Positions 1 through 64,000 of a stretch of 64,000 nt of DNA are shown here, piece after piece. The position numbers were made by a program, and so were the translations under genes. The DNA lies in NCBI RefSeq assembly GCF_004121055.1, contig NZ_PYAL01000001.1, positions 1,240,001 through 1,304,000 of the forward strand. The letters are read 5' to 3'. This stretch comes from Achromobacter aloeverae (GTDB taxonomy: Bacteria > Pseudomonadota > Gammaproteobacteria > Burkholderiales > Burkholderiaceae_B). The first letter of the stretch is position 1. Every line of letters begins with the position of its first letter. The notes beneath the pieces are model-generated. The model searched no databases, had not been told where the DNA came from, and saw only the letters and a program-made list of their open reading frames with translations.

Positions 1-825
1 CGTCTGTCCGGGCGCATAGCGGCCGACACCACGCAAGCGCACGAAGTCCGCGACCTGCGGCGGCCGCCATTCATGCAGGTCCTTGCCCAGCGCTCCCTGC
101 ACGATCCCTACGTGACCGCGATTGATGGACCGGTGCTCCTCGTCAAACGCATTACGGAATCGCATCGCATTGATGCGAGGGATCAGGTCGCAGGCGGCGG
201 CGATGGCATCGACAGCTTCCTCGCGCTTGGACAAGTGCCGCGTCACACCGGTCAACTCGATCGTGAAGGATACCGACGCCGCATGCATGGTCAGCGCGGC
301 AAGGTCGGTGGGCTCGCTGTTGATGAAATAGTCGGCCCGCAGGCCCTGATCGATGGCCGCCACCGTGCCGACCCCGCCCTGCAGCTCGCCGACGACGAAG
401 GTCAGGATGACATCTCCACGCAGTCGCACGCCGGCATCCACGAGGGTCTTGACCGCGCAGAAATATGCGGCGTCGCCGGCCTTCATGTTCGAGACGCCGA
501 TTCCATAGATGAACCTGTCGTCGACCTTCCCTTCCCACGGGTCCACGGTCCAACCTTCGGAAACCGGATTGGTATCGATATGGCCGTTGAACATCAGGCT
601 GTGTCCGCCGCCGCTACCCTGTAGCGTGCCGATCGCATTGACGCGCTCCCCGTTCACGGGCGCGAGCGCCGCGTGCATGCCTATCTCCTGCATCGCCTGG
701 ACGATATAGGCGGCGAGCTTGCGTTCCCCCACGGTGTCCGAATAGGACTTGTGCTGGACCAGCGTGCTGAGGAATTGCAGACTGGCCCGCTCGTCCAGGC
801 GCGCGAGCGCGCTATCGATGTTCAT
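1..825 (-). CDS. M20-family metallohydrolase, partial (C-terminus off the left edge)
   Basis: The visible 275 residues are the N-terminal catalytic half of an M20 (ArgE/DapE/carboxypeptidase) fold. The first metal-ligand motif GHIDTNP (His82) is intact. The second motif reads YGIGVSNMKAG, with Asn113 where the family normally has the bridging Asp, and the third reads VGELQGGVGT, with Leu148 where the second Glu of the EE pair is expected. SEPTD (Glu171) and a GVTRHLSK segment follow. The ATG at 825 overlaps the stop of the upstream ABC ATPase gene (ATGA), so it is the last visible gene of the transporter operon and probably processes the imported substrate. The ligand changes leave real peptidase activity in doubt; a subfamily with altered metal binding is possible. 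The stop codon is not in the window. Confidence 0.85.
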   Translation of the reverse strand, partial: MNIDSALARLDERASLQFLSTLVQHKSYSDTVGERKLAAYIVQAMQEIGMHAALAPVNGERVNAIGTLQGSGGGHSLMFNGHIDTNPVSEGWTVDPWEGKVDDRFIYGIGVSNMKAGDAAYFCAVKTLVDAGVRLRGDVILTFVVGELQGGVGTVAAIDQGLRADYFINSEPTDLAALTMHAASVSFTIELTGVTRHLSKREEAVDAIAAACDLIPRINAMRFRNAFDEEHRSINRGHVGIVQGALGKDLHEWRPPQVADFVRLRGVGRYAPGQT

Positions 826-2471
826 GGCCTGCACTCCGGCACGGCGGCCCGCATCCGGCCACCCAGAAGAACGGGAACCGCGTCGATGAGCGTCCGGGTA
901 TAGGGGTGGCGCTCCGGCGCGTCCACGTCCTCGACGTCGAACAAGTCCACCAACTCGCCGCAATACATCACGGCGATCCTGTGCGCGATCTGCCGCACCA
1001 GGTTCAGGTCATGCGTAATGAAAATATAGGCGGTGCCGAAGCGCTTCTGAAATTCCACCAGCAGCTCGATGACAGACGCCTGCACCGAAACGTCCAACGC
1101 GGAAGTAATCTCGTCGCAAATCACCAGTTTGGGATGCGAGGCAAACGCTCGCGCGATGGCGACGCGCTGCTTCTCTCCCCCGGACAATTGGTGCGGATAG
1201 CGGTCCGCATGGTCCCGCGGCAGTCGAACCTCTTCCAGCAGGTCGCGTACCGCCGTATCGATGTCCTTGCCGTGCGCGCTGCCATAGAGCCGCAGCGGCC
1301 TCGACACGATCTCCTTGATGCGCTGGCGCGGATTCAACGACGCGTCGGGATGCTGGAAGATAATCTGCACATCGCGGCGGTACGCCGTGCCCATCGCTTT
1401 GGCGCCAGCGATGGGATCATCCTGGAAATAGAGCTCGCCATGGAACGGGTTCAGCCCCGTCAGCGCCTTGGCAAGGGTGGACTTGCCGGAACCGGATTCG
1501 CCCACCACGCCCAGGATTTCGCCGCTCCGCAGCGCAACACTGATCGCCTGGTTCCCCACGACCGCCTTCTGCTTCCGGCCCAACAGTCTGGCGAAAGCCG
1601 ACTCGCGGCCGTAATTGACCCCCAGGGCACGCGTCCGCAGCAAGGCCACATCGCCGGAATGCTGCCTGCGAGCGACCAGTCGCCGGTCGGGACGCGGCAC
1701 GGCATTCAATAGCCCTTGCGTATAGGCATGGGCCGGACGCGCGAAGACGTGGCCGATATCGCCCTGCTCGACAATAGTGCCTTTATGAATGACCGCGACA
1801 CGGTCCGCGATCCGGGACACCAAGGCCAGATCGTGCGAAATATAGACCGAGGTAACGCCGGTCTCGGCCTGCAATTCGGTGAACAGGTCGAGGATCTGCC
1901 TGCCTGTGATAACGTCCAGCGCCGTCGTCGGCTCGTCGAAAATAATGCATTCCGGTCGGCACGCGAACGCCGTGGCGATCATCACCCGCTGTTTTTCCCC
2001 GCCCGACGCTTCATGCGGGTAGCGTGCCATCATGCCGGCCGGATCCTTCAGCCCCACCCGCTCCAGCATTGCAATCGCCTCTTCCGTGGCCTCTCCCCGG
2101 GTATGGCGGCGATGTCTCATCATCACTTCGAGCAACTGCTCGCCCAGGGTAAGCGTAGGGTTCAGGGAGGAGCTGGGATCCTGGAAAACCATGCTGATGC
2201 GCCGCCCGCGTATCAGGTCGAGCTCGGCCGGAGACATCCGCAGCAGGTCATCCCCGCCCAGCAGGATCGCGCCCTCCGTCACCGTCGCATTGCGCGGCAG
2301 GTATCGCATGATGGACCAGGCAATCGAAGTCTTGCCCGACCCCGATTCGCCAACCAGCCCAAGCACTTCGCCGGCGCCGATATCCAGGTTGATGTGGTTC
2401 AGCGCGTGGAAAGGACCCTGTGGGGTTGCATATTCCAGGCAGTAATCCTCGATCTTCAGCACGGTTTTCAT
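822..2471 (-). CDS. Peptide/oligopeptide ABC transporter, fused double ATP-binding protein
   Basis: 549 residues holding two complete ABC ATPase domains, equivalent to DppD and DppF joined in one chain as in GsiA. Domain 1 has Walker A at 41-49 (GESGSGKTS), Q-loop FQDPSSS near 96, signature ASGGEKQ at 155-161 and Walker B CIIFDE at 175-180. Domain 2 has Walker A at 324-331, signature LSGGEKQ at 429-435 and Walker B LVICDE at 449-454. It would energise import by the two permeases encoded immediately upstream on the same strand; it starts 7 nt after the second permease stops and overlaps the following M20 gene by 4 nt. The substrate (peptide, opine, nickel or similar) cannot be told from the sequence, and no binding protein gene is visible in the window. 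Confidence 0.95.
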
Positions 2472-2478
2472 GTCAGGC

Positions 2479-3375
2479 TCAGGTCTTTGGGTTGAGGGCG
2501 TCGCGGAGCCCGTCGCCGAGCAGGTTGAACCCGATCGCGACCAACGCCACGGCCAGGCTGGGCCACAAGATGATCCAGATGCTCTGATGCATGAAGCGCC
2601 GCGCTTCGGCGGCCATCAGGCCCCACTCGGACGCGGGCGGTTGGGCGCCCAGCCCGAGGAAGCTGAGCGTCGCGAACAGCATTACGGCGAAAGCCACGCG
2701 TATCGTGAATTCCACGATGACCGGCGCGATGACGTTGGGGAGCATTTCACGCAGAATGACGTAGCTGGTGCTTTCGCCTCGCGCAATCGCGGCATTGACG
2801 AAATCCTGCTTGCGGACGGCCAGCGCCACGGAGCGCGTGATACGGGTCATGCTGGGCGTAAAGGCGATGCCGATCGCCAGGACAGCGTTCAAGGTGCTCT
2901 TGCCCATCAGGTTCACGATCAGCAAGGCGAACAACAGGCTAGGGATGGAAAGGATCGCGTCCACGGTACGCATGGCGAACTCGTCGAACTTGCCGCCGAT
3001 ATAGGCCGTCGTCGTGCCGATCACCGCGCCCAGCGCCGTCCCCATCGCGGTAGCCAGCACCGCGAGCAGCACCGTGGCGCGGGCGCCGTAAAGAATCCGG
3101 CTGAGGATGTCCCGGCCATATTGGTCCGTTCCGAACCAGTGCGCGGCGCTCGGCCCCTTGTATCGCGCCAGCGGGGACATCGCGTCCGGGGCATGCGGCG
3201 CCAGCCAGGGTCCCAGGATGACCAGCACGAAAATCAGGACCACCAAGGCTGCGCCCAGCACGCCCTGTGGGGACCGCATCAGGCGCGAGAAGAAGGTATT
3301 GGCCTCGACCCTTTGCGGCACACCGGCGGCCTGCCCGGGAGTCATGCCGGGTACCAGGTTCGACGTGTCATTCAT
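2479..3375 (-). CDS. Peptide-type ABC transporter permease, DppC/OppC-like
   Basis: 298 residues, inner-membrane permease of the DppC family. The N-terminal cytoplasmic segment is followed by a hydrophobic helix (GVLGAALVVLIFVLVILGPW), the family segment GTDQYGRDILSRILYGAR, and further membrane spans with the EAA-type loop AAIARGESTSYVILREMLPN that contacts the ATPase. I chose the ATG at 3375: it is preceded by AGAGGA at good spacing and overlaps the end of the upstream permease gene by 8 nt (ATGAATGA), a typical translational coupling arrangement. An upstream in-frame ATG at 3408 would add 11 residues but lies well inside the previous gene. It works with the DppB-like permease and the fused ATPase. 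Confidence 0.94.
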   Translation of the reverse strand: MNDTSNLVPGMTPGQAAGVPQRVEANTFFSRLMRSPQGVLGAALVVLIFVLVILGPWLAPHAPDAMSPLARYKGPSAAHWFGTDQYGRDILSRILYGARATVLLAVLATAMGTALGAVIGTTTAYIGGKFDEFAMRTVDAILSIPSLLFALLIVNLMGKSTLNAVLAIGIAFTPSMTRITRSVALAVRKQDFVNAAIARGESTSYVILREMLPNVIAPVIVEFTIRVAFAVMLFATLSFLGLGAQPPASEWGLMAAEARRFMHQSIWIILWPSLAVALVAIGFNLLGDGLRDALNPKT

Positions 3376-4315
3376 ACTGAATCCTCTTATCGAGCGCGGC
3401 ATAGGCAATGTCGGCGATCATGTTGACCACGCAATAAGTCGCCGCCATGATCAGCGCGCCAGCCTGGATCGTGGGCAGGTCCCGGGTTTGTATGGCCACG
3501 ACGAGTTGACGCCCTATCCCGGGGATCGCGAATATTTCCTCGACCACGATTACGCCGCCGAGCAGATAACCCACGTCGAGCGCCACGATAGTGATCGTCG
3601 GCAGCAAGGAATTGCGCAGCCCGTGTTTGAGCAGTACCGTTCGACGCGACAAGCCCTTCAGCCGCGCCGCGCGGATATAGTCGGTATGAAGAACGTCGAC
3701 CAGTTCGGATCGCACCATGCGCGACACATGCGCGATCAGGATCACCGATACCGTAATCATCGGCAGGATCATGTGCTGCAACCACGCAAGCGGACCGTCG
3801 CCGATCGGCGTATAGCCGGTCGCAGGCAGCACCCCCAGCCAGTCGGCACCGATGAAGATAAGCAGCGTGGCCGAGACAAACTCCGGCACCGACACGCCCA
3901 CATAGGAGATAGCGCTGACGATCAGGTCGGGCGCCTTGCCACGGCGGACCGCCGCGACGATGCCCAATGGGATCGCCAGGCATAGCATGAAGCAGATCGA
4001 CAACACCGCCAGCATGAGCGATCGTCCCAGCGCCTCGAACATGAACTGGGCGATTGACTGCCCGGTCCGCAAGGACACACCGAACTCGCCGCGCACCGCG
4101 CCCCACAGCCAGTGGCCGTACTGATGCCACAGCGGGGTGTTGAGGCCCAATTGCTCCCGCATGGCGTCCAATGCCTGGGGCGTCGCATTCTCGCCAAGCA
4201 TCATCACCGCCGCGTCGCCCGGAAGGACCTGGGTCACGCAGAACACGATCAGCGACACCACCAGCAGGGTATAGACGCTGAATCCCAGGCGCCTGATGAG
4301 ATAACTAACCGACAC
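3368..4315 (-). CDS. Peptide-type ABC transporter permease, DppB/OppB-like
   Basis: 315 residues, first gene of the transporter operon. The N-terminus MSVSYLIRRLGFSVYTLLVV with a first membrane helix, then the family segment LPGDAAVMMLGENATPQ, an EAA loop (DYIRAARLKGLSRRTVLLKHGLRN) and a C-terminal span EEIFAIPGIGRQLV are all standard for DppB/OppB permeases. The start is GTG with CAGGAGACC seven bases upstream. Together with the DppC-like permease and the fused ATPase it forms the importer core. The region upstream carries an AT-rich palindrome that may be the operator of this operon. Substrate is unknown. Confidence 0.94.
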   Translation of the reverse strand: MSVSYLIRRLGFSVYTLLVVSLIVFCVTQVLPGDAAVMMLGENATPQALDAMREQLGLNTPLWHQYGHWLWGAVRGEFGVSLRTGQSIAQFMFEALGRSLMLAVLSICFMLCLAIPLGIVAAVRRGKAPDLIVSAISYVGVSVPEFVSATLLIFIGADWLGVLPATGYTPIGDGPLAWLQHMILPMITVSVILIAHVSRMVRSELVDVLHTDYIRAARLKGLSRRTVLLKHGLRNSLLPTITIVALDVGYLLGGVIVVEEIFAIPGIGRQLVVAIQTRDLPTIQAGALIMAATYCVVNMIADIAYAALDKRIQYE

Positions 4316-4362
4316 AGCGGTCTCCTGATCGAGGCGATCAGGGCCGCGCCCCCCGCCAGTTC

Positions 4363-4387
4363 AAAAACTATAAACTTTATAGTTTTT
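4363..4387. promoter_or_regulatory. Perfect 25-bp AT-rich palindrome, candidate operator
   Basis: Two perfect 12-base arms, AAAAACTATAAA and TTTATAGTTTTT, face each other around a single C at 4375. The site lies 48 bases upstream of the ABC transporter operon start (minus strand) and also upstream of the first autotransporter (plus strand). In such G+C-rich DNA a perfect AT-rich palindrome of this length suggests binding of a dimeric repressor, but no regulator gene is adjacent in the window. An AT-rich promoter element for the transporter operon could be included in it. Confidence 0.6.
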
Positions 4388-4484
4388 ATATAAAACTGGT
4401 GTTTACCCTTTATGGAAGCCCGGGGCCAGGGGGGCGCGATGGATGTGCACTACAACTGCAACATTAAGTTCGTGAAAGAAATGC

Positions 4485-4515
4485 CGTAGTAACTGTCATG
4501 CGTAGTAACTGTCAT
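4485..4515. repeat. Tandem 16-bp duplication upstream of the first autotransporter
   Basis: The 15-mer CGTAGTAACTGTCAT occurs twice, at 4485-4499 and 4501-4515, separated by one base. It covers the outermost possible ATG (4498) of the autotransporter gene, which argues that the functional start is downstream and that the repeat may be a regulatory or slippage-derived element. Confidence 0.75.
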
Positions 4516-4530
4516 CATCAGTCCGCGCAC

Positions 4531-7500
4531 ATGCCGCGCGATAGCTTTCTGGGAGGCCAACAATTGCAATCGCATGCAGCTATGCCTGTGTTTCCCCGCT
4601 CCGTGTTTTCGCAATGGCTTTCCGGCATCGCGGCCGTCCCCATCCTGACATTCGGGGTCGTGCTCTACCCGGGACAGGCCGCTATCGCTGGCGACTGCAC
4701 CGGGGGCGCGATAGTCGTTTGCTCGGGACCGGCATCCGGCAGCGACGTGGGACAGTTCATCTATAACCTCCCCGACCCCGTGTCCGTGACGACGCAACCC
4801 GGGTTCGGACTGTCCGTAGCGACAGGAGAGGATGCCATCGATATATACGGCGCAGGCGGCGTGTCGTTCGTCGATGGCAACCAGTCCACCATTACGACCA
4901 ACGGCATATTCGGCATCTATGCCTACAACGATGGCAGCGGCGATCTCAATATCACTTCGACAGGATCCGTCACGTCGACCGCCCCCACGGGAGACGGCAT
5001 ACGCGGCGACAACTATGGCGCCAACATGACGATCAGCGCCCATGACACGCAAGGCCAATTCAACGGCATAACCGCCAACTCCTATGGCAGCGGCTCCGTT
5101 CACGTCGTCTCGACCGGGACGGCCGTCGGCCTCGATGATGCAGGCATCTACGCCTACATGGTTTCGGGTACCGACCTGACCATCGACGCCGTCAACACCC
5201 GGGGCGATCTCTATGGCATCGTCGCCACCGGCGGCACCGGCGCGTTGACCGTGACGTCGACGGGCCGGGCCTCGGCCACGAATGGCTATGGCATCTGGCT
5301 CTATAACAGAGGAACGGATATCACGCTGACCGCGGCGGATACCCATGGCGGCGCCGGGGACGGCATCCACCTGGACCTCAGGGGTACAGGCGCCGCTCTG
5401 GTCACCTCCACCGGAACGGCGACGGGCTCGCTCAATGGCATCGCGGCCAGCGTCAGCAGCGGCACCGACGTGACGATCAACGCCGTCGATGCCACCGGCG
5501 TGAGCGGCGCCGGCATCAAGGTCTCCAACTATGCCGCGACAGGCGCTGTCGTGGTCAACGCGACGGGTACCGTGACCGGCGGCACCAGCGGCATCGCCGT
5601 CAGCAATGCTTCCGGCACCGGCACGACCATCAATGCCCTGGGCCACGTTCTTGGCGGCACGGGCGCCGGCATCGCGACGGAATCGACCGCGGGCGTCCTG
5701 AGCGTCGTCGACGTGGGCGCGACCGCCGTGGTCGAATCGGCCTCGGGAACGGCCATTACCAATGACGGGGGCGACAGTCATGTCGTCATCCATCCTGGCG
5801 GCGTCGTCAATGGCGCCATCAACCTCGGGGCGGGCAGCGACACTGTGGACTTGCTGGCTGGTCTCTCCGGCATCACGGTGCTCGATGGCGGAGGCGGCGG
5901 CGTCGATACGCTCAACCTGTCCAACGCCGCCGGCGCGACCCATGCGGGTGCCGATATCCGCAACTGGAGCGTCGTCAATCTCGACAATAGCGCCCTGACG
6001 TTGACGGATACCAGCCTGACGGTTGGAACGACCAGCGATCCGACGACCGGCGTGTTCCTGCGCAATGGGTCGACGCTCGCCCTCCAGCAGTCCGGCTTCG
6101 CGCTGAACGGCAACCTTGCGCTCGATGCTGGTACGACTTTGCTGGCGTCGACCCGCGGCGTCGGGACGACGACGATCACCGGCAGCGTTACCAACGCCGG
6201 CGCCATCGCCTTGTCGGGCGGGGGCGTCGGCAGTGTCCTCACCATAGGCGGCAACTACGTCGGCAAGGGTGGCGTCATCGCCCTCAATACGGTGCTTGGC
6301 AACGATGCTTCGGCCACGGACAGGGTGACCATCAAGGGAGACACCTCCGGCACGTCGACCTTGAGGGTGGCCAACGCCGGCGGCACGGGAGCGCTGACCA
6401 CCGAAGGGATCGAACTCGTCTCCGTGGCCGGCGCCTCGAATGGCGTTTTCTCCCTTGCGGGCGATTACCAGATCAACGGCAAGCCTGCCGTGGTGGCGGG
6501 CGCCTATGCCTACCAGCTCTACAAGGGCAATGCTTCCGGCACCGAGGCGAACAACTGGTATCTGCGCTCCGAGTTGCAGGACGATCCGCCGACGGCAACG
6601 GTTCCGGATACCCCTACCGGCCCGGTTTCCGCCACACCCCTTTATCAGCCGGGCGCGCCCGTCTACGAGGCCTATCCGCAAGCGCTGCTGGCCCTGAACG
6701 GCGTGTCGACGTTGCAGCAGCGTGTCGGCAATCGTTTCTGGTCTGGCGCGGGCAACGGGCAGGCCGCCACGGAGAGCACGGGCGCAAGCGGCTCGGACAA
6801 GGGCGGCGCCTATACCGACGGCACGGGCGCCTGGGGCCGCATCGAAGGCCGAAACAACCGCCTCGAATCCCATGCCTCGACCACCGGCGCCGACCTCAAG
6901 CAGAACGTTTCGAAGGTGCAGGTCGGCACGGATGTCCTGCTAGCCAAGCGCGAGACGGGGTCCCTGGTCGGCGGCGGCTACTTCCAGTATCTGCATGGCA
7001 GCACGGTCACCCGGTCCGTCTACGGCAACGGAGACATTTCCACCGATGGCTACGGCCTGGGCGGCACGCTGACCTGGTATGCCGACAACGGGTACTACGT
7101 CGATGGCCAGGCGCAGGTCATGCGCTACAACTCGGACCTGAATTCGCGCCTGGCGAGCCGCAGGCTGGTCAAGGGCAATGACGCCACCGGCTATACCCTG
7201 TCGGTGGAGAGCGGCAAGCGCCTTGCGCTGACTCCCGAATGGTCGCTCACGCCGCAGGCGCAACTGGCCTATTCGCGTGTCGACTTCGACCGCTTCGACG
7301 ACGCCTTCGGCGCCACGGTGCGTTCCGACCGAGGGGCAAGCCTGCAGGGCCGCCTGGGCGTGACGCTGGACCGGGAGACGCGCGGCGGCAAGGACGGGAC
7401 GAACCGATCCCACGTCTATGGGATCGCCAACCTGTACTACGAGTTCCTCAACGGCAGCCAGGTGGACGTGGCCGGCGTGAACGTCAAGTCGCGGCCTGAT

Positions 7501-7653
7501 CGGCTATGGGGCGGCGTCGGCGCGGGCGTGTCCCATAACTGGGGCAAGGACAAGTACTCCGTCTATGCCGAGGGCCTGGTGAATACCAGCCTGGAGCGGG
7601 TGGGGAGCAGTCGTACGCTGCAAGGAAACGTGGGATTCCGCATGCGGTGGTGA
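4531..7653 (+). CDS. Autotransporter (type Va) with beta-helix-like passenger
   Basis: About 1040 residues. A signal-peptide core (residues LSGIAAVPILTFGVVLYPG followed by QAAIAGD) leads into a passenger made of repeating short strands rich in Gly/Thr/Ser/Asn (units such as DVTINAVDATG, ALTVTSTGRAS, AVVVNATGTVTGG), as in right-handed beta-helix passengers. The C-terminal part, beginning around GAWGRIEGRNN, shows the alternating pattern of a 12-strand autotransporter beta-barrel and ends in FRMRW with a terminal aromatic residue. The product would be secreted to the cell surface. No adhesin, protease or esterase signature was recognised, and no RGD motif. The start is uncertain: ATGs at 4498 (inside a tandem repeat), 4531 and 4582 all lack a clear ribosome-binding site. 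It converges on a second autotransporter gene. Confidence 0.9.
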   Translation: MPRDSFLGGQQLQSHAAMPVFPRSVFSQWLSGIAAVPILTFGVVLYPGQAAIAGDCTGGAIVVCSGPASGSDVGQFIYNLPDPVSVTTQPGFGLSVATGEDAIDIYGAGGVSFVDGNQSTITTNGIFGIYAYNDGSGDLNITSTGSVTSTAPTGDGIRGDNYGANMTISAHDTQGQFNGITANSYGSGSVHVVSTGTAVGLDDAGIYAYMVSGTDLTIDAVNTRGDLYGIVATGGTGALTVTSTGRASATNGYGIWLYNRGTDITLTAADTHGGAGDGIHLDLRGTGAALVTSTGTATGSLNGIAASVSSGTDVTINAVDATGVSGAGIKVSNYAATGAVVVNATGTVTGGTSGIAVSNASGTGTTINALGHVLGGTGAGIATESTAGVLSVVDVGATAVVESASGTAITNDGGDSHVVIHPGGVVNGAINLGAGSDTVDLLAGLSGITVLDGGGGGVDTLNLSNAAGATHAGADIRNWSVVNLDNSALTLTDTSLTVGTTSDPTTGVFLRNGSTLALQQSGFALNGNLALDAGTTLLASTRGVGTTTITGSVTNAGAIALSGGGVGSVLTIGGNYVGKGGVIALNTVLGNDASATDRVTIKGDTSGTSTLRVANAGGTGALTTEGIELVSVAGASNGVFSLAGDYQINGKPAVVAGAYAYQLYKGNASGTEANNWYLRSELQDDPPTATVPDTPTGPVSATPLYQPGAPVYEAYPQALLALNGVSTLQQRVGNRFWSGAGNGQAATESTGASGSDKGGAYTDGTGAWGRIEGRNNRLESHASTTGADLKQNVSKVQVGTDVLLAKRETGSLVGGGYFQYLHGSTVTRSVYGNGDISTDGYGLGGTLTWYADNGYYVDGQAQVMRYNSDLNSRLASRRLVKGNDATGYTLSVESGKRLALTPEWSLTPQAQLAYSRVDFDRFDDAFGATVRSDRGASLQGRLGVTLDRETRGGKDGTNRSHVYGIANLYYEFLNGSQVDVAGVNVKSRPDRLWGGVGAGVSHNWGKDKYSVYAEGLVNTSLERVGSSRTLQGNVGFRMRW

Positions 7654-7660
7654 TAACCGG

Positions 7661-7684
7661 GCCGGACCGGCAGGCCCGTCCGGC
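7661..7684. terminator. Hairpin between the convergent autotransporter genes
   Basis: GCCGGAC at 7661-7667 pairs with GTCCGGC at 7678-7684 across a 10-base loop, eight bases after the stop of the upstream autotransporter gene. There is no T-run, so it may be a transcript-stabilising stem or a weak bidirectional terminator. Confidence 0.4.
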
Positions 7685-7699
7685 ATGCACCATGCCCGC

Positions 7700-7741
7700 G
7701 CTAGAACACCAGAGCTAGAACACCAGCGCTAGAACACCACA
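7700..7741. repeat. Three tandem 14-bp copies spanning an autotransporter stop codon
   Basis: GCTAGAACACCA plus two variable bases is repeated three times at 7700-7713, 7714-7727 and 7728-7741. On the minus strand the unit reads TGGTGTTCTAGC, so the copy at 7728-7741 contains the last codons (Val-Phe) and TAG stop of the glycine-rich autotransporter and the other two are downstream echoes of that gene end. Confidence 0.85.
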
Positions 7742-10700
7742 TTGACCCTGGCCATCACGCCATGCTGCTGCGTGCCCTGGCCTAGCTGGCCTTGATAGGC
7801 CACATCCATCGTCGTGGAGCGCCCCGCCCGCACGCTCAGGCCCGCTTCGATCAGCGCCGCGTCACGCGCGATCGGCGTGCCGGCCACGGTGAAGTCGGGT
7901 CCGTCGTCAAAGGCATGCGTGGCCGTGGGTGTGACGCTGCCATAGGCATGGCGCCAGCCCAGCGCGCCATGCAAGGTGGCATCGGTACGGCCCAACCGGA
8001 CGTCGCTCGCCGCCCGGACGCCCAGCGTCGAGAAGGTGATGTCGTCGCTATCGCCATCGGCATGCAGCCCGGCCGGCGTGCTTTCGTCATAGCCATGCAT
8101 GCGCTGGTGCGCGTACGCCAGGCCCGCGTAGGGTTCCACCGATACCGGTCCGGCATGCAGGGCGTAGCCGGCCTCGCCGAATACCTGGGAGGTGCTGCCC
8201 TGGTAGGAAGCCTGCGCCGTGCCCGGCAGATACACGCCACGGCGCGTGTCCACGTGATGCCAGGTCCGCGTCGCCCCCAACCGCAGGCCCAGGTCGCCCA
8301 GCTGGGTGCCGGCATACGCCCCCAGCGTGTAGCTATCCACCTTGGCGGATGCGTCCCGCGCATCGGCCGTGAGCGAGGTGTTGCCATAGCCCGCCAGCAG
8401 GCCGCCGCGCCAATGGCCGGGCAAGGGCGCATCGACGCCGATGAACAGGCCGCCCGTGGATCGGTCCAGCCTGGCGGAGCCGTCATGCGCGTCGCCGTCC
8501 AGCGATCCCCACGCGCCGTAGGCCCGCGCCCAACCCGCCACGGCGTCTGTGTCGGGCGACGCGGACGCGGGCGTGTCGCCCGCCCCGTAGGCCACGACGG
8601 GCGTGCTGCCCGCGCCAGCCTGGCCGAAGGCCGCGCGCAGCCGGTCGTTGACGGCGTCGCGCGCGAACTGGCTTTCGTCCAGCAGCGCCGATTTCAGGGA
8701 AGCATGGATCTCGCCGGAGAGCTGGTCGTAGGCATGGCGTATCGAGGTCGCGTCGCCGGATTGCGTGACGATGGCGTCGTAGACCGCCGTGCCGGCGCCC
8801 AGGCCTTCCACCCCTGCCGCCGCGGCGCGCTGGTTGGCGGTGGCGGCCACGTCGGCGAAGGCCACGCCATTGCGATCCAGTTCCAGGTAAACGTGCGTCG
8901 GGTCGTAGGTCAGGCTGGGCGTGAGAAAGGCATAGGTCGAGCTGACGGCGCCGAACGTGCCGCTGACCCCGCCATCGGCCGAGACGATGGTGTAGACCGA
9001 ATGCGGCTTGTAATCACCGGCCAGGCCGATGTGCGAGACCGCAGCGCCATTGAGCACCACCTGGCCCCCGGCCTGCACCCGGTCGCTGGCGCTGCCATCG
9101 GGATCCACCTCGACTTCATAGCGTGAGGCCGGATCGAAGACCAGGTCGCCCGCCACCCGCAGCGTGCCGATCGAGTTGCCCGGCGCCACGATGCCGCCCG
9201 CGCCCACCTGCACCGACCCGACCTGGCCCGCGCCGCCCAGCCTGGCGCCGTCCATGAGCCGCACGCCCCCGGCCAGCCGCGTGCCGTCCCCCGCCATGCC
9301 CACGCTGAGCGTGCCTTGCTGCACGATGGTGGTGCCGGTATAGGCGGACTCGTCGCCCGTCAGCAGCAGCTTGCCCGCGCCGCTCTTGGTCAATGCGCCG
9401 GCGCCCGAGAGTGGGCCGCCGAGCGTCAAGGTCGTGCCTGTATCGGTGACGATCGTGCCGCTGCCGCTCAGGTTGACGGCGCGCGTGCTGGCGATGTCGG
9501 CGGTGGTCTGTAGCGTGCCGCCCTGGAAGGTCAGGCTGCCGGAGGCGTCGCCCAGGCTGGCATCGCTCGATATACGCAGCACGCCTTCGGCGAGGGTCCA
9601 TGGCTTCACGGCGGTGGTGGCGTTGGCCAGCGTCCACGTGGCGGCGCCGACCTTCGCGTAGCTGTCGAAGCCTTGGTACTGCTTGCCGATCGCCGTCACA
9701 TCGAAGGTCGGGGCGGCGTTGGGAATTGCATTGGGAGCAGTGTCGGTGGTCGTGTCGGCGGTGGTGTCATTCGTCCCGCCCAAGGCCAGCACGTTGTCCG
9801 TCCCTCCTGGCGCCACCACCACCCTGCCCTCGATGTTCGAACCTGGCGCGAGCGCGAGCCGGTTATGACTCCCATGGAGATCGATGGCGTCCGCTCGCGC
9901 CTGGCCATCGCCGCTCAGTCCGCCCCGGATGGTCCCGGCATTGATGATGATGGCGCCGCCCTCCGGCGCCCCTTGTATGCCCGCGCCGCCCGCGCCGGCT
10001 TGGCCGGCAGTGCCGGCGCTGCCGTCAGCCTGTCCTCCCGTGCCGGCCGCTCCCGCCGTGCCGCCGAGCCCGCCGGCGCCGCCCGTGACCGTCGCCCCCG
10101 GCGCGACGATGACCGCGGCCCCTTGCCGCAAGGCGACTCCCGCGCCGCCATTGCCGCCATCGCCGCCATTGCCCCCCACGCCGCCCAGACCGCCTATATA
10201 GGTCTGGTCGTCGTAACCGAGGGCGTCGCCGCCGCGCGCGCCCTTGCCGCCGGCGCCGCCATTGCCGCCAGTCACGGCGGCCTGGACCGCCAGCGCGGCT
10301 CGCGGCTGCACGAGGATGCCGGCGCCGCCGTCGCCGCCACGGCCGCCGCTGCCGCCGTCGCCGGCGTAGCCATCGTAGAAGGCGTCGTTGATGCTGGCGG
10401 CGCCGCCGTTGCCGCCGCTGCCGCCAGCGCCGCCACGCACGCCGGCCCCGCCGGCGAGCAGCGCGCGCTGCCGCACGACGACGCCCGTGCCGCCGCCGCC
10501 GCCGCTCCCTCCGTCTCCGCCGCTGCCGATATCGGCGGCCGTGGCCGAAGCGCCGCCGACGCCGCCCGCGCCGCCTGTCCCGCCCGCGACCGCGCCGCCT
10601 TGCTCGAAAGTCACTGTCGACGCCGACTGCAAATCGAGTCCCCCGCCGCCATCGCCGCCGCGGCCGCCCTTGCCGCCGGTGCCGCCGACGCCCCCCACGG

Positions 10701-11619
10701 CGGAGCCGCTGTTGCCGCCAGCGCCGCCGGCGCCGCCGGCGCCTCCCGCCACGTCTGCCTGGATTTCGAAACGTGTCACGTCTTGCGCGACGATGCCCGT
10801 GCCGCCCTCTCCCGCGTCGCCACCGCCACCCCCGTTGCCGCCGCGGTCGCTGAGGTTGATGTTCGCGCTCTGCCTGCCACCATCTCCGCCATTGCCACCC
10901 GCGCCGCCCGTCACATCGGCCTGGATCGCGAGCGATGCGGCCTGTTGCACGTAGATTGCCGCGCCGCCATTACCGCCGGCATTGCCGTGGCCGCCGTCGC
11001 CACCATCACCGCCCCGGCCGCCGGAGCTGATGTCGGGATAGCCGCCATCGCCGCCATCGCCGCCCTTGCCTCCCGCGCCGCCGGCGCCACCCGTCACGCC
11101 CGCTTGGATCACCAGTGGTGCCGCCTGCCGCGCCACGACCCCGACGCCGCCGTCCCCGCCGCTGCCTCCACCGCCGCCATCGCCGCCATCTCCGCCGTCC
11201 GTGATGGGATCGTTCACCCTGCCGCGTTCGCCGGCGGCGCCTGCGCCACCATGGCCGCCGTTGCCGCCACTGCCGCCCTTGCCGCCCGTCACGCCATCGA
11301 AGAGGTCGCCAGGAATCGCATCGCTTACGACGATCCCCGCATCGCCGTTGCCACCGCTTCCGCCATCGCTCCCGTCGCCGCCATCGATACTCGCCCCGCC
11401 GCGGTCGCCGGGACTGCCATCCACACCGGCGCTCCCGTCGGCGCCCCCGGCTCCCACGATGGGCGCGGACCGCGCCTGCAAGGCGACCAGGGGCGTGACC
11501 CCCACCGCCATGGCCAGTAGCATCATGCGCACGGACCGCGCACGTCTGTTACCCAAAGTTGCACGATAAATTGCATTTTCTTGCATAACACGCGCGTTCG
11601 CAGCCGCTGGCATGTCCAT
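7729..11619 (-). CDS. Autotransporter with modular glycine-rich (PGRS-like) passenger
   Basis: 1296 residues from the ATG at 11619, which has AGGA six bases upstream (a GTG at 11688 would add 23 residues). After a signal peptide (core MMLLAMAVGVTPLVAL) about 550 residues consist of GGX/GGXGGX triplets broken by roughly eight short hydrophobic strands of the type VIQAGVTGG or IQADVTGG. This is followed by strands with autotransporter-associated repeat character (NATTAVKPWTLAEGVLRI, LTKSGAGKLLLTGDESAYTG) and the segment GGVRLMDGARLGGAGQVGSV typical of pertactin-like passengers. The last 280 residues (from AGWARAYGAWGS) form the beta-barrel and end in VNVVF. It is surface-exposed by family analogy; function is unknown. 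The passenger composition strongly resembles mycobacterial PE_PGRS glycine-rich domains, presumably by convergence. Confidence 0.93.
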   Translation of the reverse strand: MDMPAAANARVMQENAIYRATLGNRRARSVRMMLLAMAVGVTPLVALQARSAPIVGAGGADGSAGVDGSPGDRGGASIDGGDGSDGGSGGNGDAGIVVSDAIPGDLFDGVTGGKGGSGGNGGHGGAGAAGERGRVNDPITDGGDGGDGGGGGSGGDGGVGVVARQAAPLVIQAGVTGGAGGAGGKGGDGGDGGYPDISSGGRGGDGGDGGHGNAGGNGGAAIYVQQAASLAIQADVTGGAGGNGGDGGRQSANINLSDRGGNGGGGGDAGEGGTGIVAQDVTRFEIQADVAGGAGGAGGAGGNSGSAVGGVGGTGGKGGRGGDGGGGLDLQSASTVTFEQGGAVAGGTGGAGGVGGASATAADIGSGGDGGSGGGGGTGVVVRQRALLAGGAGVRGGAGGSGGNGGAASINDAFYDGYAGDGGSGGRGGDGGAGILVQPRAALAVQAAVTGGNGGAGGKGARGGDALGYDDQTYIGGLGGVGGNGGDGGNGGAGVALRQGAAVIVAPGATVTGGAGGLGGTAGAAGTGGQADGSAGTAGQAGAGGAGIQGAPEGGAIIINAGTIRGGLSGDGQARADAIDLHGSHNRLALAPGSNIEGRVVVAPGGTDNVLALGGTNDTTADTTTDTAPNAIPNAAPTFDVTAIGKQYQGFDSYAKVGAATWTLANATTAVKPWTLAEGVLRISSDASLGDASGSLTFQGGTLQTTADIASTRAVNLSGSGTIVTDTGTTLTLGGPLSGAGALTKSGAGKLLLTGDESAYTGTTIVQQGTLSVGMAGDGTRLAGGVRLMDGARLGGAGQVGSVQVGAGGIVAPGNSIGTLRVAGDLVFDPASRYEVEVDPDGSASDRVQAGGQVVLNGAAVSHIGLAGDYKPHSVYTIVSADGGVSGTFGAVSSTYAFLTPSLTYDPTHVYLELDRNGVAFADVAATANQRAAAAGVEGLGAGTAVYDAIVTQSGDATSIRHAYDQLSGEIHASLKSALLDESQFARDAVNDRLRAAFGQAGAGSTPVVAYGAGDTPASASPDTDAVAGWARAYGAWGSLDGDAHDGSARLDRSTGGLFIGVDAPLPGHWRGGLLAGYGNTSLTADARDASAKVDSYTLGAYAGTQLGDLGLRLGATRTWHHVDTRRGVYLPGTAQASYQGSTSQVFGEAGYALHAGPVSVEPYAGLAYAHQRMHGYDESTPAGLHADGDSDDITFSTLGVRAASDVRLGRTDATLHGALGWRHAYGSVTPTATHAFDDGPDFTVAGTPIARDAALIEAGLSVRAGRSTTMDVAYQGQLGQGTQQHGVMARVNVVF

Positions 11620-11673
11620 GGTTCCTGTAAAGGCGCGGGGGTCTTTCCCGGCGACAGTGAGGAGGAAGGAGCG

Positions 11674-11712
11674 GACAGGAACTGTCACGGCACCCGTTAC
11701 CGGAGGGTAACG
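11674..11712. promoter_or_regulatory. Two inverted repeats upstream of the glycine-rich autotransporter
   Basis: GACAG-GAA-CTGTC occupies 11674-11686 and CGTTACC-GGAG-GGTAACG occupies 11695-11712; a further self-complementary TAACGTTA lies at about 11727-11734. They fall 55 to 115 bases upstream of the autotransporter start (minus strand), in the 244-base gap between that gene and the 3' end of the mmsA-type gene. Otherwise I see nothing coding in this gap. They are candidates for regulator binding. Confidence 0.45.
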
Positions 11713-11863
11713 ATGCGAGCGGCGGATAACGTTAGCGGATCTGCGGCGACACTACATTTCATTACCGCCGGGCCGCGCGCAGCAAAATGCGCGTGTCAGG
11801 GCGGCCCGGCGGTCGATAGTCGGATTGCGCGAGGTCGGGGCCGGGAATGCCCCGCCCGCGTCG

Positions 11864-13357
11864 CTAGCGCATCGAAATGGTCGAGTTCACCGTCCTTCCA
11901 TGTCCCGACCAGCGCGCCGTCACCGTCTTGGTCTGCGTCCAGAACTGCACCGCCTGCTTGCCGTTGGGTCCAAGGTCGCCCAGCTTGGACCCCCGCGAGC
12001 CGGTGAAGCTGAACCAGGCCACCGGCACCGGAATGGGGATGTTGATACCCACCTGCCCGACGTCGATATTGTTCTGGAAGTAGCGCGCCGCGGCGCCGTC
12101 CTGGGTGAACAGCGCCACGCCGTTGCCGTTGGGATTGCCGTTGACGAAGGCCACCGCGTCCTCCAGCGTCTCCACCTCCACCACGCACAGCACCGGACCG
12201 AAGATTTCCTCGGTGTAGACCTTCATATCCCCCTTGACCCCCGCGAACACCGTAGGCCCGACGAAATTGCCCTTCTCGAAGCCGGCGACCTTGATGTCGC
12301 GACCATCGAGCAGCAGTTGCGCGCCTTCGTCCACGCCCTGCTGGATCAGGCCTTCCACGCGCTTGCGCGCCGACGGCGACACCAGCGGCCCCAGGTCGGC
12401 CTGGCGGTCCGTGCCGCTATTGACCTTGAGCTTGCGCGCCCGCTCGACGAACTCGGGCAGCCAATCGCGCGACTGTCCGACGAACACCGCCACGGACGTC
12501 GCCATGCAGCGCTGGCCCGCCGCGCCGAACGCGGCGCCCAGCAGTTGGTTGAGCACCACCTCGGGGTCCGCGTCGGGCAGGACCACGCAGTGGTTCTTTG
12601 CGCCCATCATGGACTGGCAGCGCTTGCCGGCCGCCGACGCGCGGTGATAGATCTCGGTGCCCACGCGCGTCGAGCCGATGAAGGACACGGCCTTGATATC
12701 CGGATGGTCGCAGATGCCCATGGCGATATCCGGTCCGCCGTGCACGACGTTCAGCACGCCCGGCGGCAGGCCCGCCTCCAGCGCCAGTTGCGCCAGGAAC
12801 AGCGAGGACGTGGGGTCCTGCTCGGATGGCTTGAGCACGAAGGTGTTGCCGCAGGACACGGCGATGGGGAACATGAAGCAGGGCAGCATCACCGGAAAGT
12901 TGAAGGCGGTGATGCCGGCGCAGACGCCCAGCGGCTGGATCAGCGTGTAGACGTCGATGCCGGACGCGGCGTTCTCCGCGTATTCGCCCAATTGCAGGCT
13001 GGCAATGGCGCAGGCGTGCTCGACCACCTCCAGGCCGCGGCCGACTTCGCCCTCGGCATCGGGCAGGGTCTTGCCATGCTCGCGCGTGATCATCTCGGCC
13101 AGCTTGCCAGTGTTCTCGCGCAGTAGCTGCTGGAACTTGAGCATCACGCGCATGCGCGTGCCCTGGCCGGCGTTGCGCCAGGTCTGGAAGGCCTGCTTGG
13201 AATTTGCGACGGCGCGGTCCAGCTCCTCGCGTGTGGCGAAAGGCACTTGCGCCACCACCTCCTGGGTGGCGGGGTTGATGACGTCGCGCCACTGCGTGGT
13301 CTGCGATTGCACCAGCTCGCCGCCGATCAGCAGGGGCAGGGGGGGGATGTCGGTCAT
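11864..13357 (-). CDS. mmsA: CoA-acylating methylmalonate-semialdehyde dehydrogenase
   Basis: 497 residues, an aldehyde dehydrogenase of the MMSDH subfamily that converts (methyl)malonate semialdehyde to propionyl-/acetyl-CoA in valine, beta-alanine or inositol breakdown. The NAD-binding SFIGSTRVG is at about 225-233 and the catalytic Cys284 is in GQRCMATS. The usual general-base Glu is replaced by Asn255 (MMGAKNH), as expected for CoA-dependent members. The start ATG at 13357 has GAGGAGA upstream. It is followed by nothing on the same strand and lies 44 bases downstream of an ABC binding-protein gene read in the same direction; a divergent LysR gene probably controls both. The substrate could differ from methylmalonate semialdehyde (iolA-type use). 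Confidence 0.92.
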   Translation of the reverse strand: MTDIPPLPLLIGGELVQSQTTQWRDVINPATQEVVAQVPFATREELDRAVANSKQAFQTWRNAGQGTRMRVMLKFQQLLRENTGKLAEMITREHGKTLPDAEGEVGRGLEVVEHACAIASLQLGEYAENAASGIDVYTLIQPLGVCAGITAFNFPVMLPCFMFPIAVSCGNTFVLKPSEQDPTSSLFLAQLALEAGLPPGVLNVVHGGPDIAMGICDHPDIKAVSFIGSTRVGTEIYHRASAAGKRCQSMMGAKNHCVVLPDADPEVVLNQLLGAAFGAAGQRCMATSVAVFVGQSRDWLPEFVERARKLKVNSGTDRQADLGPLVSPSARKRVEGLIQQGVDEGAQLLLDGRDIKVAGFEKGNFVGPTVFAGVKGDMKVYTEEIFGPVLCVVEVETLEDAVAFVNGNPNGNGVALFTQDGAAARYFQNNIDVGQVGINIPIPVPVAWFSFTGSRGSKLGDLGPNGKQAVQFWTQTKTVTARWSGHGRTVNSTISMR

Positions 13358-13401
13358 GGCGGTCTCCTCGAACGCGGAACGATGGGAAGGTTGAACAGGT
13401 T

Positions 13402-14730
13402 TCACTGGCGCGCGGTCTGCTGCACCAGCGGGCAGGTCGAATCCGCCAGCGGCTGGAAGGCGTCGGCGGCGGGAATCACCGACACCAGCCGCGAATAGTC
13501 CCAATCGCCATGCGACTCGGACGGCGTCTTCACCTGGTACAGATACATGTCGTGGATCACGCGGCCATCGGGCCGGATGCTGGCGTGACGCATGATGGGA
13601 TCGTCGATGGGCATGCGGCGCATCTGGGCCGCCACCTTGTCGGCATCGGTGGTGCCGGCCGCCGCGACGGCGCGCAGGTAGTGCAGCACGCTGGAGTAGA
13701 CCCCCGCCTGGGTCATGGTCGGCTTCAGGCCGCGGAAGGCTTTCTCGTAGCGAGCCGACCATTTGCGCGTGGCATCGTCATAGTCCCAATAGAAGCCGTC
13801 CACATAGGACAGGCCCTGGGCGTTCTGCAAGCCCAGCGCCCGCAGGTCGGACAGGAAGACCAGCAGCGACACCAGCCGCTGGCCGCCGGACACGATGCCG
13901 AACTCGCGCGCCTGCTTCACCGCGTTGACCGTATCCTGGCCACCGTTGGCCAGCGCCACCACCTGCGCTTTCGAGGATTGCGCCTGCAAGAGATAGGAAG
14001 CGAAATCCGGTGCGTTCAGCGGATGCCGCACGCTGCCCAACGTGGTCCCGCCCAGCGCCTTCACGGCCTTGGCGGTATCCGCCTCCAGCGCGTGGCCGAA
14101 CGCATAGTCGACCGTGATGAAGTACCAGGACTTGCCGCCATTGGCCACCGTGGCCTTGGCCGCCGCCACCGATTGCGAGTAGGTGTCGAACATCCAATGG
14201 AAGCCGGTGGGCGAGCATTCCTTGTTGGTCAGCGCCGTGGTGGCGGGACCGGAAAACAGCGCGATGCGATGCTTTTCACGGGCGATGCCCTGCACCGCCA
14301 GCGCCACCGCGGAATTCGTCAGGTCGGCGATGGCGTTCACGCCGTCCTGGTCGAACCATTCGCGCGCGCGCGCCGCGCCGACATCCGCCTTGTTCTGGTT
14401 GTCGGCGGACACCAGCGTGATCTTCATGCCCTTGCATTGCGCCGCCAGGCAATCGTCGATGGCCATTTGCGCGGCGGCCACGGATCCGGCGCCCCCCATC
14501 GCGGCATAGTTGCCGGACATATCCGTCAGCACGCCGATCTTCACCGCGGGCTGGTCGGCGGCCTGGGCGGCCAGGGGCGCCGCAAGAGCGGCCAGCGCGC
14601 CCAGGGACAAGGCCGGCGCGATGCGGCGCAGGCGGGACAGGAGAAAGGGAAGTTGCGGAAGGTGTGTAAGCTGCGCGAGGGCGCGCGCCACGGCGCCCAG
14701 CGGTGCTGGCGCGGCATTGCGGGTGGTCAT
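13402..14730 (-). CDS. ABC transporter substrate-binding protein, branched-chain amino acid (LivJ) type
   Basis: 442 residues from the ATG at 14730, preceded by AGGAG at eight bases (an ATG at 14736 would be too close to it). An unusually long N-terminal segment of about 40 residues precedes the hydrophobic signal core LSLGALAALAAPLAAQA. The mature protein opens with VKIGVLTDMSGNYAAMGG, the standard start of periplasmic binding proteins of the LivJ/Leu-Ile-Val fold, and contains the conserved segments SADNQNKADVGAARAREW and GGQDTVNAVKQAREFG. It would bind an amino acid, amide or aromatic acid in the periplasm. No permease or ATPase gene accompanies it, so it must use a transporter encoded elsewhere or act as a sensor. 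Cotranscription with the mmsA-type gene is likely. Confidence 0.88.
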   Translation of the reverse strand: MTTRNAAPAPLGAVARALAQLTHLPQLPFLLSRLRRIAPALSLGALAALAAPLAAQAADQPAVKIGVLTDMSGNYAAMGGAGSVAAAQMAIDDCLAAQCKGMKITLVSADNQNKADVGAARAREWFDQDGVNAIADLTNSAVALAVQGIAREKHRIALFSGPATTALTNKECSPTGFHWMFDTYSQSVAAAKATVANGGKSWYFITVDYAFGHALEADTAKAVKALGGTTLGSVRHPLNAPDFASYLLQAQSSKAQVVALANGGQDTVNAVKQAREFGIVSGGQRLVSLLVFLSDLRALGLQNAQGLSYVDGFYWDYDDATRKWSARYEKAFRGLKPTMTQAGVYSSVLHYLRAVAAAGTTDADKVAAQMRRMPIDDPIMRHASIRPDGRVIHDMYLYQVKTPSESHGDWDYSRLVSVIPAADAFQPLADSTCPLVQQTARQ

Positions 14731-14862
14731 GGACATGTCTCCTGGTTTTTCGCTGCCGACCGAGCGGGGTCTGGCGCCCCTTCGGGCCTGGGCGGTCTCT
14801 GCGGACCGTAGCCCAGTGTAGATGTGTAAAAATCCCCCAGCAATCGGACAAAATGCACATGA

Positions 14863-14882
14863 GTTGTTCAAAATTGCACAAC
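14863..14882. promoter_or_regulatory. Near-palindromic operator for the LysR regulator
   Basis: The 20-base site is a near-perfect dyad of the form GTTGT-N-CAA-NN-TTG-N-ACAAC, lying 39 bases upstream of the LysR gene and about 130 bases upstream of the divergently transcribed binding-protein gene. It contains the T-N11-A spacing expected of a LysR box. Autoregulation plus control of the divergent genes is inferred. Confidence 0.6.
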
Positions 14883-14920
14883 CCGGCCGATGACCCGACC
14901 GATGCGTGGAGCGAGACGAG

Positions 14921-15841
14921 ATGCTGGATTGGGACAGCCTGCGATATTTCCTGGCGGTGGCGCGCACGCAGCGCGTGAGCGCGGCCGCGCGCCTGCTGGG
15001 CGTTGAGCACACCACCGTCGCTCGCCGCGTGCGGGCGCTGGAGGCGGAAATGGATGTCCTGCTCTTCGAAAAATCCCGCAGCGCCGGCTTCATGCTGACC
15101 GAGGACGGGCAAAGGTTGTTCGTCCACGCCGAACAGATGGAAACCTGCGTGCACAATGCGCGCGAGAACCTGTCCGGCGTCGGCCAGGCGCCGTCGGGCC
15201 ATATGCGCATCGGCGCCACGGAGGGTTTCGGCAGCTATGTCCTGACGCCGCTGGCGGCGGACTTCCAGCGCCGCTATCCGCACATCACCCTGGACATCCT
15301 GCCGGTGCCGCGCTTCGTCAGCCTGTCCAAGCGCGAGGCCGATCTCGCCATCACCATCGAGCGTCCCCAGCGCGGGCCTTATGTGTGCAGCAAGCTCTGC
15401 GACTACGCCTTGAAGCTCTACGGCACGCCCGAGTACCTGGCGCGCCATCCGGCCATCCGCCATCGCGACGACCTTTCCACCCACACTTTCATCGGCTACG
15501 TGGACGAACTGCTGTTCAGCGAAAGCCTGCGCTACCTGGAAGACCTGCTGCCCGCCAGCCGGGTGGTACTACGCAGCACCAGCGTCATCGCCCAGTACCA
15601 CGCGGCGCTGCAAGGCCAGTCGCTGGCCATCCTGCCCTGCTTCATCGCGGCGCAGGACCCGCGCCTGGTCCCCATCCTGGAGCGCGAGATATCGATCACC
15701 CGCAGTTTCTGGATGTATTGCCACGAGGACCTGCGCAGGCTCAAGCGGGTCACCCTGCTGTGGGAGTTCATGCGCAAGTCCGTGCTGCGCAATGCCTCGC
15801 TGCTGGCGGGCCGCGGCGGCGCGCTGCGCTACCTGCCCTGA
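14921..15841 (+). CDS. LysR-family transcriptional regulator
   Basis: 306 residues from the ATG at 14921 (a GTG at 14906 is possible). The N-terminal winged helix-turn-helix is clear: LRYFLAVARTQRVSAAARLLGVEHTTVARRVRALE, with Leu-Gly-Val-Glu-His in the turn region. An effector-binding domain follows. The N-terminal style (RYFLAVART...HTTVARR) is that of the subgroup that regulates catabolic dehydrogenases. It is divergent from the binding-protein/mmsA-type pair and shares a 190-base intergenic region with an operator-like dyad, so control of that pair by a pathway intermediate is the obvious hypothesis. Confidence 0.93.
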   Translation: MLDWDSLRYFLAVARTQRVSAAARLLGVEHTTVARRVRALEAEMDVLLFEKSRSAGFMLTEDGQRLFVHAEQMETCVHNARENLSGVGQAPSGHMRIGATEGFGSYVLTPLAADFQRRYPHITLDILPVPRFVSLSKREADLAITIERPQRGPYVCSKLCDYALKLYGTPEYLARHPAIRHRDDLSTHTFIGYVDELLFSESLRYLEDLLPASRVVLRSTSVIAQYHAALQGQSLAILPCFIAAQDPRLVPILEREISITRSFWMYCHEDLRRLKRVTLLWEFMRKSVLRNASLLAGRGGALRYLP

Positions 15842-15881
15842 CGGGCGCCGGCATGGCAGTGGCGCCGCCGCGAAAAAGAAA

Positions 15882-15901
15882 GGGGCGCGGTCTCGCGCCC
15901 C
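15882..15901. terminator. Intrinsic terminator between convergent LysR and lptF genes
   Basis: GGGGCGCG at 15882-15889 pairs with CGCGCCCC at 15894-15901 across GTCT. On the minus strand it is followed by TTTCTTTTT, a good tail for termination of lptF; on the plus strand the tail is poorer (CTTCC). Confidence 0.8.
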
Positions 15902-15913
15902 CTTCCCCGAACG

Positions 15914-17044
15914 TCACGCCGCGGCGGGTCGCGGCGGCTTGCCGCCTTTGTCGCGCGGCGCCTTCACGCGCAGCCGCCGATGGAACAGGTAGAGACCGAA
16001 AAGCAGCACCGCGGCATGTATCGCCCACGAACCCACGCTGAAAGGCACCCGGCCATCGCTGATCCAGGCGCGGACCAGGTTGATCAGGTTCATGTACAGC
16101 AGGGCCACCAGGCCGGAAATCAACAAGTCCCCGGAACGGCCAAGACGCGGATTGACCGCGCCCAGCGGAATCGCCAGCAGCGCCAGGTTCAACGCGGCCA
16201 GGGGCATGGACAGCCGCCACATCACCTGGGACCACGCGCTGGTGGTGTTGTCGTTCATCAACTGGAACGTCGAACGGGCCTTGCTGGAACGCTCGGCGGC
16301 GGCGCGCGCCGCGTCCACCGGGTCGGTGGCGGTCTTGCTTTCCAGGCGCACGCCGTAATGCTCGAAGGCGACCATGCGGAATTCGGGCGACCCCGGCTTC
16401 AGGTCGTAGCGATGGCCCGCGCCCAGCACCAGGAAGCGGTCGCCATTGGGCTGGACTTCGGTGTGGGCGCTTTCCGCCGTCAGCACGCTCAGCCACTCCG
16501 GGTCGATGGCGCGCACGAAGACGTGGCCCAGTTCGTCATGGGGGTCGGTGGGGTTCTCCGCGAAGAACACGCGGGCGCCATCATTGGATTCGCCGAACTG
16601 GCCGGCGGTCACCTTGGACAGGTCGGAACGCTGCTCGAAGCGCTCGCGGTATTCGCCGATCTGCCGATAAGCCCAGGGCGACGCCTCCAGGGTCAGCACC
16701 GCCACGATGAAGGCAACCGGTATCGCCACGCGCATGACCGGACGCAGCCAGTCCGCCAGCGACAATCCGCTGGCGAACCAGACGACCATCTCGGACTCGC
16801 GGTAATTGCGGGTGACCGTGGTCAGCACCGCGATGAACAGCGCCACGGTCATGATGGTCGGCAGGGCCGTGATGGTCGAGAACGTTGCCAGGCCCAGCAC
16901 CACGTCGGCGCCTATCGTCCCGCCGGCGGCTTCGCCGAGCAGACGCACCAGCAGGACACTGAGCCAGACCACCACGAGCGTGGAAAACACTACGCCTGCG
17001 TGACTCGTGATCTCGCTGACGACAGACCGTTTGAATAGGGACAT
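15914..17044 (-). CDS. lptF: LPS export ABC transporter permease LptF
   Basis: 376 residues from the ATG at 17044 (MSLFKRSVVSEI). LptF is one of the two inner-membrane permeases that, with LptB2 and LptC, extract lipopolysaccharide from the inner membrane. The family layout is visible: three N-terminal membrane spans (one in VVFSTLVVVWLSVLLVRLL), a periplasmic beta-jellyroll of about 180 residues (from SPWAYRQIGEYR to about ESKTATD), and three C-terminal spans (around NLALLAIPLGAVNPRLGRSGD). It is divergent from pepA, as in other proteobacteria, but lptG does not follow it: the next gene is a convergent LysR gene. An ATG at 17101 would overlap pepA head to head and is unlikely. Confidence 0.93.
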   Translation of the reverse strand: MSLFKRSVVSEITSHAGVVFSTLVVVWLSVLLVRLLGEAAGGTIGADVVLGLATFSTITALPTIMTVALFIAVLTTVTRNYRESEMVVWFASGLSLADWLRPVMRVAIPVAFIVAVLTLEASPWAYRQIGEYRERFEQRSDLSKVTAGQFGESNDGARVFFAENPTDPHDELGHVFVRAIDPEWLSVLTAESAHTEVQPNGDRFLVLGAGHRYDLKPGSPEFRMVAFEHYGVRLESKTATDPVDAARAAAERSSKARSTFQLMNDNTTSAWSQVMWRLSMPLAALNLALLAIPLGAVNPRLGRSGDLLISGLVALLYMNLINLVRAWISDGRVPFSVGSWAIHAAVLLFGLYLFHRRLRVKAPRDKGGKPPRPAAA

Positions 17045-17099
17045 GGGAGAATATGCGGGATAATCGTCCGCACTGAACGACACACGGGAAAAAGCCCTC

Positions 17100-18617
17100 A
17101 TGGAATTTAGCACACACAGCACCGCCTCCTTGCATCAGATCAAGACCGCCGCGCTGGCGCTGGGCGTCTACGCCGACGGCATGCTCTCCCCTGCCGCCGA
17201 ACTGATCGACCGCGCCAGCAACGGCGCCGTGCGCGAAGTCGTAAAAAGCGAATTCCGCGGCCGTCCCGGCAGCACCCTGGTCCTGCGCGCGCTGGCCGGC
17301 GTGACCGCCCAGCGCATCGTGCTGGTCGGCCTGGGCAAGCAGGCCGAGTACGGCGCGCGCGCCCACGCCGCCGCCGAACAGGGCTTTGCCGCCTACCTGG
17401 TGTCGGCCCAGCTGTCCGAAGGCGTTTCGACGCTGGTGGCCAACCCTTATGCCGACTCCACGGTGCGCGCGCGTGCCCGCGCCGCGGCAATCGCGGCCGG
17501 CGGCGCCGCGTATCACTACGACGCCACCTTCGGCAAACCCGACCGCGATGCCCGTCCCAAGCTGAAGAAGATCACGCAAGTCGTCGAGCGCGGCGACGCC
17601 AGCCAGGCCCAGGCCGGCCTGCGCGAAGGCGGCGCCATCGCCAACGGCATGGAATTGGCGCGCACGCTGGGCAACCTGCCCGGGAATGTGTGCACCCCCA
17701 CCTACCTCGGCGAAACGGCCAGGAAGCTGGGCCGCGAATTCAAATCGCTGAAGGTCGAGGTGCTGGAGCGCAAGCAGATCGAGGCCCTGGGCATGGGCTC
17801 GTTCCTGTCCGTGGCGCGCGGTTCCGACGAGCCGCCGCGCTTCATCGTGCTGCGCCACACGCCGCCCAAGCCGGCCGGCGCGCGCAAGGCCGCAACCAAG
17901 GAAGGCGCGGGTCCCGTGGTGCTGGTCGGCAAGGGCATCACCTTCGACTCCGGCGGCATCTCGATCAAGCCGGCCGCGACCATGGACGAAATGAAGTTCG
18001 ACATGTGCGGCGCCGCCAGCGTGCTGGGCACCTTCCGCGCCCTGGCCGAGCTGGAGCTGCCCTTCGAGGTCGTCGGGCTGGTCGCCAGCTGCGAGAACAT
18101 GCCCAGCGGCAAGGCCAACAAGCCGGGCGACGTGGTCACCACGATGTCGGGCCAGACCGTCGAAATCCTCAACACGGACGCCGAAGGCCGCTTGATCCTG
18201 TGCGACGCGCTGACCTACGCGGAACGCTTCAAGCCTTCCGCCGTCATCGATATCGCCACGCTCACCGGCGCCTGCGTGGTGGCCCTGGGCAACGTCAACA
18301 GCGGCCTGTTCTCCAAGGACGACGCCCTGGCCGACGCCTTGCTGAAGGCCGGCCGCGAGTCGCTCGACACCGCCTGGCGCATGCCCCTGGACGATGCCTA
18401 CCAGGACCAGTTGAAGTCGAACTTCGCCGACATCGCGAATATCGGCGGTCCGCCGGCCGGCGCGGTGACCGCGGCCTGCTTCCTGTCGCGCTTCACCAAG
18501 GCCTACCGCTGGGCCCACCTGGACATCGCCGGCACGGCGTGGCGGGGCGGCAAGGACAAGGGCTCGACCGGCCGTCCGGTTCCCCTGCTCATGCAGTACC
18601 TGCTGAACCAGGCCTGA
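17100..18617 (+). CDS. pepA: Leucyl aminopeptidase (cytosol aminopeptidase)
   Basis: 505 residues, M17 family, a hexameric two-metal exopeptidase of the cytoplasm. Metal ligands and catalytic residues are in place: Lys278 and Asp283 in [10 protein letters not shown], Asp301 in KFDMCGA, and Asp360/Glu362 in the family signature NTDAEGRL. A short Ala/Lys/Gly segment ([13 protein letters not shown], about 259-271) sits just before the catalytic domain. The gene is divergent from lptF with 55 bases between starts and is followed 13 bases later by holC. In Enterobacteria PepA also binds DNA in Xer recombination and carAB control; whether that applies here is unknown. Confidence 0.97.
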
Positions 18618-18630
18618 CCGGCGCCGTCGC

Positions 18631-19095
18631 ATGCCGCGCATCGACTTTGCCTTCGGCGCCTCCGACCGCGTGCGCACGGCCTGCCAGGTGGCGCGCAAGC
18701 AGTACCTGGCAGGCCAGCGGCTGGTGGTGTATTGCACCGACCCCAGCCGCCTGGCCGCCTTCGACCGCATGCTGTGGGCGCTGGACGATATCTCCTTCGT
18801 TCCGCATGTCCTGGCCACCGACCCGCTGGCCGGGGTAACGCCCGTATTGTTGACGGCGTCGGACCCGGCGCGCGCGGCCGCGGCCGCCGGCCCCGATGGC
18901 ACGCCGCCCTGGCTGCTGAATTTGGACGATGACTGCCCGCCCGGCTACGATGGCTATGAGCGGGTCCTGGAAATCGTCTCGCAGGACGACGCCGACCGGC
19001 AGGCCGCGCGGCAGCGCTGGCGCGCCTACGTCGCCGCCGGCCATGAACCGCAAAGCCACGCTATCGGCGCGGGCCAGCGCGGCCAGGAAGGCTGA
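18631..19095 (+). CDS. holC: DNA polymerase III chi subunit
   Basis: 154 residues. The chi subunit links the clamp loader (through psi) to single-stranded-DNA-binding protein. The N-terminus PRIDFAFGASDRVRTACQVARK and the segment YLAGQRLVVYCTDPSRLAAFDRMLWALDDISFVPHV are the conserved core of HolC (Rossmann-like fold), and LLTASDPARA follows. It lies directly after pepA, its usual neighbour in proteobacteria, and probably shares that transcript. The C-terminal 20 residues are less conserved. Confidence 0.93.
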   Translation: MPRIDFAFGASDRVRTACQVARKQYLAGQRLVVYCTDPSRLAAFDRMLWALDDISFVPHVLATDPLAGVTPVLLTASDPARAAAAAGPDGTPPWLLNLDDDCPPGYDGYERVLEIVSQDDADRQAARQRWRAYVAAGHEPQSHAIGAGQRGQEG

Positions 19096-19129
19096 GCCGG
19101 CCAGCCAGGAATACAGAGAGGTTTTACGC

Positions 19130-19417
19130 ATGCCTGACGTTCGGGACGAAGATCCCGCCATACCTACCCTCACGATCCCCGCCAGCCCGGAAGCGCCGGT
19201 TGCGCCGGCGCAGCTTCCGCCGCTGCTCACCGAGGTCGTGGCGCGCGGCGAGGCGCATCTGCCCCCCGACCCGGTACTGCGCGCCGCCTTGCAGGCGGAG
19301 CTGGAACACATGCTGGCGCAGGCGCTGGAGCGAGCGATGACGCATGTGCGCGAAGAAATGGAAGCGGAATTGCCGGCGGCGGTGACTCGCGTGGTATCGC
19401 GCTTGCGCCCCGGCTGA
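19130..19417 (+). CDS. Small acidic protein of unknown function following holC (DUF2486-like)
   Basis: 95 residues from the ATG at 19130, preceded by GAGAGG nine bases upstream. The N-terminal third is Pro/Ala-rich and disordered-looking; the C-terminal half is predicted helical (LRAALQAELEHMLAQALERAMTHVREEMEAEL) and could form a coiled coil. A short protein of this kind follows holC in Burkholderia and Bordetella relatives; I assign it to that group from position and composition only. Function is unknown; a link to the clamp-loader gene holC is suggested only by synteny. Confidence 0.65.
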   Translation: MPDVRDEDPAIPTLTIPASPEAPVAPAQLPPLLTEVVARGEAHLPPDPVLRAALQAELEHMLAQALERAMTHVREEMEAELPAAVTRVVSRLRPG

Positions 19418-19559
19418 GGCGCCGCCGCGACGGACGCAAGAACAGCCCATGGCGCGGGAATGGCCTAATCCTTCGGATGGGTCCCGGGCCAGGCCTTGCG
19501 ATGCCGGGATTTGCCCCTATGTTCTGCGGTGGTCGCGCTGATAAAATCCACGATGTCAG

Positions 19560-19587
19560 GGAACTGTCAGATAGACTTTCCGTCAAA
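19560..19587 (+). promoter_or_regulatory. Candidate sigma-E (RpoE) promoter of yccA
   Basis: GGAACTG at 19560-19566, a 16-base spacer and TCAAA at 19583-19587 match the extracytoplasmic-stress sigma factor consensus (GGAACTT, about 16, TCAAA/TCTGA). The start of transcription would be near 19594, leaving a leader of about 39 bases before the ATG at 19633. The rest of the 215-base gap before the gene shows nothing else I can name. Confidence 0.55.
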
Positions 19588-19632
19588 GTAGATTGTGGCC
19601 GTCCCTAAAAGGCCCTTACAGGAGTCAAACTC

Positions 19633-20349
19633 ATGAACGATTATCGTCCGTCCCCGTTTAACCGCGCAGGCGCGTACGCCGGCGCACCGGGCGAAGTGGT
19701 CCGCAACCGGGTCTTGCGCAATACGTACTGGTTGCTGGCCGTGTCGCTCATCCCCACGGTGCTCGGCTCCGCGGTGGGCCTTTACACCGGCATCAACCGC
19801 GTGATGGCCGCCAGCCCCGGCATGTCCGCCATCATCTTCCTGCTGGGCGCTTTCGGCCTGATGTTCGGCATCGAACGCAACAAGAACAGCGGACTGGGCG
19901 TCGCCCTGCTGCTGGCCTTCACGTTCTTCATGGGCGTCATGCTGTCGCGCCTGCTGGGCTTCGTGCTGGGCCTGCAGAATGGCTCGCAGTTGATCATGAT
20001 GGCTTTCGGCGGCACCGCCGTGGTGTTCGGCGCCATGGCCACCTTGTCGACGACCATCAAGCGCGACCTCTCGGGCATGCAGAAGTGGCTGTTCGCGGGC
20101 GCCATCGTTATCCTGGTGGCGGCGCTGGCCAACATCTTCCTGCAATTGCCGGCGATGATGCTGGCCATCTCGACGTTGGCCGTGGTGATCTTCTCGGCTT
20201 TCATGCTGGTGGACTTGCAGCGCGTGGTCAATGGCGGTGAAACCAACTACGTCAGCGCCACGCTGGCCATCTACCTGGACGTCTACAACGTCTTCAGCAA
20301 CCTGCTGGTGCTGTTGAGCGCCTTCAGCGGCGGCGGCAACCGCAACTGA
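19633..20349 (+). CDS. yccA: Bax inhibitor-1/YccA family inner-membrane protein
   Basis: 238 residues, seven predicted membrane helices separated by short loops (for example WLLAVSLIPTVLGSAVGLY, AIIFLLGAFGLMFGI, GLGVALLLAFTFFMGVML). The cytoplasmic N-terminus of about 30 residues and the C-terminal helix YLDVYNVFSNLLVLLSAFSG are typical of the family. In E. coli YccA interacts with and inhibits the FtsH membrane protease and protects SecY under secretion stress; the same role is inferred here. AGGAG precedes the ATG. It is a single-gene unit ended by an intrinsic terminator, with a sigma-E-like promoter upstream. Confidence 0.92.
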   Translation: MNDYRPSPFNRAGAYAGAPGEVVRNRVLRNTYWLLAVSLIPTVLGSAVGLYTGINRVMAASPGMSAIIFLLGAFGLMFGIERNKNSGLGVALLLAFTFFMGVMLSRLLGFVLGLQNGSQLIMMAFGGTAVVFGAMATLSTTIKRDLSGMQKWLFAGAIVILVAALANIFLQLPAMMLAISTLAVVIFSAFMLVDLQRVVNGGETNYVSATLAIYLDVYNVFSNLLVLLSAFSGGGNRN

Positions 20350-20359
20350 TGGTGGCCCT

Positions 20360-20390
20360 CGGCCGGCCGTTTGCGCGGCCGGCCGGTTTT
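20360..20390 (+). terminator. Intrinsic terminator of yccA
   Basis: Perfect 10-base arms CGGCCGGCCG (20360-20369 and 20376-20385) with a six-base loop and a following GTTTT, eleven bases after the stop codon. Confidence 0.85.
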
Positions 20391-20451
20391 CATCCAGCGG
20401 CTAGTTCCACGGCGTACGCCGGCAGTGCCCCAGCGATGCGCCAGCCGAAAG

Positions 20452-20480
20452 AACCGACCTCCGGGTCGGTTTTTCTTTTG
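20452..20480 (+). terminator. Second intrinsic terminator downstream of yccA
   Basis: AACCGACC (20452-20459) pairs with GGTCGGTT (20464-20471) across TCCG and runs into TTTCTTTT. It is 60 bases beyond the first terminator; the stretch between has no ORF I can support and may simply be insulated spacer or the body of a short RNA. Confidence 0.8.
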
Positions 20481-20628
20481 GATCAACGGTATTGCAGAGC
20501 CGATGCCGGCGCCTCCACGCGGTGACAGCCCTTGGGTGCGGCGCCATGAATGCCGCCGCACGCGGCGTTGTCAGGCGTAACTGGCCATGCTACCTTGGTT
20601 CCCGGTCCATCCCCTGTGGAGGGGTGCA

Positions 20629-21555
20629 ATGAGCGGACATCGCCTATCCCGACGCAGCGTCCTCGCCCTGCTCGCAAGCCTGGGAGCCTGCGGAGCGGCA
20701 GGCCGGCCTGCCTGGTCACAGAACGCCAGCCCCATGCTGGCCCGGCCTATCCCGCACAATCCAGCCGAAACCCTGCCCGTCGTCGGCGTCGGCACGGCGG
20801 CGAATTTCAGCGGGGACCCTGGACGCGCGGGATTGATGGCGGTCATCAAGGCATTGGTGGCTGGCGGCGGCAGCGTCATCGACACCGCGCCTTCCTACGG
20901 CGAGGCGGAGAGCGTCATTGGCGATATCCTGACGCAGACCGGCCTGGGGCGACGCGTATTCATTGCCACCAAACTGGAGGACTACCAGCCGGGCCGGCTG
21001 GCGCCGGAGGCGCGCGCGCCGCTGCAGCGTCTACGGACCGCGAAACTGGACCTGCTGCAATTGCATAACGTGCACGATCCCGGCCAGCGCCTGGCGGAAC
21101 TCAACAGCCTGAAAGACCTGGGCATTTGCCGCTATACCGGCATTACAACCACCTACCGCAGCGCTTATGGCGCCGTGGAGTCCATCCTCAAGCGCGAGCA
21201 ACCCGATTTCCTCGAAATCGACTATGCGATCGACAATCGCGACGTGGAGGCGCGGATCCTGCCCGCCGCGCGAGACGCCGGCACGGCGGTACTGGTAGCG
21301 TTGCCGCTGGGCCGCGGCGGCCTGTTCCGCAAAGTGCGCGGCAAACCCCTGCCGGACTTCGCCAGCGAGTTCGACTGCAAGAGCTGGAGCCAGTTCTTCC
21401 TCAAATTCCTGCTCGGCAATCCGGCTGTCACGGCCGTGATCCCCGGAACCGACAAGGCCGAACACATGATCGATAACCTGGCCGCCGGACAGGGGCGCCT
21501 TCCCGACGCGGCAATGCGGACACGCATGGTTCGGTATCTCGAAACCCTGGGCTGA
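20629..21555 (+). CDS. Exported aldo/keto reductase with Tat-type signal
   Basis: 308 residues from the ATG at 20629, which has GGAGGGG at suitable spacing. The N-terminus carries a twin-arginine motif (SRRSVLAL, Arg8-Arg9), a hydrophobic stretch and a possible lipobox ending at Cys21 (LGAC), so the product may be a Tat-exported lipoprotein. The mature part is an aldo/keto reductase barrel: Asp85 and Tyr90 in DTAPSYGEAES, Lys115 in IATKLED and the His of LQLHNVHD make up the catalytic tetrad. It would reduce an aldehyde/ketone or oxidise an alcohol with bound NADP(H). It is tightly followed (4 bases) by two transporter-like genes. Substrate is unknown. Confidence 0.88.
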   Translation: MSGHRLSRRSVLALLASLGACGAAGRPAWSQNASPMLARPIPHNPAETLPVVGVGTAANFSGDPGRAGLMAVIKALVAGGGSVIDTAPSYGEAESVIGDILTQTGLGRRVFIATKLEDYQPGRLAPEARAPLQRLRTAKLDLLQLHNVHDPGQRLAELNSLKDLGICRYTGITTTYRSAYGAVESILKREQPDFLEIDYAIDNRDVEARILPAARDAGTAVLVALPLGRGGLFRKVRGKPLPDFASEFDCKSWSQFFLKFLLGNPAVTAVIPGTDKAEHMIDNLAAGQGRLPDAAMRTRMVRYLETLG

Positions 21556-21559
21556 AGCG

Positions 21560-22903
21560 ATGCCGGGACGCCAATTACTTGCAAAACTGATTGGCGCCAC
21601 CTCGGGAGCCGAACCGCATGAAACGAAAGCGGCGCTGCTCGCCTTCCTGTGCAATTTCGTGCTCCTGGCCAGCTACTACGTCCTGCGTCCGATGCGGGAC
21701 ACGATGGCCACGGTGTTCGGCGTGGCTGCGCTGCAAAACCTGTTTACCGGCACGTTCGTCCTGACGCTGCTCTGCGCGCCGCTGTTCGCGTGGGCGGCGG
21801 CCAGGGTCAGGCTGGAGCGGCTCCTGCCTGGCGTGTTCTGGTTCCTGCTTTCCAACCTGCTGATCTTCTATTTCCTGTTCCGCGCAGCGCCGCAGGACCG
21901 CTGGCTGGCGGCGGCCTTCTTCTGGTGGTTCAGCGTCATCAACCTGTTCCTGGTCTCCATTTTCTGGACACTGATGGCCGATGTGTTTTCCTCGGGGCAA
22001 GCCACCCGGCTATTCGCCTTCATCGCCGCCGGCGGCTCGGCCGGCGCCATCGCCGGGCCGTTGCTGACGGCCGGTTTCGTGCGCAGCGTCGGCGTGGCCG
22101 GCATGCTGCTGGTGGCGGGCGCGGGCTTCCTGCTGGTGATCCTGCTGGTGCATCTTCTGATGCGCGAGAAAGCCAGGCTGCGCGCCGCATCGCCGCGGGC
22201 GCAGAAGACCACGCTGGATCATCCCCTGCCCGGCCATCCCTTGCGCGGCTTCGCGCTGCTGTTCAAGTCGCCTTTCCTGCTGAACCAGGCCGCCTTCATG
22301 TTGCTGATGACCTGGATCGCGACCCTCTTCTATTTCCTGCAGACCGACATCGTCGCCAAGACTTTTTCCGGCATGGAGAACCGCGCCATCGCCTTCGCCG
22401 ACGTCGACCTGTTCGTGAACGCCGCGACGGCGGCGATCCTGATCCTGGGCCTGGGACGCAGCCTGCAGCGCTTCGGCGTGACGCCCTGCCTGATGCTGAC
22501 GCCCCTGTTGATGGGCTTGGCGTGCCTGGGCATCGCGATGGCCCCCAGCTTCCTGCTGATCCAGGCGGCGCGCTCCGCGCAGCGTATTTCCCAGTACGCC
22601 ATCGCCCGCCCCAGCCGGGAAGTGCTGTTCACGGTGATGGACCAGCAAAGCAAGTACAAGGCGAAGAACGTGATCGACACCGCCGTCTATCGCTTTGGCG
22701 ACCTCACCGCCGCATGGCTGCAAGCGGGGCTGCGCGGCGCCGGCCTAGGCCTGGTGGGCGTCATGGGCTTCGGCATGGCGGTGTCGGCGGCGTGGGGGGT
22801 GGTGGCCTGGGCGCTGGGACACCGCTACGAGACCCTGCGCCGCCATGACCAGACGGCGGCGGCGCAGGCGGAGCCGCCTTGGCCGTTGCGCAGCCGGCCT
22901 TGA
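21560..22903 (+). CDS. Nucleotide-transporter-like (Tlc/Npt-type) MFS membrane protein, copy 1
   Basis: 447 residues with about twelve membrane helices. The N-terminal motif ASYYVLRPMRDTMATVFG and the C-terminal VMDQQSKYKAKNVIDTAVYRFGD are shared with the following gene and resemble bacterial proteins annotated as NTP/NDP exchange (ADP/ATP translocase-like) carriers. In free-living bacteria the true substrate of this group is not established. It starts 4 bases after the aldo/keto reductase gene, so the two are almost certainly cotranscribed. A Q/K-rich loop between helices 6 and 7 (MREKARLRAASPRAQK) marks the midpoint of the protein. Confidence 0.82.
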   Translation: MPGRQLLAKLIGATSGAEPHETKAALLAFLCNFVLLASYYVLRPMRDTMATVFGVAALQNLFTGTFVLTLLCAPLFAWAAARVRLERLLPGVFWFLLSNLLIFYFLFRAAPQDRWLAAAFFWWFSVINLFLVSIFWTLMADVFSSGQATRLFAFIAAGGSAGAIAGPLLTAGFVRSVGVAGMLLVAGAGFLLVILLVHLLMREKARLRAASPRAQKTTLDHPLPGHPLRGFALLFKSPFLLNQAAFMLLMTWIATLFYFLQTDIVAKTFSGMENRAIAFADVDLFVNAATAAILILGLGRSLQRFGVTPCLMLTPLLMGLACLGIAMAPSFLLIQAARSAQRISQYAIARPSREVLFTVMDQQSKYKAKNVIDTAVYRFGDLTAAWLQAGLRGAGLGLVGVMGFGMAVSAAWGVVAWALGHRYETLRRHDQTAAAQAEPPWPLRSRP

Positions 22904-22933
22904 TGCGCCCGGGCGCACAGGATGGAAAACGCC

Positions 22934-24214
22934 ATGAAACGCATCTTGAAGCGCATTGCCGGCGTCGAGCCGGAAGAAACCGGGGCGGTGCTGATCGCCT
23001 TCGTCTATTTCTTCTTCCTCATGGCCAGCTACTTCATCCTGCGCCCGCTGCGCGACACGATGGGCACGGTCTACGGCGTGGCGCACCTGCAGCAATTGTT
23101 TACCGGCACGTTCATCGTCAGCTTCATCGTGGCGCCGATCTTCGCCGGCCTGGCTTCGCGCATCCGGCTGGCCACCTTCCTGCCCTGGGTCTATGGATTC
23201 ATCGGGCTGACCATGCTGGCCTTCTATGCGCTCTTCGCCCATGGCGCCGACAATCGCTGGGTGGCCGCCGCGTTCTTCGTGTGGCTGTCCACCTTCAACA
23301 TCCTTACCATCTCGGTGTTCTGGAGCCTGATGGCCGATATCTTTTCCAGCGGCCAGGCCAAGCGCCTGTTCGGCTTCATCGCGGCGGGCGGCACACTGGG
23401 CACCATCGCGGCGCCCGCCTTCATCACCTTTTTCGTCAAGACGATAGGCACCAATACCCTGCTGCTGATCTCGGCCGCGGGCTTCTTCGTCACAGCGGGG
23501 CTTGTGCGGCTGCTGGAAGCCGAGAAGCGCAAGCTGGCGGCACGGGCGCCGCAGGCGCAACGCACCAGCCTGGACCGGCACCTGGGCGGCAAGCCCTTCG
23601 ACGGCTTCACGCTGCTGTTCAAGTCGCGCTACCTGATGATGATCGCGCTGTTCCTGCTGCTGATGACCTGGATCTCCACCGTGATCTATTTCCAGCTGGG
23701 CGACCTGATCAGCCGCGAATTCACCAGCAGGGCGGCCCGCACCCAGGCTTACGCCAATATCGACCTGGCGGTCAACAGCGCCGCGGTGCTGATCCAGCTA
23801 TTCGGCACCGGCCGCTTCCTCAAGCGCTTCGGCGTGACGGCCGGCCTGATGCTGAATCCCGTGATCATGGTGGCAGCGTTTCTGGCGGTGGCGTTCTCCC
23901 CCATCCTGCTGGTGCTGGGCGGCATCCAGGTGGCGCGCCGTGTGGCGGAGTATGCCGTCGCCAAGCCCAGCCGCGACATGCTGTTCACGGTGGTCGACCA
24001 GCAGGCGAAGTACAAGGCCAAGAATGTGATCGACACGGTGGTCTACCGCTTCGGCGACCTCACCTCGTCCTGGGTGTCGGCGGCGGTGCTGCCCTTCGGC
24101 GTGGCGGGACTGGCGATGCTGGGCATCGCGATTTCCGCCATCTGGTTTCCCATCGCCTGGATGCTCGGCAGGCGCTACGAGAGCATCCGCGACGACTCAG
24201 GGCGCGAGGCCTAG
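22934..24214 (+). CDS. Nucleotide-transporter-like (Tlc/Npt-type) MFS membrane protein, copy 2
   Basis: 426 residues from the ATG at 22934 (an ATG at 22922 is also possible; neither has a strong ribosome-binding site). It is a tandem paralogue of the preceding gene, sharing ASYFILRPLRDTMGTVYGV, LMADIFSSGQAKRLFGFIAAGG, LLLMTWISTVIYF and VDQQAKYKAKNVIDTVVYRFGDL in the same order. About twelve membrane helices are predicted. The duplicated pair could act as a heterodimer or have split substrates. The last 18 bases overlap, tail to tail, with the convergent oxidoreductase gene. Confidence 0.82.
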   Translation: MKRILKRIAGVEPEETGAVLIAFVYFFFLMASYFILRPLRDTMGTVYGVAHLQQLFTGTFIVSFIVAPIFAGLASRIRLATFLPWVYGFIGLTMLAFYALFAHGADNRWVAAAFFVWLSTFNILTISVFWSLMADIFSSGQAKRLFGFIAAGGTLGTIAAPAFITFFVKTIGTNTLLLISAAGFFVTAGLVRLLEAEKRKLAARAPQAQRTSLDRHLGGKPFDGFTLLFKSRYLMMIALFLLLMTWISTVIYFQLGDLISREFTSRAARTQAYANIDLAVNSAAVLIQLFGTGRFLKRFGVTAGLMLNPVIMVAAFLAVAFSPILLVLGGIQVARRVAEYAVAKPSRDMLFTVVDQQAKYKAKNVIDTVVYRFGDLTSSWVSAAVLPFGVAGLAMLGIAISAIWFPIAWMLGRRYESIRDDSGREA

Positions 24215-24916
24215 CTTGCGCTTCAACTCCGTGGCCGTGGCTTGCTGGCCGTAACCGGGGTCCCCCCGCTGCTGGAACCTGCGCGCGGTATCCAGGCCGC
24301 CCACCAGCACCGGGTCGAAGCCCGCGTCGCGCACCAGGTCCTGCGCGATCCGTACCGCATTCGCGTCGTCGCCGGCAAGCGGGATGGCCAGGCGCGGCGC
24401 AGGCCTGTTGGCTTCGGCCTCCAGCACGTGGTAACCCAGGGTGTTGAACGCGCGCACGACATGGGTGCCGGGCAGATACCCTTGCGTCGCGACACCCACG
24501 CCCGTGGCCAATGCCTGCTGCGCCATATCGCCGTCGCGGCCGGCCACCGCATTGCAGGCATCCAGCACGACCTTATCCTTCAAGTCCGCCTTGTTGTCCG
24601 CCCCGATCTGCGGCAATGCCTTGTAGGGAACGGCAAGGAAGATCACGTCGGCATAGCGGATCGCCTGCGCGACCGTGCCCGCCCGGGCCAACGGACCGAG
24701 CTGCTCCACCAACGGCTTCAGCTCGGCGGGATTGCGCGAGGCGAACATCACCGGATGGCCCGCCTTCACCCATAGCGCGCCCACCGTTCCGCCGATATGG
24801 CCGGCGCCGATAACGGCAATGGGCTGCCTGGTTTGCGCGCCTGACGGCAGCGGCGCCATCGATATCGACGATATTGCCAGGATGAAAAGAGCGCGGCGCT
24901 TCAACGAGAATGTCAT
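24197..24916 (-). CDS. NADP-binding oxidoreductase (F420-NADP reductase-like) with signal peptide
   Basis: 239 residues from the ATG at 24916 (GGAGAG six bases upstream). The first 27 residues form a signal peptide with KRR followed by LFILAISSISMAPLPSGA, possibly Tat-type (Arg7-Arg8). The mature domain opens with a Rossmann fold, IAVIGAGHIGGTVG at about 33-46, and SRNP with Arg61 placed to hold the NADP 2'-phosphate, as in the NADP:F420 oxidoreductase/DUF-type family (PF03807-like). F420 is not generally made in this lineage, so the partner is probably another electron carrier. It lies convergent to the transporter pair, separate from recO by 100 bases. Confidence 0.85.
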   Translation of the reverse strand: MTFSLKRRALFILAISSISMAPLPSGAQTRQPIAVIGAGHIGGTVGALWVKAGHPVMFASRNPAELKPLVEQLGPLARAGTVAQAIRYADVIFLAVPYKALPQIGADNKADLKDKVVLDACNAVAGRDGDMAQQALATGVGVATQGYLPGTHVVRAFNTLGYHVLEAEANRPAPRLAIPLAGDDANAVRIAQDLVRDAGFDPVLVGGLDTARRFQQRGDPGYGQQATATELKRKLGLAP

Positions 24917-25016
24917 TGCGACTCTCCAGGAACAGGGCGGCCTTGGCCTGCTGGAGACGCTACTCCACCTCGCGGCGAAAGTCACGAAACGGCATATTTC
25001 TTCAATGTTGGCGGCA

Positions 25017-25607
25017 TCAACCCAGCCGTTGCAGGTCCAGCAGCACTCGCCGCGTCGCCAGTTCGCGGCCGGCCAGGTTCTGCGCCAGGCGTTCGCGCAA
25101 GTCGCGCCGCAAGGCGGGCTCCACCGTCGGGTCCTCGAAATCGGGCATTTCCGCATCCACGCCGTAGCCGGTTTCGCGCAGCAGGGTCCACTCGAAGCGG
25201 CGCAGGGCCGCGGCGGCGCGGCTGCCGGCCGCCAGCTGGGCCAGCGCCGTCTGGTACGCATCGAACAGGACGGGATGGGCATCCTCGCGCGGCATCAGGC
25301 GCAACAGCAGTTCGTTCATGTACCAGGCCGACATCAAGGCGCCGCCGGCCAGGGGCAATACCCCGGCGATCTCGGCCCGCGTCAGCGTCTTCACCTCGCC
25401 CGCCCCGGTCCACGACAGGCTCAAGGGCTGGAACGCCGACAAGACCGGCCGCAAGGCCGAATAGGGCCGCTTGGCGCCCTTGGCCACCATGGCCACGCAG
25501 CCGAACTCGCGGGAAAAAGCCTGGATCACCAACGACGTCTCGCGCCACGCCGTGGCGTGCAGCATGTATGCAGGGCTGTCCTGCACCCGGGGGGAACGCC
25601 GGCTCAT
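25017..25607 (-). CDS. recO: DNA repair protein RecO, short form
   Basis: 196 residues. RecO anneals ssDNA and, with RecR, loads RecA on SSB-coated DNA. The N-terminal OB fold is clear (AYMLHATAWRETSLVIQAFSREFGCVAMVAKGAKR and GEVKTLTRAEI), followed by the helical core with MNELLLRLMPRED and LRRFEWTLLRETGYGV. The end ELATRRVLLDLQRLG corresponds to the C-terminus of E. coli RecO, but about 45 residues between the GYG motif and this end are missing compared with the 242-residue E. coli protein. It follows era by 12 bases and is last in the lepA operon. Confidence 0.9.
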   Translation of the reverse strand: MSRRSPRVQDSPAYMLHATAWRETSLVIQAFSREFGCVAMVAKGAKRPYSALRPVLSAFQPLSLSWTGAGEVKTLTRAEIAGVLPLAGGALMSAWYMNELLLRLMPREDAHPVLFDAYQTALAQLAAGSRAAAALRRFEWTLLRETGYGVDAEMPDFEDPTVEPALRRDLRERLAQNLAGRELATRRVLLDLQRLG

Positions 25608-25619
25608 GGCAGACCGGCT

Positions 25620-26510
25620 CTACTCGTAGCCCAGGTCGCGCAAGGCGCCTTCGCGCTCCGACCAGCCCTTGCGTACCTTGATGTAGACCTCCAGGTGCAC
25701 GGGCTTGTCCAGCATCTTGGCGATGTCCTGGCGCGCCTCGGAAGCGATGCGCTTCATGTGCATGCCGCCGGTTCCCAGCAGGATGGGCTTGTAGCTGTCG
25801 CGCTCGACCAGGATGCACGCGGCCACGCGCGCGCCCTTCTCGCTTTCTTCCCACTGCTCGATGACCACGGTGCAGCCATAAGGCAGCTCGTCGCCGACCA
25901 GGCGGAAGATCTTCTCGCGGATGAGTTCGGCGGCGATGAAGCGCATGGGACGATCGGTCAGCGTGTCGGCCTCGAACATGGGCTCGTTTTCGGGCAGGCG
26001 CTTGGCGATCTCGTCCAGCAGCACGTCCAGCTGGCGATCCTTGGCGGCGCTGACGGGTATCACCGCGCCATAGTCGTGCAGGGAGGTCAGCTTGGCCACA
26101 TAGGGAAAGAGCTCGTCACGGCTCTTCAGCGCATCGATCTTGTTGACGGCCAGGATGCAGCGCTCGCCCTTGGGTAGCAGGGGCAGCAGCTTGGCATCCC
26201 CCTCGGACCACTTGCCGGCCTCGACCACATGCACCACCACGTCCACGTCGTTCAAGGCCTGCGTCACCACGCGGTTCATCATGCGGTTCATGGCGCCGCC
26301 ATGGCGGGTCTGGAAGCCGGGCGTGTCGACGAAGACGAATTGCTCGTGGTCGCGCGTCAGCACGCCATGGATGCGATGGCGCGTCGTCTGGGCCTTGCGC
26401 GAGACGATGGAAATCTTGCTGCCGATGAGGGCATTGTTCAGGGTGGACTTGCCGACATTCGGCCGACCGACGATGGCGACGAAGCCGCAACGGAAAGATT
26501 GTTCGCTCAT
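25620..26510 (-). CDS. era: GTPase Era (16S rRNA/30S maturation)
   Basis: 296 residues from the ATG at 26510, which overlaps the rnc stop (ATGA). Era binds the 3' end of 16S rRNA and couples 30S maturation to growth. The GTPase motifs are G1 GRPNVGKST near residue 15, G3 DTPGFQ, and G4 NKID; the effector region has [12 protein letters not shown]. The C-terminal KH domain is recognised by EMLD-type sequence [17 protein letters not shown] and [25 protein letters not shown]. Standard partner of rnc and recO. Confidence 0.97.
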
Positions 26511-27265
26511 TTCACTTCTTGGGCGACCGCGACGGGCAAGGACAGCTGCGCGGTCTTGCGCGCGCGAGGCGCGCGCTTGGGGTTCTTGGCGGGGCTGGCG
26601 GCCTGCGCCGCCTCCAATGCCGACTTGGCCGCGGCCTGTTCGGCCGCGCGGCGGCTGGCGCCGGCGCCCACCACCTTGATTTCCCACGCGGGGATGGCGC
26701 ATTCGACCTCGAACTGCTGGCTGTGCGCGGCGCCGTGGGTGGCGATCACCGTATACACGGGCAAGGCCAGCTTGCGGCCCTGCAGGAACTCCTGCAACAA
26801 GGTCTTGGCATCCTTGCCCAGCGTCTTGGGGTCGACGGTGGCCAGGATGGGCTGGTACTGGCGGGCGATGACGCGGCGCGCGGCCTCGAATCCGCCGTCC
26901 AGGAAGACGGCGCCGAAGATGGCTTCCAGCGTGTCGGCCAGGATGGAGGGCCGCCGGAAGCCGCCGCTTTTCAGTTCCCCCTCGCCCAGGCGCAAATCCT
27001 GGGAGAGTTCCAGCTTCTGCGCGATGTCCGCCAGCGACGCCTGCTTCACCAGGTTGGCGCGCAAGCGCGAGAGGTCGCCTTCGTCGATCTTGCCGTACCG
27101 GTCGAACAGCATGGACGCGACCACGAAGTTCAGGACGGAATCGCCCAGGAATTCGAGCCTCTCGTTGTGGCGCGCACCATGGCTGCGGTGAGTCAGCGCC
27201 TGCTCCAGCAGGGCCTCGTCACCGAAGCGGTGATCCAGACGGGATTGCAGCGCGGCTAGGGACAT
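26507..27265 (-). CDS. rnc: Ribonuclease III
   Basis: 252 residues. Cleaves double-stranded RNA in rRNA and mRNA processing. The RNase III signature [17 protein letters not shown] with the catalytic Glu/Asp residues is present near residue 36, and a second acidic cluster lies in [19 protein letters not shown] double-stranded-RNA-binding domain follows (about 155-225, [18 protein letters not shown]...), then a basic Ala/Lys-rich tail ([17 protein letters not shown]) longer than in E. coli. It starts one base after the lepB stop and overlaps era by 4 bases. Confidence 0.97.
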
Positions 27266-27266
27266 G

Positions 27267-28151
27267 TCAATTGAATCGGCCGATCCGGCTCAGATCGGAG
27301 AAATTCATCCAGATGAAGAAGGCCTTGCCCACGATATTACCGTCCGGAACGAATCCCCAGTAGCGGCTGTCCGCACTATTGTCCCGGTTATCGCCCATGG
27401 CGAAATACTGCCCTTCCGGAACCTTGCAGCGCACGCCGGCTCGGGAGTACTGACAGTTCTGCGAGTACGGGAACTGCCAAATGGCCTCATATTGCTGGTA
27501 TTTTCCTTCTTCCAGCAAGATATCGTGCTGAACGTCGCCCAATGTCTCTTTATATTTGGAGACATAGGCAACCCGGTCCGGCTCGAAATAATTGCCGTCG
27601 CGAGTGTGGGTGACTTCCTTGCCGTTTACATACAGTTTCTTGTCCAGGTAGGCGATCTCATCGCCCGGCAGGCCCACCACGCGCTTGATGTAATCCACGT
27701 CCGGGTCCACCGGATAGCGGAAGACGATCACGTCGCCGCGTTGCAGGGTGCCGGTATTGATGATCTTGGTGTCCAGGATAGGCAGGCGTATGCCGCGGCT
27801 GAACTTGTTCACCAGGATCAGGTCGCCCGACTGCAAGGTGGGCAGCATCGACCCGGACGGAATGCGGAAGGGTTCGACCACGAAGGACCGCAGCACGAAG
27901 ACGAACAGGATCACCGGAAAAAAGCTGACGGCATATTCGACCCACCAGGGCGCGCGGGTGGCGGTCTCGACCGCCGCGCGGCGCAGGCGCTCGGTCTCGG
28001 CGGGGTCGCCGATGGCCGCCGCGTCGACTTGCGCCCAGGCCGCTTCGCCCTTGCGCTTGCGCGACTTGCGCAACACCGTGATGTCCAGCAACCAGACGAT
28101 GCCGGTCACTACCAGCAGGATGAACAAGATCAGCGCGAAATTCCAGCTCAT
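27267..28151 (-). CDS. lepB: Signal peptidase I
   Basis: 294 residues. Removes signal peptides at the outer face of the inner membrane. Two N-terminal membrane helices (1-22 and about 73-90) flank a charged cytoplasmic loop. The catalytic Ser101 is in PSGSMLPTL and the general-base Lys156 in [12 protein letters not shown]; the box [14 protein letters not shown] is near the C-terminus. It lies between lepA (21 bases upstream) and rnc, the common arrangement. Confidence 0.97.
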
Positions 28152-28171
28152 GTGTAATGCCTTATCGGAAC

Positions 28172-29965
<1,794 letters not shown>

Positions 29966-30000
29966 AGACAGGCGTAAGAGGAAAAAAGGAACGACCAAAA

Positions 30001-30027
30001 ACAAGGGGGCGCGAGGCGCCCCCTTGT
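30001..30027 (-). terminator. Intrinsic terminator of the rpoE-mucD unit
   Basis: ACAAGGGGGCGC (30001-30012) and GCGCCCCCTTGT (30016-30027) form a perfect 12-bp stem with a 3-base loop; on the minus strand it is followed by TTTTTGG. It sits between the mucD/degP stop and lepA. Confidence 0.88.
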
Positions 30028-30061
30028 TGCGGCAACCAGCGATTTTAGCCGGTCTTTGCCC

Positions 30062-31570
30062 CTACTTGGACGGCTGGACCGCGACCCACTGGGTCTGGTC
30101 GCCACGGCGCACCAGGACGCCGATTGCCTTGGACTTGTCAACCTTGCCGGCCGCCTTGACGAATTGCTCGGGGTTGGCGATGTCGGTGTCGTTTATTGCC
30201 AACACAATATCACCCTCCATGATGCCGGCCCGGCCCGCGGCGCCTTCGGCCTGGCGCACCAGGACGCCGCCGGTGATTTTCATCTTGCGCTGGGTTTCCG
30301 CCGGCACCGGCACCACCGTCAGGCCCAGGGCGCTGGAGGACTCCGGCTCCGTCTTGGGGTTGGACTTTTCCTTGGCGGCGGTCTTGGGCGGCTGGATTTC
30401 CGCGACCTTGACCGTCAGCGTCAGGGACTTGCCCTTGCGCCAGACCTGGAGGGGCGCCACGGTGCCCGGCTTGGTCTCGCCCACCATGCGCGGCAGGTCG
30501 GACCAGCGGGCGATGCCGCGGTCATTGAACTTGAGGATGACGTCGCCCGGCTGGACCCCGGCGGCCTCGGCGGGGCTGTCGCCCTCGACGCTGCTGACCA
30601 GGGCGCCTTCCGCCTTGGACAAGCCGATGGCGGTGGCCACGTCGTTGGTCACTTCGCCGATCTGCACGCCGATGCGGCCGCGCGTCACCTTGCCGTTGGC
30701 GCGCAACTGCTCGACCACCCGCATCACTTCGTCGATCGGGATGGCCAGGGAGATCCCCATGAAGCCGCCGCTGCGCGAAATGATCTGCGAGTTGATGCCG
30801 ACCACCTCACCCGCCAGGTTCAGCAGCGGGCCGCCCGAGTTGCCGGGATTGACCGCCACATCGGTCTGGATGAAAGGCAGGTAGTCGCCCGTATCGCGGT
30901 TGATGGCGCTGATGATCCCCGCCGTGACGGTGGAATCCAGGCCGAACGGCGACCCGATGGCCAGCACCCACTGCCCCTTCTTGAGCTTGGAATCGTCCCC
31001 GATGGGCAGCGGCGTCAGGCCCTTGGCGTCGATCTTGAGCAGGGCGACGTCGGTGCGCTCGTCGGTGCCCACGACCTTGGCCTTGAACTCGCGGCCGTCG
31101 GTGGTGGTAACGAAGATGTCGGTGGCGTCGCTGACCACGTGGTTATTGGTCAGCACATAGCCGTCGGCCGAAATGAAGAAGCCGGACCCGACGCCGCGCG
31201 GCACCGTACGCTCTTCCGGCTCCTTGTTGTTGTCCTTGGGCGTCTTGTCGCGCGGCGCGCGCTGGCCCGGCATGCCCGGCGGCTGGAAGTCCGGGCCGAA
31301 GAAGAAGCGGAACAGGTCATAGGGATCCTGGCCGTCCAGGCCCGGGCGGCGCACCGGCACGGTCGCCGTGGTGCGGATATTGACCACCGCCGGATCGGCC
31401 TTTTCCACGATGCCGCTGAAATCGGGAAGCGCGACCGTGGGCATGGGGGTCTGCGCCTGGGTTTGCGCCACCGCGGGTGCGCTGGCGGCCCCGGCCAGCG
31501 CCGCCACGGCGCCCACCGTCACCAGGACGCGTCGCAGGAACGCGCTCGTCTTCTCATAGGAAAAGTTCAT
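30062..31570 (-). CDS. mucD: Periplasmic serine endoprotease, Do/MucD type
   Basis: 502 residues, DegP/HtrA family. After a signal peptide (cleavage near AVAQTQA) the trypsin-like domain shows the triad His144 (TNNHVV), Asp174 (RTDVALLKID) and Ser245 (GNSGGPL). Two PDZ domains follow (about 285-375 and 405-495; segments EGDSPAEAAGVQPGDVILKFND and GRAGIMEGDIVLAINDTDI). It degrades or refolds damaged envelope proteins. It is the fourth gene after rpoE-rseA-rseB, exactly as mucD in the algU-mucABCD cluster of Pseudomonas, and is probably sigma-E controlled. An extra Gly/Pro/Asp/Lys-rich loop (about 95-122) precedes the His motif. Confidence 0.95.
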   Translation of the reverse strand: MNFSYEKTSAFLRRVLVTVGAVAALAGAASAPAVAQTQAQTPMPTVALPDFSGIVEKADPAVVNIRTTATVPVRRPGLDGQDPYDLFRFFFGPDFQPPGMPGQRAPRDKTPKDNNKEPEERTVPRGVGSGFFISADGYVLTNNHVVSDATDIFVTTTDGREFKAKVVGTDERTDVALLKIDAKGLTPLPIGDDSKLKKGQWVLAIGSPFGLDSTVTAGIISAINRDTGDYLPFIQTDVAVNPGNSGGPLLNLAGEVVGINSQIISRSGGFMGISLAIPIDEVMRVVEQLRANGKVTRGRIGVQIGEVTNDVATAIGLSKAEGALVSSVEGDSPAEAAGVQPGDVILKFNDRGIARWSDLPRMVGETKPGTVAPLQVWRKGKSLTLTVKVAEIQPPKTAAKEKSNPKTEPESSSALGLTVVPVPAETQRKMKITGGVLVRQAEGAAGRAGIMEGDIVLAINDTDIANPEQFVKAAGKVDKSKAIGVLVRRGDQTQWVAVQPSK

Positions 31571-31678
31571 GTACAGCTCCGCTTGGATATACGGGTCTTT
31601 CTACCATGGATTCAAGAAGAAAATCCGAGCCGGCCCGCTGCAACACGGCGCGCCGGGAGCGATTTCTTGAAAATTTGT

Positions 31679-32737
31679 TTATTTCTGGACCGGCGCCGGC
31701 GCCGCGGGCGGCACGAACTCGGTCGACTTCGCCAGCTGCTCCAGCGTCCCGGAGGGCACCTCGCCTAGCGCGGTCAGCCAGTAATCGGCAATACGCGTGC
31801 CGTAGACGCTGACGGCGCCCCGGCGATAGGCGCCATGGGGCTGGCGGCTGTTGCGCTTCTTGTCGAAAGGCTCGATGAAAACCGAAATGGCGGCCAGTCC
31901 ATCGGACAGGACCAATTGGCTTACCGATTCGTTGTGCCCCAGGATGCGCGCGACCTGCGACACCTGGACGAAACCGGGCGGCACGGGAATGCGCCAGCCC
32001 TGGGCGGTCAGGTCGATCGGCTGCATGGTGGCTTGCTGGACCTTCCAGTCCTTGTACGGCCAGCGCGACTCCAGCAACCTGCCGTCGACGTCCCTGCCCA
32101 GGCGCAAGGTGGTGAAGGTCACCTGCTCGATGACGCTATTGCCGCCGGACAGCGTCTGCGCCTTCAGCAGCAGGTCGTTCTGTTCGTCGGCGCACAGGCG
32201 ATACCCGTAGCGCGCCTTGTCCAGGGGCTCTATCGTGATCATGCGGCACTCGCGGCCCGCGATACGTCGCGGCGCGGCTTCGCTATAGACCTGGTAGAAC
32301 CGCGTCACCGCCGCCGGCGAACCCAGCAAGAGCCCTGGGAAGCGGTCGGCGCGCCGCTGCTGCGAGAGCACCATCTTGCGTTCGGGCACCAGGCATTGCA
32401 CGTCGTCGTTATGGCGCAGATATTCGCGCGGCTGGCCGTCCAGCACTTCGAGGCGCTCGCGCTCGCCGCTGCCGTCGACCATGTGCACCAGGCGCGAGGA
32501 TTGAATCAACTCGCCCTGCTGGTAGGTAAAGATGCCGGCGTAATCCAGCTTGCGCGCGGCCTCCTGGATACGCGACAGCAAGGCTTGCGCCTCTTCCGCG
32601 GCCAGGGGCATGCGCGTGGCCGCGCCGCCTTGGGCTTGTGCCAGGCTGCCGCCCAGGCAGGTCAGCAGGGCCACGACAGACAGGCTCATCGCCCGGGTGG
32701 CGCCGCGCAGGCTGGGCATCGCCAAGGTCGCGATCAT
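31679..32737 (-). CDS. rseB: Periplasmic sigma-E regulator RseB/MucB
   Basis: 352 residues from the ATG at 32737, overlapping the rseA stop by one base (TGATG). RseB binds the periplasmic part of RseA and shields it from DegS until mislocalised LPS or lipoprotein is sensed. A signal peptide (core SLSVVALLTCLGGSLAQAQ) is followed by the lipoprotein-carrier-like fold: LDYAGIFTYQQGELIQSSRLVHMVDGSG and the segment EYLRHNDDVQCLVP are characteristic, and the C-terminal domain has SDGLAAISVFIEPF. Confidence 0.94.
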   Translation of the reverse strand: MIATLAMPSLRGATRAMSLSVVALLTCLGGSLAQAQGGAATRMPLAAEEAQALLSRIQEAARKLDYAGIFTYQQGELIQSSRLVHMVDGSGERERLEVLDGQPREYLRHNDDVQCLVPERKMVLSQQRRADRFPGLLLGSPAAVTRFYQVYSEAAPRRIAGRECRMITIEPLDKARYGYRLCADEQNDLLLKAQTLSGGNSVIEQVTFTTLRLGRDVDGRLLESRWPYKDWKVQQATMQPIDLTAQGWRIPVPPGFVQVSQVARILGHNESVSQLVLSDGLAAISVFIEPFDKKRNSRQPHGAYRRGAVSVYGTRIADYWLTALGEVPSGTLEQLAKSTEFVPPAAPAPVQK

Positions 32738-33264
32738 CAGCGCCCGGCCCCCAGGTCGAAGGAAACCTGGCGGATGGCGCTGGGGCCGGCCATCTGCATG
32801 TGCGCTTCCAGATAATCGCGGAGCACCGGCTCGTCGGCGGCCGATGCCGCGGGCGTGGCGTCGGCAATGACCCGGGTCTCCTGCGACGGTGCGCTGCCGC
32901 CACCCAGCAGGGGCTGGGCTACCCAGACCACCGACGCCACCGCGGCAGCCATCGCCGCGCCGGAAAGGCTCAAGCGCCACGCCGGACGCGAAAACCGGCC
33001 CTTGCGCGGCGCCGCCACGATGGTGAGTTCGTTATCCAGCGCCGCCGCCAGGCGGGCGCGAAAACCGGCCGAAGGCGGAATCGCCAGTTCGGCATTGCGC
33101 AGGACATCGCCTATCAGGTGGTAGGTATCCCAGGTTTCCCGGCCCTCGGCGACATCCAGGCCGTCGAGCCACTCCTCGGAACCCTCGCCATCCATCCAGG
33201 CCGACACCGACGCTTCCCAGGACAGTTCTTCCTCGGACAGTTCGGACGGATCTGTGTGTTGCAT
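32737..33264 (-). CDS. rseA: Anti-sigma-E factor RseA/MucA
   Basis: 175 residues from the ATG at 33264, with AAGGAG nine bases upstream. The N-terminal cytoplasmic domain that clamps RpoE is recognisable (SELSEEELSWEASVSAWMDGEG and WDTYHLIGDVLR), a single membrane helix lies around 105-125 (LSLSGAAMAAAVASVVWVA), and a short periplasmic tail ends in DYLEAHMQMAGPSAIRQVSF, a motif shared with MucA-type proteins and likely bound by RseB. It is located between rpoE and rseB. Confidence 0.93.
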   Translation of the reverse strand: MQHTDPSELSEEELSWEASVSAWMDGEGSEEWLDGLDVAEGRETWDTYHLIGDVLRNAELAIPPSAGFRARLAAALDNELTIVAAPRKGRFSRPAWRLSLSGAAMAAAVASVVWVAQPLLGGGSAPSQETRVIADATPAASAADEPVLRDYLEAHMQMAGPSAIRQVSFDLGAGR

Positions 33265-33277
33265 GATGACTTGCTCC

Positions 33278-33877
33278 TTACCAGCGACGATCGGCATCGT
33301 TGCCGAGCATGGGCCGCAAACGGGCGGCGACGGCCTCGCGCGCGCGAAAAATCCGCGAACGCACGGTGCCGATGGGACATCCCATGCTCTGGGCGATGTC
33401 TTCGTAACTCATTCCTTCAATTTCCCGCAGGACAATCGCCGTGCGCAGCTCTTCAGGCAAGCTCTCGATCGCCGCGTTCACCGTCTCGGCGATTTCGCGG
33501 CTGGCGACCATGGATTCGGGGGTGCTTATATCGCTTAGGTTGTCCGCCTCGTTAAAAGTTTCACCATCTTCGTTCTCCACCGCCGTCGGGGCGCTGGGGC
33601 GGCGCCCGCTGGAAGCCAGCCAATTGCGCGCGGTATTGATGGCGATACGGTACAGCCAGGTGTAAAAAGCACTCTCGCCACGGAACTGCGGCAAGGCGCG
33701 GTAGGCCTTGATGAAAGCTTCCTGGGCGACATCCTCGATTTCCGAGGGGTCGCGGATCATGCGGGAGAGCAGCCGCATGATCTTGCGCTGATACTTCATG
33801 ACCAGCAGATCGAAAGCCTTCTTGTCGCCGCGCTGGACACGGGTGACCAGTTCGGCGTCGATTTCACGTTCGCTCAT
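33278..33877 (-). CDS. rpoE: RNA polymerase sigma factor RpoE/AlgU
   Basis: 199 residues from the ATG at 33877 (GGGGA upstream). Extracytoplasmic-function sigma factor of group ECF02. Region 2 (FDLLVMKYQRKIMRLLSRMIRDPSEIEDVAQEAFIKAYRAL, with FYTWLYRIAINTARNWL) binds the -10 element and region 4 (LPEELRTAIVLREIEGMSYEDIAQSMGCPIGTVRSRIFRARE) the -35 element. It drives envelope-stress genes; rseA, rseB and mucD follow on the same strand. The upstream YgfX-like gene overlaps it by 4 bases. Confidence 0.97.
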   Translation of the reverse strand: MSEREIDAELVTRVQRGDKKAFDLLVMKYQRKIMRLLSRMIRDPSEIEDVAQEAFIKAYRALPQFRGESAFYTWLYRIAINTARNWLASSGRRPSAPTAVENEDGETFNEADNLSDISTPESMVASREIAETVNAAIESLPEELRTAIVLREIEGMSYEDIAQSMGCPIGTVRSRIFRAREAVAARLRPMLGNDADRRW

Positions 33878-34404
33878 GCTGTCCCCGTCTCCCCCGCTGC
33901 CGTCGGCGTGCGCGGGGCCTGCCGGCCGCGCACACGCGCGCGGCGCAGGTTCCGATGGCTCAGCAGGCTCAGCCGCCGCCAGGCGGGAGCCGGCAGCGCA
34001 TCCTGCCAGACGGTGAAGGAAACCCGGCGCGCACGCCAAGGCCCCACGCGGGGGCTGAGCGGCGCCGGCAGATCGCCTTGCAGGGCAAGGCAGCGCCAGC
34101 CCCGCGCCACGGCACGCAAGGCCAGCGGGCGCCACCCCCAGGGCTGGCGCACGTACAAGGCATGATCGGCGGTGTAGCGCAAGGCCCGCACGGCGGGCTT
34201 GCGCGCACGCGCGCTGGTCGCGGCGCCCGCTACCGCGGCCAGCGCCAGCAGGCAGGCCGACCCGGCGGGCAGGCCCAGCCAGCACAGGGCGCACGCGGCA
34301 GCCGCGCCGCCCAGGCAGCGCATGACGGGTTCGGCCAGCACCACCCAGCGCGGCCGCAACACCGGCACGCGCAAGGTCCAGCCGCTATGCTCCCCGGCGC
34401 TCAA
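33874..34404 (-). CDS. YgfX-like small membrane protein between fabF and rpoE
   Basis: About 176 residues if begun at the TTG at 34404, which lies one base after the fabF stop; another TTG at 34446 would overlap fabF. Two closely spaced hydrophobic helices (around MRCLGGAAAACALCWLGLPAGSACLLALAAVAGAATS) form a hairpin. The soluble part that follows (ALRYTADHALYVRQPWGWRPLALRAVARGWRCLALQG...VSFTVWQDALPAPAWRRL) has the shape of the YgfX/CptA family, whose E. coli member pairs with SdhE/YgfY. No SdhE gene is nearby, so function here is open. Start codon and family are both tentative. Confidence 0.6.
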   Translation of the reverse strand: MSAGEHSGWTLRVPVLRPRWVVLAEPVMRCLGGAAAACALCWLGLPAGSACLLALAAVAGAATSARARKPAVRALRYTADHALYVRQPWGWRPLALRAVARGWRCLALQGDLPAPLSPRVGPWRARRVSFTVWQDALPAPAWRRLSLLSHRNLRRARVRGRQAPRTPTAAGETGTA

Positions 34405-34405
34405 A

Positions 34406-35635
<1,230 letters not shown>

Positions 35636-35650
35636 GGATGACTCCTCAAA

Positions 35651-35792
35651 CAGACAAAACAAAGGCGGCCCGGAACATGCCGCCCGCGAGCGGCGCGCAT
35701 GCGCGGGGCCTGCCGGTCGGGCGCAAGCCTGGAAGGCCACGCCCGGGCACGGACCGCATGGCCCGACCCCGCGCTATCGCGCGGCATGTTCC
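35651..35792 (-). promoter_or_regulatory. Nested hairpin with overlapping intrinsic terminator (putative attenuator) between acpP and fabF
   Basis: On the minus strand the acpP-fabF gap can fold into a long hairpin: outer arms at 35781-35792 and 35672-35683 (GGAACATGCCGC with GCGGCATGTTCC), then a 14-base strand 35761-35774 pairing with 35717-35722 and 35701-35708 around an 8-base bulge. The 3' outer arm overlaps a second, mutually exclusive hairpin GGCGGC/GCCGCC (35664-35669 and 35679-35684, 9-base loop) that is followed by TTTGTTTTGTCTG, an intrinsic terminator just ahead of the fabF ribosome-binding site. This geometry is that of a terminator/antiterminator switch, or at least a partial terminator that keeps fabF below acpP. 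The ligand or trigger, if any, is unknown. Confidence 0.6.
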
Positions 35793-35853
35793 AAAAACCG
35801 CCCTGGTTCCCGCCGGAGGACCGAACCTCCAGCGCGGGGAAGGAAAGGCTAGC

Positions 35854-36093
35854 TTACTGCTTACCGTGCGAATTGATGTAATCGATCGCTTGTTGCACGG
35901 TCGTGATCTTTTCGGCCTCTTCGTCGGGGATCTCGGTCTCGAATTCGTCTTCGAGGGCCATGACCAGCTCAACCATGTCGAGCGAATCGGCACCGAGGTC
36001 GTCAAGAAAGGAAGACTCGTTCTTGATCTCGGCTTCATTGACGCCAAGTTGTTCAGCGACGATCTTCTTGACGCGCTGTTCGATGCTTTCCAT
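35854..36093 (-). CDS. acpP: Acyl carrier protein
   Basis: 79 residues, acidic four-helix carrier of acyl chains for fatty-acid and lipid A synthesis. Ser37 in DSLDMVEL is the 4'-phosphopantetheine attachment site. The start ATG at 36093 has GGAG seven bases upstream. A strong sigma-70 promoter lies directly ahead, independent of the fabG gene upstream, fitting the high abundance of this protein. Confidence 0.98.
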
Positions 36094-36123
36094 GCAGATC
36101 TCCAATTGGGAAAAATCCCGCGA

Positions 36124-36151
36124 ATTATAGCCAAGCGCAGAGGAATGCAAA
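36124..36151 (-). promoter_or_regulatory. Sigma-70 promoter of acpP
   Basis: On the minus strand TTTGCA (36151-36146), 16 bases, TATAAT (36129-36124). Transcription would begin near 36117, about 24 bases before the acpP ATG. The remainder of the 210-base fabG-acpP gap contains no other feature I can name. Confidence 0.75.
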
Positions 36152-36303
36152 CGCCGGGCCGTGAGAAAAAACTTATCCCTGGCAAGCCTTTACCGGGGAT
36201 ACGCGAGCGCCGGATTGACGCCCTTTGCGACGAACCTCGCCCAACGTCGGTCTATCCCCCGTGATTTGAAGGGTGGACCGCATTATGGCGGAGCCCGCAG
36301 AAA

Positions 36304-37047
36304 TTACATATACATCCCGCCGTTCACATGCAAAGTCGTGCCGGTAATGTAACCGGCATGCGGACCAGCCAAAAAGGCGACCGCATGCGCGATATCCGAC
36401 GGCGACCCCAGGCGGCCCAGCGGAATTTGCTGCAGCAGCGCGGCGGTCTGGGCCTCGCCCAGGACGCGGGTCATGTCGGTATCGACGAAACCCGGCGCCA
36501 CGCAGTTGACGGTAATGCCACGGCTACCCAGTTCGCGCGCCAGGGCGCGCGACATGCCCGCCACGCCGGCCTTCGCGGCCGCGTAGTTGGCTTGGCCCGG
36601 ATTGCCGGACGAACCCACCACGGAGGTGACATTGATGATGCGGCCCCAGCGAGCCTTCATCATCGCACGCATGACGCCGCGCGACAGGCGGAAGACGGCA
36701 GCCAGGTTGGTGTCGATCACCGCATCCCAGTCCTCGTCCTTCATGCGCATGGCCAGCGTATCGCGGGTGATCCCGGCATTGTTGACCAGGATGTGCGGTC
36801 CGCCGTCTTTCGCCAATGTGTCCAGCAGGCTGTCACAGGCAGCGGTGTCGGTGACGTTCAGCACCACGCCACGGCCGCCATGGGGAGCCAGGGCCTCGCT
36901 GATCGCCTGGGCGCCGGCTTCCGACGTGGCGGTGCCCACCACGGTGGCGCCGCGTACGGCGAGCTCGTGCGCGATCGCCTTGCCGATGCCACGGGTGGCG
37001 CCGGTCACCAGCGCCAGTTTGCCTTGCAGGTCCATTGCATTGTCCAT
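36304..37047 (-). CDS. fabG: 3-oxoacyl-[acyl-carrier-protein] reductase
   Basis: 247 residues, short-chain dehydrogenase that reduces beta-ketoacyl-ACP with NADPH. The cofactor motif TGATRGIGKA is at about 15-24 and the catalytic set is present as Asn (NNAG), Ser in NVTSVVGSSG, and YAAAKAG (Tyr-x-x-x-Lys). GGAGG lies eight bases before the ATG at 37047, one base after the fabD stop. It is read after fabH and fabD in the fatty-acid operon. Confidence 0.97.
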   Translation of the reverse strand: MDNAMDLQGKLALVTGATRGIGKAIAHELAVRGATVVGTATSEAGAQAISEALAPHGGRGVVLNVTDTAACDSLLDTLAKDGGPHILVNNAGITRDTLAMRMKDEDWDAVIDTNLAAVFRLSRGVMRAMMKARWGRIINVTSVVGSSGNPGQANYAAAKAGVAGMSRALARELGSRGITVNCVAPGFVDTDMTRVLGEAQTAALLQQIPLGRLGSPSDIAHAVAFLAGPHAGYITGTTLHVNGGMYM

Positions 37048-37048
37048 A

Positions 37049-37984
37049 TCAATTGCCTCCGAGCTGCGCCAGCGCGGCGTCCAGGGACGCCGGATCGGTA
37101 ATGGCCAGGCCGGTCAGCTCACCGTCGATGCGCTTGATCAGGCCCGCCAGCACCTTGCCAGGGCCGCATTCGACGACGTGGGTGACGCCGCGCGCCTTGA
37201 AGGCGCGGATGGTTTCCACCCAGCGCACGGGATGCCAAGCCTGGCGTACCAGCGCGTCGCGTATGGCGGCGGGCTCGGTCGGCGCCAGCACGTCGACGTT
37301 GTTGACCACGGGAATCGCGGGCGCGTTGACGACGACGTCGTTCAAGGCCTTCGACAATACCGCGGCCGCCGGTTCCAGCAGGCTGGAATGGAACGGCGCC
37401 GACACCGGCAGCATGACGGCGCGCTTGGCGCCGGCCGCCTTGGCGGCCTCGCAGGCGCGCTCCACGGCTGCCTTGTGACCAGCGATCACGACCTGCGCGG
37501 GTGCGTTGAAATTGACGGCCTCGACGACCTCGCCCTGGGCGCCCTGCGCGCAGGCGGCGCGAACGGCGTCATCGTCCAGGCCAAGAATGGCGGCCATGGC
37601 GCCGGTGCCCACGGGCACGGCGGCCTGCATGGCGTCGGCGCGGATGCGCACCAGGCGCACCGCATCCTCGAGTTGCAGCGCGCCGGCCGCGGTCAGCGCC
37701 GCGTACTCGCCCAGGCTGTGGCCGGCCAGCACTTCCGGCAGCGGTCCGCCCGCGGCGCGCCAGGCGGCGTAGAACGCCACGCCGGCCGTCAGCATGGCGG
37801 GCTGGGTATTGGTGGTGAGGTTGAGCTGTTCGGCGGGCCCTAGTCCGATGAGCGCGGCCAGGTCCTGGCCCAGGGCGGCGCCGGCGCGCGCGACCGTGTC
37901 CGCAACCGCCGCATTGCCGGCCCATGCGTCGAGCATACCTACCGATTGCGAACCCTGTCCGGGGAATACAAAAGCGATTTTCAT
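37049..37984 (-). CDS. fabD: Malonyl CoA-acyl carrier protein transacylase
   Basis: 311 residues. Transfers malonyl from CoA to ACP. N-terminal FVFPGQGSQSVGM, nucleophile Ser in GHSLGEYAAL and the conserved His of PVSAPFHSSLL are all present. It lies 13 bases after fabH and one base before fabG. Confidence 0.97.
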   Translation of the reverse strand: MKIAFVFPGQGSQSVGMLDAWAGNAAVADTVARAGAALGQDLAALIGLGPAEQLNLTTNTQPAMLTAGVAFYAAWRAAGGPLPEVLAGHSLGEYAALTAAGALQLEDAVRLVRIRADAMQAAVPVGTGAMAAILGLDDDAVRAACAQGAQGEVVEAVNFNAPAQVVIAGHKAAVERACEAAKAAGAKRAVMLPVSAPFHSSLLEPAAAVLSKALNDVVVNAPAIPVVNNVDVLAPTEPAAIRDALVRQAWHPVRWVETIRAFKARGVTHVVECGPGKVLAGLIKRIDGELTGLAITDPASLDAALAQLGGN

Positions 37985-37997
37985 CTTTTTGGAGGGA

Positions 37998-39002
37998 TTA
38001 CCGTTTTGTGGCTGTCATTCTGGCAAGGACCGAGCCCCAGGTAAAGCCGCCGCCCACGCCTTGCATGAGCACGGTGCCCCCCGGCTGGACACGGCCCTCG
38101 CGGCGCGCGGCATCGAGGGCCAGCGGTACGCTGGCGGCCGAGGTGTTCGCATGGCGGTCCACCGTGACGACCAGCTTGTCGGCCGGCAGGTCCAGTTTAC
38201 GGGCCAGGAAATTGAGAATGCGCAGATTGGCCTGGTGCGGGATGAGCAGGTCGATATCGCCCACCGCGATACCCGCCTCTTCGCAGACATCGCGCGCCGA
38301 GCGGTCGAGCACGGTCACGGCCTGCTTGAAGACGGCCTGGCCATCCATGCGCAGGAAGGGGTCGCCCACCACTTCGCCATAGGCGACGTTGCCGGCCGCG
38401 CAAAGAATCTTGGTCTGGCTGCCATCGGCGCGCAATTGCGCGGCCAGGATGCCCGGCTCGTCGGACGCGCTCAACACCACGGCGCCGGCGCCATCGCCGA
38501 ACAACACGCAGGTGGAGCGATCGTTCCAGTCGAGAATACGGGAAAAGACTTCCGCGCCAATCACCAGCGCGTGGCGGGAGCGGCCCGCGCGCACGAAGCT
38601 GTCGGCCGTGGTGAGGGCGTAGACGAAGCCGCTGCACACGGCCTGCACGTCGAAGGCCGCGCCGTTCTTGATGCCCAGCTTGTCCTGCACCAGGCAGGCC
38701 GTGCTGGGAAAGACGAAGTCGGGCGTGGACGTGGCGACGATGATCAGGTCGATATCGCCGGGCTGCAAGCCGGCATCCTCGATCGCGCGGCGCGCCGCCT
38801 CGGCGGCCAGCGTGCTGGTGGTCACGCCGCGCTCAGCCAGGTGGCGCTGCCGTATGCCCGTGCGCTCGGCGATCCACTCGTCCGAAGTGACGATATCGCG
38901 CTGGGCCAGTTCCGCCGCCAGCTCGTCGTTGGAAACCACGCGCGGCGGCAGGTAGCTGCCCGTGCCGGTGATCGCGGAGTACTGCAAGGAATTCTGTTTC
39001 AA
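37998..39002 (-). CDS. fabH: 3-oxoacyl-[acyl-carrier-protein] synthase III
   Basis: 334 residues. Starts fatty-acid synthesis by condensing acetyl-CoA with malonyl-ACP. The triad Cys123 (AVCSGF), His256 (PHQANLRI) and Asn286 ([10 protein letters not shown]) is complete. The apparent start is TTG at 39002, coupled to the plsX stop (TTGA overlap) and preceded by GGGAG seven bases upstream; no in-frame ATG or GTG exists before the conserved N-terminal ITGTGSYLP segment. Rare start and overlap suggest expression tied to plsX translation. Confidence 0.97.
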
Positions 39003-40063
39003 GCGGAGTCTCCCGCTGCGCGCGGCAGTGCCGCCGCCACGTTATTGGTATGCACGCTCTGGTGTATCTGCGCCACGCTTTGCATGATGCGTTCCAGCAG
39101 CCTGCTGGCCACCGCCTCGCGCGCGCGCTGCAAGGCGAAGCCGAAGGCGTAGACATCGGCCGAGCCGTGGCTCTTGATGACCACCCCGCGCAGCCCCAGC
39201 AAGGCCGCGCCGTTGTAGCGGCGGTTATCGACACGACGGCGCAAACGATTCAGGACGGGCGACGCGATGGCGCCCGCCAGCAGGGTAATAAGGTTGCGCT
39301 TGAACTCTTCGCGGATGACGCTGCTCATCATCCTGGCCAGGCCTTCGATGGATTTCAGCACCACGTTGCCGACGAAGCCGTCGCAGACGACCACATCGAC
39401 CGTGCCCTTGAAGATATCGTTCCCTTCCACGTTGCCGTGGAAGTTCAACGGACTGGCGCGCAGCAATTCGGCGGCTTCCTTGACCACCTCGTTGCCCTTG
39501 ATCACTTCCTCGCCGATGTTCAGCAGGCCGACCTTGGGCCGCTCGCAATGGTCGAGCGCCTGCGCGAGCGCGGTGCCCATGATGGCGAACTGCAACAGGT
39601 GTTCGGCCGTGCAATCGACGTTCGCGCCCAGGTCGAGCACCGTGGTGGCGCGGCCTTCCTGGTTGGGAATGGAAGTGGCGATGGCCGGCCGGTCGATGCC
39701 GTCCATCGTCTTCAGCACGTAGCGCGAGATCGCCATCCAGGCGCCGGTATTGCCGGCGGACACGCAGGCGTCGGCGCGGCCGTCCTTGACCGCCTGGGCG
39801 GCCAGGCGCATGGACGAATCCTTTTTCCGACGCAAGGCGACCTCGACCGGATCGTCCATCGTGACGACCTCGGAGGCCGGTACGATTTCGATCTGGTCGC
39901 GCGGCACGTCCCGCGACGCGGCCAATGCCTTTTCGATGGCATCGGGCACGCCGACCAGCAAGAGCCGGGCGTCGGGGAATTGCCGAGCGAACGCGATGGA
40001 CGCGGGTATGGTCGTGGGCAGGCCTATATCGCCGCCCATGCAGTCAATAGCGATGCGTATCAC
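38999..40063 (-). CDS. plsX: Phosphate acyltransferase PlsX
   Basis: 354 residues from the GTG at 40063 ([12 protein letters not shown]); a TTG at 40072 would add three residues. PlsX makes acyl-phosphate from acyl-ACP for PlsY in phosphatidic-acid synthesis. The N-terminal [31 protein letters not shown], and [10 protein letters not shown] segments are diagnostic. It lies between rpmF and fabH, the usual bacterial arrangement. Confidence 0.96.
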
Positions 40064-40125
40064 GGGTGCCAAGTATCAGCGCCAGCCTAACGAACAGTCC
40101 GGTCACGCGTTGCGCGGTGACTGGC

Positions 40126-40308
40126 TTACTCGTCGTTCTTGGTCTTGATGACCTTGCGGCCACGGTAGAAACCGTTGGGGCTGATGTGGTGACGCAGATG
40201 CGTTTCGCCCGTGTTCGGCTCGATCGCGGTCGACGGACCGGTCAGGAAATCGTGCGAGCGGTGCATGCCGCGCTTCGAGGGGGACTTCTTGTTTTGTTGA
40301 ACAGCCAT
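40126..40308 (-). CDS. rpmF: 50S ribosomal protein L32
   Basis: 60 residues, [20 protein letters not shown] and [15 protein letters not shown] are the standard L32 sequence. The Cys residues of the zinc-binding form of L32 are absent, as in E. coli. It is cotranscribed with yceD upstream and plsX downstream, an arrangement conserved in proteobacteria. Confidence 0.98.
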
Positions 40309-40361
40309 GATGACTCCTAGAATCGGGCCGCATTGTACGCGATGCAGCCCGAATGTTGATC

Positions 40362-41024
40362 TCAATCTTTGTGCTTCAGTTTTTCCAGCACCGCGAACGG
40401 CGATGGACGCTTGACAGGTTCGGATTTCTCCTCGCCTGCCTGTCCCGCCGCGCCCGGACAGACTTCATGCCTGGGCACGTAGGGGATATTCAAAATCAGT
40501 TCATCCTCTACCTGGGACAGCACGTCGAAACGTTGCGATCCCACTACTTTCTCGGGGGCGGGCGCGCCGTAACCCGGCTCGCCATCCTCCTCGTCGTCCT
40601 CGTCGTCGCCGCCATCGTAGCCGCTGTCGTCCAGTTCGGACTCGCTGCGCACCAGTTGCAGCGCCACCTCGGCATCGATGGGAAACGCAAAAGGTTCCAT
40701 GCATCGCTGGCAGATCAGCACCGGACTGGCCTGCACCCGCAGCACCAGCAAAGGCTCGTTCATCGCGCCATGCTTGCCCTGCACCTGCCAATGCACATCG
40801 CCGGCCTGCTCGGGCAGCCCCTCCATCGCGCGCACCATGCGCGCCAAGGGCAGGCTGCCTTCGGCGTGCTTGCCCAAGCGGACAAACTCGAACGCGTCGA
40901 TGATGCCGACCGGCTTTTTCGACGATTCCTTCGACGACTCTTTCGAATCATCCACGGCCACCTTGGCCAACTGCGCCCCCGCGGCCGCCGCACCAGAAGC
41001 GGCGCCCTTGCCGGACTTGGCCAT
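40362..41024 (-). CDS. yceD: YceD/DUF177 family protein (23S rRNA accumulation)
   Basis: 220 residues, somewhat longer than E. coli YceD (173) because of an N-terminal Ala/Lys/Ser-rich extension and an acidic Gly/Asp/Glu loop (about 130-150). The core shows [21 protein letters not shown] and the C-terminal [18 protein letters not shown], typical of DUF177. The family is needed for normal 23S rRNA levels. It opens the rpmF-plsX-fab operon; a good sigma-70 promoter lies 360 bases upstream. Confidence 0.93.
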
Positions 41025-41382
41025 GGCTCACCTCTACATAATCGTGAATCAAAGCAGGCACTGGATCGACTTCGCTCAACCCGTTCCTCAGATCGAGGGA
41101 TCCAGCCGGTGACGGCTTTCCCTGCTCGAAAATCCGCCGCCTCGAATGCATCGCCTGGCGGTTTCCCGATTAACGATTCGGTGTCATCCAGGATTTCCGG
41201 GGATTATCCCGAAACCTGGCCCGATCGGCGATCGGCCATGGCTGCCTGCCGCACGGTCATCGCGCTACCGCCACCACCGTGTTGCTGCCACACCATTGCC
41301 ACAGGGGTGGGGTTACCACAATCACACCCTCGCCACGCTGTTGCCGCACAGAAACCGCAAGGAAAATCCCGCGAAACGTTAG

Positions 41383-41412
41383 ATAATACTGTGACTTACG
41401 CCACAACGTCAA
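41383..41412 (-). promoter_or_regulatory. Sigma-70-like promoter for the yceD-rpmF-plsX-fab operon, with long leader
   Basis: On the minus strand TTGACG (41412-41407), 18 bases, TATTAT (41388-41383). It ends 7 bases from the divergent maf start codon. The transcript would carry about 350 bases of leader before the yceD ATG at 41024; this stretch has no supportable gene. Confidence 0.55.
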
Positions 41413-41419
41413 ACCAAGT

Positions 41420-42031
41420 ATGACTATTTCCCCACGCCGCCTGATTCTCGCCTCGACGTCCAAATACCGCCGGGAACTGCTGTCGCGCCTGCGGCTGCCC
41501 TTCGACGTCGTCCCGCCCCAGGTCGATGAAACGCCTGAGCCCGGCGAGACCCCGGCGGACCTGGCGGTGCGCCTGGCCCTGGCCAAGGCCAAGGCAGTGG
41601 CCACGGCGCACCCTGGCGCCATCGTCATCGGTTCCGACCAGGTGGCGACGGCCGATGGCACCCCCATCGGCAAGCCGGGGGACTTCGCCCGCGCCCAGCG
41701 CCAGCTGCGCAGCCTGTCCGGCCGCGAAGTGGAGTTCCATACGGCGCTGGCCGTGACCGATGGGCAGCGCGTCGCCCATGCCGACATCGTCACCCGCTGC
41801 CGCTTCCGCGAGCTTTCGGACGCCGCCATCGAGGCCTACCTGCTCGCCGAGTCCCCTTACGACACCGCCGGCAGCGCCAAGGCGGAAAGCCTGGGGATCG
41901 CATTGATGGAAAGCATACAGAGCGACGACCCCACCGCCATCATCGGACTGCCCTTGATCGCCCTGACCAGCATGCTGGCGCTGTTCGGCCTGGACCCGCT
42001 GACGGCCGCTGGCAGCGGAGCGGCGCGATGA
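41420..42031 (+). CDS. Maf/YceF-type nucleotide pyrophosphatase
   Basis: 203 residues. Maf proteins hydrolyse modified NTPs; by position next to yceD-rpmF this is the YceF type (7-methyl-GTP pyrophosphatase). Conserved blocks RLILASTSKYRRELL, VIGSDQVA and SLSGREVEFHTALAV are visible; ESPYDTAGSAKAESLGI matches the third motif. Divergent from yceD; its stop overlaps the following methylase gene by 4 bases. Confidence 0.93.
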   Translation: MTISPRRLILASTSKYRRELLSRLRLPFDVVPPQVDETPEPGETPADLAVRLALAKAKAVATAHPGAIVIGSDQVATADGTPIGKPGDFARAQRQLRSLSGREVEFHTALAVTDGQRVAHADIVTRCRFRELSDAAIEAYLLAESPYDTAGSAKAESLGIALMESIQSDDPTAIIGLPLIALTSMLALFGLDPLTAAGSGAAR

Positions 42032-42849
42032 GCGCGGGCGGCCCCGATCCCATGGCGACGACTGCCGCATCCGCTGCACCTGCCCCGCCTGCCGCTTCCC
42101 CTGCGTCCGCCGCGCCCAAGGGCGGGCCGCGCGGCGAAGGCCCCGGCACCCTGCACCTGATCCCCGTCGGCCTGGGCGACGCGCCGCCCGATCGCTGGCT
42201 GCCCGCCGAAGCGCGCGGCCTGGCGGCCGGGCTGGACTGCTATATCGCCGAAAACGCCAAGACGGCGCGCGCCTTCCTCAAGCAAATAGGCGCGCTGCGG
42301 CCGCTGCAGGAAATCACCATCCACACGCTGGGCGAGAAGACCAGCGCCGCTGAAATCGACGGCTGGCTCAAGCCCTTGCGCCAGGGCGGTGAAATCGGCC
42401 TGGTTTCCGAGGCCGGGTGCCCCGCCGTCGCGGATCCCGGCGCTCGCGTCGCCGACGCGGCGCACCGCATGGGGCTGCGCGTGCGCCCCTGGGTCGGCCC
42501 ATCCTCCATCCTGCTGGGCTTGATGGCCAGCGGGCTGGATGGCCAGCGCTTCGCCTTCCATGGCTATGCGCCGGTGGAACCGGGCGAGCGAGCGCGCCAA
42601 TTGCGCGCCTGGGAACAGTTGTCGGCGCGCAACAACCAGACCCAGATGCTGATCGAAACGCCGTACCGGAACGCCGCGATGTTCTCCACCCTGCTGGCGA
42701 GCCTGCGTGGAGACACCCGGCTGTGCGTGGCGCGGTCGCTTACCACGGACGATGAATGGGTGCGGACGGCGACCATCGCCGACTGGAAGTCCCGTCCGGC
42801 GCCGGACCTGGACAAGAAGCCCACCCTGTTCCTCTATCTCGCCCGATGA
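42028..42849 (+). CDS. SAM-dependent tetrapyrrole-methylase family protein (RsmI paralogue)
   Basis: 273 residues including a 35-residue Ala/Pro-rich N-terminal tail before the domain starts at GTLHLIPVGLGD. The family blocks are present: SEAGCPAVADPGARVADAAHRMGLRV and GPSSILLGLMASGLDGQRFAFHGY. It resembles RsmI (16S rRNA C1402 2'-O-methyltransferase) but lacks the RsmI-typical N-terminus, so it is better seen as the shorter paralogue found beside maf in betaproteobacteria. Overlaps both neighbours by 4 bases (ATGA), so maf, this gene and the amidase form one operon. Confidence 0.88.
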   Translation: MSAGGPDPMATTAASAAPAPPAASPASAAPKGGPRGEGPGTLHLIPVGLGDAPPDRWLPAEARGLAAGLDCYIAENAKTARAFLKQIGALRPLQEITIHTLGEKTSAAEIDGWLKPLRQGGEIGLVSEAGCPAVADPGARVADAAHRMGLRVRPWVGPSSILLGLMASGLDGQRFAFHGYAPVEPGERARQLRAWEQLSARNNQTQMLIETPYRNAAMFSTLLASLRGDTRLCVARSLTTDDEWVRTATIADWKSRPAPDLDKKPTLFLYLAR

Positions 42850-43865
42850 TGAAGGATGACGCGCCAAACCGCGCGGGGAGCGGACGCCGCGCCGCGCTCT
42901 CCTTGCTGGGCGCGCTGTCGCTCGCCGGCTGCGCGCGCCGCTGGCCGGCCGGGCTGGACGTCGACACCTCGATCAGCGCCGTCAGCCAGGACAGCCGGGT
43001 GCGCTTCATCGTGCTGCACTATACCGACGGCAGCGAGGCGGCCTCCCTGCGCACCCTATCGCGCGGGGATGTCAGCGCCCACTACCTCGTCAGCGACGAG
43101 GACACCGGCGCGGGCCGCGTCCGCGTGTACAACCTGGTCCCCGAAGCCCGCAACGCCTGGCATGCGGGGGACAGCAGCTGGTTCGGCCGCACCGCCCTGA
43201 ACAACGCATCGATCGGCATAGAGATCACCAACGGCGGCCCCATCCCGGGTAGCGGCAGCCTGGCGCCGCCGCGCTCCGCGACCGGGCAAACCACGGGCGG
43301 CCAGCCGTCGCTGGAGCAGCCGTCCGTGAGTCGGTCACCCCCGAGGGAGTCGCCCTTCAGGCAGCCGTCGCCAGGGCAGCCAGCGGGGCAGCCGCCATCC
43401 ATGGAACAGCCCCCGGCGTGGCAGCCGCCCATCTGGCAGCCTTATACGGAAGCCCAGATCCGCGCCGTCATCCTGCTGGTGCGCGATATCGCCCAGCGTC
43501 ACGGCGTGCGCCCGGAGAACATCGTCGGTCACAGCGACATCGCGCCGCAGCGCAAGACGGACCCCGGCCCTCTCTTCCCCTGGCGTCGGCTGGCCCAGGC
43601 CGGCCTGGGCCGCTGGTACGACGAAGCCGCCGCCCAGGCCGCCACCCGGCGCTATGCGATCGACGGCGCCCTGCCGGATGCGTCCTGGTTCCAGGACGAA
43701 CTGGCGCGCGTCGGCTACGACGTGCCCCGCACGGGCGCCTACGATGCCGCCACCACGCGCGTCATTGCCGCCTTCCAGATGCACTACCGCCCTGCCCGCT
43801 ACGACGGCGTGGCCGATGCCGAAACGGCGGCCATCCTCAGCGTGCTGCCGGGCGAAACTGAATAG
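42846..43865 (+). CDS. Lipoprotein N-acetylmuramoyl-L-alanine amidase (AmiD/AmpD-like) with PG-binding domain
   Basis: 339 residues. A lipobox LSLAGC (Cys29) marks an outer-membrane-type lipoprotein. The Amidase_2 fold has Zn ligands His58 (VLHYTDG), His229 (GHSDIAP) and Asp239 (KTDPGP), with Glu126 (GIEITNG) and Lys237 as catalytic residues. A C-terminal peptidoglycan-binding domain spans about 278-335. Unusually, about 65 residues of Pro/Gln/Ser-rich sequence (about 132-198, repeated QPS/QP units) are inserted between strand GIEITNGG and helix YTEAQIRAV, within the catalytic domain. It would trim cell-wall peptides from muramyl residues during recycling or growth. Confidence 0.93.
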   Translation: MMKDDAPNRAGSGRRAALSLLGALSLAGCARRWPAGLDVDTSISAVSQDSRVRFIVLHYTDGSEAASLRTLSRGDVSAHYLVSDEDTGAGRVRVYNLVPEARNAWHAGDSSWFGRTALNNASIGIEITNGGPIPGSGSLAPPRSATGQTTGGQPSLEQPSVSRSPPRESPFRQPSPGQPAGQPPSMEQPPAWQPPIWQPYTEAQIRAVILLVRDIAQRHGVRPENIVGHSDIAPQRKTDPGPLFPWRRLAQAGLGRWYDEAAAQAATRRYAIDGALPDASWFQDELARVGYDVPRTGAYDAATTRVIAAFQMHYRPARYDGVADAETAAILSVLPGETE

Positions 43866-44058
43866 GTGAATAGACGTTCCGGCGGCCACTGGACGACTCC
43901 GAAATACCGGTTGCAGTGTCCGCACACAACGGGACATCAAGGGAGTATCCGCAAGATAGGCGCTAGATGACACCACTGTAGCGGGCGGTTCGGGCGTGAT
44001 ATGGGCGTATCGCGGGACGGACGGGGGGGCGCCGGCCTTTGGCAGCATTGACGCCCCT

Positions 44059-44709
44059 TCAAGCAGGCCGCGCCCGGTTGGCGCGCACCCGCAGGACCAC
44101 GCGCCAGGCCAACAGCCCCAGCAATACCGCCCCATACCACAGCGGCTGCGTGAAATCATGCTTGCCAGCCTTGTGCCACCACAGGTGCAGGAGCGCCAGC
44201 AGCCCGATCAGGTAGACGGCGCGATGCAAGCGCCCCCAATGGCGCCCCAGGCGCCGCATGGCGGCCTGGAACGAGGTCAGGGCCAGGACCAGCAGCAGGA
44301 CGAAGGCCAGGAAGCCCACCAGGATGAAGGGCCGCTGCCCCACGTCCTCGGCCATGGACGCCGGATCGAAACCGCGATCCCACCCCGCCCACGACAGGAA
44401 GTGCAGGAAGCCGTAGAAAAAGGTGTACAGGCCGCACATCCTCCGCACCCGCAGGAGCGCCGGCTGGTTCAACAGGCGGCGCAGCGGCGTGATGGACAAG
44501 GTCACCAGCAGGCAGACGAAGGTCCAGGTGCCGGCGGAGCGGGTCAGGAACTCGACCGGGTTGGCGGTCAGGCCGTCGTTCATGCCCAGCCAGACCCAGC
44601 GCAGCAGCGGCGCCAGTCCCAGGAGGAACAGCAGGGGCTTGAAACGGCCCACCTGCCGGGCAGTCCACTGCCGCCGCGCGGGGCCGGAAGGAAGGGTAAC
44701 AGTATCCAT
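44059..44709 (-). CDS. msrQ: Heme-binding membrane subunit MsrQ of the periplasmic Met-sulfoxide reductase
   Basis: 216 residues, about six membrane helices with His residues for heme b (for example FLHFLSWAGWD, HLWWHKAG). The segment TPLRRLLNQPALLRVRRMCGLYTFFYGFLH is diagnostic of MsrQ (YedZ). It passes electrons to MsrP, encoded 79 bases upstream on the same strand. The 193-base gap to the upstream amidase stop holds nothing I recognise. Confidence 0.95.
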   Translation of the reverse strand: MDTVTLPSGPARRQWTARQVGRFKPLLFLLGLAPLLRWVWLGMNDGLTANPVEFLTRSAGTWTFVCLLVTLSITPLRRLLNQPALLRVRRMCGLYTFFYGFLHFLSWAGWDRGFDPASMAEDVGQRPFILVGFLAFVLLLVLALTSFQAAMRRLGRHWGRLHRAVYLIGLLALLHLWWHKAGKHDFTQPLWYGAVLLGLLAWRVVLRVRANRARPA

Positions 44710-44788
44710 GCGCTAAAAATCATCCAGAAGCGGCAAAGGGGCGGCGACCAGCGGGTGGCACCCACGTAGGCGACGCCCTCGGTGGCCT

Positions 44789-45748
44789 TCAATAATTGGC
44801 GCGCAGATCCATGCCCTGGTAAAGCGACGCCACCTGGTCATAGCCGTTGAACATCAAGGTCTTGCGCTTGGGACTGAACAAGCCGTCGCCGATGCGCCGC
44901 TCCGTGGCCTGACTCCAGCGCGGATGCGGCACATCGGGATTCACATTGGCGTAGAACCCGTATTCATTGGATGCGGCATCCATCCAGGAACTGACGGGCA
45001 TTTTCTCGACCAGCCGGATCGCCACCAGCGACTTGGCCGACTTGAACCCGTACTTCCAAGGCACCACCACGCGCACCGGCGCGCCATTCTGGTTGGGCAG
45101 CACCTTGCCGTACAGCCCGAAGGTCAGCAAGGCCAACGGATGCATGGCCTCGTCCAGCCGCAGGCCTTCGGTATAAGGCCAGTTCAGCACCCCGCTGCGC
45201 AGCCCCGGCATGGTGTCGCGCTGGGCGGCGGTGACGAATTGCACGAACCTGGCATTGCCCGTGGGCTCGACCTGCTTCAGCAGCGCGGAAAGGGAATAGC
45301 CGATCCAGGGAATGACCATCGACCAGCCCTCGACGCAGCGCAGGCGGTAGACACGCTCTTCCTGCGGCGCCAGCTTGAGCAGCTCGTCGATATCGAAGGT
45401 ACGCGGCTTGTTGACCTCGCCCTCGACGCTGACGGTCCAGGGCCGTACCTTCAAGGCCTTGGCGTATTTGGCCGGATCGCCCTTGTCCAGGCCGAACTCA
45501 TAGTAATTGTTGTAGGACGTGACGTCGCCGTAGGACGTCTGCTTGTCCATGACGGCGTAGTCCGCATTGGCCGTCGACGGCAAGGCCGCCAGGCCGCCAT
45601 CCTGGGCTCGCGCGGGTGGCATCCAGCCGGCCGCGCCCAGGGCGGCGAGCCCGGCGCCGGCCCGACCCAGCCACGCGCGGCGCGCGTGCCAGACCCGTTC
45701 CGGCGTGATTTCCGAGGGAAGAATGTCCGAGGGTTTACGTATGAGCAT
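44789..45748 (-). CDS. msrP: Molybdopterin methionine sulfoxide reductase catalytic subunit MsrP
   Basis: 319 residues from the ATG at 45748 (GGAG about nine bases upstream). A Tat signal with RRAWLGRAG precedes cleavage near PARAQDG. The molybdenum-cofactor domain has the Cys ligand in [15 protein letters not shown] and other YedY-type blocks ([48 protein letters not shown]). It repairs oxidised Met in periplasmic proteins using electrons from MsrQ. About 185 bases upstream, to gph, are without features. Confidence 0.95.
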
Positions 45749-45933
45749 GATGGCCGGCTCCAGGAAGCACGTCGTCGCGCATTGCGACGCGCATTGCGTA
45801 TTCCACTGAGACCGGACGCCCATGAGGGATGTTCCCGGGCACGGGCCGCGCGCGCGTATCAGTCGCGGGGATTATTTCACACGCCGTTGACGCCCGGCCC
45901 GCGTTCTCCGGCCCGCGTATCTCAGGCCCGTAC

Positions 45934-46584
45934 TCAGCCCCGCCCCGCCAGCCACGCCCCCAGTTCCGCCACGGTCTCGACGATCACCTGGGGCATGCAG
46001 GTCTCCAGTTCCTTGCGGGTATGCGCGCCATAGGTCACCCCGACCCCGTGGACGGCGGCATTGGCGGCCATCTGCAAATCATGCGAGGTGTCGCCTATCA
46101 TCACCACCCGCTCCGGCGGCACGTCCAGCTCCGCCATGATTTCGTGGAGCATGGCCGGATTCGGCTTGCTGAAGGTTTCGTCGGCCGTCCGCGTGGCATG
46201 GAACATATCGACCAGGCCACTGGCCGCCAGCGCGCGATTCAACCCGACCCGGCTCTTGCCGGTGGCCACCGCCAGCCGCACATCCCGCTGCGCCAGGTCG
46301 GTCAACAGTTCGCGCACCCCCTCGAACAGCTTGAGCTCCGGATCCCGCAACAGGTAGTTCACCCGGTAGCGCTCCAGGAAGCGAGGCATCATGGATTTCG
46401 GCAGGTCCGGCACGGCGTGCCGCAGCGCGCTTTCCAGGGACAGGCCGATGACCCAGCTGGCCTGCGAGGCCGTCGGCACGGGCAGGTCCAGGTCCCGGCA
46501 GGCGGCCTGGATGGCGGCCACGATATTGTGGGTCGAATCCATCAGCGTGCCGTCCCAATCGAACACCACCAACGAATAAGGCAT
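45934..46584 (-). CDS. gph: Phosphoglycolate phosphatase-type HAD hydrolase
   Basis: 216 residues from the ATG at 46584 (a TTG at 46590 overlapping the rluC stop is possible). HAD motif I FDWDGTLMDS at about 8-17, motif II VATGKSRVGL, motif III with FSKPNPAM, and motif IV MIGDTSHDLQMA are complete, with a C1 cap between I and II. It is directly downstream of rluC; the gph name is by family and position, and the real substrate may be another phosphate ester. Confidence 0.88.
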   Translation of the reverse strand: MPYSLVVFDWDGTLMDSTHNIVAAIQAACRDLDLPVPTASQASWVIGLSLESALRHAVPDLPKSMMPRFLERYRVNYLLRDPELKLFEGVRELLTDLAQRDVRLAVATGKSRVGLNRALAASGLVDMFHATRTADETFSKPNPAMLHEIMAELDVPPERVVMIGDTSHDLQMAANAAVHGVGVTYGAHTRKELETCMPQVIVETVAELGAWLAGRG

Positions 46585-46586
46585 GG

Positions 46587-47561
46587 TCAAGCACTCTCCA
46601 GCGTTTTTAGCAATTGCAGGCAGGCCCGCGGCAGCGGCGCATGCAGGTCCAGCGTTTCCCCCGTCAGCGGATGCGGGATGGTCAGTTGATGCGCGTGCAG
46701 GAACATCCGGTTGAAGCCCTGCCGCGCGAAGGCGGCCCGGGTCTCATCGTCCCCATATTTATCGTCGCCCACGATAGGAAAGCCGCTGGCGGCCAGGTGC
46801 ACGCGTATCTGGTGGGTGCGCCCGGTGCGCAACTCGGCCTCGACGAGACTGTAACGGCCGAAGCGCTGCTTCAGTGTGACGATGGTGTGGGCGGCCTGCC
46901 CTTCACGGTCGACCCGGACGCGCCGTTCGCCCGACGCCGTCGTCCACTTCAGCAAGGGCAGCTTGATGTGCTGGCGGTCGTTGACCCAGTCGCCCTGGAC
47001 CAGCGCATAGTAGCGCTTGCTGCCCAATCCCTCGCGGAACATGCGATGCAGTCCCAGCAGGGCGTTGCGCTTCTTGGCGATCATCAGCAGGCCGGAGGTC
47101 TCGCGGTCCAGCCGATGCGCCAGTTCCAGCATGGGCGCCTGGGGACGGGCGGCGCGCAGGCGCTCGATCACGCCGAAGGCCACGCCGCTGCCGCCGTGCA
47201 CCGCGATGCCGGCCGGCTTGTCCACGACCAGCATGCCCTCGTCCTCGTAAACCATGGGGAATTCGGCGGGCGGCACCGCGCGCGGCGCGTCGGGCGCCGG
47301 CAGGCGAAAAGGCGGCACGCGAACGACGTCCCCTTTTTCCAGCCTATGGTCCGCCTGGATGCGTCCCTTGTTTACCCGGACGTTGCCGTCGCGGATCGCC
47401 TTGTACACATGGCTCTTGGGAACGCCCTTGCACAGGCGGAACAGGAAATTGTCGACACGCTGGCCGTCGTGCTCGTCGGTCACTTCGACCATGCGTACGG
47501 TCGCGGGCGCGCTGGGGGAAGTCCCAGGGGATGATTCTTTGCGCATTGCGAAAAGCGGCAT
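46587..47561 (-). CDS. rluC: Ribosomal large subunit pseudouridine synthase C
   Basis: 324 residues. Makes pseudouridines 955, 2504 and 2580 in 23S rRNA in E. coli. An N-terminal S4 domain (DNFLFRLCKGVPKSHVYKAIRDGNVRVNKGRI) is followed by the RluA catalytic domain with the Asp in HRLDRETSGLLMIAKK and the segment GRTHQIRVHLAASGFPIVGD. It is divergent from rne, its classic neighbour, and the -10 box of the rne promoter overlaps its start codon. Confidence 0.96.
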   Translation of the reverse strand: MPLFAMRKESSPGTSPSAPATVRMVEVTDEHDGQRVDNFLFRLCKGVPKSHVYKAIRDGNVRVNKGRIQADHRLEKGDVVRVPPFRLPAPDAPRAVPPAEFPMVYEDEGMLVVDKPAGIAVHGGSGVAFGVIERLRAARPQAPMLELAHRLDRETSGLLMIAKKRNALLGLHRMFREGLGSKRYYALVQGDWVNDRQHIKLPLLKWTTASGERRVRVDREGQAAHTIVTLKQRFGRYSLVEAELRTGRTHQIRVHLAASGFPIVGDDKYGDDETRAAFARQGFNRMFLHAHQLTIPHPLTGETLDLHAPLPRACLQLLKTLESA

Positions 47562-47566
47562 ATAAT
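47539..47566 (+). promoter_or_regulatory. Sigma-70 promoter of rne
   Basis: TTGCGC (47539-47544), 16 bases, TATAAT (47561-47566). The consensus -10 overlaps the ATG of the divergent rluC gene. Transcription would start near 47573. Confidence 0.7.
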
Positions 47567-47572
47567 CGGGAC

Positions 47573-48108
47573 AGCCTTAAGGGGCTGAAATGGGGGGCTT
47601 AGACTGAATAGCCGCTTGGCGTAGAGATGCTGTTTGCAACTCCGTCGAGTACGCTTTTTTGGCAACGCCGTCCGGTGCGCAGGACGCCATTGTACCGCCT
47701 GCTCGATTTCAGCTCCGGGGTCATTCGGTCGCCGGCGCAACCGAGCCCAGCAGAAAGTGGTGTGGCACATTTTGCCCGCTTTCATGACAGGACCGTTGCA
47801 AGCCGCGCGCGGCTCTGAAGCATTCGCAAGCATCGTCGCATTTAAAGCACCAGGCGCGCGCCCTCTCTCTTGTCGCCGCGTCTGAGTTCCCACAGCAATT
47901 ATTCGTCAACCACATACGTGCTACTGACTCTCCTGCTGACAGAACCCCGTGCCTACCGGCACGCAGTGCCCGCCTGACTGGCGCGGATACGCCTGGGCGC
48001 ACGCCCGGGTACGGTCCGCAAGCCGCTTGCCCTTGCCGCAGTCCGCAGACCGTGTGATCCGAGGTCACGCGCCGATATCGGCGTGTCATGACTACGGAGA
48101 ACCTTCTC
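47573..48108 (+). promoter_or_regulatory. Long structured 5' leader of rne
   Basis: About 535 bases separate the likely start of transcription from the rne ATG at 48109, and no gene is supportable in them. The last 160 bases contain three stems: CGTGCC/GGCACG at 47948-47963, CCTGGGCG/CGCCCGGG at 47992-48009, and the 14-base palindrome CGCCGATATCGGCG at 48070-48083, the last ending 25 bases before the start codon. In E. coli a 361-base rne leader lets RNase E cleave its own mRNA; the same autoregulation is inferred here. Confidence 0.6.
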
Positions 48109-51100
48109 ATGAAGCGAATGTTGTTCAACGCGACGCACCAGGAAGAACTGCGCGTCGCCATTGTCGATGGGCAAAAACTCATCGACCTGGACATTGAGAC
48201 CGCCGGCCGCGAACAGCGCAAAGGCAATATTTACAAGGGCATCATCACCCGCATCGAACCCGGCCTCGAAGCCTGCTTCGTCAATTACGGCGAAGACCGC
48301 CACGGTTTCCTGCCGTTCAAGGAAATCGCGCGCAGCTACTTCAAGGAAGGCGTCGATGTCCGCACCGCCCGTATCCAGGACGCCCTGCGCGAAGGCCAGG
48401 AACTGATCGTCCAGGTCGAAAAAGAGGAGCGCGGCAACAAAGGCGCGGCGCTGACCACCTTTATTTCGCTGGCCGGCCGCTACCTGGTGCTGATGCCCAA
48501 CAACCCGCGCGGCGGCGGCGTATCGCGCCGTGTCGAAGGCGAGGACCGCCAGGAACTGCGCGACACGATGGAGCAGCTGCAACTGCCGCAGGGCATGAGC
48601 ATCATCGCCCGCACTGCCGGCATCGGCCGCAACGTCGAAGAACTGCAGTGGGACCTGTCCTATCTGCTGCAACTCTGGACCGCCATCGACGGCGCCGCGC
48701 GCGACAATTCCGCGCCTATTCTCATCTATCTGGAATCGAGCCTGGTCATCCGGGCCATCCGCGACTACTTCTCGCCTGAAATCGGCGAGATCCTGATCGA
48801 TACCGACGAGATCGCCGACCAGGCCACCGCTTTCATGAGCGTGGTGATGCCGGACAACGTGCACCGCGTGAAGCGCTACCGCGACGACGTGCCGCTGTTC
48901 TCGCGCTTCCAGATCGAACACCAGATTGAAACCGCCTACTCGCGCAACGTCACCCTGCCCTCGGGCGGCTCCATCGTCATCGACCACACCGAAGCGCTGG
49001 TGGCCGTGGACGTCAACTCGGCCCGGTCCACGCGCGGCGCCGACATCGAGGAAACCGCCCTGCGCACCAACCAGGAAGCGGCCGATGAAGTGGCCCGCCA
49101 GCTGCGCTTGCGCGACCTCGGTGGCCTGATCGTCATCGACTTCATCGACATGGAGGACAGCAAGAACCAGCGTTCCGTCGAACAGCGCCTGCGCGATGCC
49201 CTGCATTTCGACCGCGCCCGCGTTCAGATGGGCAAGATTTCGCGCTTCGGGCTGATGGAGCTGTCGCGCCAGCGCCTGCGCCCGGCCCTGAACGAGGGCT
49301 CGCACATCACCTGCCCGCGCTGCAACGGCACCGGCGTGATCCGCGACGCGGAATCGAGCGCCCTGCACGTGCTGCGCCTGTTGCAGGAAGAGGCCATGAA
49401 GGAAAACACCGCCGCCGTGCACGCGCAAGTGCCGGTCGACGTGGCGACTTTCCTGCTGAACGAAAAGCGCGCCGACATCGCCAAGATGGAAGCCCGCCTG
49501 AAGGTCAACCTGGTGCTGATCCCCAACAAGCACCTGGAAACCCCGCATCACCATATCGAGCGCCTGCGCCACGACGATCCGCGCCTGGAAGAGACCAAGA
49601 CCAGCTTCGAGCTGGCCGAGGCCCCCGCCACGGAAGTCGCCTGGGCGCCCCGCGAACAGGAAGTGAAGACGCGCCCGGAAGCGCTGGTCAAGGGCATCAC
49701 GCCGTCCCAGCCCGCGCCCGTCGCCCCCGCGCCGGCCCCGGTCGCGCCCGCCGCGCCGGCGCCTGCCGGCATGGGCGGCTTGTTCAAGCGCCTGGTGGGC
49801 TGGCTGTCCGGCGGCGGCGAGAAGGCTGCCGCGCCTGCCGCCGCGCCGGCCCCGTCCGACGAAGCCAAGCGCGCCGCCAACCGTCCCAAGTCGCGCACGC
49901 ATGACGGCCAGGACCGCCGTGGCGAACGCCATGGTTCCGACCGTGGCCGTGGCCGCCGCGGCGAAGGCCGCAACGCCGAAGCCGTGGAAACCGCCGACGC
50001 CAACAACCGCCACCATGTGCGCGGCGGCCGTCGCGGCGATACCGAAAGGCCCGCCCGTGGCGAACGCGGCGAGCGTGCGGAACGGGGCGAGCGCACCGAG
50101 CGTGGTGATCGTGCCGAGCGCGGCCAGCGTGACGCCGCCGCCCTGGCCGCGAGCCAGGCCACGAACCAGGCAGCCGACCAGGCCGACCGCAACCTGCCGC
50201 CGGTGGAGACGCTGGAGGACGGCACGCCCGCCCGCCAAGGCCGCAACCGCCGTGGCCGTGGCGGCCGCAATCGCCGCGAGGAATCCGGTAGCGATGCCGT
50301 GATGAGCGAGCAGGAGAGCATGGTCGCGGCCCTGGCCGAGACCGTGGCCGCCGCATTGCCGCCGGACGGCGTCGATGAAGCCGCGACCCGCGACACCGCC
50401 GCCGCGGAGGTCGAGACCGACGAGTTCGGCAATCCCGTCGCCACGGAAGGCGCGGGCGCCGATCCCGAACGCAAGCGCCGTCGTCGCCGCAGCCGCCGTG
50501 GCCGCCGCAGCCAGGAAGATGGTGTGAGCGCGGATGGCGAAAGCCAGGAAGACGGTCTGGACGCGTCCGAACAGGGCGAGCCCGAAGACCGCCTGGCCGC
50601 CGAGGCCCAGGCCGCGCTGTCGGAAGTGGCGACGCCCGTGGATACGCACAAGCCGCTCGAATCGGCTCCGGTGCAAGCCCATGTCGCGGCGCCGATCGCC
50701 GAACTGTCGGAGTCGACGCCCGCCGTGGCCGCAACGGCCCCAACGGCTGAATCGGCCAATACCACCACGGCGCCCGTCGCCGTGACGGCACCCGTGCAGG
50801 TGGCTACGCCGGCCCGGATCGTGGCGGAAACGCGCACCGAGACGGTCGAAGCCGTGGCGGCGCCTGCGCCGGTTCAAGAAGCTGCGCCGGCGCCCGCCCC
50901 CGCTGCCGTCGCGGCGGAGCAAGCCGCCGCGCCGGCCCCGGTCGCCGCGCCGGCCCAAGCCGTGACTCCCGCTGCCGCGCCCGTCCAGGCCGCGACGCCG
51001 GCTCCGGTCATCGCGCCGGTCCAGGCTGCCGAGCCGGTCCAGGCCGCGCCGGTCGCTGCCCCGGTCGAGGCCGCACCGGCCGCTGCCCCGGTCCAGGCCG

Positions 51101-51354
51101 CGCCGGCGCCGGTTGCCGCGCCGGTCCAGGCCACTGCCCCGGCCGCTGGCGCGGACGCCACGCCCAGCAAGCAATCGCTGCATAACGTGGTCAACGCCGC
51201 CGGCCTGAAGTGGATCGAAACCGACCCCGAGCGTCTCGCCCAGACCCAGCAACGCATTGCGGCCACCCATGTGCCGCTGCGCCTGGGCCGCGAGCGCAAG
51301 CCCGTGGCGCCGGTCTCGAACCAGCCGCTGGTGCAGGTCGAAACCCGCCACTGA
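48109..51354 (+). CDS. rne: Ribonuclease E
   Basis: 1081 residues from the ATG at 48109 (GGAGA nine bases upstream; an ATG at 48088 would add seven residues). Endonuclease of mRNA decay and rRNA/tRNA processing, scaffold of the degradosome. The S1 domain is at about 37-120 ([23 protein letters not shown]), the catalytic Asp residues are Asp301 (DVNSAR) and Asp344 (IVIDFIDM), and the Zn-link is Cys402/Cys405 (CPRCNGTG). The C-terminal half is disordered: arginine-rich RNA-binding blocks ([38 protein letters not shown]) and then a long Ala/Pro/Val stretch, ending in a conserved piece [17 protein letters not shown]. Confidence 0.97.
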
Positions 51355-51383
51355 TCGCGCCTGCCAGGCTGATCGGCCCTGAA

Positions 51384-51424
51384 CCCCGAGGCCCGGACGA
51401 CCCCGTCCGGCCCTCGGGGTTTTT
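51384..51424 (+). terminator. Intrinsic terminator of rne
   Basis: CCCCGAGG...CCCTCGGGG arms (51384-51419, one mismatch) followed by TTTTT, 30 bases after the rne stop. Confidence 0.88.
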
Positions 51425-51474
51425 CATGTGAGCCGGCACAGGGCGGATGGTGAATAAACGCGGGGTGGAAAAAG

Positions 51475-51502
51475 AAAGGGCGGTCCTTGCGGACCGCCCT
51501 TT
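51475..51502 (-). terminator. Intrinsic terminator of pagL
   Basis: Perfect 12-bp stem AAAGGGCGGTCC/GGACCGCCCTTT with loop TTGC; on the minus strand it is followed by CTTTTTCC. It lies 48 bases past the pagL stop and faces the rne terminator. Confidence 0.88.
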
Positions 51503-51549
51503 CCACCAGGCCGCGAAGGCGCTGGCGGGACGCGCCGAGAACGGCGCGG

Positions 51550-52089
51550 TCAGAACAGGTAGGTGTAGCTCACCTGGGTCACATCCAGGCCCGGATTCGG
51601 GCGCTTGATGCTGGCGTTCGAGAAATGGGAGTAACGCAGGCTCACGCGGCTGTGCTGGTCGATCTGGAAACCCAGGCCGATATGGTCGCCGAACTGGAAC
51701 GCGGTGCTGATGGTCTCGCCCGCGAACTTGGTGTGATTGAACACCGTGGCGCCCACGCCGCCTTCGAAGAAGAAGCGGTCGGTGACCCACCAACGGAACA
51801 TCGGGATGGCATTCAATTGCCAGGCATTCGACGGATGGCCGCCACCGCTATGCGCCCACCAGTAGGCCGCGCCGAGTTCACCGGTAAGGTCCAGGCGGCC
51901 CAGGCTGCCGCTGGTCTGCCACAAGGGCGCCGTTTCATAGTTGATCGCGCCACGGTTGTAGCTGTCGCCAAAACCGCCTTGCACGCTGATACCGCCTTTA
52001 TCCTGCGCCTGCGCGGCCGGCACGGCGCAAGCCATCGCCAGGGCCGCGATTGCGCCCGCTACCAAGCTCTTTTTATAACCACTTTGCAT
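51550..52089 (-). CDS. pagL: Lipid A 3-O-deacylase PagL
   Basis: 179 residues from the ATG at 52089 (GGAG upstream). A signal peptide (cleaved near AQAQD, residue 28) is followed by an eight-strand outer-membrane barrel ending in YTYLF. The active-site region RYSHFSNASIKRPNPGLD supplies His155 and Ser157, which match the catalytic His and Ser of Pseudomonas PagL; the third residue, Glu140 there, aligns with Asp169 here. It removes the 3-linked acyl chain from lipid A and so alters TLR4 recognition. It lies alone between rne and accD. Confidence 0.9.
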   Translation of the reverse strand: MQSGYKKSLVAGAIAALAMACAVPAAQAQDKGGISVQGGFGDSYNRGAINYETAPLWQTSGSLGRLDLTGELGAAYWWAHSGGGHPSNAWQLNAIPMFRWWVTDRFFFEGGVGATVFNHTKFAGETISTAFQFGDHIGLGFQIDQHSRVSLRYSHFSNASIKRPNPGLDVTQVSYTYLF

Positions 52090-52301
52090 GGGGAACACTC
52101 CAACTAGCAACAATTTCGAGGTATGGACGCGCTGTAACTTATCAGAAAAAAACAACAGAGACCATGAGAGCATGGGCTCGAGTGACCTACCTGGGCAAGA
52201 AAGCCACGAAACAGTGTTTTCTAAAATCAGCACCAATCCGTTTCGGCCGGGCCCTGGCGGGATCCCTCGCGCCGCGCGCCCTTAGCACGGGGCGTGCCCA
52301 G

Positions 52302-52325
52302 GCGGGTGCCGGAACCGACACCCGC
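52302..52325 (-). terminator. Hairpin downstream of accD (weak terminator candidate)
   Basis: GCGGGTGCCGG (52302-52312) and CCGACACCCGC (52315-52325) pair with one mismatch, 11 bases past the accD stop. No T-run follows on the minus strand, so termination is uncertain. The remaining 210 bases up to the pagL start presumably hold the pagL promoter, which I could not define. Confidence 0.35.
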
Positions 52326-52335
52326 GCTACCGGAC

Positions 52336-53211
52336 TCAGGCGCTCAGCACTTCCGCGGGCTGGCGCGTCAGCAGGGCCAGCAGCCGGGCGATTTCATCAC
52401 GCAGCTGGCGACGGTCCACCACCATGTCGATGGCGCCCTTTTGCAGGAGGAACTCGGCGCGCTGGAAGCCCTCGGGCAGTTTCTCGCGCACGGTCTGTTC
52501 GATGACGCGCGGTCCGGCAAAGCCGATCAAGGCCTTGGGCTCGGCGATGACGACGTCACCCATGAAGGCGAAACTGGCCGACACGCCGCCCATGGTCGGA
52601 TCGGTCAGCACGCTGATGAAAGGCAGTTGCGCGGCCGACAGGCGCGTCAGCATGGCGTTGGTCTTGGCCATCTGCATCAGGGACAGCAGGCTTTCCTGCA
52701 TGCGCGCCCCGCCCGAGGCGGCCACGCAGATGAAGGGCGTCTTCTGGTCCAGCGCGGCCTGGGCGCCACGCGCGAAGCGCTCGCCCACCACCGAACCCAT
52801 GGAACCGCCCATGAATTCGAACTCGAAGCAGGCCAGCACGGCCGGCACGCCCTTGATCGACCCGCTGACCACCACCATGGCGTCGGTCTCGCCCGTCTGC
52901 TTGACCGCTTCCTGCAGGCGTTCCGGATACTTGCGCGAATCCTTGAACTTCAGCGTATCGACCGAGCGTATGGACTGGCCCAGTTCGACCCGGCCTTCCA
53001 GGTCCAGCAGCGAGTCGACGCGGGCGCGCGAGCCGATGCGCATATGGTGGTCGCACTTCGGGCAGACGTGCAGGTTGGCGGCGAGGTCCTCGTTATAAAG
53101 CACCGATTCGCAGGAAGGGCACTTGACCCAAAGTCCTTCCGGCACGCGACGCGCGGTGGGCTCGGTGGTCTTGTTGATGCGCGGCGGCAGGAGTTTTTCG
53201 ATCCAGCTCAT
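52336..53211 (-). CDS. accD: Acetyl-CoA carboxylase carboxyltransferase beta subunit
   Basis: 291 residues. With AccA it transfers carboxyl from biotin to acetyl-CoA, making malonyl-CoA. The N-terminal zinc ribbon is Cys31/Cys34/Cys50/Cys53 (CPSC...CPKC), and the carboxyltransferase core has [14 protein letters not shown] and [20 protein letters not shown]. It follows trpA by 34 bases, a conserved arrangement (trpF-trpB-trpA-accD) in betaproteobacteria. The usual downstream folC is not present. Confidence 0.97.
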
Positions 53212-53245
53212 TGTGAGTTTTATCCTGGTGGGGGAAGACGGCCGC

Positions 53246-54103
53246 TCAGGCCGCCGTTGAGTCCCGTTTTACGTTGTCCAGCGCCTGGCGGATGGTGCCC
53301 AGCCAGTTGCCGACGGCGGCGGCGGCGGCTTCGGTCCGGCCGGCCGCGGGCACGCCTTCGACGGCTTTTTCCATGGTCTCGATCAGCTTGCTGCCGATCA
53401 CCACGGCGTCGGCCACCCGCGCCACGCGCTGGGCGCTGTCCGCGTCGCGGATGCCGAAGCCCACGCCCACCGGAATGTGGACATGGCGGCGGATGGCCGC
53501 CAACCTGGCCGCCACGTCGTCGGTATCGATGTGGCCGGCGCCCGTCACGCCCTTGAGCGAGACATAGTAGGCATAGCCGCGCGCCACCTTGCCGACCGCC
53601 TCGATGCGCGCGTCGGTGCTGGTGGGCGCCAGCAGGAAGATGGGGGCCATGCCCTTGGCGCCCATCAGGTCGGCGAACTCGCGCACTTCCTCCGGCGGAT
53701 AGTCCACGACCAGCACGCCATCGACGCCGGCGGCCGCCGCCGCGTCGGCGAAGGCGGCCTGGCCCATGGCTTCGATGGGATTGGCATATCCCATCAACAC
53801 CACCGGGGTCGCGTCATCGTCGCGGCGGAAGCTCGCCACGGCGTCCAGCACCTTGCGCAGGGTCATGCCCTGGGCGATGGCGCGCTCGGTGGCGCGCTGG
53901 ATGACAGGGCCGTCGGCCATGGGGTCGGAGAACGGCACCCCCAGCTCGATGACATCGGCGCCGGCGCGCACCAGCGCATGCATCAGCGGCACGCAGGCGT
54001 CGGGCGTCGGATCGCCGGCGGCGATATAGGGAATAAGGGCGGCGCGGCCGGCCGCGCGGGTACGGGCAAAGGCGGCGCCTATGCGGTCTTTTTGTGGGGT
54101 CAT
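53246..54103 (-). CDS. trpA: Tryptophan synthase alpha chain
   Basis: 285 residues. Cleaves indole-3-glycerol phosphate to indole, which is channelled to TrpB. Catalytic Glu53 ([11 protein letters not shown]) and Asp64 (MADGPVIQ) match the Salmonella Glu49/Asp60 pair, and the flexible loop [12 protein letters not shown] and phosphate-binding [11 protein letters not shown] follow. It lies 21 bases after trpB. Confidence 0.97.
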
Positions 54104-54124
54104 GCTGTTCGGTTCACCCGTGGA

Positions 54125-55324
54125 TTACAGCTGGAGGCCGGCGCGCTCGGCGACGGTATGCATGTCCTTGTCGCCGCGGCCCGACAGGTTGACCAGGATG
54201 ATCTTGTCCTTGGGCAGCGTCGGCGCCAGCCGTACCGCGTGGGCGATGGCATGCGAGGACTCCAGCGCGGGCATGATGCCCTCGATGCGGCAACAATCGT
54301 GAAACGCGCGCAGGGCCTCGTCATCCGTCACGCCGACGTAGCTGGCACGGCCGCTGTCCTTGAGCCAGGCGTGCTCGGGACCGACGCCCGGATAGTCTAG
54401 GCCGGCCGACACGGAATGCGTTTCCTGCACCTGGCCGTTTTCGTCCTGCATCACATAGGTGCGGTTGCCGTGCAGCACGCCGACCTGGCCGGCCGCGATG
54501 GAGGCCGCGTGGCGGCCGCTATCCATGCCCTCGCCGGCAGCCTCGACGCCGATCAGTTGCACGTTCTCCTGGGGGATATAGGGATGGAAAATACCCATGG
54601 CGTTGGAACCGCCGCCCACCGCCGCGATCACGTAGTCCGGCTGGCGGCCGGTTTCCTGCGGCATCTGCGTCAGGCATTCCTTGCCGATCACGGTCTGGAA
54701 ATCCCGCACCATGCGCGGGTACGGATCGGGACCGGCCACCGTGCCGATGATGTAGAAGGTATTGGCGATATTGGTGACCCAGTCGCGCATGGCTTCGTTC
54801 AGCGCGTCCTTGAGCGTACGCGAGCCCGACTCCACCGGCACCACCTTGGCGCCCAGCAGCTTCATGCGATAGACGTTGGAGGCCTGGCGGCGCACGTCCT
54901 CGCTGCCCATGTAGACCACGCACTCCATGCCATAGCGGGCCGCCACGGTGGCGGTGGCCACGCCATGCTGGCCGGCGCCGGTTTCGGCGATCACGCGGGG
55001 CTTGCCCATGCGGCGAGCCAGCAGCGCCTGGCCAATGCAGTTGTTGACCTTGTGCGCGCCGGTGTGGTTCAGGTCTTCGCGCTTGAACCAGATCTGCGCG
55101 CCGCCGAGCTCCTGCGACCAGCGGCGGGCATGGTAGACCGGCGTGGGCCGGCCCACGAAATGCTTGAGTTCGTAGGCGAACTCTTCCATAAATAGCGGAT
55201 CAGCGCGGAAATGGTCATAGGCCGCGCGCAATTCATCCAGGGCGTGCATGAGCGTTTCCGCCACGAACACGCCGCCGTAGGGTCCGAAATGCCCTTGGGC
55301 ATCGGGAAGGTCGTAAGGTTTCAC
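54125..55324 (-). CDS. trpB: Tryptophan synthase beta chain
   Basis: 399 residues from a GTG at 55324 with GGGAGAAG six bases upstream. Condenses indole with serine using PLP; Lys92 in HTGAHKVNN holds the cofactor, and GGGSNAMG binds its phosphate. The trpF gene that commonly precedes it is absent; argE lies 121 bases upstream on the same strand. Confidence 0.97.
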
Positions 55325-55445
55325 CAGGCTTCTCCCGCCACGATGCGGCGCCATCGGCCGCAACGCCAGCTTGGCGGCCCGCCCCGGTACGGGCGTGCCA
55401 CCGACTTAGCAACCGGCTATTTTACCCGAGTGGCCCCGCCTGCCC

Positions 55446-56633
55446 CTAGAGGGACTGCCCGACCCGTCGCAGGAAGCCGACGCAGGAAGCCAATTGGTCC
55501 AGGGCGACGTATTCGTCCGCCTTGTGGGCTTGCTCGATATGGCCGGGGCCGCAGACCACGGTCGGTATGCCCAGGCCCTGGAACAGGCCCGCCTCGGTGG
55601 CATAGGCCACCTTGCGCGTGGCCGTGTCGCGGGTCAACGCGCGCACCAGCGCGGTGATGGCGGCCTGCTCCGAGGCCTCCAGGCCGGGCGCCGCGGGCCC
55701 GGTCTCGATCTCGACGCGGGCGTCGGGAAACTCCGCCCGCATGCGCGGCAGCAACTGCTCGTCGACATAGCGCCGGATATCCGCCTGGATGTCCCGCGGC
55801 GACATGCCGGGCAGGTTGCGGAACTCGTAGGTGAACTCGCAGGCGTCGGGAATGGTATTGACCGCGATGCCGCCCTGGATCTGGTTCGTGGTCAGCGTGG
55901 TGAAGGGCACGTCGTAGAACGTATCGTAGGGGCCGTTGGTGCGGTAGGCATCGGCCAGGTCGCGGATATGGCAGATCAGGCGCGCCGCATGTTCGATGGC
56001 GTTGCAGCCCCGCGGCGTCAGCGAGGAATGCGCGGCCCTGCCATGGACCCGGCATCGGAAGACATTGATGCCCTTGTGCGCGACCACCACCTGCATGCCG
56101 GTGGGCTCGCCGACCACGCAGCCCTCCGGCTGGATGCCGCGCTCGCGCAAATCCGCCAGCAGATAGGGCGCGCCGGCGCAGCCCACTTCCTCGTCATAGG
56201 AGAATGCCAGGTGCAGCGGCTTCTTGCGCGGCATCGCCAGGAACTCGGGCACCAGCGCCAGGGTCGCGGCGATGTAGCCTTTCATGTCGCAGGTGCCGCG
56301 CCCGTAGAGCCGCCCTTCCCTTTCGTCCACCGCGAAGGGATCGGAGGACCAGTCCTGGCCATCCACGGGCACCACGTCGGTATGACCGGACAATACGATG
56401 CCCCCCTGCGTGCCGCCGTCCTGGGCGGGCAGCGTGGCGAACAGGTTGGCCTTGTTGCGGGCCGCGTTGTGCACCAGCAGGGCATCGATGCCCTGGCGCT
56501 TGAGCGCGTCGCGCACGGTCTCGATAAGCGCCAGGTTGGAATTGCGGCTGGTGGTGTCGAAAGCGACCAGCGTCCGCAGCCAGTCACGGGTTTGCTGGTC
56601 GGTTTCCCGGGAGGCTTGCGTGGAGGTATCCAT
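55446..56633 (-). CDS. argE: Acetylornithine deacetylase
   Basis: 395 residues, M20A metallohydrolase that frees ornithine from N-acetylornithine. All metal ligands are canonical: His84 (SGHTDVVPV), Asp116 (GRGTCDMKGY), Glu148-Glu149 (YDEEVGCAG), Glu177 (VGEPTGMQ), in contrast to the altered M20 gene at the left edge. The dimerisation domain is between about 190 and 300. The substrate is likely but not proven; some bacteria use this family for other N-acyl amino acids. Confidence 0.92.
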   Translation of the reverse strand: MDTSTQASRETDQQTRDWLRTLVAFDTTSRNSNLALIETVRDALKRQGIDALLVHNAARNKANLFATLPAQDGGTQGGIVLSGHTDVVPVDGQDWSSDPFAVDEREGRLYGRGTCDMKGYIAATLALVPEFLAMPRKKPLHLAFSYDEEVGCAGAPYLLADLRERGIQPEGCVVGEPTGMQVVVAHKGINVFRCRVHGRAAHSSLTPRGCNAIEHAARLICHIRDLADAYRTNGPYDTFYDVPFTTLTTNQIQGGIAVNTIPDACEFTYEFRNLPGMSPRDIQADIRRYVDEQLLPRMRAEFPDARVEIETGPAAPGLEASEQAAITALVRALTRDTATRKVAYATEAGLFQGLGIPTVVCGPGHIEQAHKADEYVALDQLASCVGFLRRVGQSL

Positions 56634-56753
56634 GATGGCGGGCCCTGCGTAGGCGTAACGGTATGCGAAACGGCCAGTTTAGGGTGGCGAAGGCGTAGCC
56701 GTCCATTGAAGCTTATTCACGCCGCGCGCCATGCGCCATGGCCCGGCGCCAAG

Positions 56754-59153
56754 TCACTTGCGCGCCGCGCTGGTCACTCCCGCGACTTCCATCAAGGCCG
56801 CCAGCGCCCGGGACAGGGCCTCCCCGTCCGGCACCTCCACGGTGAAGACCATGTGCGCCAGGGAACTGCGGCTCTGCGTATTGACGCCGATGACGTTCAG
56901 GCGCAGGCGGGCGAAGACTTCGGACAGGTCCCGCAGCAAGCCCGAACGGTCATGCGCCCGGATGCTCACGTCGACCGGGTAAAGCGTGCCGCCGGTCTTG
57001 CCCCAGGTTACCTCGATGACGCGCTCCGGCTCGCGGCTGGCCAGCGCGGCATAGCTATGGCAGTCCGTCCGGTGGATGGACACGCCGCGGCCGCGCGTGA
57101 CGAAGCCCACGATCTCGTCCGGCGGCGCGGGCCGGCAGCAGCGCGCCAACTGCGTCATCAAGGAGCCCACGCCGACCACCAGCACGCCGCTCTTGCCGCT
57201 CTTCTCCGTGCTTTCCGCGCGGCTGGCGTGCGTGACGACTTGCGGCGGTTCCGCGTCGGGGGCCGGTTGCTGGAAAGCGCTGTCGATGTGGCGCAGGCTG
57301 AACTCGTCCTTGGCGGCGGCGACATAGAGGTCGTCCGCGCGGGCGAAACCCAGCTGCTGCGCCAGCTGCTCCAGGTTGACCGCCGTCTTGCCGAGCCGCT
57401 GCAACTCCTTTTCCACCAGGGCCTGACCCTGCGTGATGCGCTGCTGCAGCTCGATGGCATTGAACCAGGCGCGCACCTTGGCGCGCGCGCGCGGGCTGGC
57501 CAGGAAACCCAGCTGGGGATTGAGCCAGTCGCGCGAGGGGCCGCCGGACTTGGCGGCCACGATCTCCACCGTCTGGCCCGTGGCCAGGCGCGTCTGCAGC
57601 GGCACCAGCTGGCCGTCGACGCGCGCGCCGCGGCAGCGATGGCCCAGGTCGGTATGCAGGTGATAGGCGAAATCCACCGGCGTCGAGCCGGCCGGCAGTT
57701 CGATCACGCGGGCTTGCGGAGTGAGGACGTAGATGTGCTCGCCCGCATCCGCCGCGACGGCGGCCTTGCGCGCCTGGCGCGGGGCGCCCGCCTGTCCGGC
57801 GGCGTTGGCCGTGGCCATGCCGGCACCCGCGCCGGCGGGCAAGGGCGCCTCCGCGGCGTCCACGCCGCCCGCGCCGGCCTCGTCCGACGACGCCATCTCG
57901 TCGTTCCACGCCAGCAGCTGGCGCATCCAGGACAACTGGCGATCGTAGTCGCTGGACGCCGACACCTGGCCGCCGCGCGGCCCGGCTTCCTTGTAGCGCC
58001 AATGGGCGGCCATCCCGTACTCGGCGAACTGGTGCATTTCGCGCGTGCGTATCTGCACCTCGAACGGCCGGCCGTCCTCGTCCGCCACGACGGTGTGCAG
58101 CGACCGGTAGCCATTGGGCTTGGGGCGCGAGATATAGTCGTCGAACTCCTGCCCCACCGGCGTCCACATGGCATGGACCAGGGCGAGCGCGGCATAGCAA
58201 TCGCGCACGTCGCCGACGATGACGCGCAACGCGCGCAAGTCGTACAGGTGCGAGAAGTCCAGTTTCTTGACCCGCATCTTGTTCCAGATGCTGTAGATGT
58301 GCTTGGGCCTGCCGCTTACCTCGGCTGCGATGCCGGCCTTGGCCAGGGCTTCCTCCATGCGCGCCACCGCGCCACGGATGAAGGCCTCCCGCTCGACGCG
58401 CTTTTCCTCCAGCAGCCGGGCGATCTGCTTGTAGCGGTCGGGGTCGGTGAAGCGGAAGGCCAGGTCTTCCATCTCCCACTTGATCTGCCAGATGCCCAGG
58501 CGATTGGCCAGGGGCGCATACAGGTCCAGCGTTTCGTGCGCCAGGCGCGGATCGCAGGCCACCTTGGTGGCCGCGTGCCAGCGCAGGCTTTGCAGGCGCG
58601 ACGCCAGGCGCATCAGCACGATGCGCAGGTCGGCGGCCATGGCCAGCAGCATCTTGCGCTGCATTTCCTTTTGCGTGCCGCTGCCGGCGGCGCTGTCGCT
58701 GGCATGGCGCGCCATCACGCCCAGCCGCAGCAGCGCATAGGCGCCCTGGACCAGGCGCGCCACGTCGTCGCCGAACGCCGCGGCCAGGGGATCGGCGCGC
58801 AGGTTCTGGGGCGGCGCCTGCAGGTCCACGGGCAAGGCCGCCAGCACCGCCGCCACGCGGGTCGCGGCATCCGTGTGCAGGCCCGCCAGCACGCGCGCCA
58901 CGCCGGCGGCGTGGACCACCAAGGGCTCGCCCGTGACGGACTGCTGGCCCGTGTAGCGGTCGGCCACCCATCGCGCCGCGCTTTCCAATTGCGCGCGCCC
59001 GGCCGCGTCCAGTCCTGCGGCGGCGGCATCGAGCCAGGCGGCATCGAACCCGACGCCGGAATCGGCGGCGCCGGCGGGCTGCGGGGATTCGGGAACGGGG
59101 GGCGCGGACATCTCGACGACGGAAACAACGGGAACCGGTTGGGAGTTTGACAC
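56754..59153 (-). CDS. relA: (p)ppGpp synthetase RelA
   Basis: 799 residues from a GTG at 59153 (an ATG at 59111 would remove 14). The long RSH architecture is: N-terminal pseudo-hydrolase domain lacking the HD metal motif, synthetase domain (RPKHIYSIWNKM, YDLRALRVIVGDVRDCYAALALVHAMW, PNGYRSLHTVV), TGS domain (about 470-535, VDFAYHLHTDLGHRC), zinc-finger/RIS region (CCRPAPPDEIVGFVTRGRGV) and ACT domain at the end. The loss of the HD site marks it as monofunctional RelA rather than SpoT. It senses uncharged tRNA on the ribosome. The N-terminal 35 residues are Ala/Pro-rich. Confidence 0.95.
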   Translation of the reverse strand: MSNSQPVPVVSVVEMSAPPVPESPQPAGAADSGVGFDAAWLDAAAAGLDAAGRAQLESAARWVADRYTGQQSVTGEPLVVHAAGVARVLAGLHTDAATRVAAVLAALPVDLQAPPQNLRADPLAAAFGDDVARLVQGAYALLRLGVMARHASDSAAGSGTQKEMQRKMLLAMAADLRIVLMRLASRLQSLRWHAATKVACDPRLAHETLDLYAPLANRLGIWQIKWEMEDLAFRFTDPDRYKQIARLLEEKRVEREAFIRGAVARMEEALAKAGIAAEVSGRPKHIYSIWNKMRVKKLDFSHLYDLRALRVIVGDVRDCYAALALVHAMWTPVGQEFDDYISRPKPNGYRSLHTVVADEDGRPFEVQIRTREMHQFAEYGMAAHWRYKEAGPRGGQVSASSDYDRQLSWMRQLLAWNDEMASSDEAGAGGVDAAEAPLPAGAGAGMATANAAGQAGAPRQARKAAVAADAGEHIYVLTPQARVIELPAGSTPVDFAYHLHTDLGHRCRGARVDGQLVPLQTRLATGQTVEIVAAKSGGPSRDWLNPQLGFLASPRARAKVRAWFNAIELQQRITQGQALVEKELQRLGKTAVNLEQLAQQLGFARADDLYVAAAKDEFSLRHIDSAFQQPAPDAEPPQVVTHASRAESTEKSGKSGVLVVGVGSLMTQLARCCRPAPPDEIVGFVTRGRGVSIHRTDCHSYAALASREPERVIEVTWGKTGGTLYPVDVSIRAHDRSGLLRDLSEVFARLRLNVIGVNTQSRSSLAHMVFTVEVPDGEALSRALAALMEVAGVTSAARK

Positions 59154-59253
59154 TCTACACTAAGCACACCGCCGGATCCGGTGGCCAGGACGTCATGCCG
59201 CGCACGGCGGCGCTACCAGACACGCTAAAGGCATAGGACAGGATCGCCCGTTT

Positions 59254-60111
59254 ATGTTTCGATGGCTCAAAGGACGCGGGGCGCGGGACGCGCAGGTGGA
59301 CGCGGTGCGCGCGCGCATCCCCGCGGACCTGTGGGAACAGGTGTTGGACGCCTTTCCCTTCCTCTACCCGCTTGGGCGGGAAGAACAGGCGGCGCTGCTC
59401 GACCGCGCCGCCTGGGTACTGGCCAGCAAGAGCATGAACGGCGCCCGGGGGCTGGCGTTGACCGACTTCATGCGCCTGTGCATCGCCGCCCAGGCCGCCC
59501 TGCCCATCCTCAACCTGCCGCCCGCGCTGTACGAGGGTTGGGACGAGATCATCGTCTATCCGGGCGGCTTCCTCATCCCGCGCCGCCGCGAGGACGAGGA
59601 TGGCGTAGTCCATGAATACGAGGAAGACGCGGCCGGCGAGGCATGGGAAGGCGGGCCGGTACTGGTTTCCTGGGAGGACGCGCGCCACGCGGCCGGCGGC
59701 TACAACGTCGTGATCCACGAATTCGCCCACAAGCTGGACCTGCTCACCGGCGCCGCCGACGGCGTGCCCAGCCTGGCGGGCCGGCGCGACATCGACGGCC
59801 GCGCCTGGCGCCGGGTACTGGAGGACAGCCTGGACAGCTTCCGCGCGGCCCTGGACGCGGTGGAAGCCGCCATCCCGCCGGACGTCGATCCGGAGGGTCC
59901 GGACGCCGATCACTGGTACGGCCAGCTGCCGTTGGACCCGTATGCGGCGACCGACGAAGCGGAATTCTTCGCGGTCAGCTCGGAAAGCTTCTTCGCCGAC
60001 CCCGCACCGTTGGCCGACGCCCTGCCGGACTGGTATGCCCTGCTGCAAGCCTATTACCGGCAGGATCCCCTGACGCGGCTGGAGCGCCATGAGCAGGAGC
60101 AGTCGCCATGA
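59254..60111 (+). CDS. mtfA: MtfA-type zinc peptidase
   Basis: 285 residues. Zn motif HEFAH at 155-159 (NVVIHEFAHKLDLL) with the downstream Glu in EFFAVSSESFF. In E. coli MtfA binds the repressor Mlc and so derepresses ptsG, and has aminopeptidase activity; whether Mlc exists here is unknown. The N-terminal segment VLDAFPFLYPLGREEQAALLD is conserved in the family. The stop overlaps the next gene by 4 bases. Confidence 0.92.
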   Translation: MFRWLKGRGARDAQVDAVRARIPADLWEQVLDAFPFLYPLGREEQAALLDRAAWVLASKSMNGARGLALTDFMRLCIAAQAALPILNLPPALYEGWDEIIVYPGGFLIPRRREDEDGVVHEYEEDAAGEAWEGGPVLVSWEDARHAAGGYNVVIHEFAHKLDLLTGAADGVPSLAGRRDIDGRAWRRVLEDSLDSFRAALDAVEAAIPPDVDPEGPDADHWYGQLPLDPYAATDEAEFFAVSSESFFADPAPLADALPDWYALLQAYYRQDPLTRLERHEQEQSP

Positions 60112-60761
60112 GCGCGCCGGGCCGTCCCAAGCGCGTATCCTCCCCCGGGGAGGAGGTCGCGCAGCGACAGGAGGGTCGTCCATCCAGAACATCGGATAGT
60201 CCAGACCCGGCGCCGCCACGGCTGCTGATCGTCTGGCACAGCCGCACGGGCGCGGCGCTGGGCATGGCGCAAGCCGCGGCCGAGGGCGCGCGCGGCGTGG
60301 CGGAGTGGGCAGCGCGGGAGCAGAGCCCGCCGTCACCACCCGGCGACGCACTGCATATCGCCCTGATGCCCGCGGACGACGTGCAGGCCGCCGACCTGCT
60401 GCGCAGCGAGGGCTATCTTTTCTGCGCGCCGGAAAACCTCGGCAGCCTGAGCGGCGCGATGAAGGAATGCTTCGACCGCTGCTACTACGGCGTTCTCGAC
60501 ACGGACGGCGCCAGCCCGGTCAGCGGGCGCCCCTACGGCCTGATGGTCAGCGCCGGCACGGACGGCAGCGGCGCGGCCCGGCAGATGGAACGCATCTGCA
60601 CCGGCTGGCGGTTGCGGCTGGCGGCGCCGCCCTTGATTGCCCGCAACGGCGCGCAAACGCCGGCCGCCATCCTGGCGCCCAAGACCGTGGCGCCCGAAAT
60701 CCTGCGGGAATGCCGGGAATTGGGGGGATTGCTGGCGGGCTTGCTGCTGATGGCGGGCTAG
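60108..60761 (+). CDS. Flavodoxin-like flavin oxidoreductase
   Basis: 217 residues. After a 35-residue Pro/Ser/Arg-rich tail the fold begins at LLIVWHSRTGAALGMAQAAAEGA, the FMN phosphate loop of flavodoxin-type proteins, and continues with GYLFCAPENLGSLSGAMKECFDRCYY and PYGLMVSAGTDGSGAARQMERI. This is the NADPH-dependent FMN reductase/WrbA-like group. Its start overlaps the mtfA stop (ATGA), so they are cotranscribed. Partner and substrate are unknown; the N-terminal tail may be an overextended start. Confidence 0.85.
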   Translation: MSAPGRPKRVSSPGEEVAQRQEGRPSRTSDSPDPAPPRLLIVWHSRTGAALGMAQAAAEGARGVAEWAAREQSPPSPPGDALHIALMPADDVQAADLLRSEGYLFCAPENLGSLSGAMKECFDRCYYGVLDTDGASPVSGRPYGLMVSAGTDGSGAARQMERICTGWRLRLAAPPLIARNGAQTPAAILAPKTVAPEILRECRELGGLLAGLLLMAG

Positions 60762-60850
60762 GGACCGGCGCTGCGGCGGTCCCGGCTCCGGGCGCCGCTG
60801 AGCGCGTGCCCGGAGCCCGATGCGGCGAGAAGATCAGCCGGACCCCGGCC

Positions 60851-60885
60851 TAAACCCAGGCCTAACCCAGGCCTGAACCCAGGCC
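60851..60885. repeat. Short tandem repeat next to ridA
   Basis: ACCCAGGCC is repeated three times in units of 11 to 12 bases (TAAACCCAGGCC, TAACCCAGGCC, TGAACCCAGGCC), with a degenerate fourth copy (ACTCAGGCC) covering the ridA stop codon. Confidence 0.7.
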
Positions 60886-60892
60886 AAAAAAC

Positions 60893-61246
60893 TCAGGCCA
60901 CGGCGGCCGTGACGACGATCTCGACCTTGTAGTCGGGATTGGCCAGGCGCGCTTCGACGGTGGCGCGGGGAGGCGCGTTGCCGTCGGCGACCCAGGCGTC
61001 CCACGCCTTGTTCATGCCGTCGAATTCCTTCATGTTGGTGATGAAGATCTGGGCCATCAGGATGCGCGACTTGTCGGTGCCGGCCTCGGCCAGCAGCTTG
61101 TCGATGGTCGCCAGCACCTGGGCGGTCTGGCCGGTGATGTCCAGCGTGGCGTCGTCCGGCACCTGGCCGGCCAGGTAGGCAACGCCGTTGTAGACGGCCA
61201 TGTCCGAGAGACGCTTGGCGACGTTGACGCGTTTGATGCTGCTCAT
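60893..61246 (-). CDS. ridA: RidA/YjgF/YER057c family enamine deaminase
   Basis: 117 residues. Hydrolyses reactive enamines/imines released by PLP enzymes. GGAGGGA precedes the ATG at 61246. The family block IFITNMKEFDGMNKAWDAWV and the substrate-binding Arg in PPRATVEARLA are present; the sequence NVAKRLSDMAVYNGVAYLAGQVPDD is typical of the RidA-7/RutC-like subgroup. The mild divergence from RidA-1 means the physiological substrate is open. Confidence 0.9.
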   Translation of the reverse strand: MSSIKRVNVAKRLSDMAVYNGVAYLAGQVPDDATLDITGQTAQVLATIDKLLAEAGTDKSRILMAQIFITNMKEFDGMNKAWDAWVADGNAPPRATVEARLANPDYKVEIVVTAAVA

Positions 61247-61379
61247 GGGGTGATCCCTCCAGTTGTTGGAAACCGATGCGTTGTTGGAAACCGGTGATTA
61301 TCGCTGCGTTCCGCCGGCGCGGGAAAGCGCGCCCGGACGCGGCCGGCCTTCCCTGGTCGACGCGCCGCCCGTGCGGCCC

Positions 61380-62567
61380 TCACTGCCCGACGGGCAGGGG
61401 CGGCAATTCGAACACCTGGCGCAGGTAGGCGAGGTAGGCCGGATCGTCGCACATGGTCTTTTCCGGCGCATCCGACACCTTGGCCACCGGCTGGCCATTG
61501 CAGCGAACCATCTTCATGACGATCTGCAAGGGCTGGTGCCCCAGGTCGTTGGTCAGGTTGGTGCCGATGCCGAAGGACACGCGGCAGCGTCCGGCGAAGC
61601 GGCGCGCCAGCTCGATGGCGCGGGGAAAGGTCAGGGAATCGGAAAACACCAGCGTCTTGGTGCGCGGGTCGACCCGGTTGGCGCGATAGTGCTCGATCAT
61701 GCGTTCGCCCCACACGAAGGGATCGCCCGAATCGTGCCGCGCGCCGTCGAACAGCTTGCAGAAATACATATCGAAATCGCGCAGGAAGGCATTGGTGCCG
61801 TACACGTCGGACAACGCGATTCCGAGGTCGCCACGGTATTCCTTGGCCCAGACCTCCAGTGCGAAGACCTGGGAATCGCGCAGGCGCGGGCCCAGCGCCT
61901 GGCAGGCCTGCAGGTACTCGTGCCCCATGGTGCCCAGGGGCAGCACGGCGTGCTGGCGCGCCAGGGCGACATTGCTGGTCCCGGCGAACATCTTGCCCAT
62001 GGTGGACTTCATGGTGGCCACCACTTCCTGGTGCCAGGCCTTGGAAAAGCGCCGCCGCGTCCCGTACTCGGCGACGCGGAAGTCGACCATGGAGGGATCG
62101 TCCACCACCAGGCTCATCTTCGATTGCAGCCGCGCGCGGCCTTCCTCCAGGTCCGGATGCCGCTTGGTATTGCGGAAATAGACCTCATTGACGATGGCCA
62201 GGACCGGTATCTCGAAAAGTATGGTGTGCAGCCACGGCCCCTTGACCGTAATGGCGATCTCGCCCGCTTCCTTGCCCTCGGCCACGTGGATGCAGCGCTC
62301 GGGCAAATGGAAAAGCTCCAGGAAATCGATGAAGTCGCTCTTGATGAACCGCAGGCTGCCGAGATAATCCAGTTCCTCGCGGGTGAAACGCAACTGGCAC
62401 AAGCCATGGATTTCCGCGCGGATCTCGTCGATATAGGGCCGCAGGTTGATATCGGGCGTCCGGCATTTGTACTGATATTCCACCTGCGCCGCGGGGAAAT
62501 GATGCAGCACCACTTGCATCATGCTGAACTTGTAGAGGTCGGTGTCGAGCAGCGAAGTAATTATCAT
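61380..62567 (-). CDS. pncB: Nicotinate phosphoribosyltransferase
   Basis: 395 residues from the ATG at 62567 ([18 protein letters not shown]). Makes nicotinate mononucleotide in NAD salvage. The conserved [25 protein letters not shown], and [13 protein letters not shown]...[13 protein letters not shown] blocks are present. It lies 133 bases upstream of ridA on the same strand and is divergent from fdxA; no ribosome-binding site of note precedes it. Confidence 0.95.
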
Positions 62568-62751
62568 GATGTCGCGTGGGGAGGCCGGCCGTACGGCGTC
62601 TGGCCGTGTAACCCATCCGGCAACCATAGCACAGCGGCCTGGGGACGGTCCGGGGCGACTATGTCCAAGCCAGGGTTATCCCAGGAGGTTTCGCCCGGGT
62701 TTGGGTAAAATCGAGCTTTTCGCGGATAAATAAACCCCGGAGTTCCCCCGC

Positions 62752-63075
62752 ATGACCCACGTCGTCACCGAAAACTGTATCAAATGCAAGTACACCGACT
62801 GTGTGGACGTGTGCCCGGTCGATTGTTTCCGCGCGGGTCCCAATTTCCTGGTGATCGACCCGGACGAGTGCATCGACTGCGCCGTGTGCATCCCCGAGTG
62901 TCCGGCCAATGCCATCTACGCCGAAGAGGACGTGCCGCAGGACCAATTGCAATTCATCGCGCTGAACGCGGAGCTGTCGCCGGAATTCCAGAGCATCAGC
63001 CGCGCGACGAAGCCCCTGCCCGACGCCGATGAATGGAACGGCAAGCCGGACAAGCTGCAGTACCTGGAAAAGTAA
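62752..63075 (+). CDS. fdxA: Seven-iron ferredoxin FdxA
   Basis: 107 residues. By analogy with Azotobacter FdI, Cys9, Cys17 and Cys50 bind the [3Fe-4S] cluster and Cys21, Cys40, Cys43 and Cys46 the [4Fe-4S] cluster ([18 protein letters not shown] and [12 protein letters not shown]). The C-terminal tail [18 protein letters not shown] is standard for FdxA. CGGAG lies nine bases upstream. It is followed 27 bases later by fpr, its likely redox partner. Confidence 0.96.
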
Positions 63076-63102
63076 AGGGCGCGCGCGCACGCCCGAACCC
63101 CG

Positions 63103-63996
63103 ATGACCGACGTATCCAAATACACGCGCCAAACCGTCACTGAAGTCCGCAGCTGGGTCCCCGGCAAGCTGTTCTCGCTACGGGTGACCCGCGATCCCGC
63201 CTATCTCTTCAAGGCCGGGCAGTTCGCCCGCGTGGGCTTGCCGGCGGCCGACGATCCCGACGGGCCACCGACGCTGTGGCGCGCCTACTCCATGGTTTCC
63301 GGGCCGCTGGAAGACGCGCTGGAGTTTTATTCCATCGTCGTGCCCGAAGGCGAGTTCAGCCCTCGCCTGGCGCAATTGCGCGTGGGCGACAACCTCTATG
63401 TCGAAAAGACCCCCTATGGTTTCCTGACCATAGACCGCTTCTTCCCCGCCGCCACGTCGTCGGCGCCGCCGGAGGCAGCCGCCCTGGAAGCGCCAACCGC
63501 CGCCCCCGCGGCGGGCGCCACGCTGGCAACCCGGGAAACGAAACCCGACCTCTGGCTGCTCGCCACGGGCACCGGCCTGTCGGCCTACCTGTCCATCCTG
63601 CGCGACCCGGCCACCTGGACGTCGTTTCGCCGCATCATCGTGGTCCATGGCGTGCGCCGCGCGGAGGAACTGGCGTACCGCGAGGAAATCGAGAGCTGGT
63701 CCCGCCAGCCCGAATTCGCCCCCATATACCGTGCCGACCCGCGCAAGCTCATCTATCTCGCCATCGCCACGCGCGAGGCCTTGCCCGGCATGCCCAGCGA
63801 GCGCCTGACGACGCTGATCGCCGACGGGCGGCTGGAGCAGTTGGCTGGCGAGCGCCTGGACCCGAAGAGCGCCAAGGTCATGCTCTGCGGCAACCCCGAC
63901 ATGCTGTCGGCGGCACGGAAACTGCTTGGCGAGATGGGCTTCGCGCCCGGCCGGCGCGGCATACCCGGAAACCTGGCGGTGGAAAACTACTGGTGA
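63103..63996 (+). CDS. fpr: Ferredoxin-NADP+ reductase
   Basis: 297 residues, FAD enzyme exchanging electrons between NADP(H) and ferredoxin/flavodoxin. FAD binding is by RAYSMVSGP (about 60-68) and EGEFSPRLAQLRVGD; NADP binding by LLATGTGLSAYLSILRDP (about 152-169). Between the two domains about 33 residues of Ala/Pro/Glu-rich sequence (115-147, PAATSSAPPEAAALEAPTAA) are inserted, making the protein longer than the 250-260 residues usual for the group. It ends at VENYW. Probable operon with fdxA. Confidence 0.94.
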   Translation: MTDVSKYTRQTVTEVRSWVPGKLFSLRVTRDPAYLFKAGQFARVGLPAADDPDGPPTLWRAYSMVSGPLEDALEFYSIVVPEGEFSPRLAQLRVGDNLYVEKTPYGFLTIDRFFPAATSSAPPEAAALEAPTAAPAAGATLATRETKPDLWLLATGTGLSAYLSILRDPATWTSFRRIIVVHGVRRAEELAYREEIESWSRQPEFAPIYRADPRKLIYLAIATREALPGMPSERLTTLIADGRLEQLAGERLDPKSAKVMLCGNPDMLSAARKLLGEMGFAPGRRGIPGNLAVENYW

Positions 63997-64000
63997 TTGG

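Follow-up and report, generated by a model that had tools for sequence, protein, structure and literature searches.

An unusually long terminator-like hairpin conserved between acpP and fabF in Achromobacter aloeverae and its relatives

The region described here lies in a window of 64,000 nucleotides from Achromobacter aloeverae (the whole stretch of DNA that was analysed) and comprises, in order on the minus strand, acpP (36093–35854), a gap of 218 nt and fabF (GTG at 35635). The acyl carrier protein gene acpP runs from an ATG at 36093–36091 to a stop codon at 35856–35854, and the protein of relatives is identical or nearly so. A promoter scan of the sequence places a promoter-like site, TTTGCA-16-TATAAT, upstream of this gene (36124–36151). 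The gene fabF (34406–35635), identified as encoding 3-oxoacyl-ACP synthase II, has its GTG start at 35635–35633, preceded by a Shine–Dalgarno sequence, GAGGAG, at 35642–35647. The segment from the Shine–Dalgarno sequence to the GTG (35636–35645) is strikingly constant, and 88 of 111 loci of the family have GGAGTCATCC abutting the start codon. The gap holds a smaller hairpin (H1, 35809–35837, seen in the fold) located 3' of the acpP stop codon and upstream of the main feature, a giant terminator-like hairpin of 140 nt (H2, 35664–35803), which is a conserved element as judged by its fold, z score and covariation. A U-tract, TTTGTTTTG (35655–35663), adjoins the 3' base of H2; all of these features are on the minus strand. 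Downstream of fabF on the same strand (28172–34294) are open reading frames which by eye resemble a sigma-E-type sigma factor, its regulators, a DegP-like protease and LepA; as they share the strand, read-through at acpP could reach them too.

For comparison, 250 genomes of the bacterial family were sampled, and 239 of them yielded acpP. The family set consists of 111 acpP–fabF loci, from 96 genomes (that of the window included) and 15 named records, with 106 distinct gaps; the loci derive from acpP hits with the better scores and are accordingly weighted towards close relatives. Among the named members are Achromobacter, Bordetella hinzii, Schauerella, Alcaligenes, Allopusillimonas, Pusillimonas and Paenalcaligenes. 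Two copies of the locus in the window (L001 and L002) are excluded from the family counts, and four further entries (L008–L011) are without an acpP or FabF match. The acpP promoter motif is well preserved in this set: 106 of 111 loci have TATAAT no more than 60 nt in front of acpP, and 99 of 111 have GGCTATAATTC upstream of the gene. When a -35 hexamer was also demanded, 71 of the 106 loci having enough upstream sequence passed. Inside the gap, by comparison, a promoter-like site was found in one of the 111 loci, on which ground a fabF promoter in the gap was rejected as a general feature; between 35600 and 36350 in the window, the sole promoter-like site found is acpP's own.

An earlier note on this DNA, in which the sequence and coordinates of 35651–35792 were given correctly, had described a perfect 12-bp stem formed by 35781–35792 (5' arm) and 35672–35683 (3' arm). 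This stem is indeed perfect, with pair probabilities of 0.73–1.0, and a perfect stem of at least 12 bp appears in four of 1000 dinucleotide shuffles of the gap. It had been taken as the outermost, but a basal stem lies outside it in which GGGCGGUU (35803–35796) pairs with GGCCGCC (35670–35664), an assignment drawn from the pair probabilities (0.52–1.0) and from the clade alignment. The outermost base, 35803, pairs with U 35663, the first of the tract, so that the basal stem closes H2 at the U-tract (35663–35656, UUUGUUUU); recognition of this stem changes the interpretation of the hairpin. The 14-bp inner stem proposed at the same time stands in part: 8 bp (35767–35774 with 35701–35708) form with a probability of 0.98–1.0, while the other 6 bp (35761–35766 with 35717–35722) have a probability of 0.0, since a branched arrangement is preferred. 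The region 35640–35800 has a z score of -2.94, with one of 200 shuffles folding as well, and H2 alone has a z score of -4.93, with none of 100 shuffles as good.

One feature of intrinsic terminators is present, namely a GC-rich hairpin directly 5' of a U-tract on the transcribed strand. Two observations speak against reading H2 as a terminator: the U-tract of the window, UUUGUUUU, is interrupted, and the span of 140 nt is unusual for a terminator, in place of the compact stem-loop typical of that class. An automatic terminator scan, with loops limited to 3–8 nt, picked up neither the long fold nor a shorter local hairpin considered below. The window-wide terminator scan of 30 entries is loose and places the base for the acpP–fabF locus in a shifted position; its long weak entries are probably due to chance. 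Elsewhere in the window, two compact terminators face each other (51476–51501 on the minus strand and 51381–51422 on the plus strand). The former has a GGGCGGT/ACCGCCC stem resembling that of the acpP hairpin, and this likeness suggests that the genome may commonly use such a stem for its terminators. The earlier note had proposed a search against Rfam; with Rfam 15 there is no match at the gathering score in the window and none at E values up to 5 in 35600–35900, and a known Rfam family for H2 was rejected on that basis.

Long hairpins of the H2 type were sought in the family gaps as two arms forming 7 or more contiguous pairs (4 or more of them G–C), separated by 50 nt or more and followed by a T-rich stretch. 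Such arms are present in 101 of 111 gaps, and also in 50 of 224 controls, which were derived from every second locus by keeping the final 45 nt and shuffling the rest, so that this criterion alone is loose. The hairpins so identified span 74–166 nt, with a median of 102 nt, and the minimum-energy folds contain a pair spanning more than 60 nt at the T-tract in 96 of the 111 loci. A non-redundant set was formed from 56 elements of less than 85% identity, of which three (L026, L129 and L146) were dropped since their arms had been picked wrongly. All 53 remaining elements have z scores below -2 and 47 have z scores below -3 (median -4.8). H1 is weakly supported in relatives, with a median z score of -1.85 and 26 of 53 below -2. 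The T fractions at the first eight tract positions are 1.0, 1.0, 0.96, 0.51, 0.90, 0.88, 0.73 and 0.76, as calculated from the 49 of 53 elements which match a pattern that itself demands at least five T in eight.

The search was extended to less close genera by querying 18 genomes, one of which gave no match; among the resulting 17 loci, one genus (g40) was already represented by L181, and L226 has the same gap as L063. The script's criterion picked out ten of the 17 and inspection by eye accepted eight, namely L216, L217, L218, L221, L223, L229 and L230, plus L224, which the script had missed. The hairpin accepted in L223 differs from the one that the script picked, and three of the script's loci (L215, L219 and L222) were rejected by eye. 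No long element was seen by eye in L197, L220, L225, L226, L227 and L228; two of these genomes are smaller than 1 Mb. The H2-type element is thus widespread in the family but not universal, being absent from several lineages, as is also evident from the ten of 111 family loci that lack the paired arms.

Two variations on the hairpin were noted. In three loci of one genus (L158, L159 and L161; genus g20) the long hairpin contains an extra near-perfect palindrome of the GTTATTCCAAATC...GATTTGGAATAAC type, in which differences between species mostly preserve pairing. When four genomes of this genus were searched for the exact pattern, it turned up at the acpP–fabF locus in three and nowhere in the fourth. 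At the acpP–fabF junction of L097 (an Oligella MAG), L106, L113 and L229 there is a hairpin of complementary order, CCGCCTA...TAGGCGG-TTTTT, as if the stem had been re-invented.

The earlier note interpreted the locus as a switch, in which either the extended hairpin or a local GGCGGC/GCCGCC terminator (35664–35684) decides whether fabF is transcribed. Both repeats are present in the window and the local hairpin could conceivably form first during transcription, but at equilibrium its pairs have a probability of 0.0, and forcing it costs 17 kcal/mol over 35653–35810 (-85.3 versus -102.3 kcal/mol). A local hairpin of at least 5 bp inside the 3' arm and ending at the T-tract is found in four of the 53 elements: that of the window, two of the same genus (L004 and L005) and one of another genus (L048). 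Moreover, the long hairpin too runs up to the U-tract, which gives both folds the shape of a terminator and leaves no antiterminator among them; sharing their 3' end and U-tract, the two cannot constitute a terminator/antiterminator pair. An antiterminator further upstream was also sought. In the 53 elements, the best contiguous match between the 5' arm and the 200 nt before it averages 7.79 bp, versus 7.81 bp in a control of one mononucleotide shuffle per element, which is not above chance. Neither of the hallmarks of an attenuator or riboswitch, a conserved and mutually exclusive terminator and antiterminator or a match to a known family, was found here. Given the rarity of the local hairpin and the lack of an upstream complement, a conserved two-state switch was rejected, and we regard the switch as very improbable, with a slight residual chance for one restricted to the window's genus. 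The other suggestion made in the earlier note, that graded termination puts fabF below acpP, is plausible and would fit the sequence data.

Conservation of pairing in relatives, which the earlier note named as the point on which its proposal could fail, is borne out for the long hairpin by the z scores and by covariation. A family-wide alignment (A1) of 51 diverse elements, being the 53 without L147, L156 and L161 and with L006 added, recovers ten basal pairs and nothing more, three of them with a double change. The basal stem of the GGCGGUUU/AAACCGCC type and the U-tract are kept throughout, whereas the upper arm drifts, with a mean column identity of 39% in A1, and the upper helix emerges only in clade-by-clade alignments. 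The first of these (A2) covers clade A, the Achromobacter/Bordetella-like group, with 42 of 44 sequences (L136 and L138 were left out) and 35 pairs; the second (A3) covers clade B, with 22 of the 27 short-type rows of A1 (L047, L141, L160, L163 and L171 were left out) and 24 pairs. In clade A 88.9% of cells are paired, against at most 55.7% when slid, and in clade B 89.3% against at most 55.8%; likewise the covariation score for clade A is 0.272 against at most 0.141 when slid, although the structures scored came from the same alignments (38 of 42 rows in A2), which favours slide 0 somewhat. There are 104 double-change cells in clade A, compared with a shuffle mean of 44.7. Two of the five measures for this clade do not beat all shuffles, with 47 of 500 as high for double-change pairs and 34 of 500 for further pair types; five pairs of the basal helix are invariant across the 42 aligned sequences. 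Clade B has 14 pairs with double changes, and none of 500 shuffles is as high on any of the five measures. Over the 53 elements, in an alignment scoring both strands alike, G–U pairs outnumber A–C pairs by 250 to 70, an excess that points to RNA of the acpP strand; shared ancestry inflates these counts and the associated p-value is descriptive. At the level of sequence comparison, the alignments show a hairpin that compensatory change has kept as a structural RNA on the acpP strand, sited between the acpP promoter motif and fabF.

A GC-rich palindrome in an intergenic gap might also be a repeated or mobile DNA element that landed there by chance. This was addressed with a model (R1) built on clade A and with a DNA search. 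In the window's genome R1 gave one match (150 of 15284 first-look candidates scored) and the DNA search located H2 in one place (40 of 90 first-look candidates scored); as the candidates were scored in part, a single copy is likely rather than proven. Among 121 family genomes, with 30 candidates scored in each, R1 matched in 23, of which 22 at the acpP–fabF locus. The 28 matches comprise 22 at the locus on the acpP strand, five to the same hairpin on the opposite strand and one elsewhere, a marginal match in G009 with an E value of 0.009. The model matches few genomes because the upper helix differs between clades, and for this reason the case for spread within the family is built on the arm criterion and on the separate alignments. 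The many copies per genome expected of a mobile element were thus not seen within the candidates scored. As many genera carry the hairpin at the same junction and the excess of G–U over A–C argues for RNA, a repeated element was rejected on the DNA and model searches, and the chance that H2 is one appears negligible.

The main rival to a terminator is that H2 is chiefly a processing site, at which RNase III (or RNase E adjacent to it) would cut the acpP–fabF transcript so that acpP is left on a stable mRNA and fabF on one of its own; the U-tract would then be secondary. A helix of at least 20 bp would suit RNase III, and one of this length (loops of at most 2 nt tolerated) is present in 35 of the 53 elements, with a median of 22 bp, but is lacking in the other 18. 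The retention of the upper helix by double changes while its sequence drifts is likewise in keeping with processing; a U-tract right at the stem base would be unexpected for a pure processing site. In Salmonella, cleavage in the acpP–fabF gap has been suggested to uncouple the decay of both parts (PMC8096218). The main text of a B. pertussis study of RNase III and RNase E makes no mention of acpP or fabF (PMC8386462). On balance, we consider processing as the main function unlikely.

Small RNAs arise from 3' untranslated regions with hairpins and a U-tail at abundant mRNAs, and the conserved region 3' of acpP has this appearance. The hairpin and U-tail might accordingly be released as a small RNA acting in trans, for example with Hfq. 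Conservation is confined to the basal stem and U-tract, so that by eye there is no conserved single-stranded seed, and the U-tail is not continuous. Neither gene is mentioned in the main text of a paper on the B. pertussis Hfq interactome (PMC12235514), and among the listed entries of the bpr table of PMC3110155 none could be matched to acpP by locus number. A small RNA seems to us a good deal less probable than a processing site.

In our view, the most consistent interpretation is that H2 is a partial intrinsic terminator which does not switch, is unusually long and forms the 3' end of the acpP mRNA, and we hold this reading with fair confidence on the strength of the sequence. The gap would then encode the acpP mRNA 3' end, with the GGCGGUUU/AAACCGCC-type stem closing the long hairpin right before the U-rich tract. 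RNA polymerase starting from the conserved acpP promoter motif would often halt in the U-tract, yielding a short, hairpin-protected and abundant acpP mRNA, and the remaining polymerase would read through into fabF, a gene with no evident promoter of its own in or near the gap. We infer from this arrangement that termination occurs, with an efficiency and a protection of the 3' end that would affect the ratio of acyl carrier protein to FabF. A basal stem alone suffices for termination. The basal stem of H2 would be the part that terminates, and the upper helix would join the distant arms and may also aid processing or stability of the mRNA, although this is a guess; that it is kept by double changes, beyond what a terminator needs, suggests a further role. 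In E. coli, according to a review, fabF has its own strong promoter (PMC3896788), and so fabF need not depend on read-through.

It is also possible, although we put it forward tentatively and think it rather less likely than its opposite, that the expanded acpP 3' hairpin represents an undescribed class of structural RNA in this family, arising where an ordinary terminator has grown into a long covarying helix that does more than terminate. Its further function may be processing, 3'-end protection or sensing that tunes read-through. Such an element would set how much FabF, and how much product of any genes co-transcribed behind fabF, is made relative to acyl carrier protein. If the partial-terminator reading is true, it shows how a single operon can supply two adjacent proteins of an essential pathway in widely differing quantities. 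It would also follow that a terminator can be stretched to a long helix whose pairing evolution maintains. A new RNA family entry could be started from the alignments, which could also open the function of the long arm to direct testing.

Comparison of H2 with intrinsic terminators in operons indicates a shared plan, with a GC-rich stem followed by a U-rich tract after an abundant gene and before a co-directional one. The two differ in size and in the covariation that is also seen in the upper helix of H2. H2 spans 140 nt (family median 102 nt), whereas 16 of 18 terminator-like hairpins at other loci span 22–61 nt and the two most ordinary-looking terminators in the window (our choice) are 26 and 42 nt long. 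These 18 hairpins come from a set of 95 further loci, including E. coli and one family member (L197), and were identified with a criterion that differs from the arm criterion used for the family; 56 of the gaps are 15–58 nt long, the lengths being extrapolated from BLAST alignments and in some cases perhaps a few bases off (for E. coli, 90 nt against 87 nt in the annotation). The two longer hairpins (L074 and L079, Chromobacterium) are apparently scan artefacts, as their gaps visibly contain shorter hairpins.

The junction itself provides the closest parallels. In the same gap, E. coli MG1655 has a short GGCGGTC/GACCGCC hairpin and a T-rich stretch after acpP, and E. coli and Vibrio/Photobacterium share with the family a hairpin with a GGCGG/CCGCC stem plus a T-rich stretch, but theirs is 22–23 nt long compared with at least 74 nt. 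A terminator at this junction therefore occurs elsewhere in Proteobacteria; the shared GGCGG stem may be a convergence, and the expansion to at least 74 nt seems to be confined to this family. Transcripts of E. coli acpP are said to carry the gene either alone or together with fabF (PMC2698124). Terminator attenuators and riboswitches resemble H2 in placing a terminator-like hairpin before a gene, but H2 is without a conserved antiterminator, an aptamer-like conserved sequence (as judged by eye) or an Rfam match. The rplL–rpoB junction of E. coli, where a partial terminator following an abundant product reportedly lowers expression of the downstream gene, is similar in this respect but has a short hairpin and belongs to another operon. 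No description of a long covarying acpP–fabF hairpin was found in the open-licence literature among the matches listed. Partial terminators are familiar, and E. coli and Vibrio offer parallels for a terminator at this junction; the long covarying form appears to be new.
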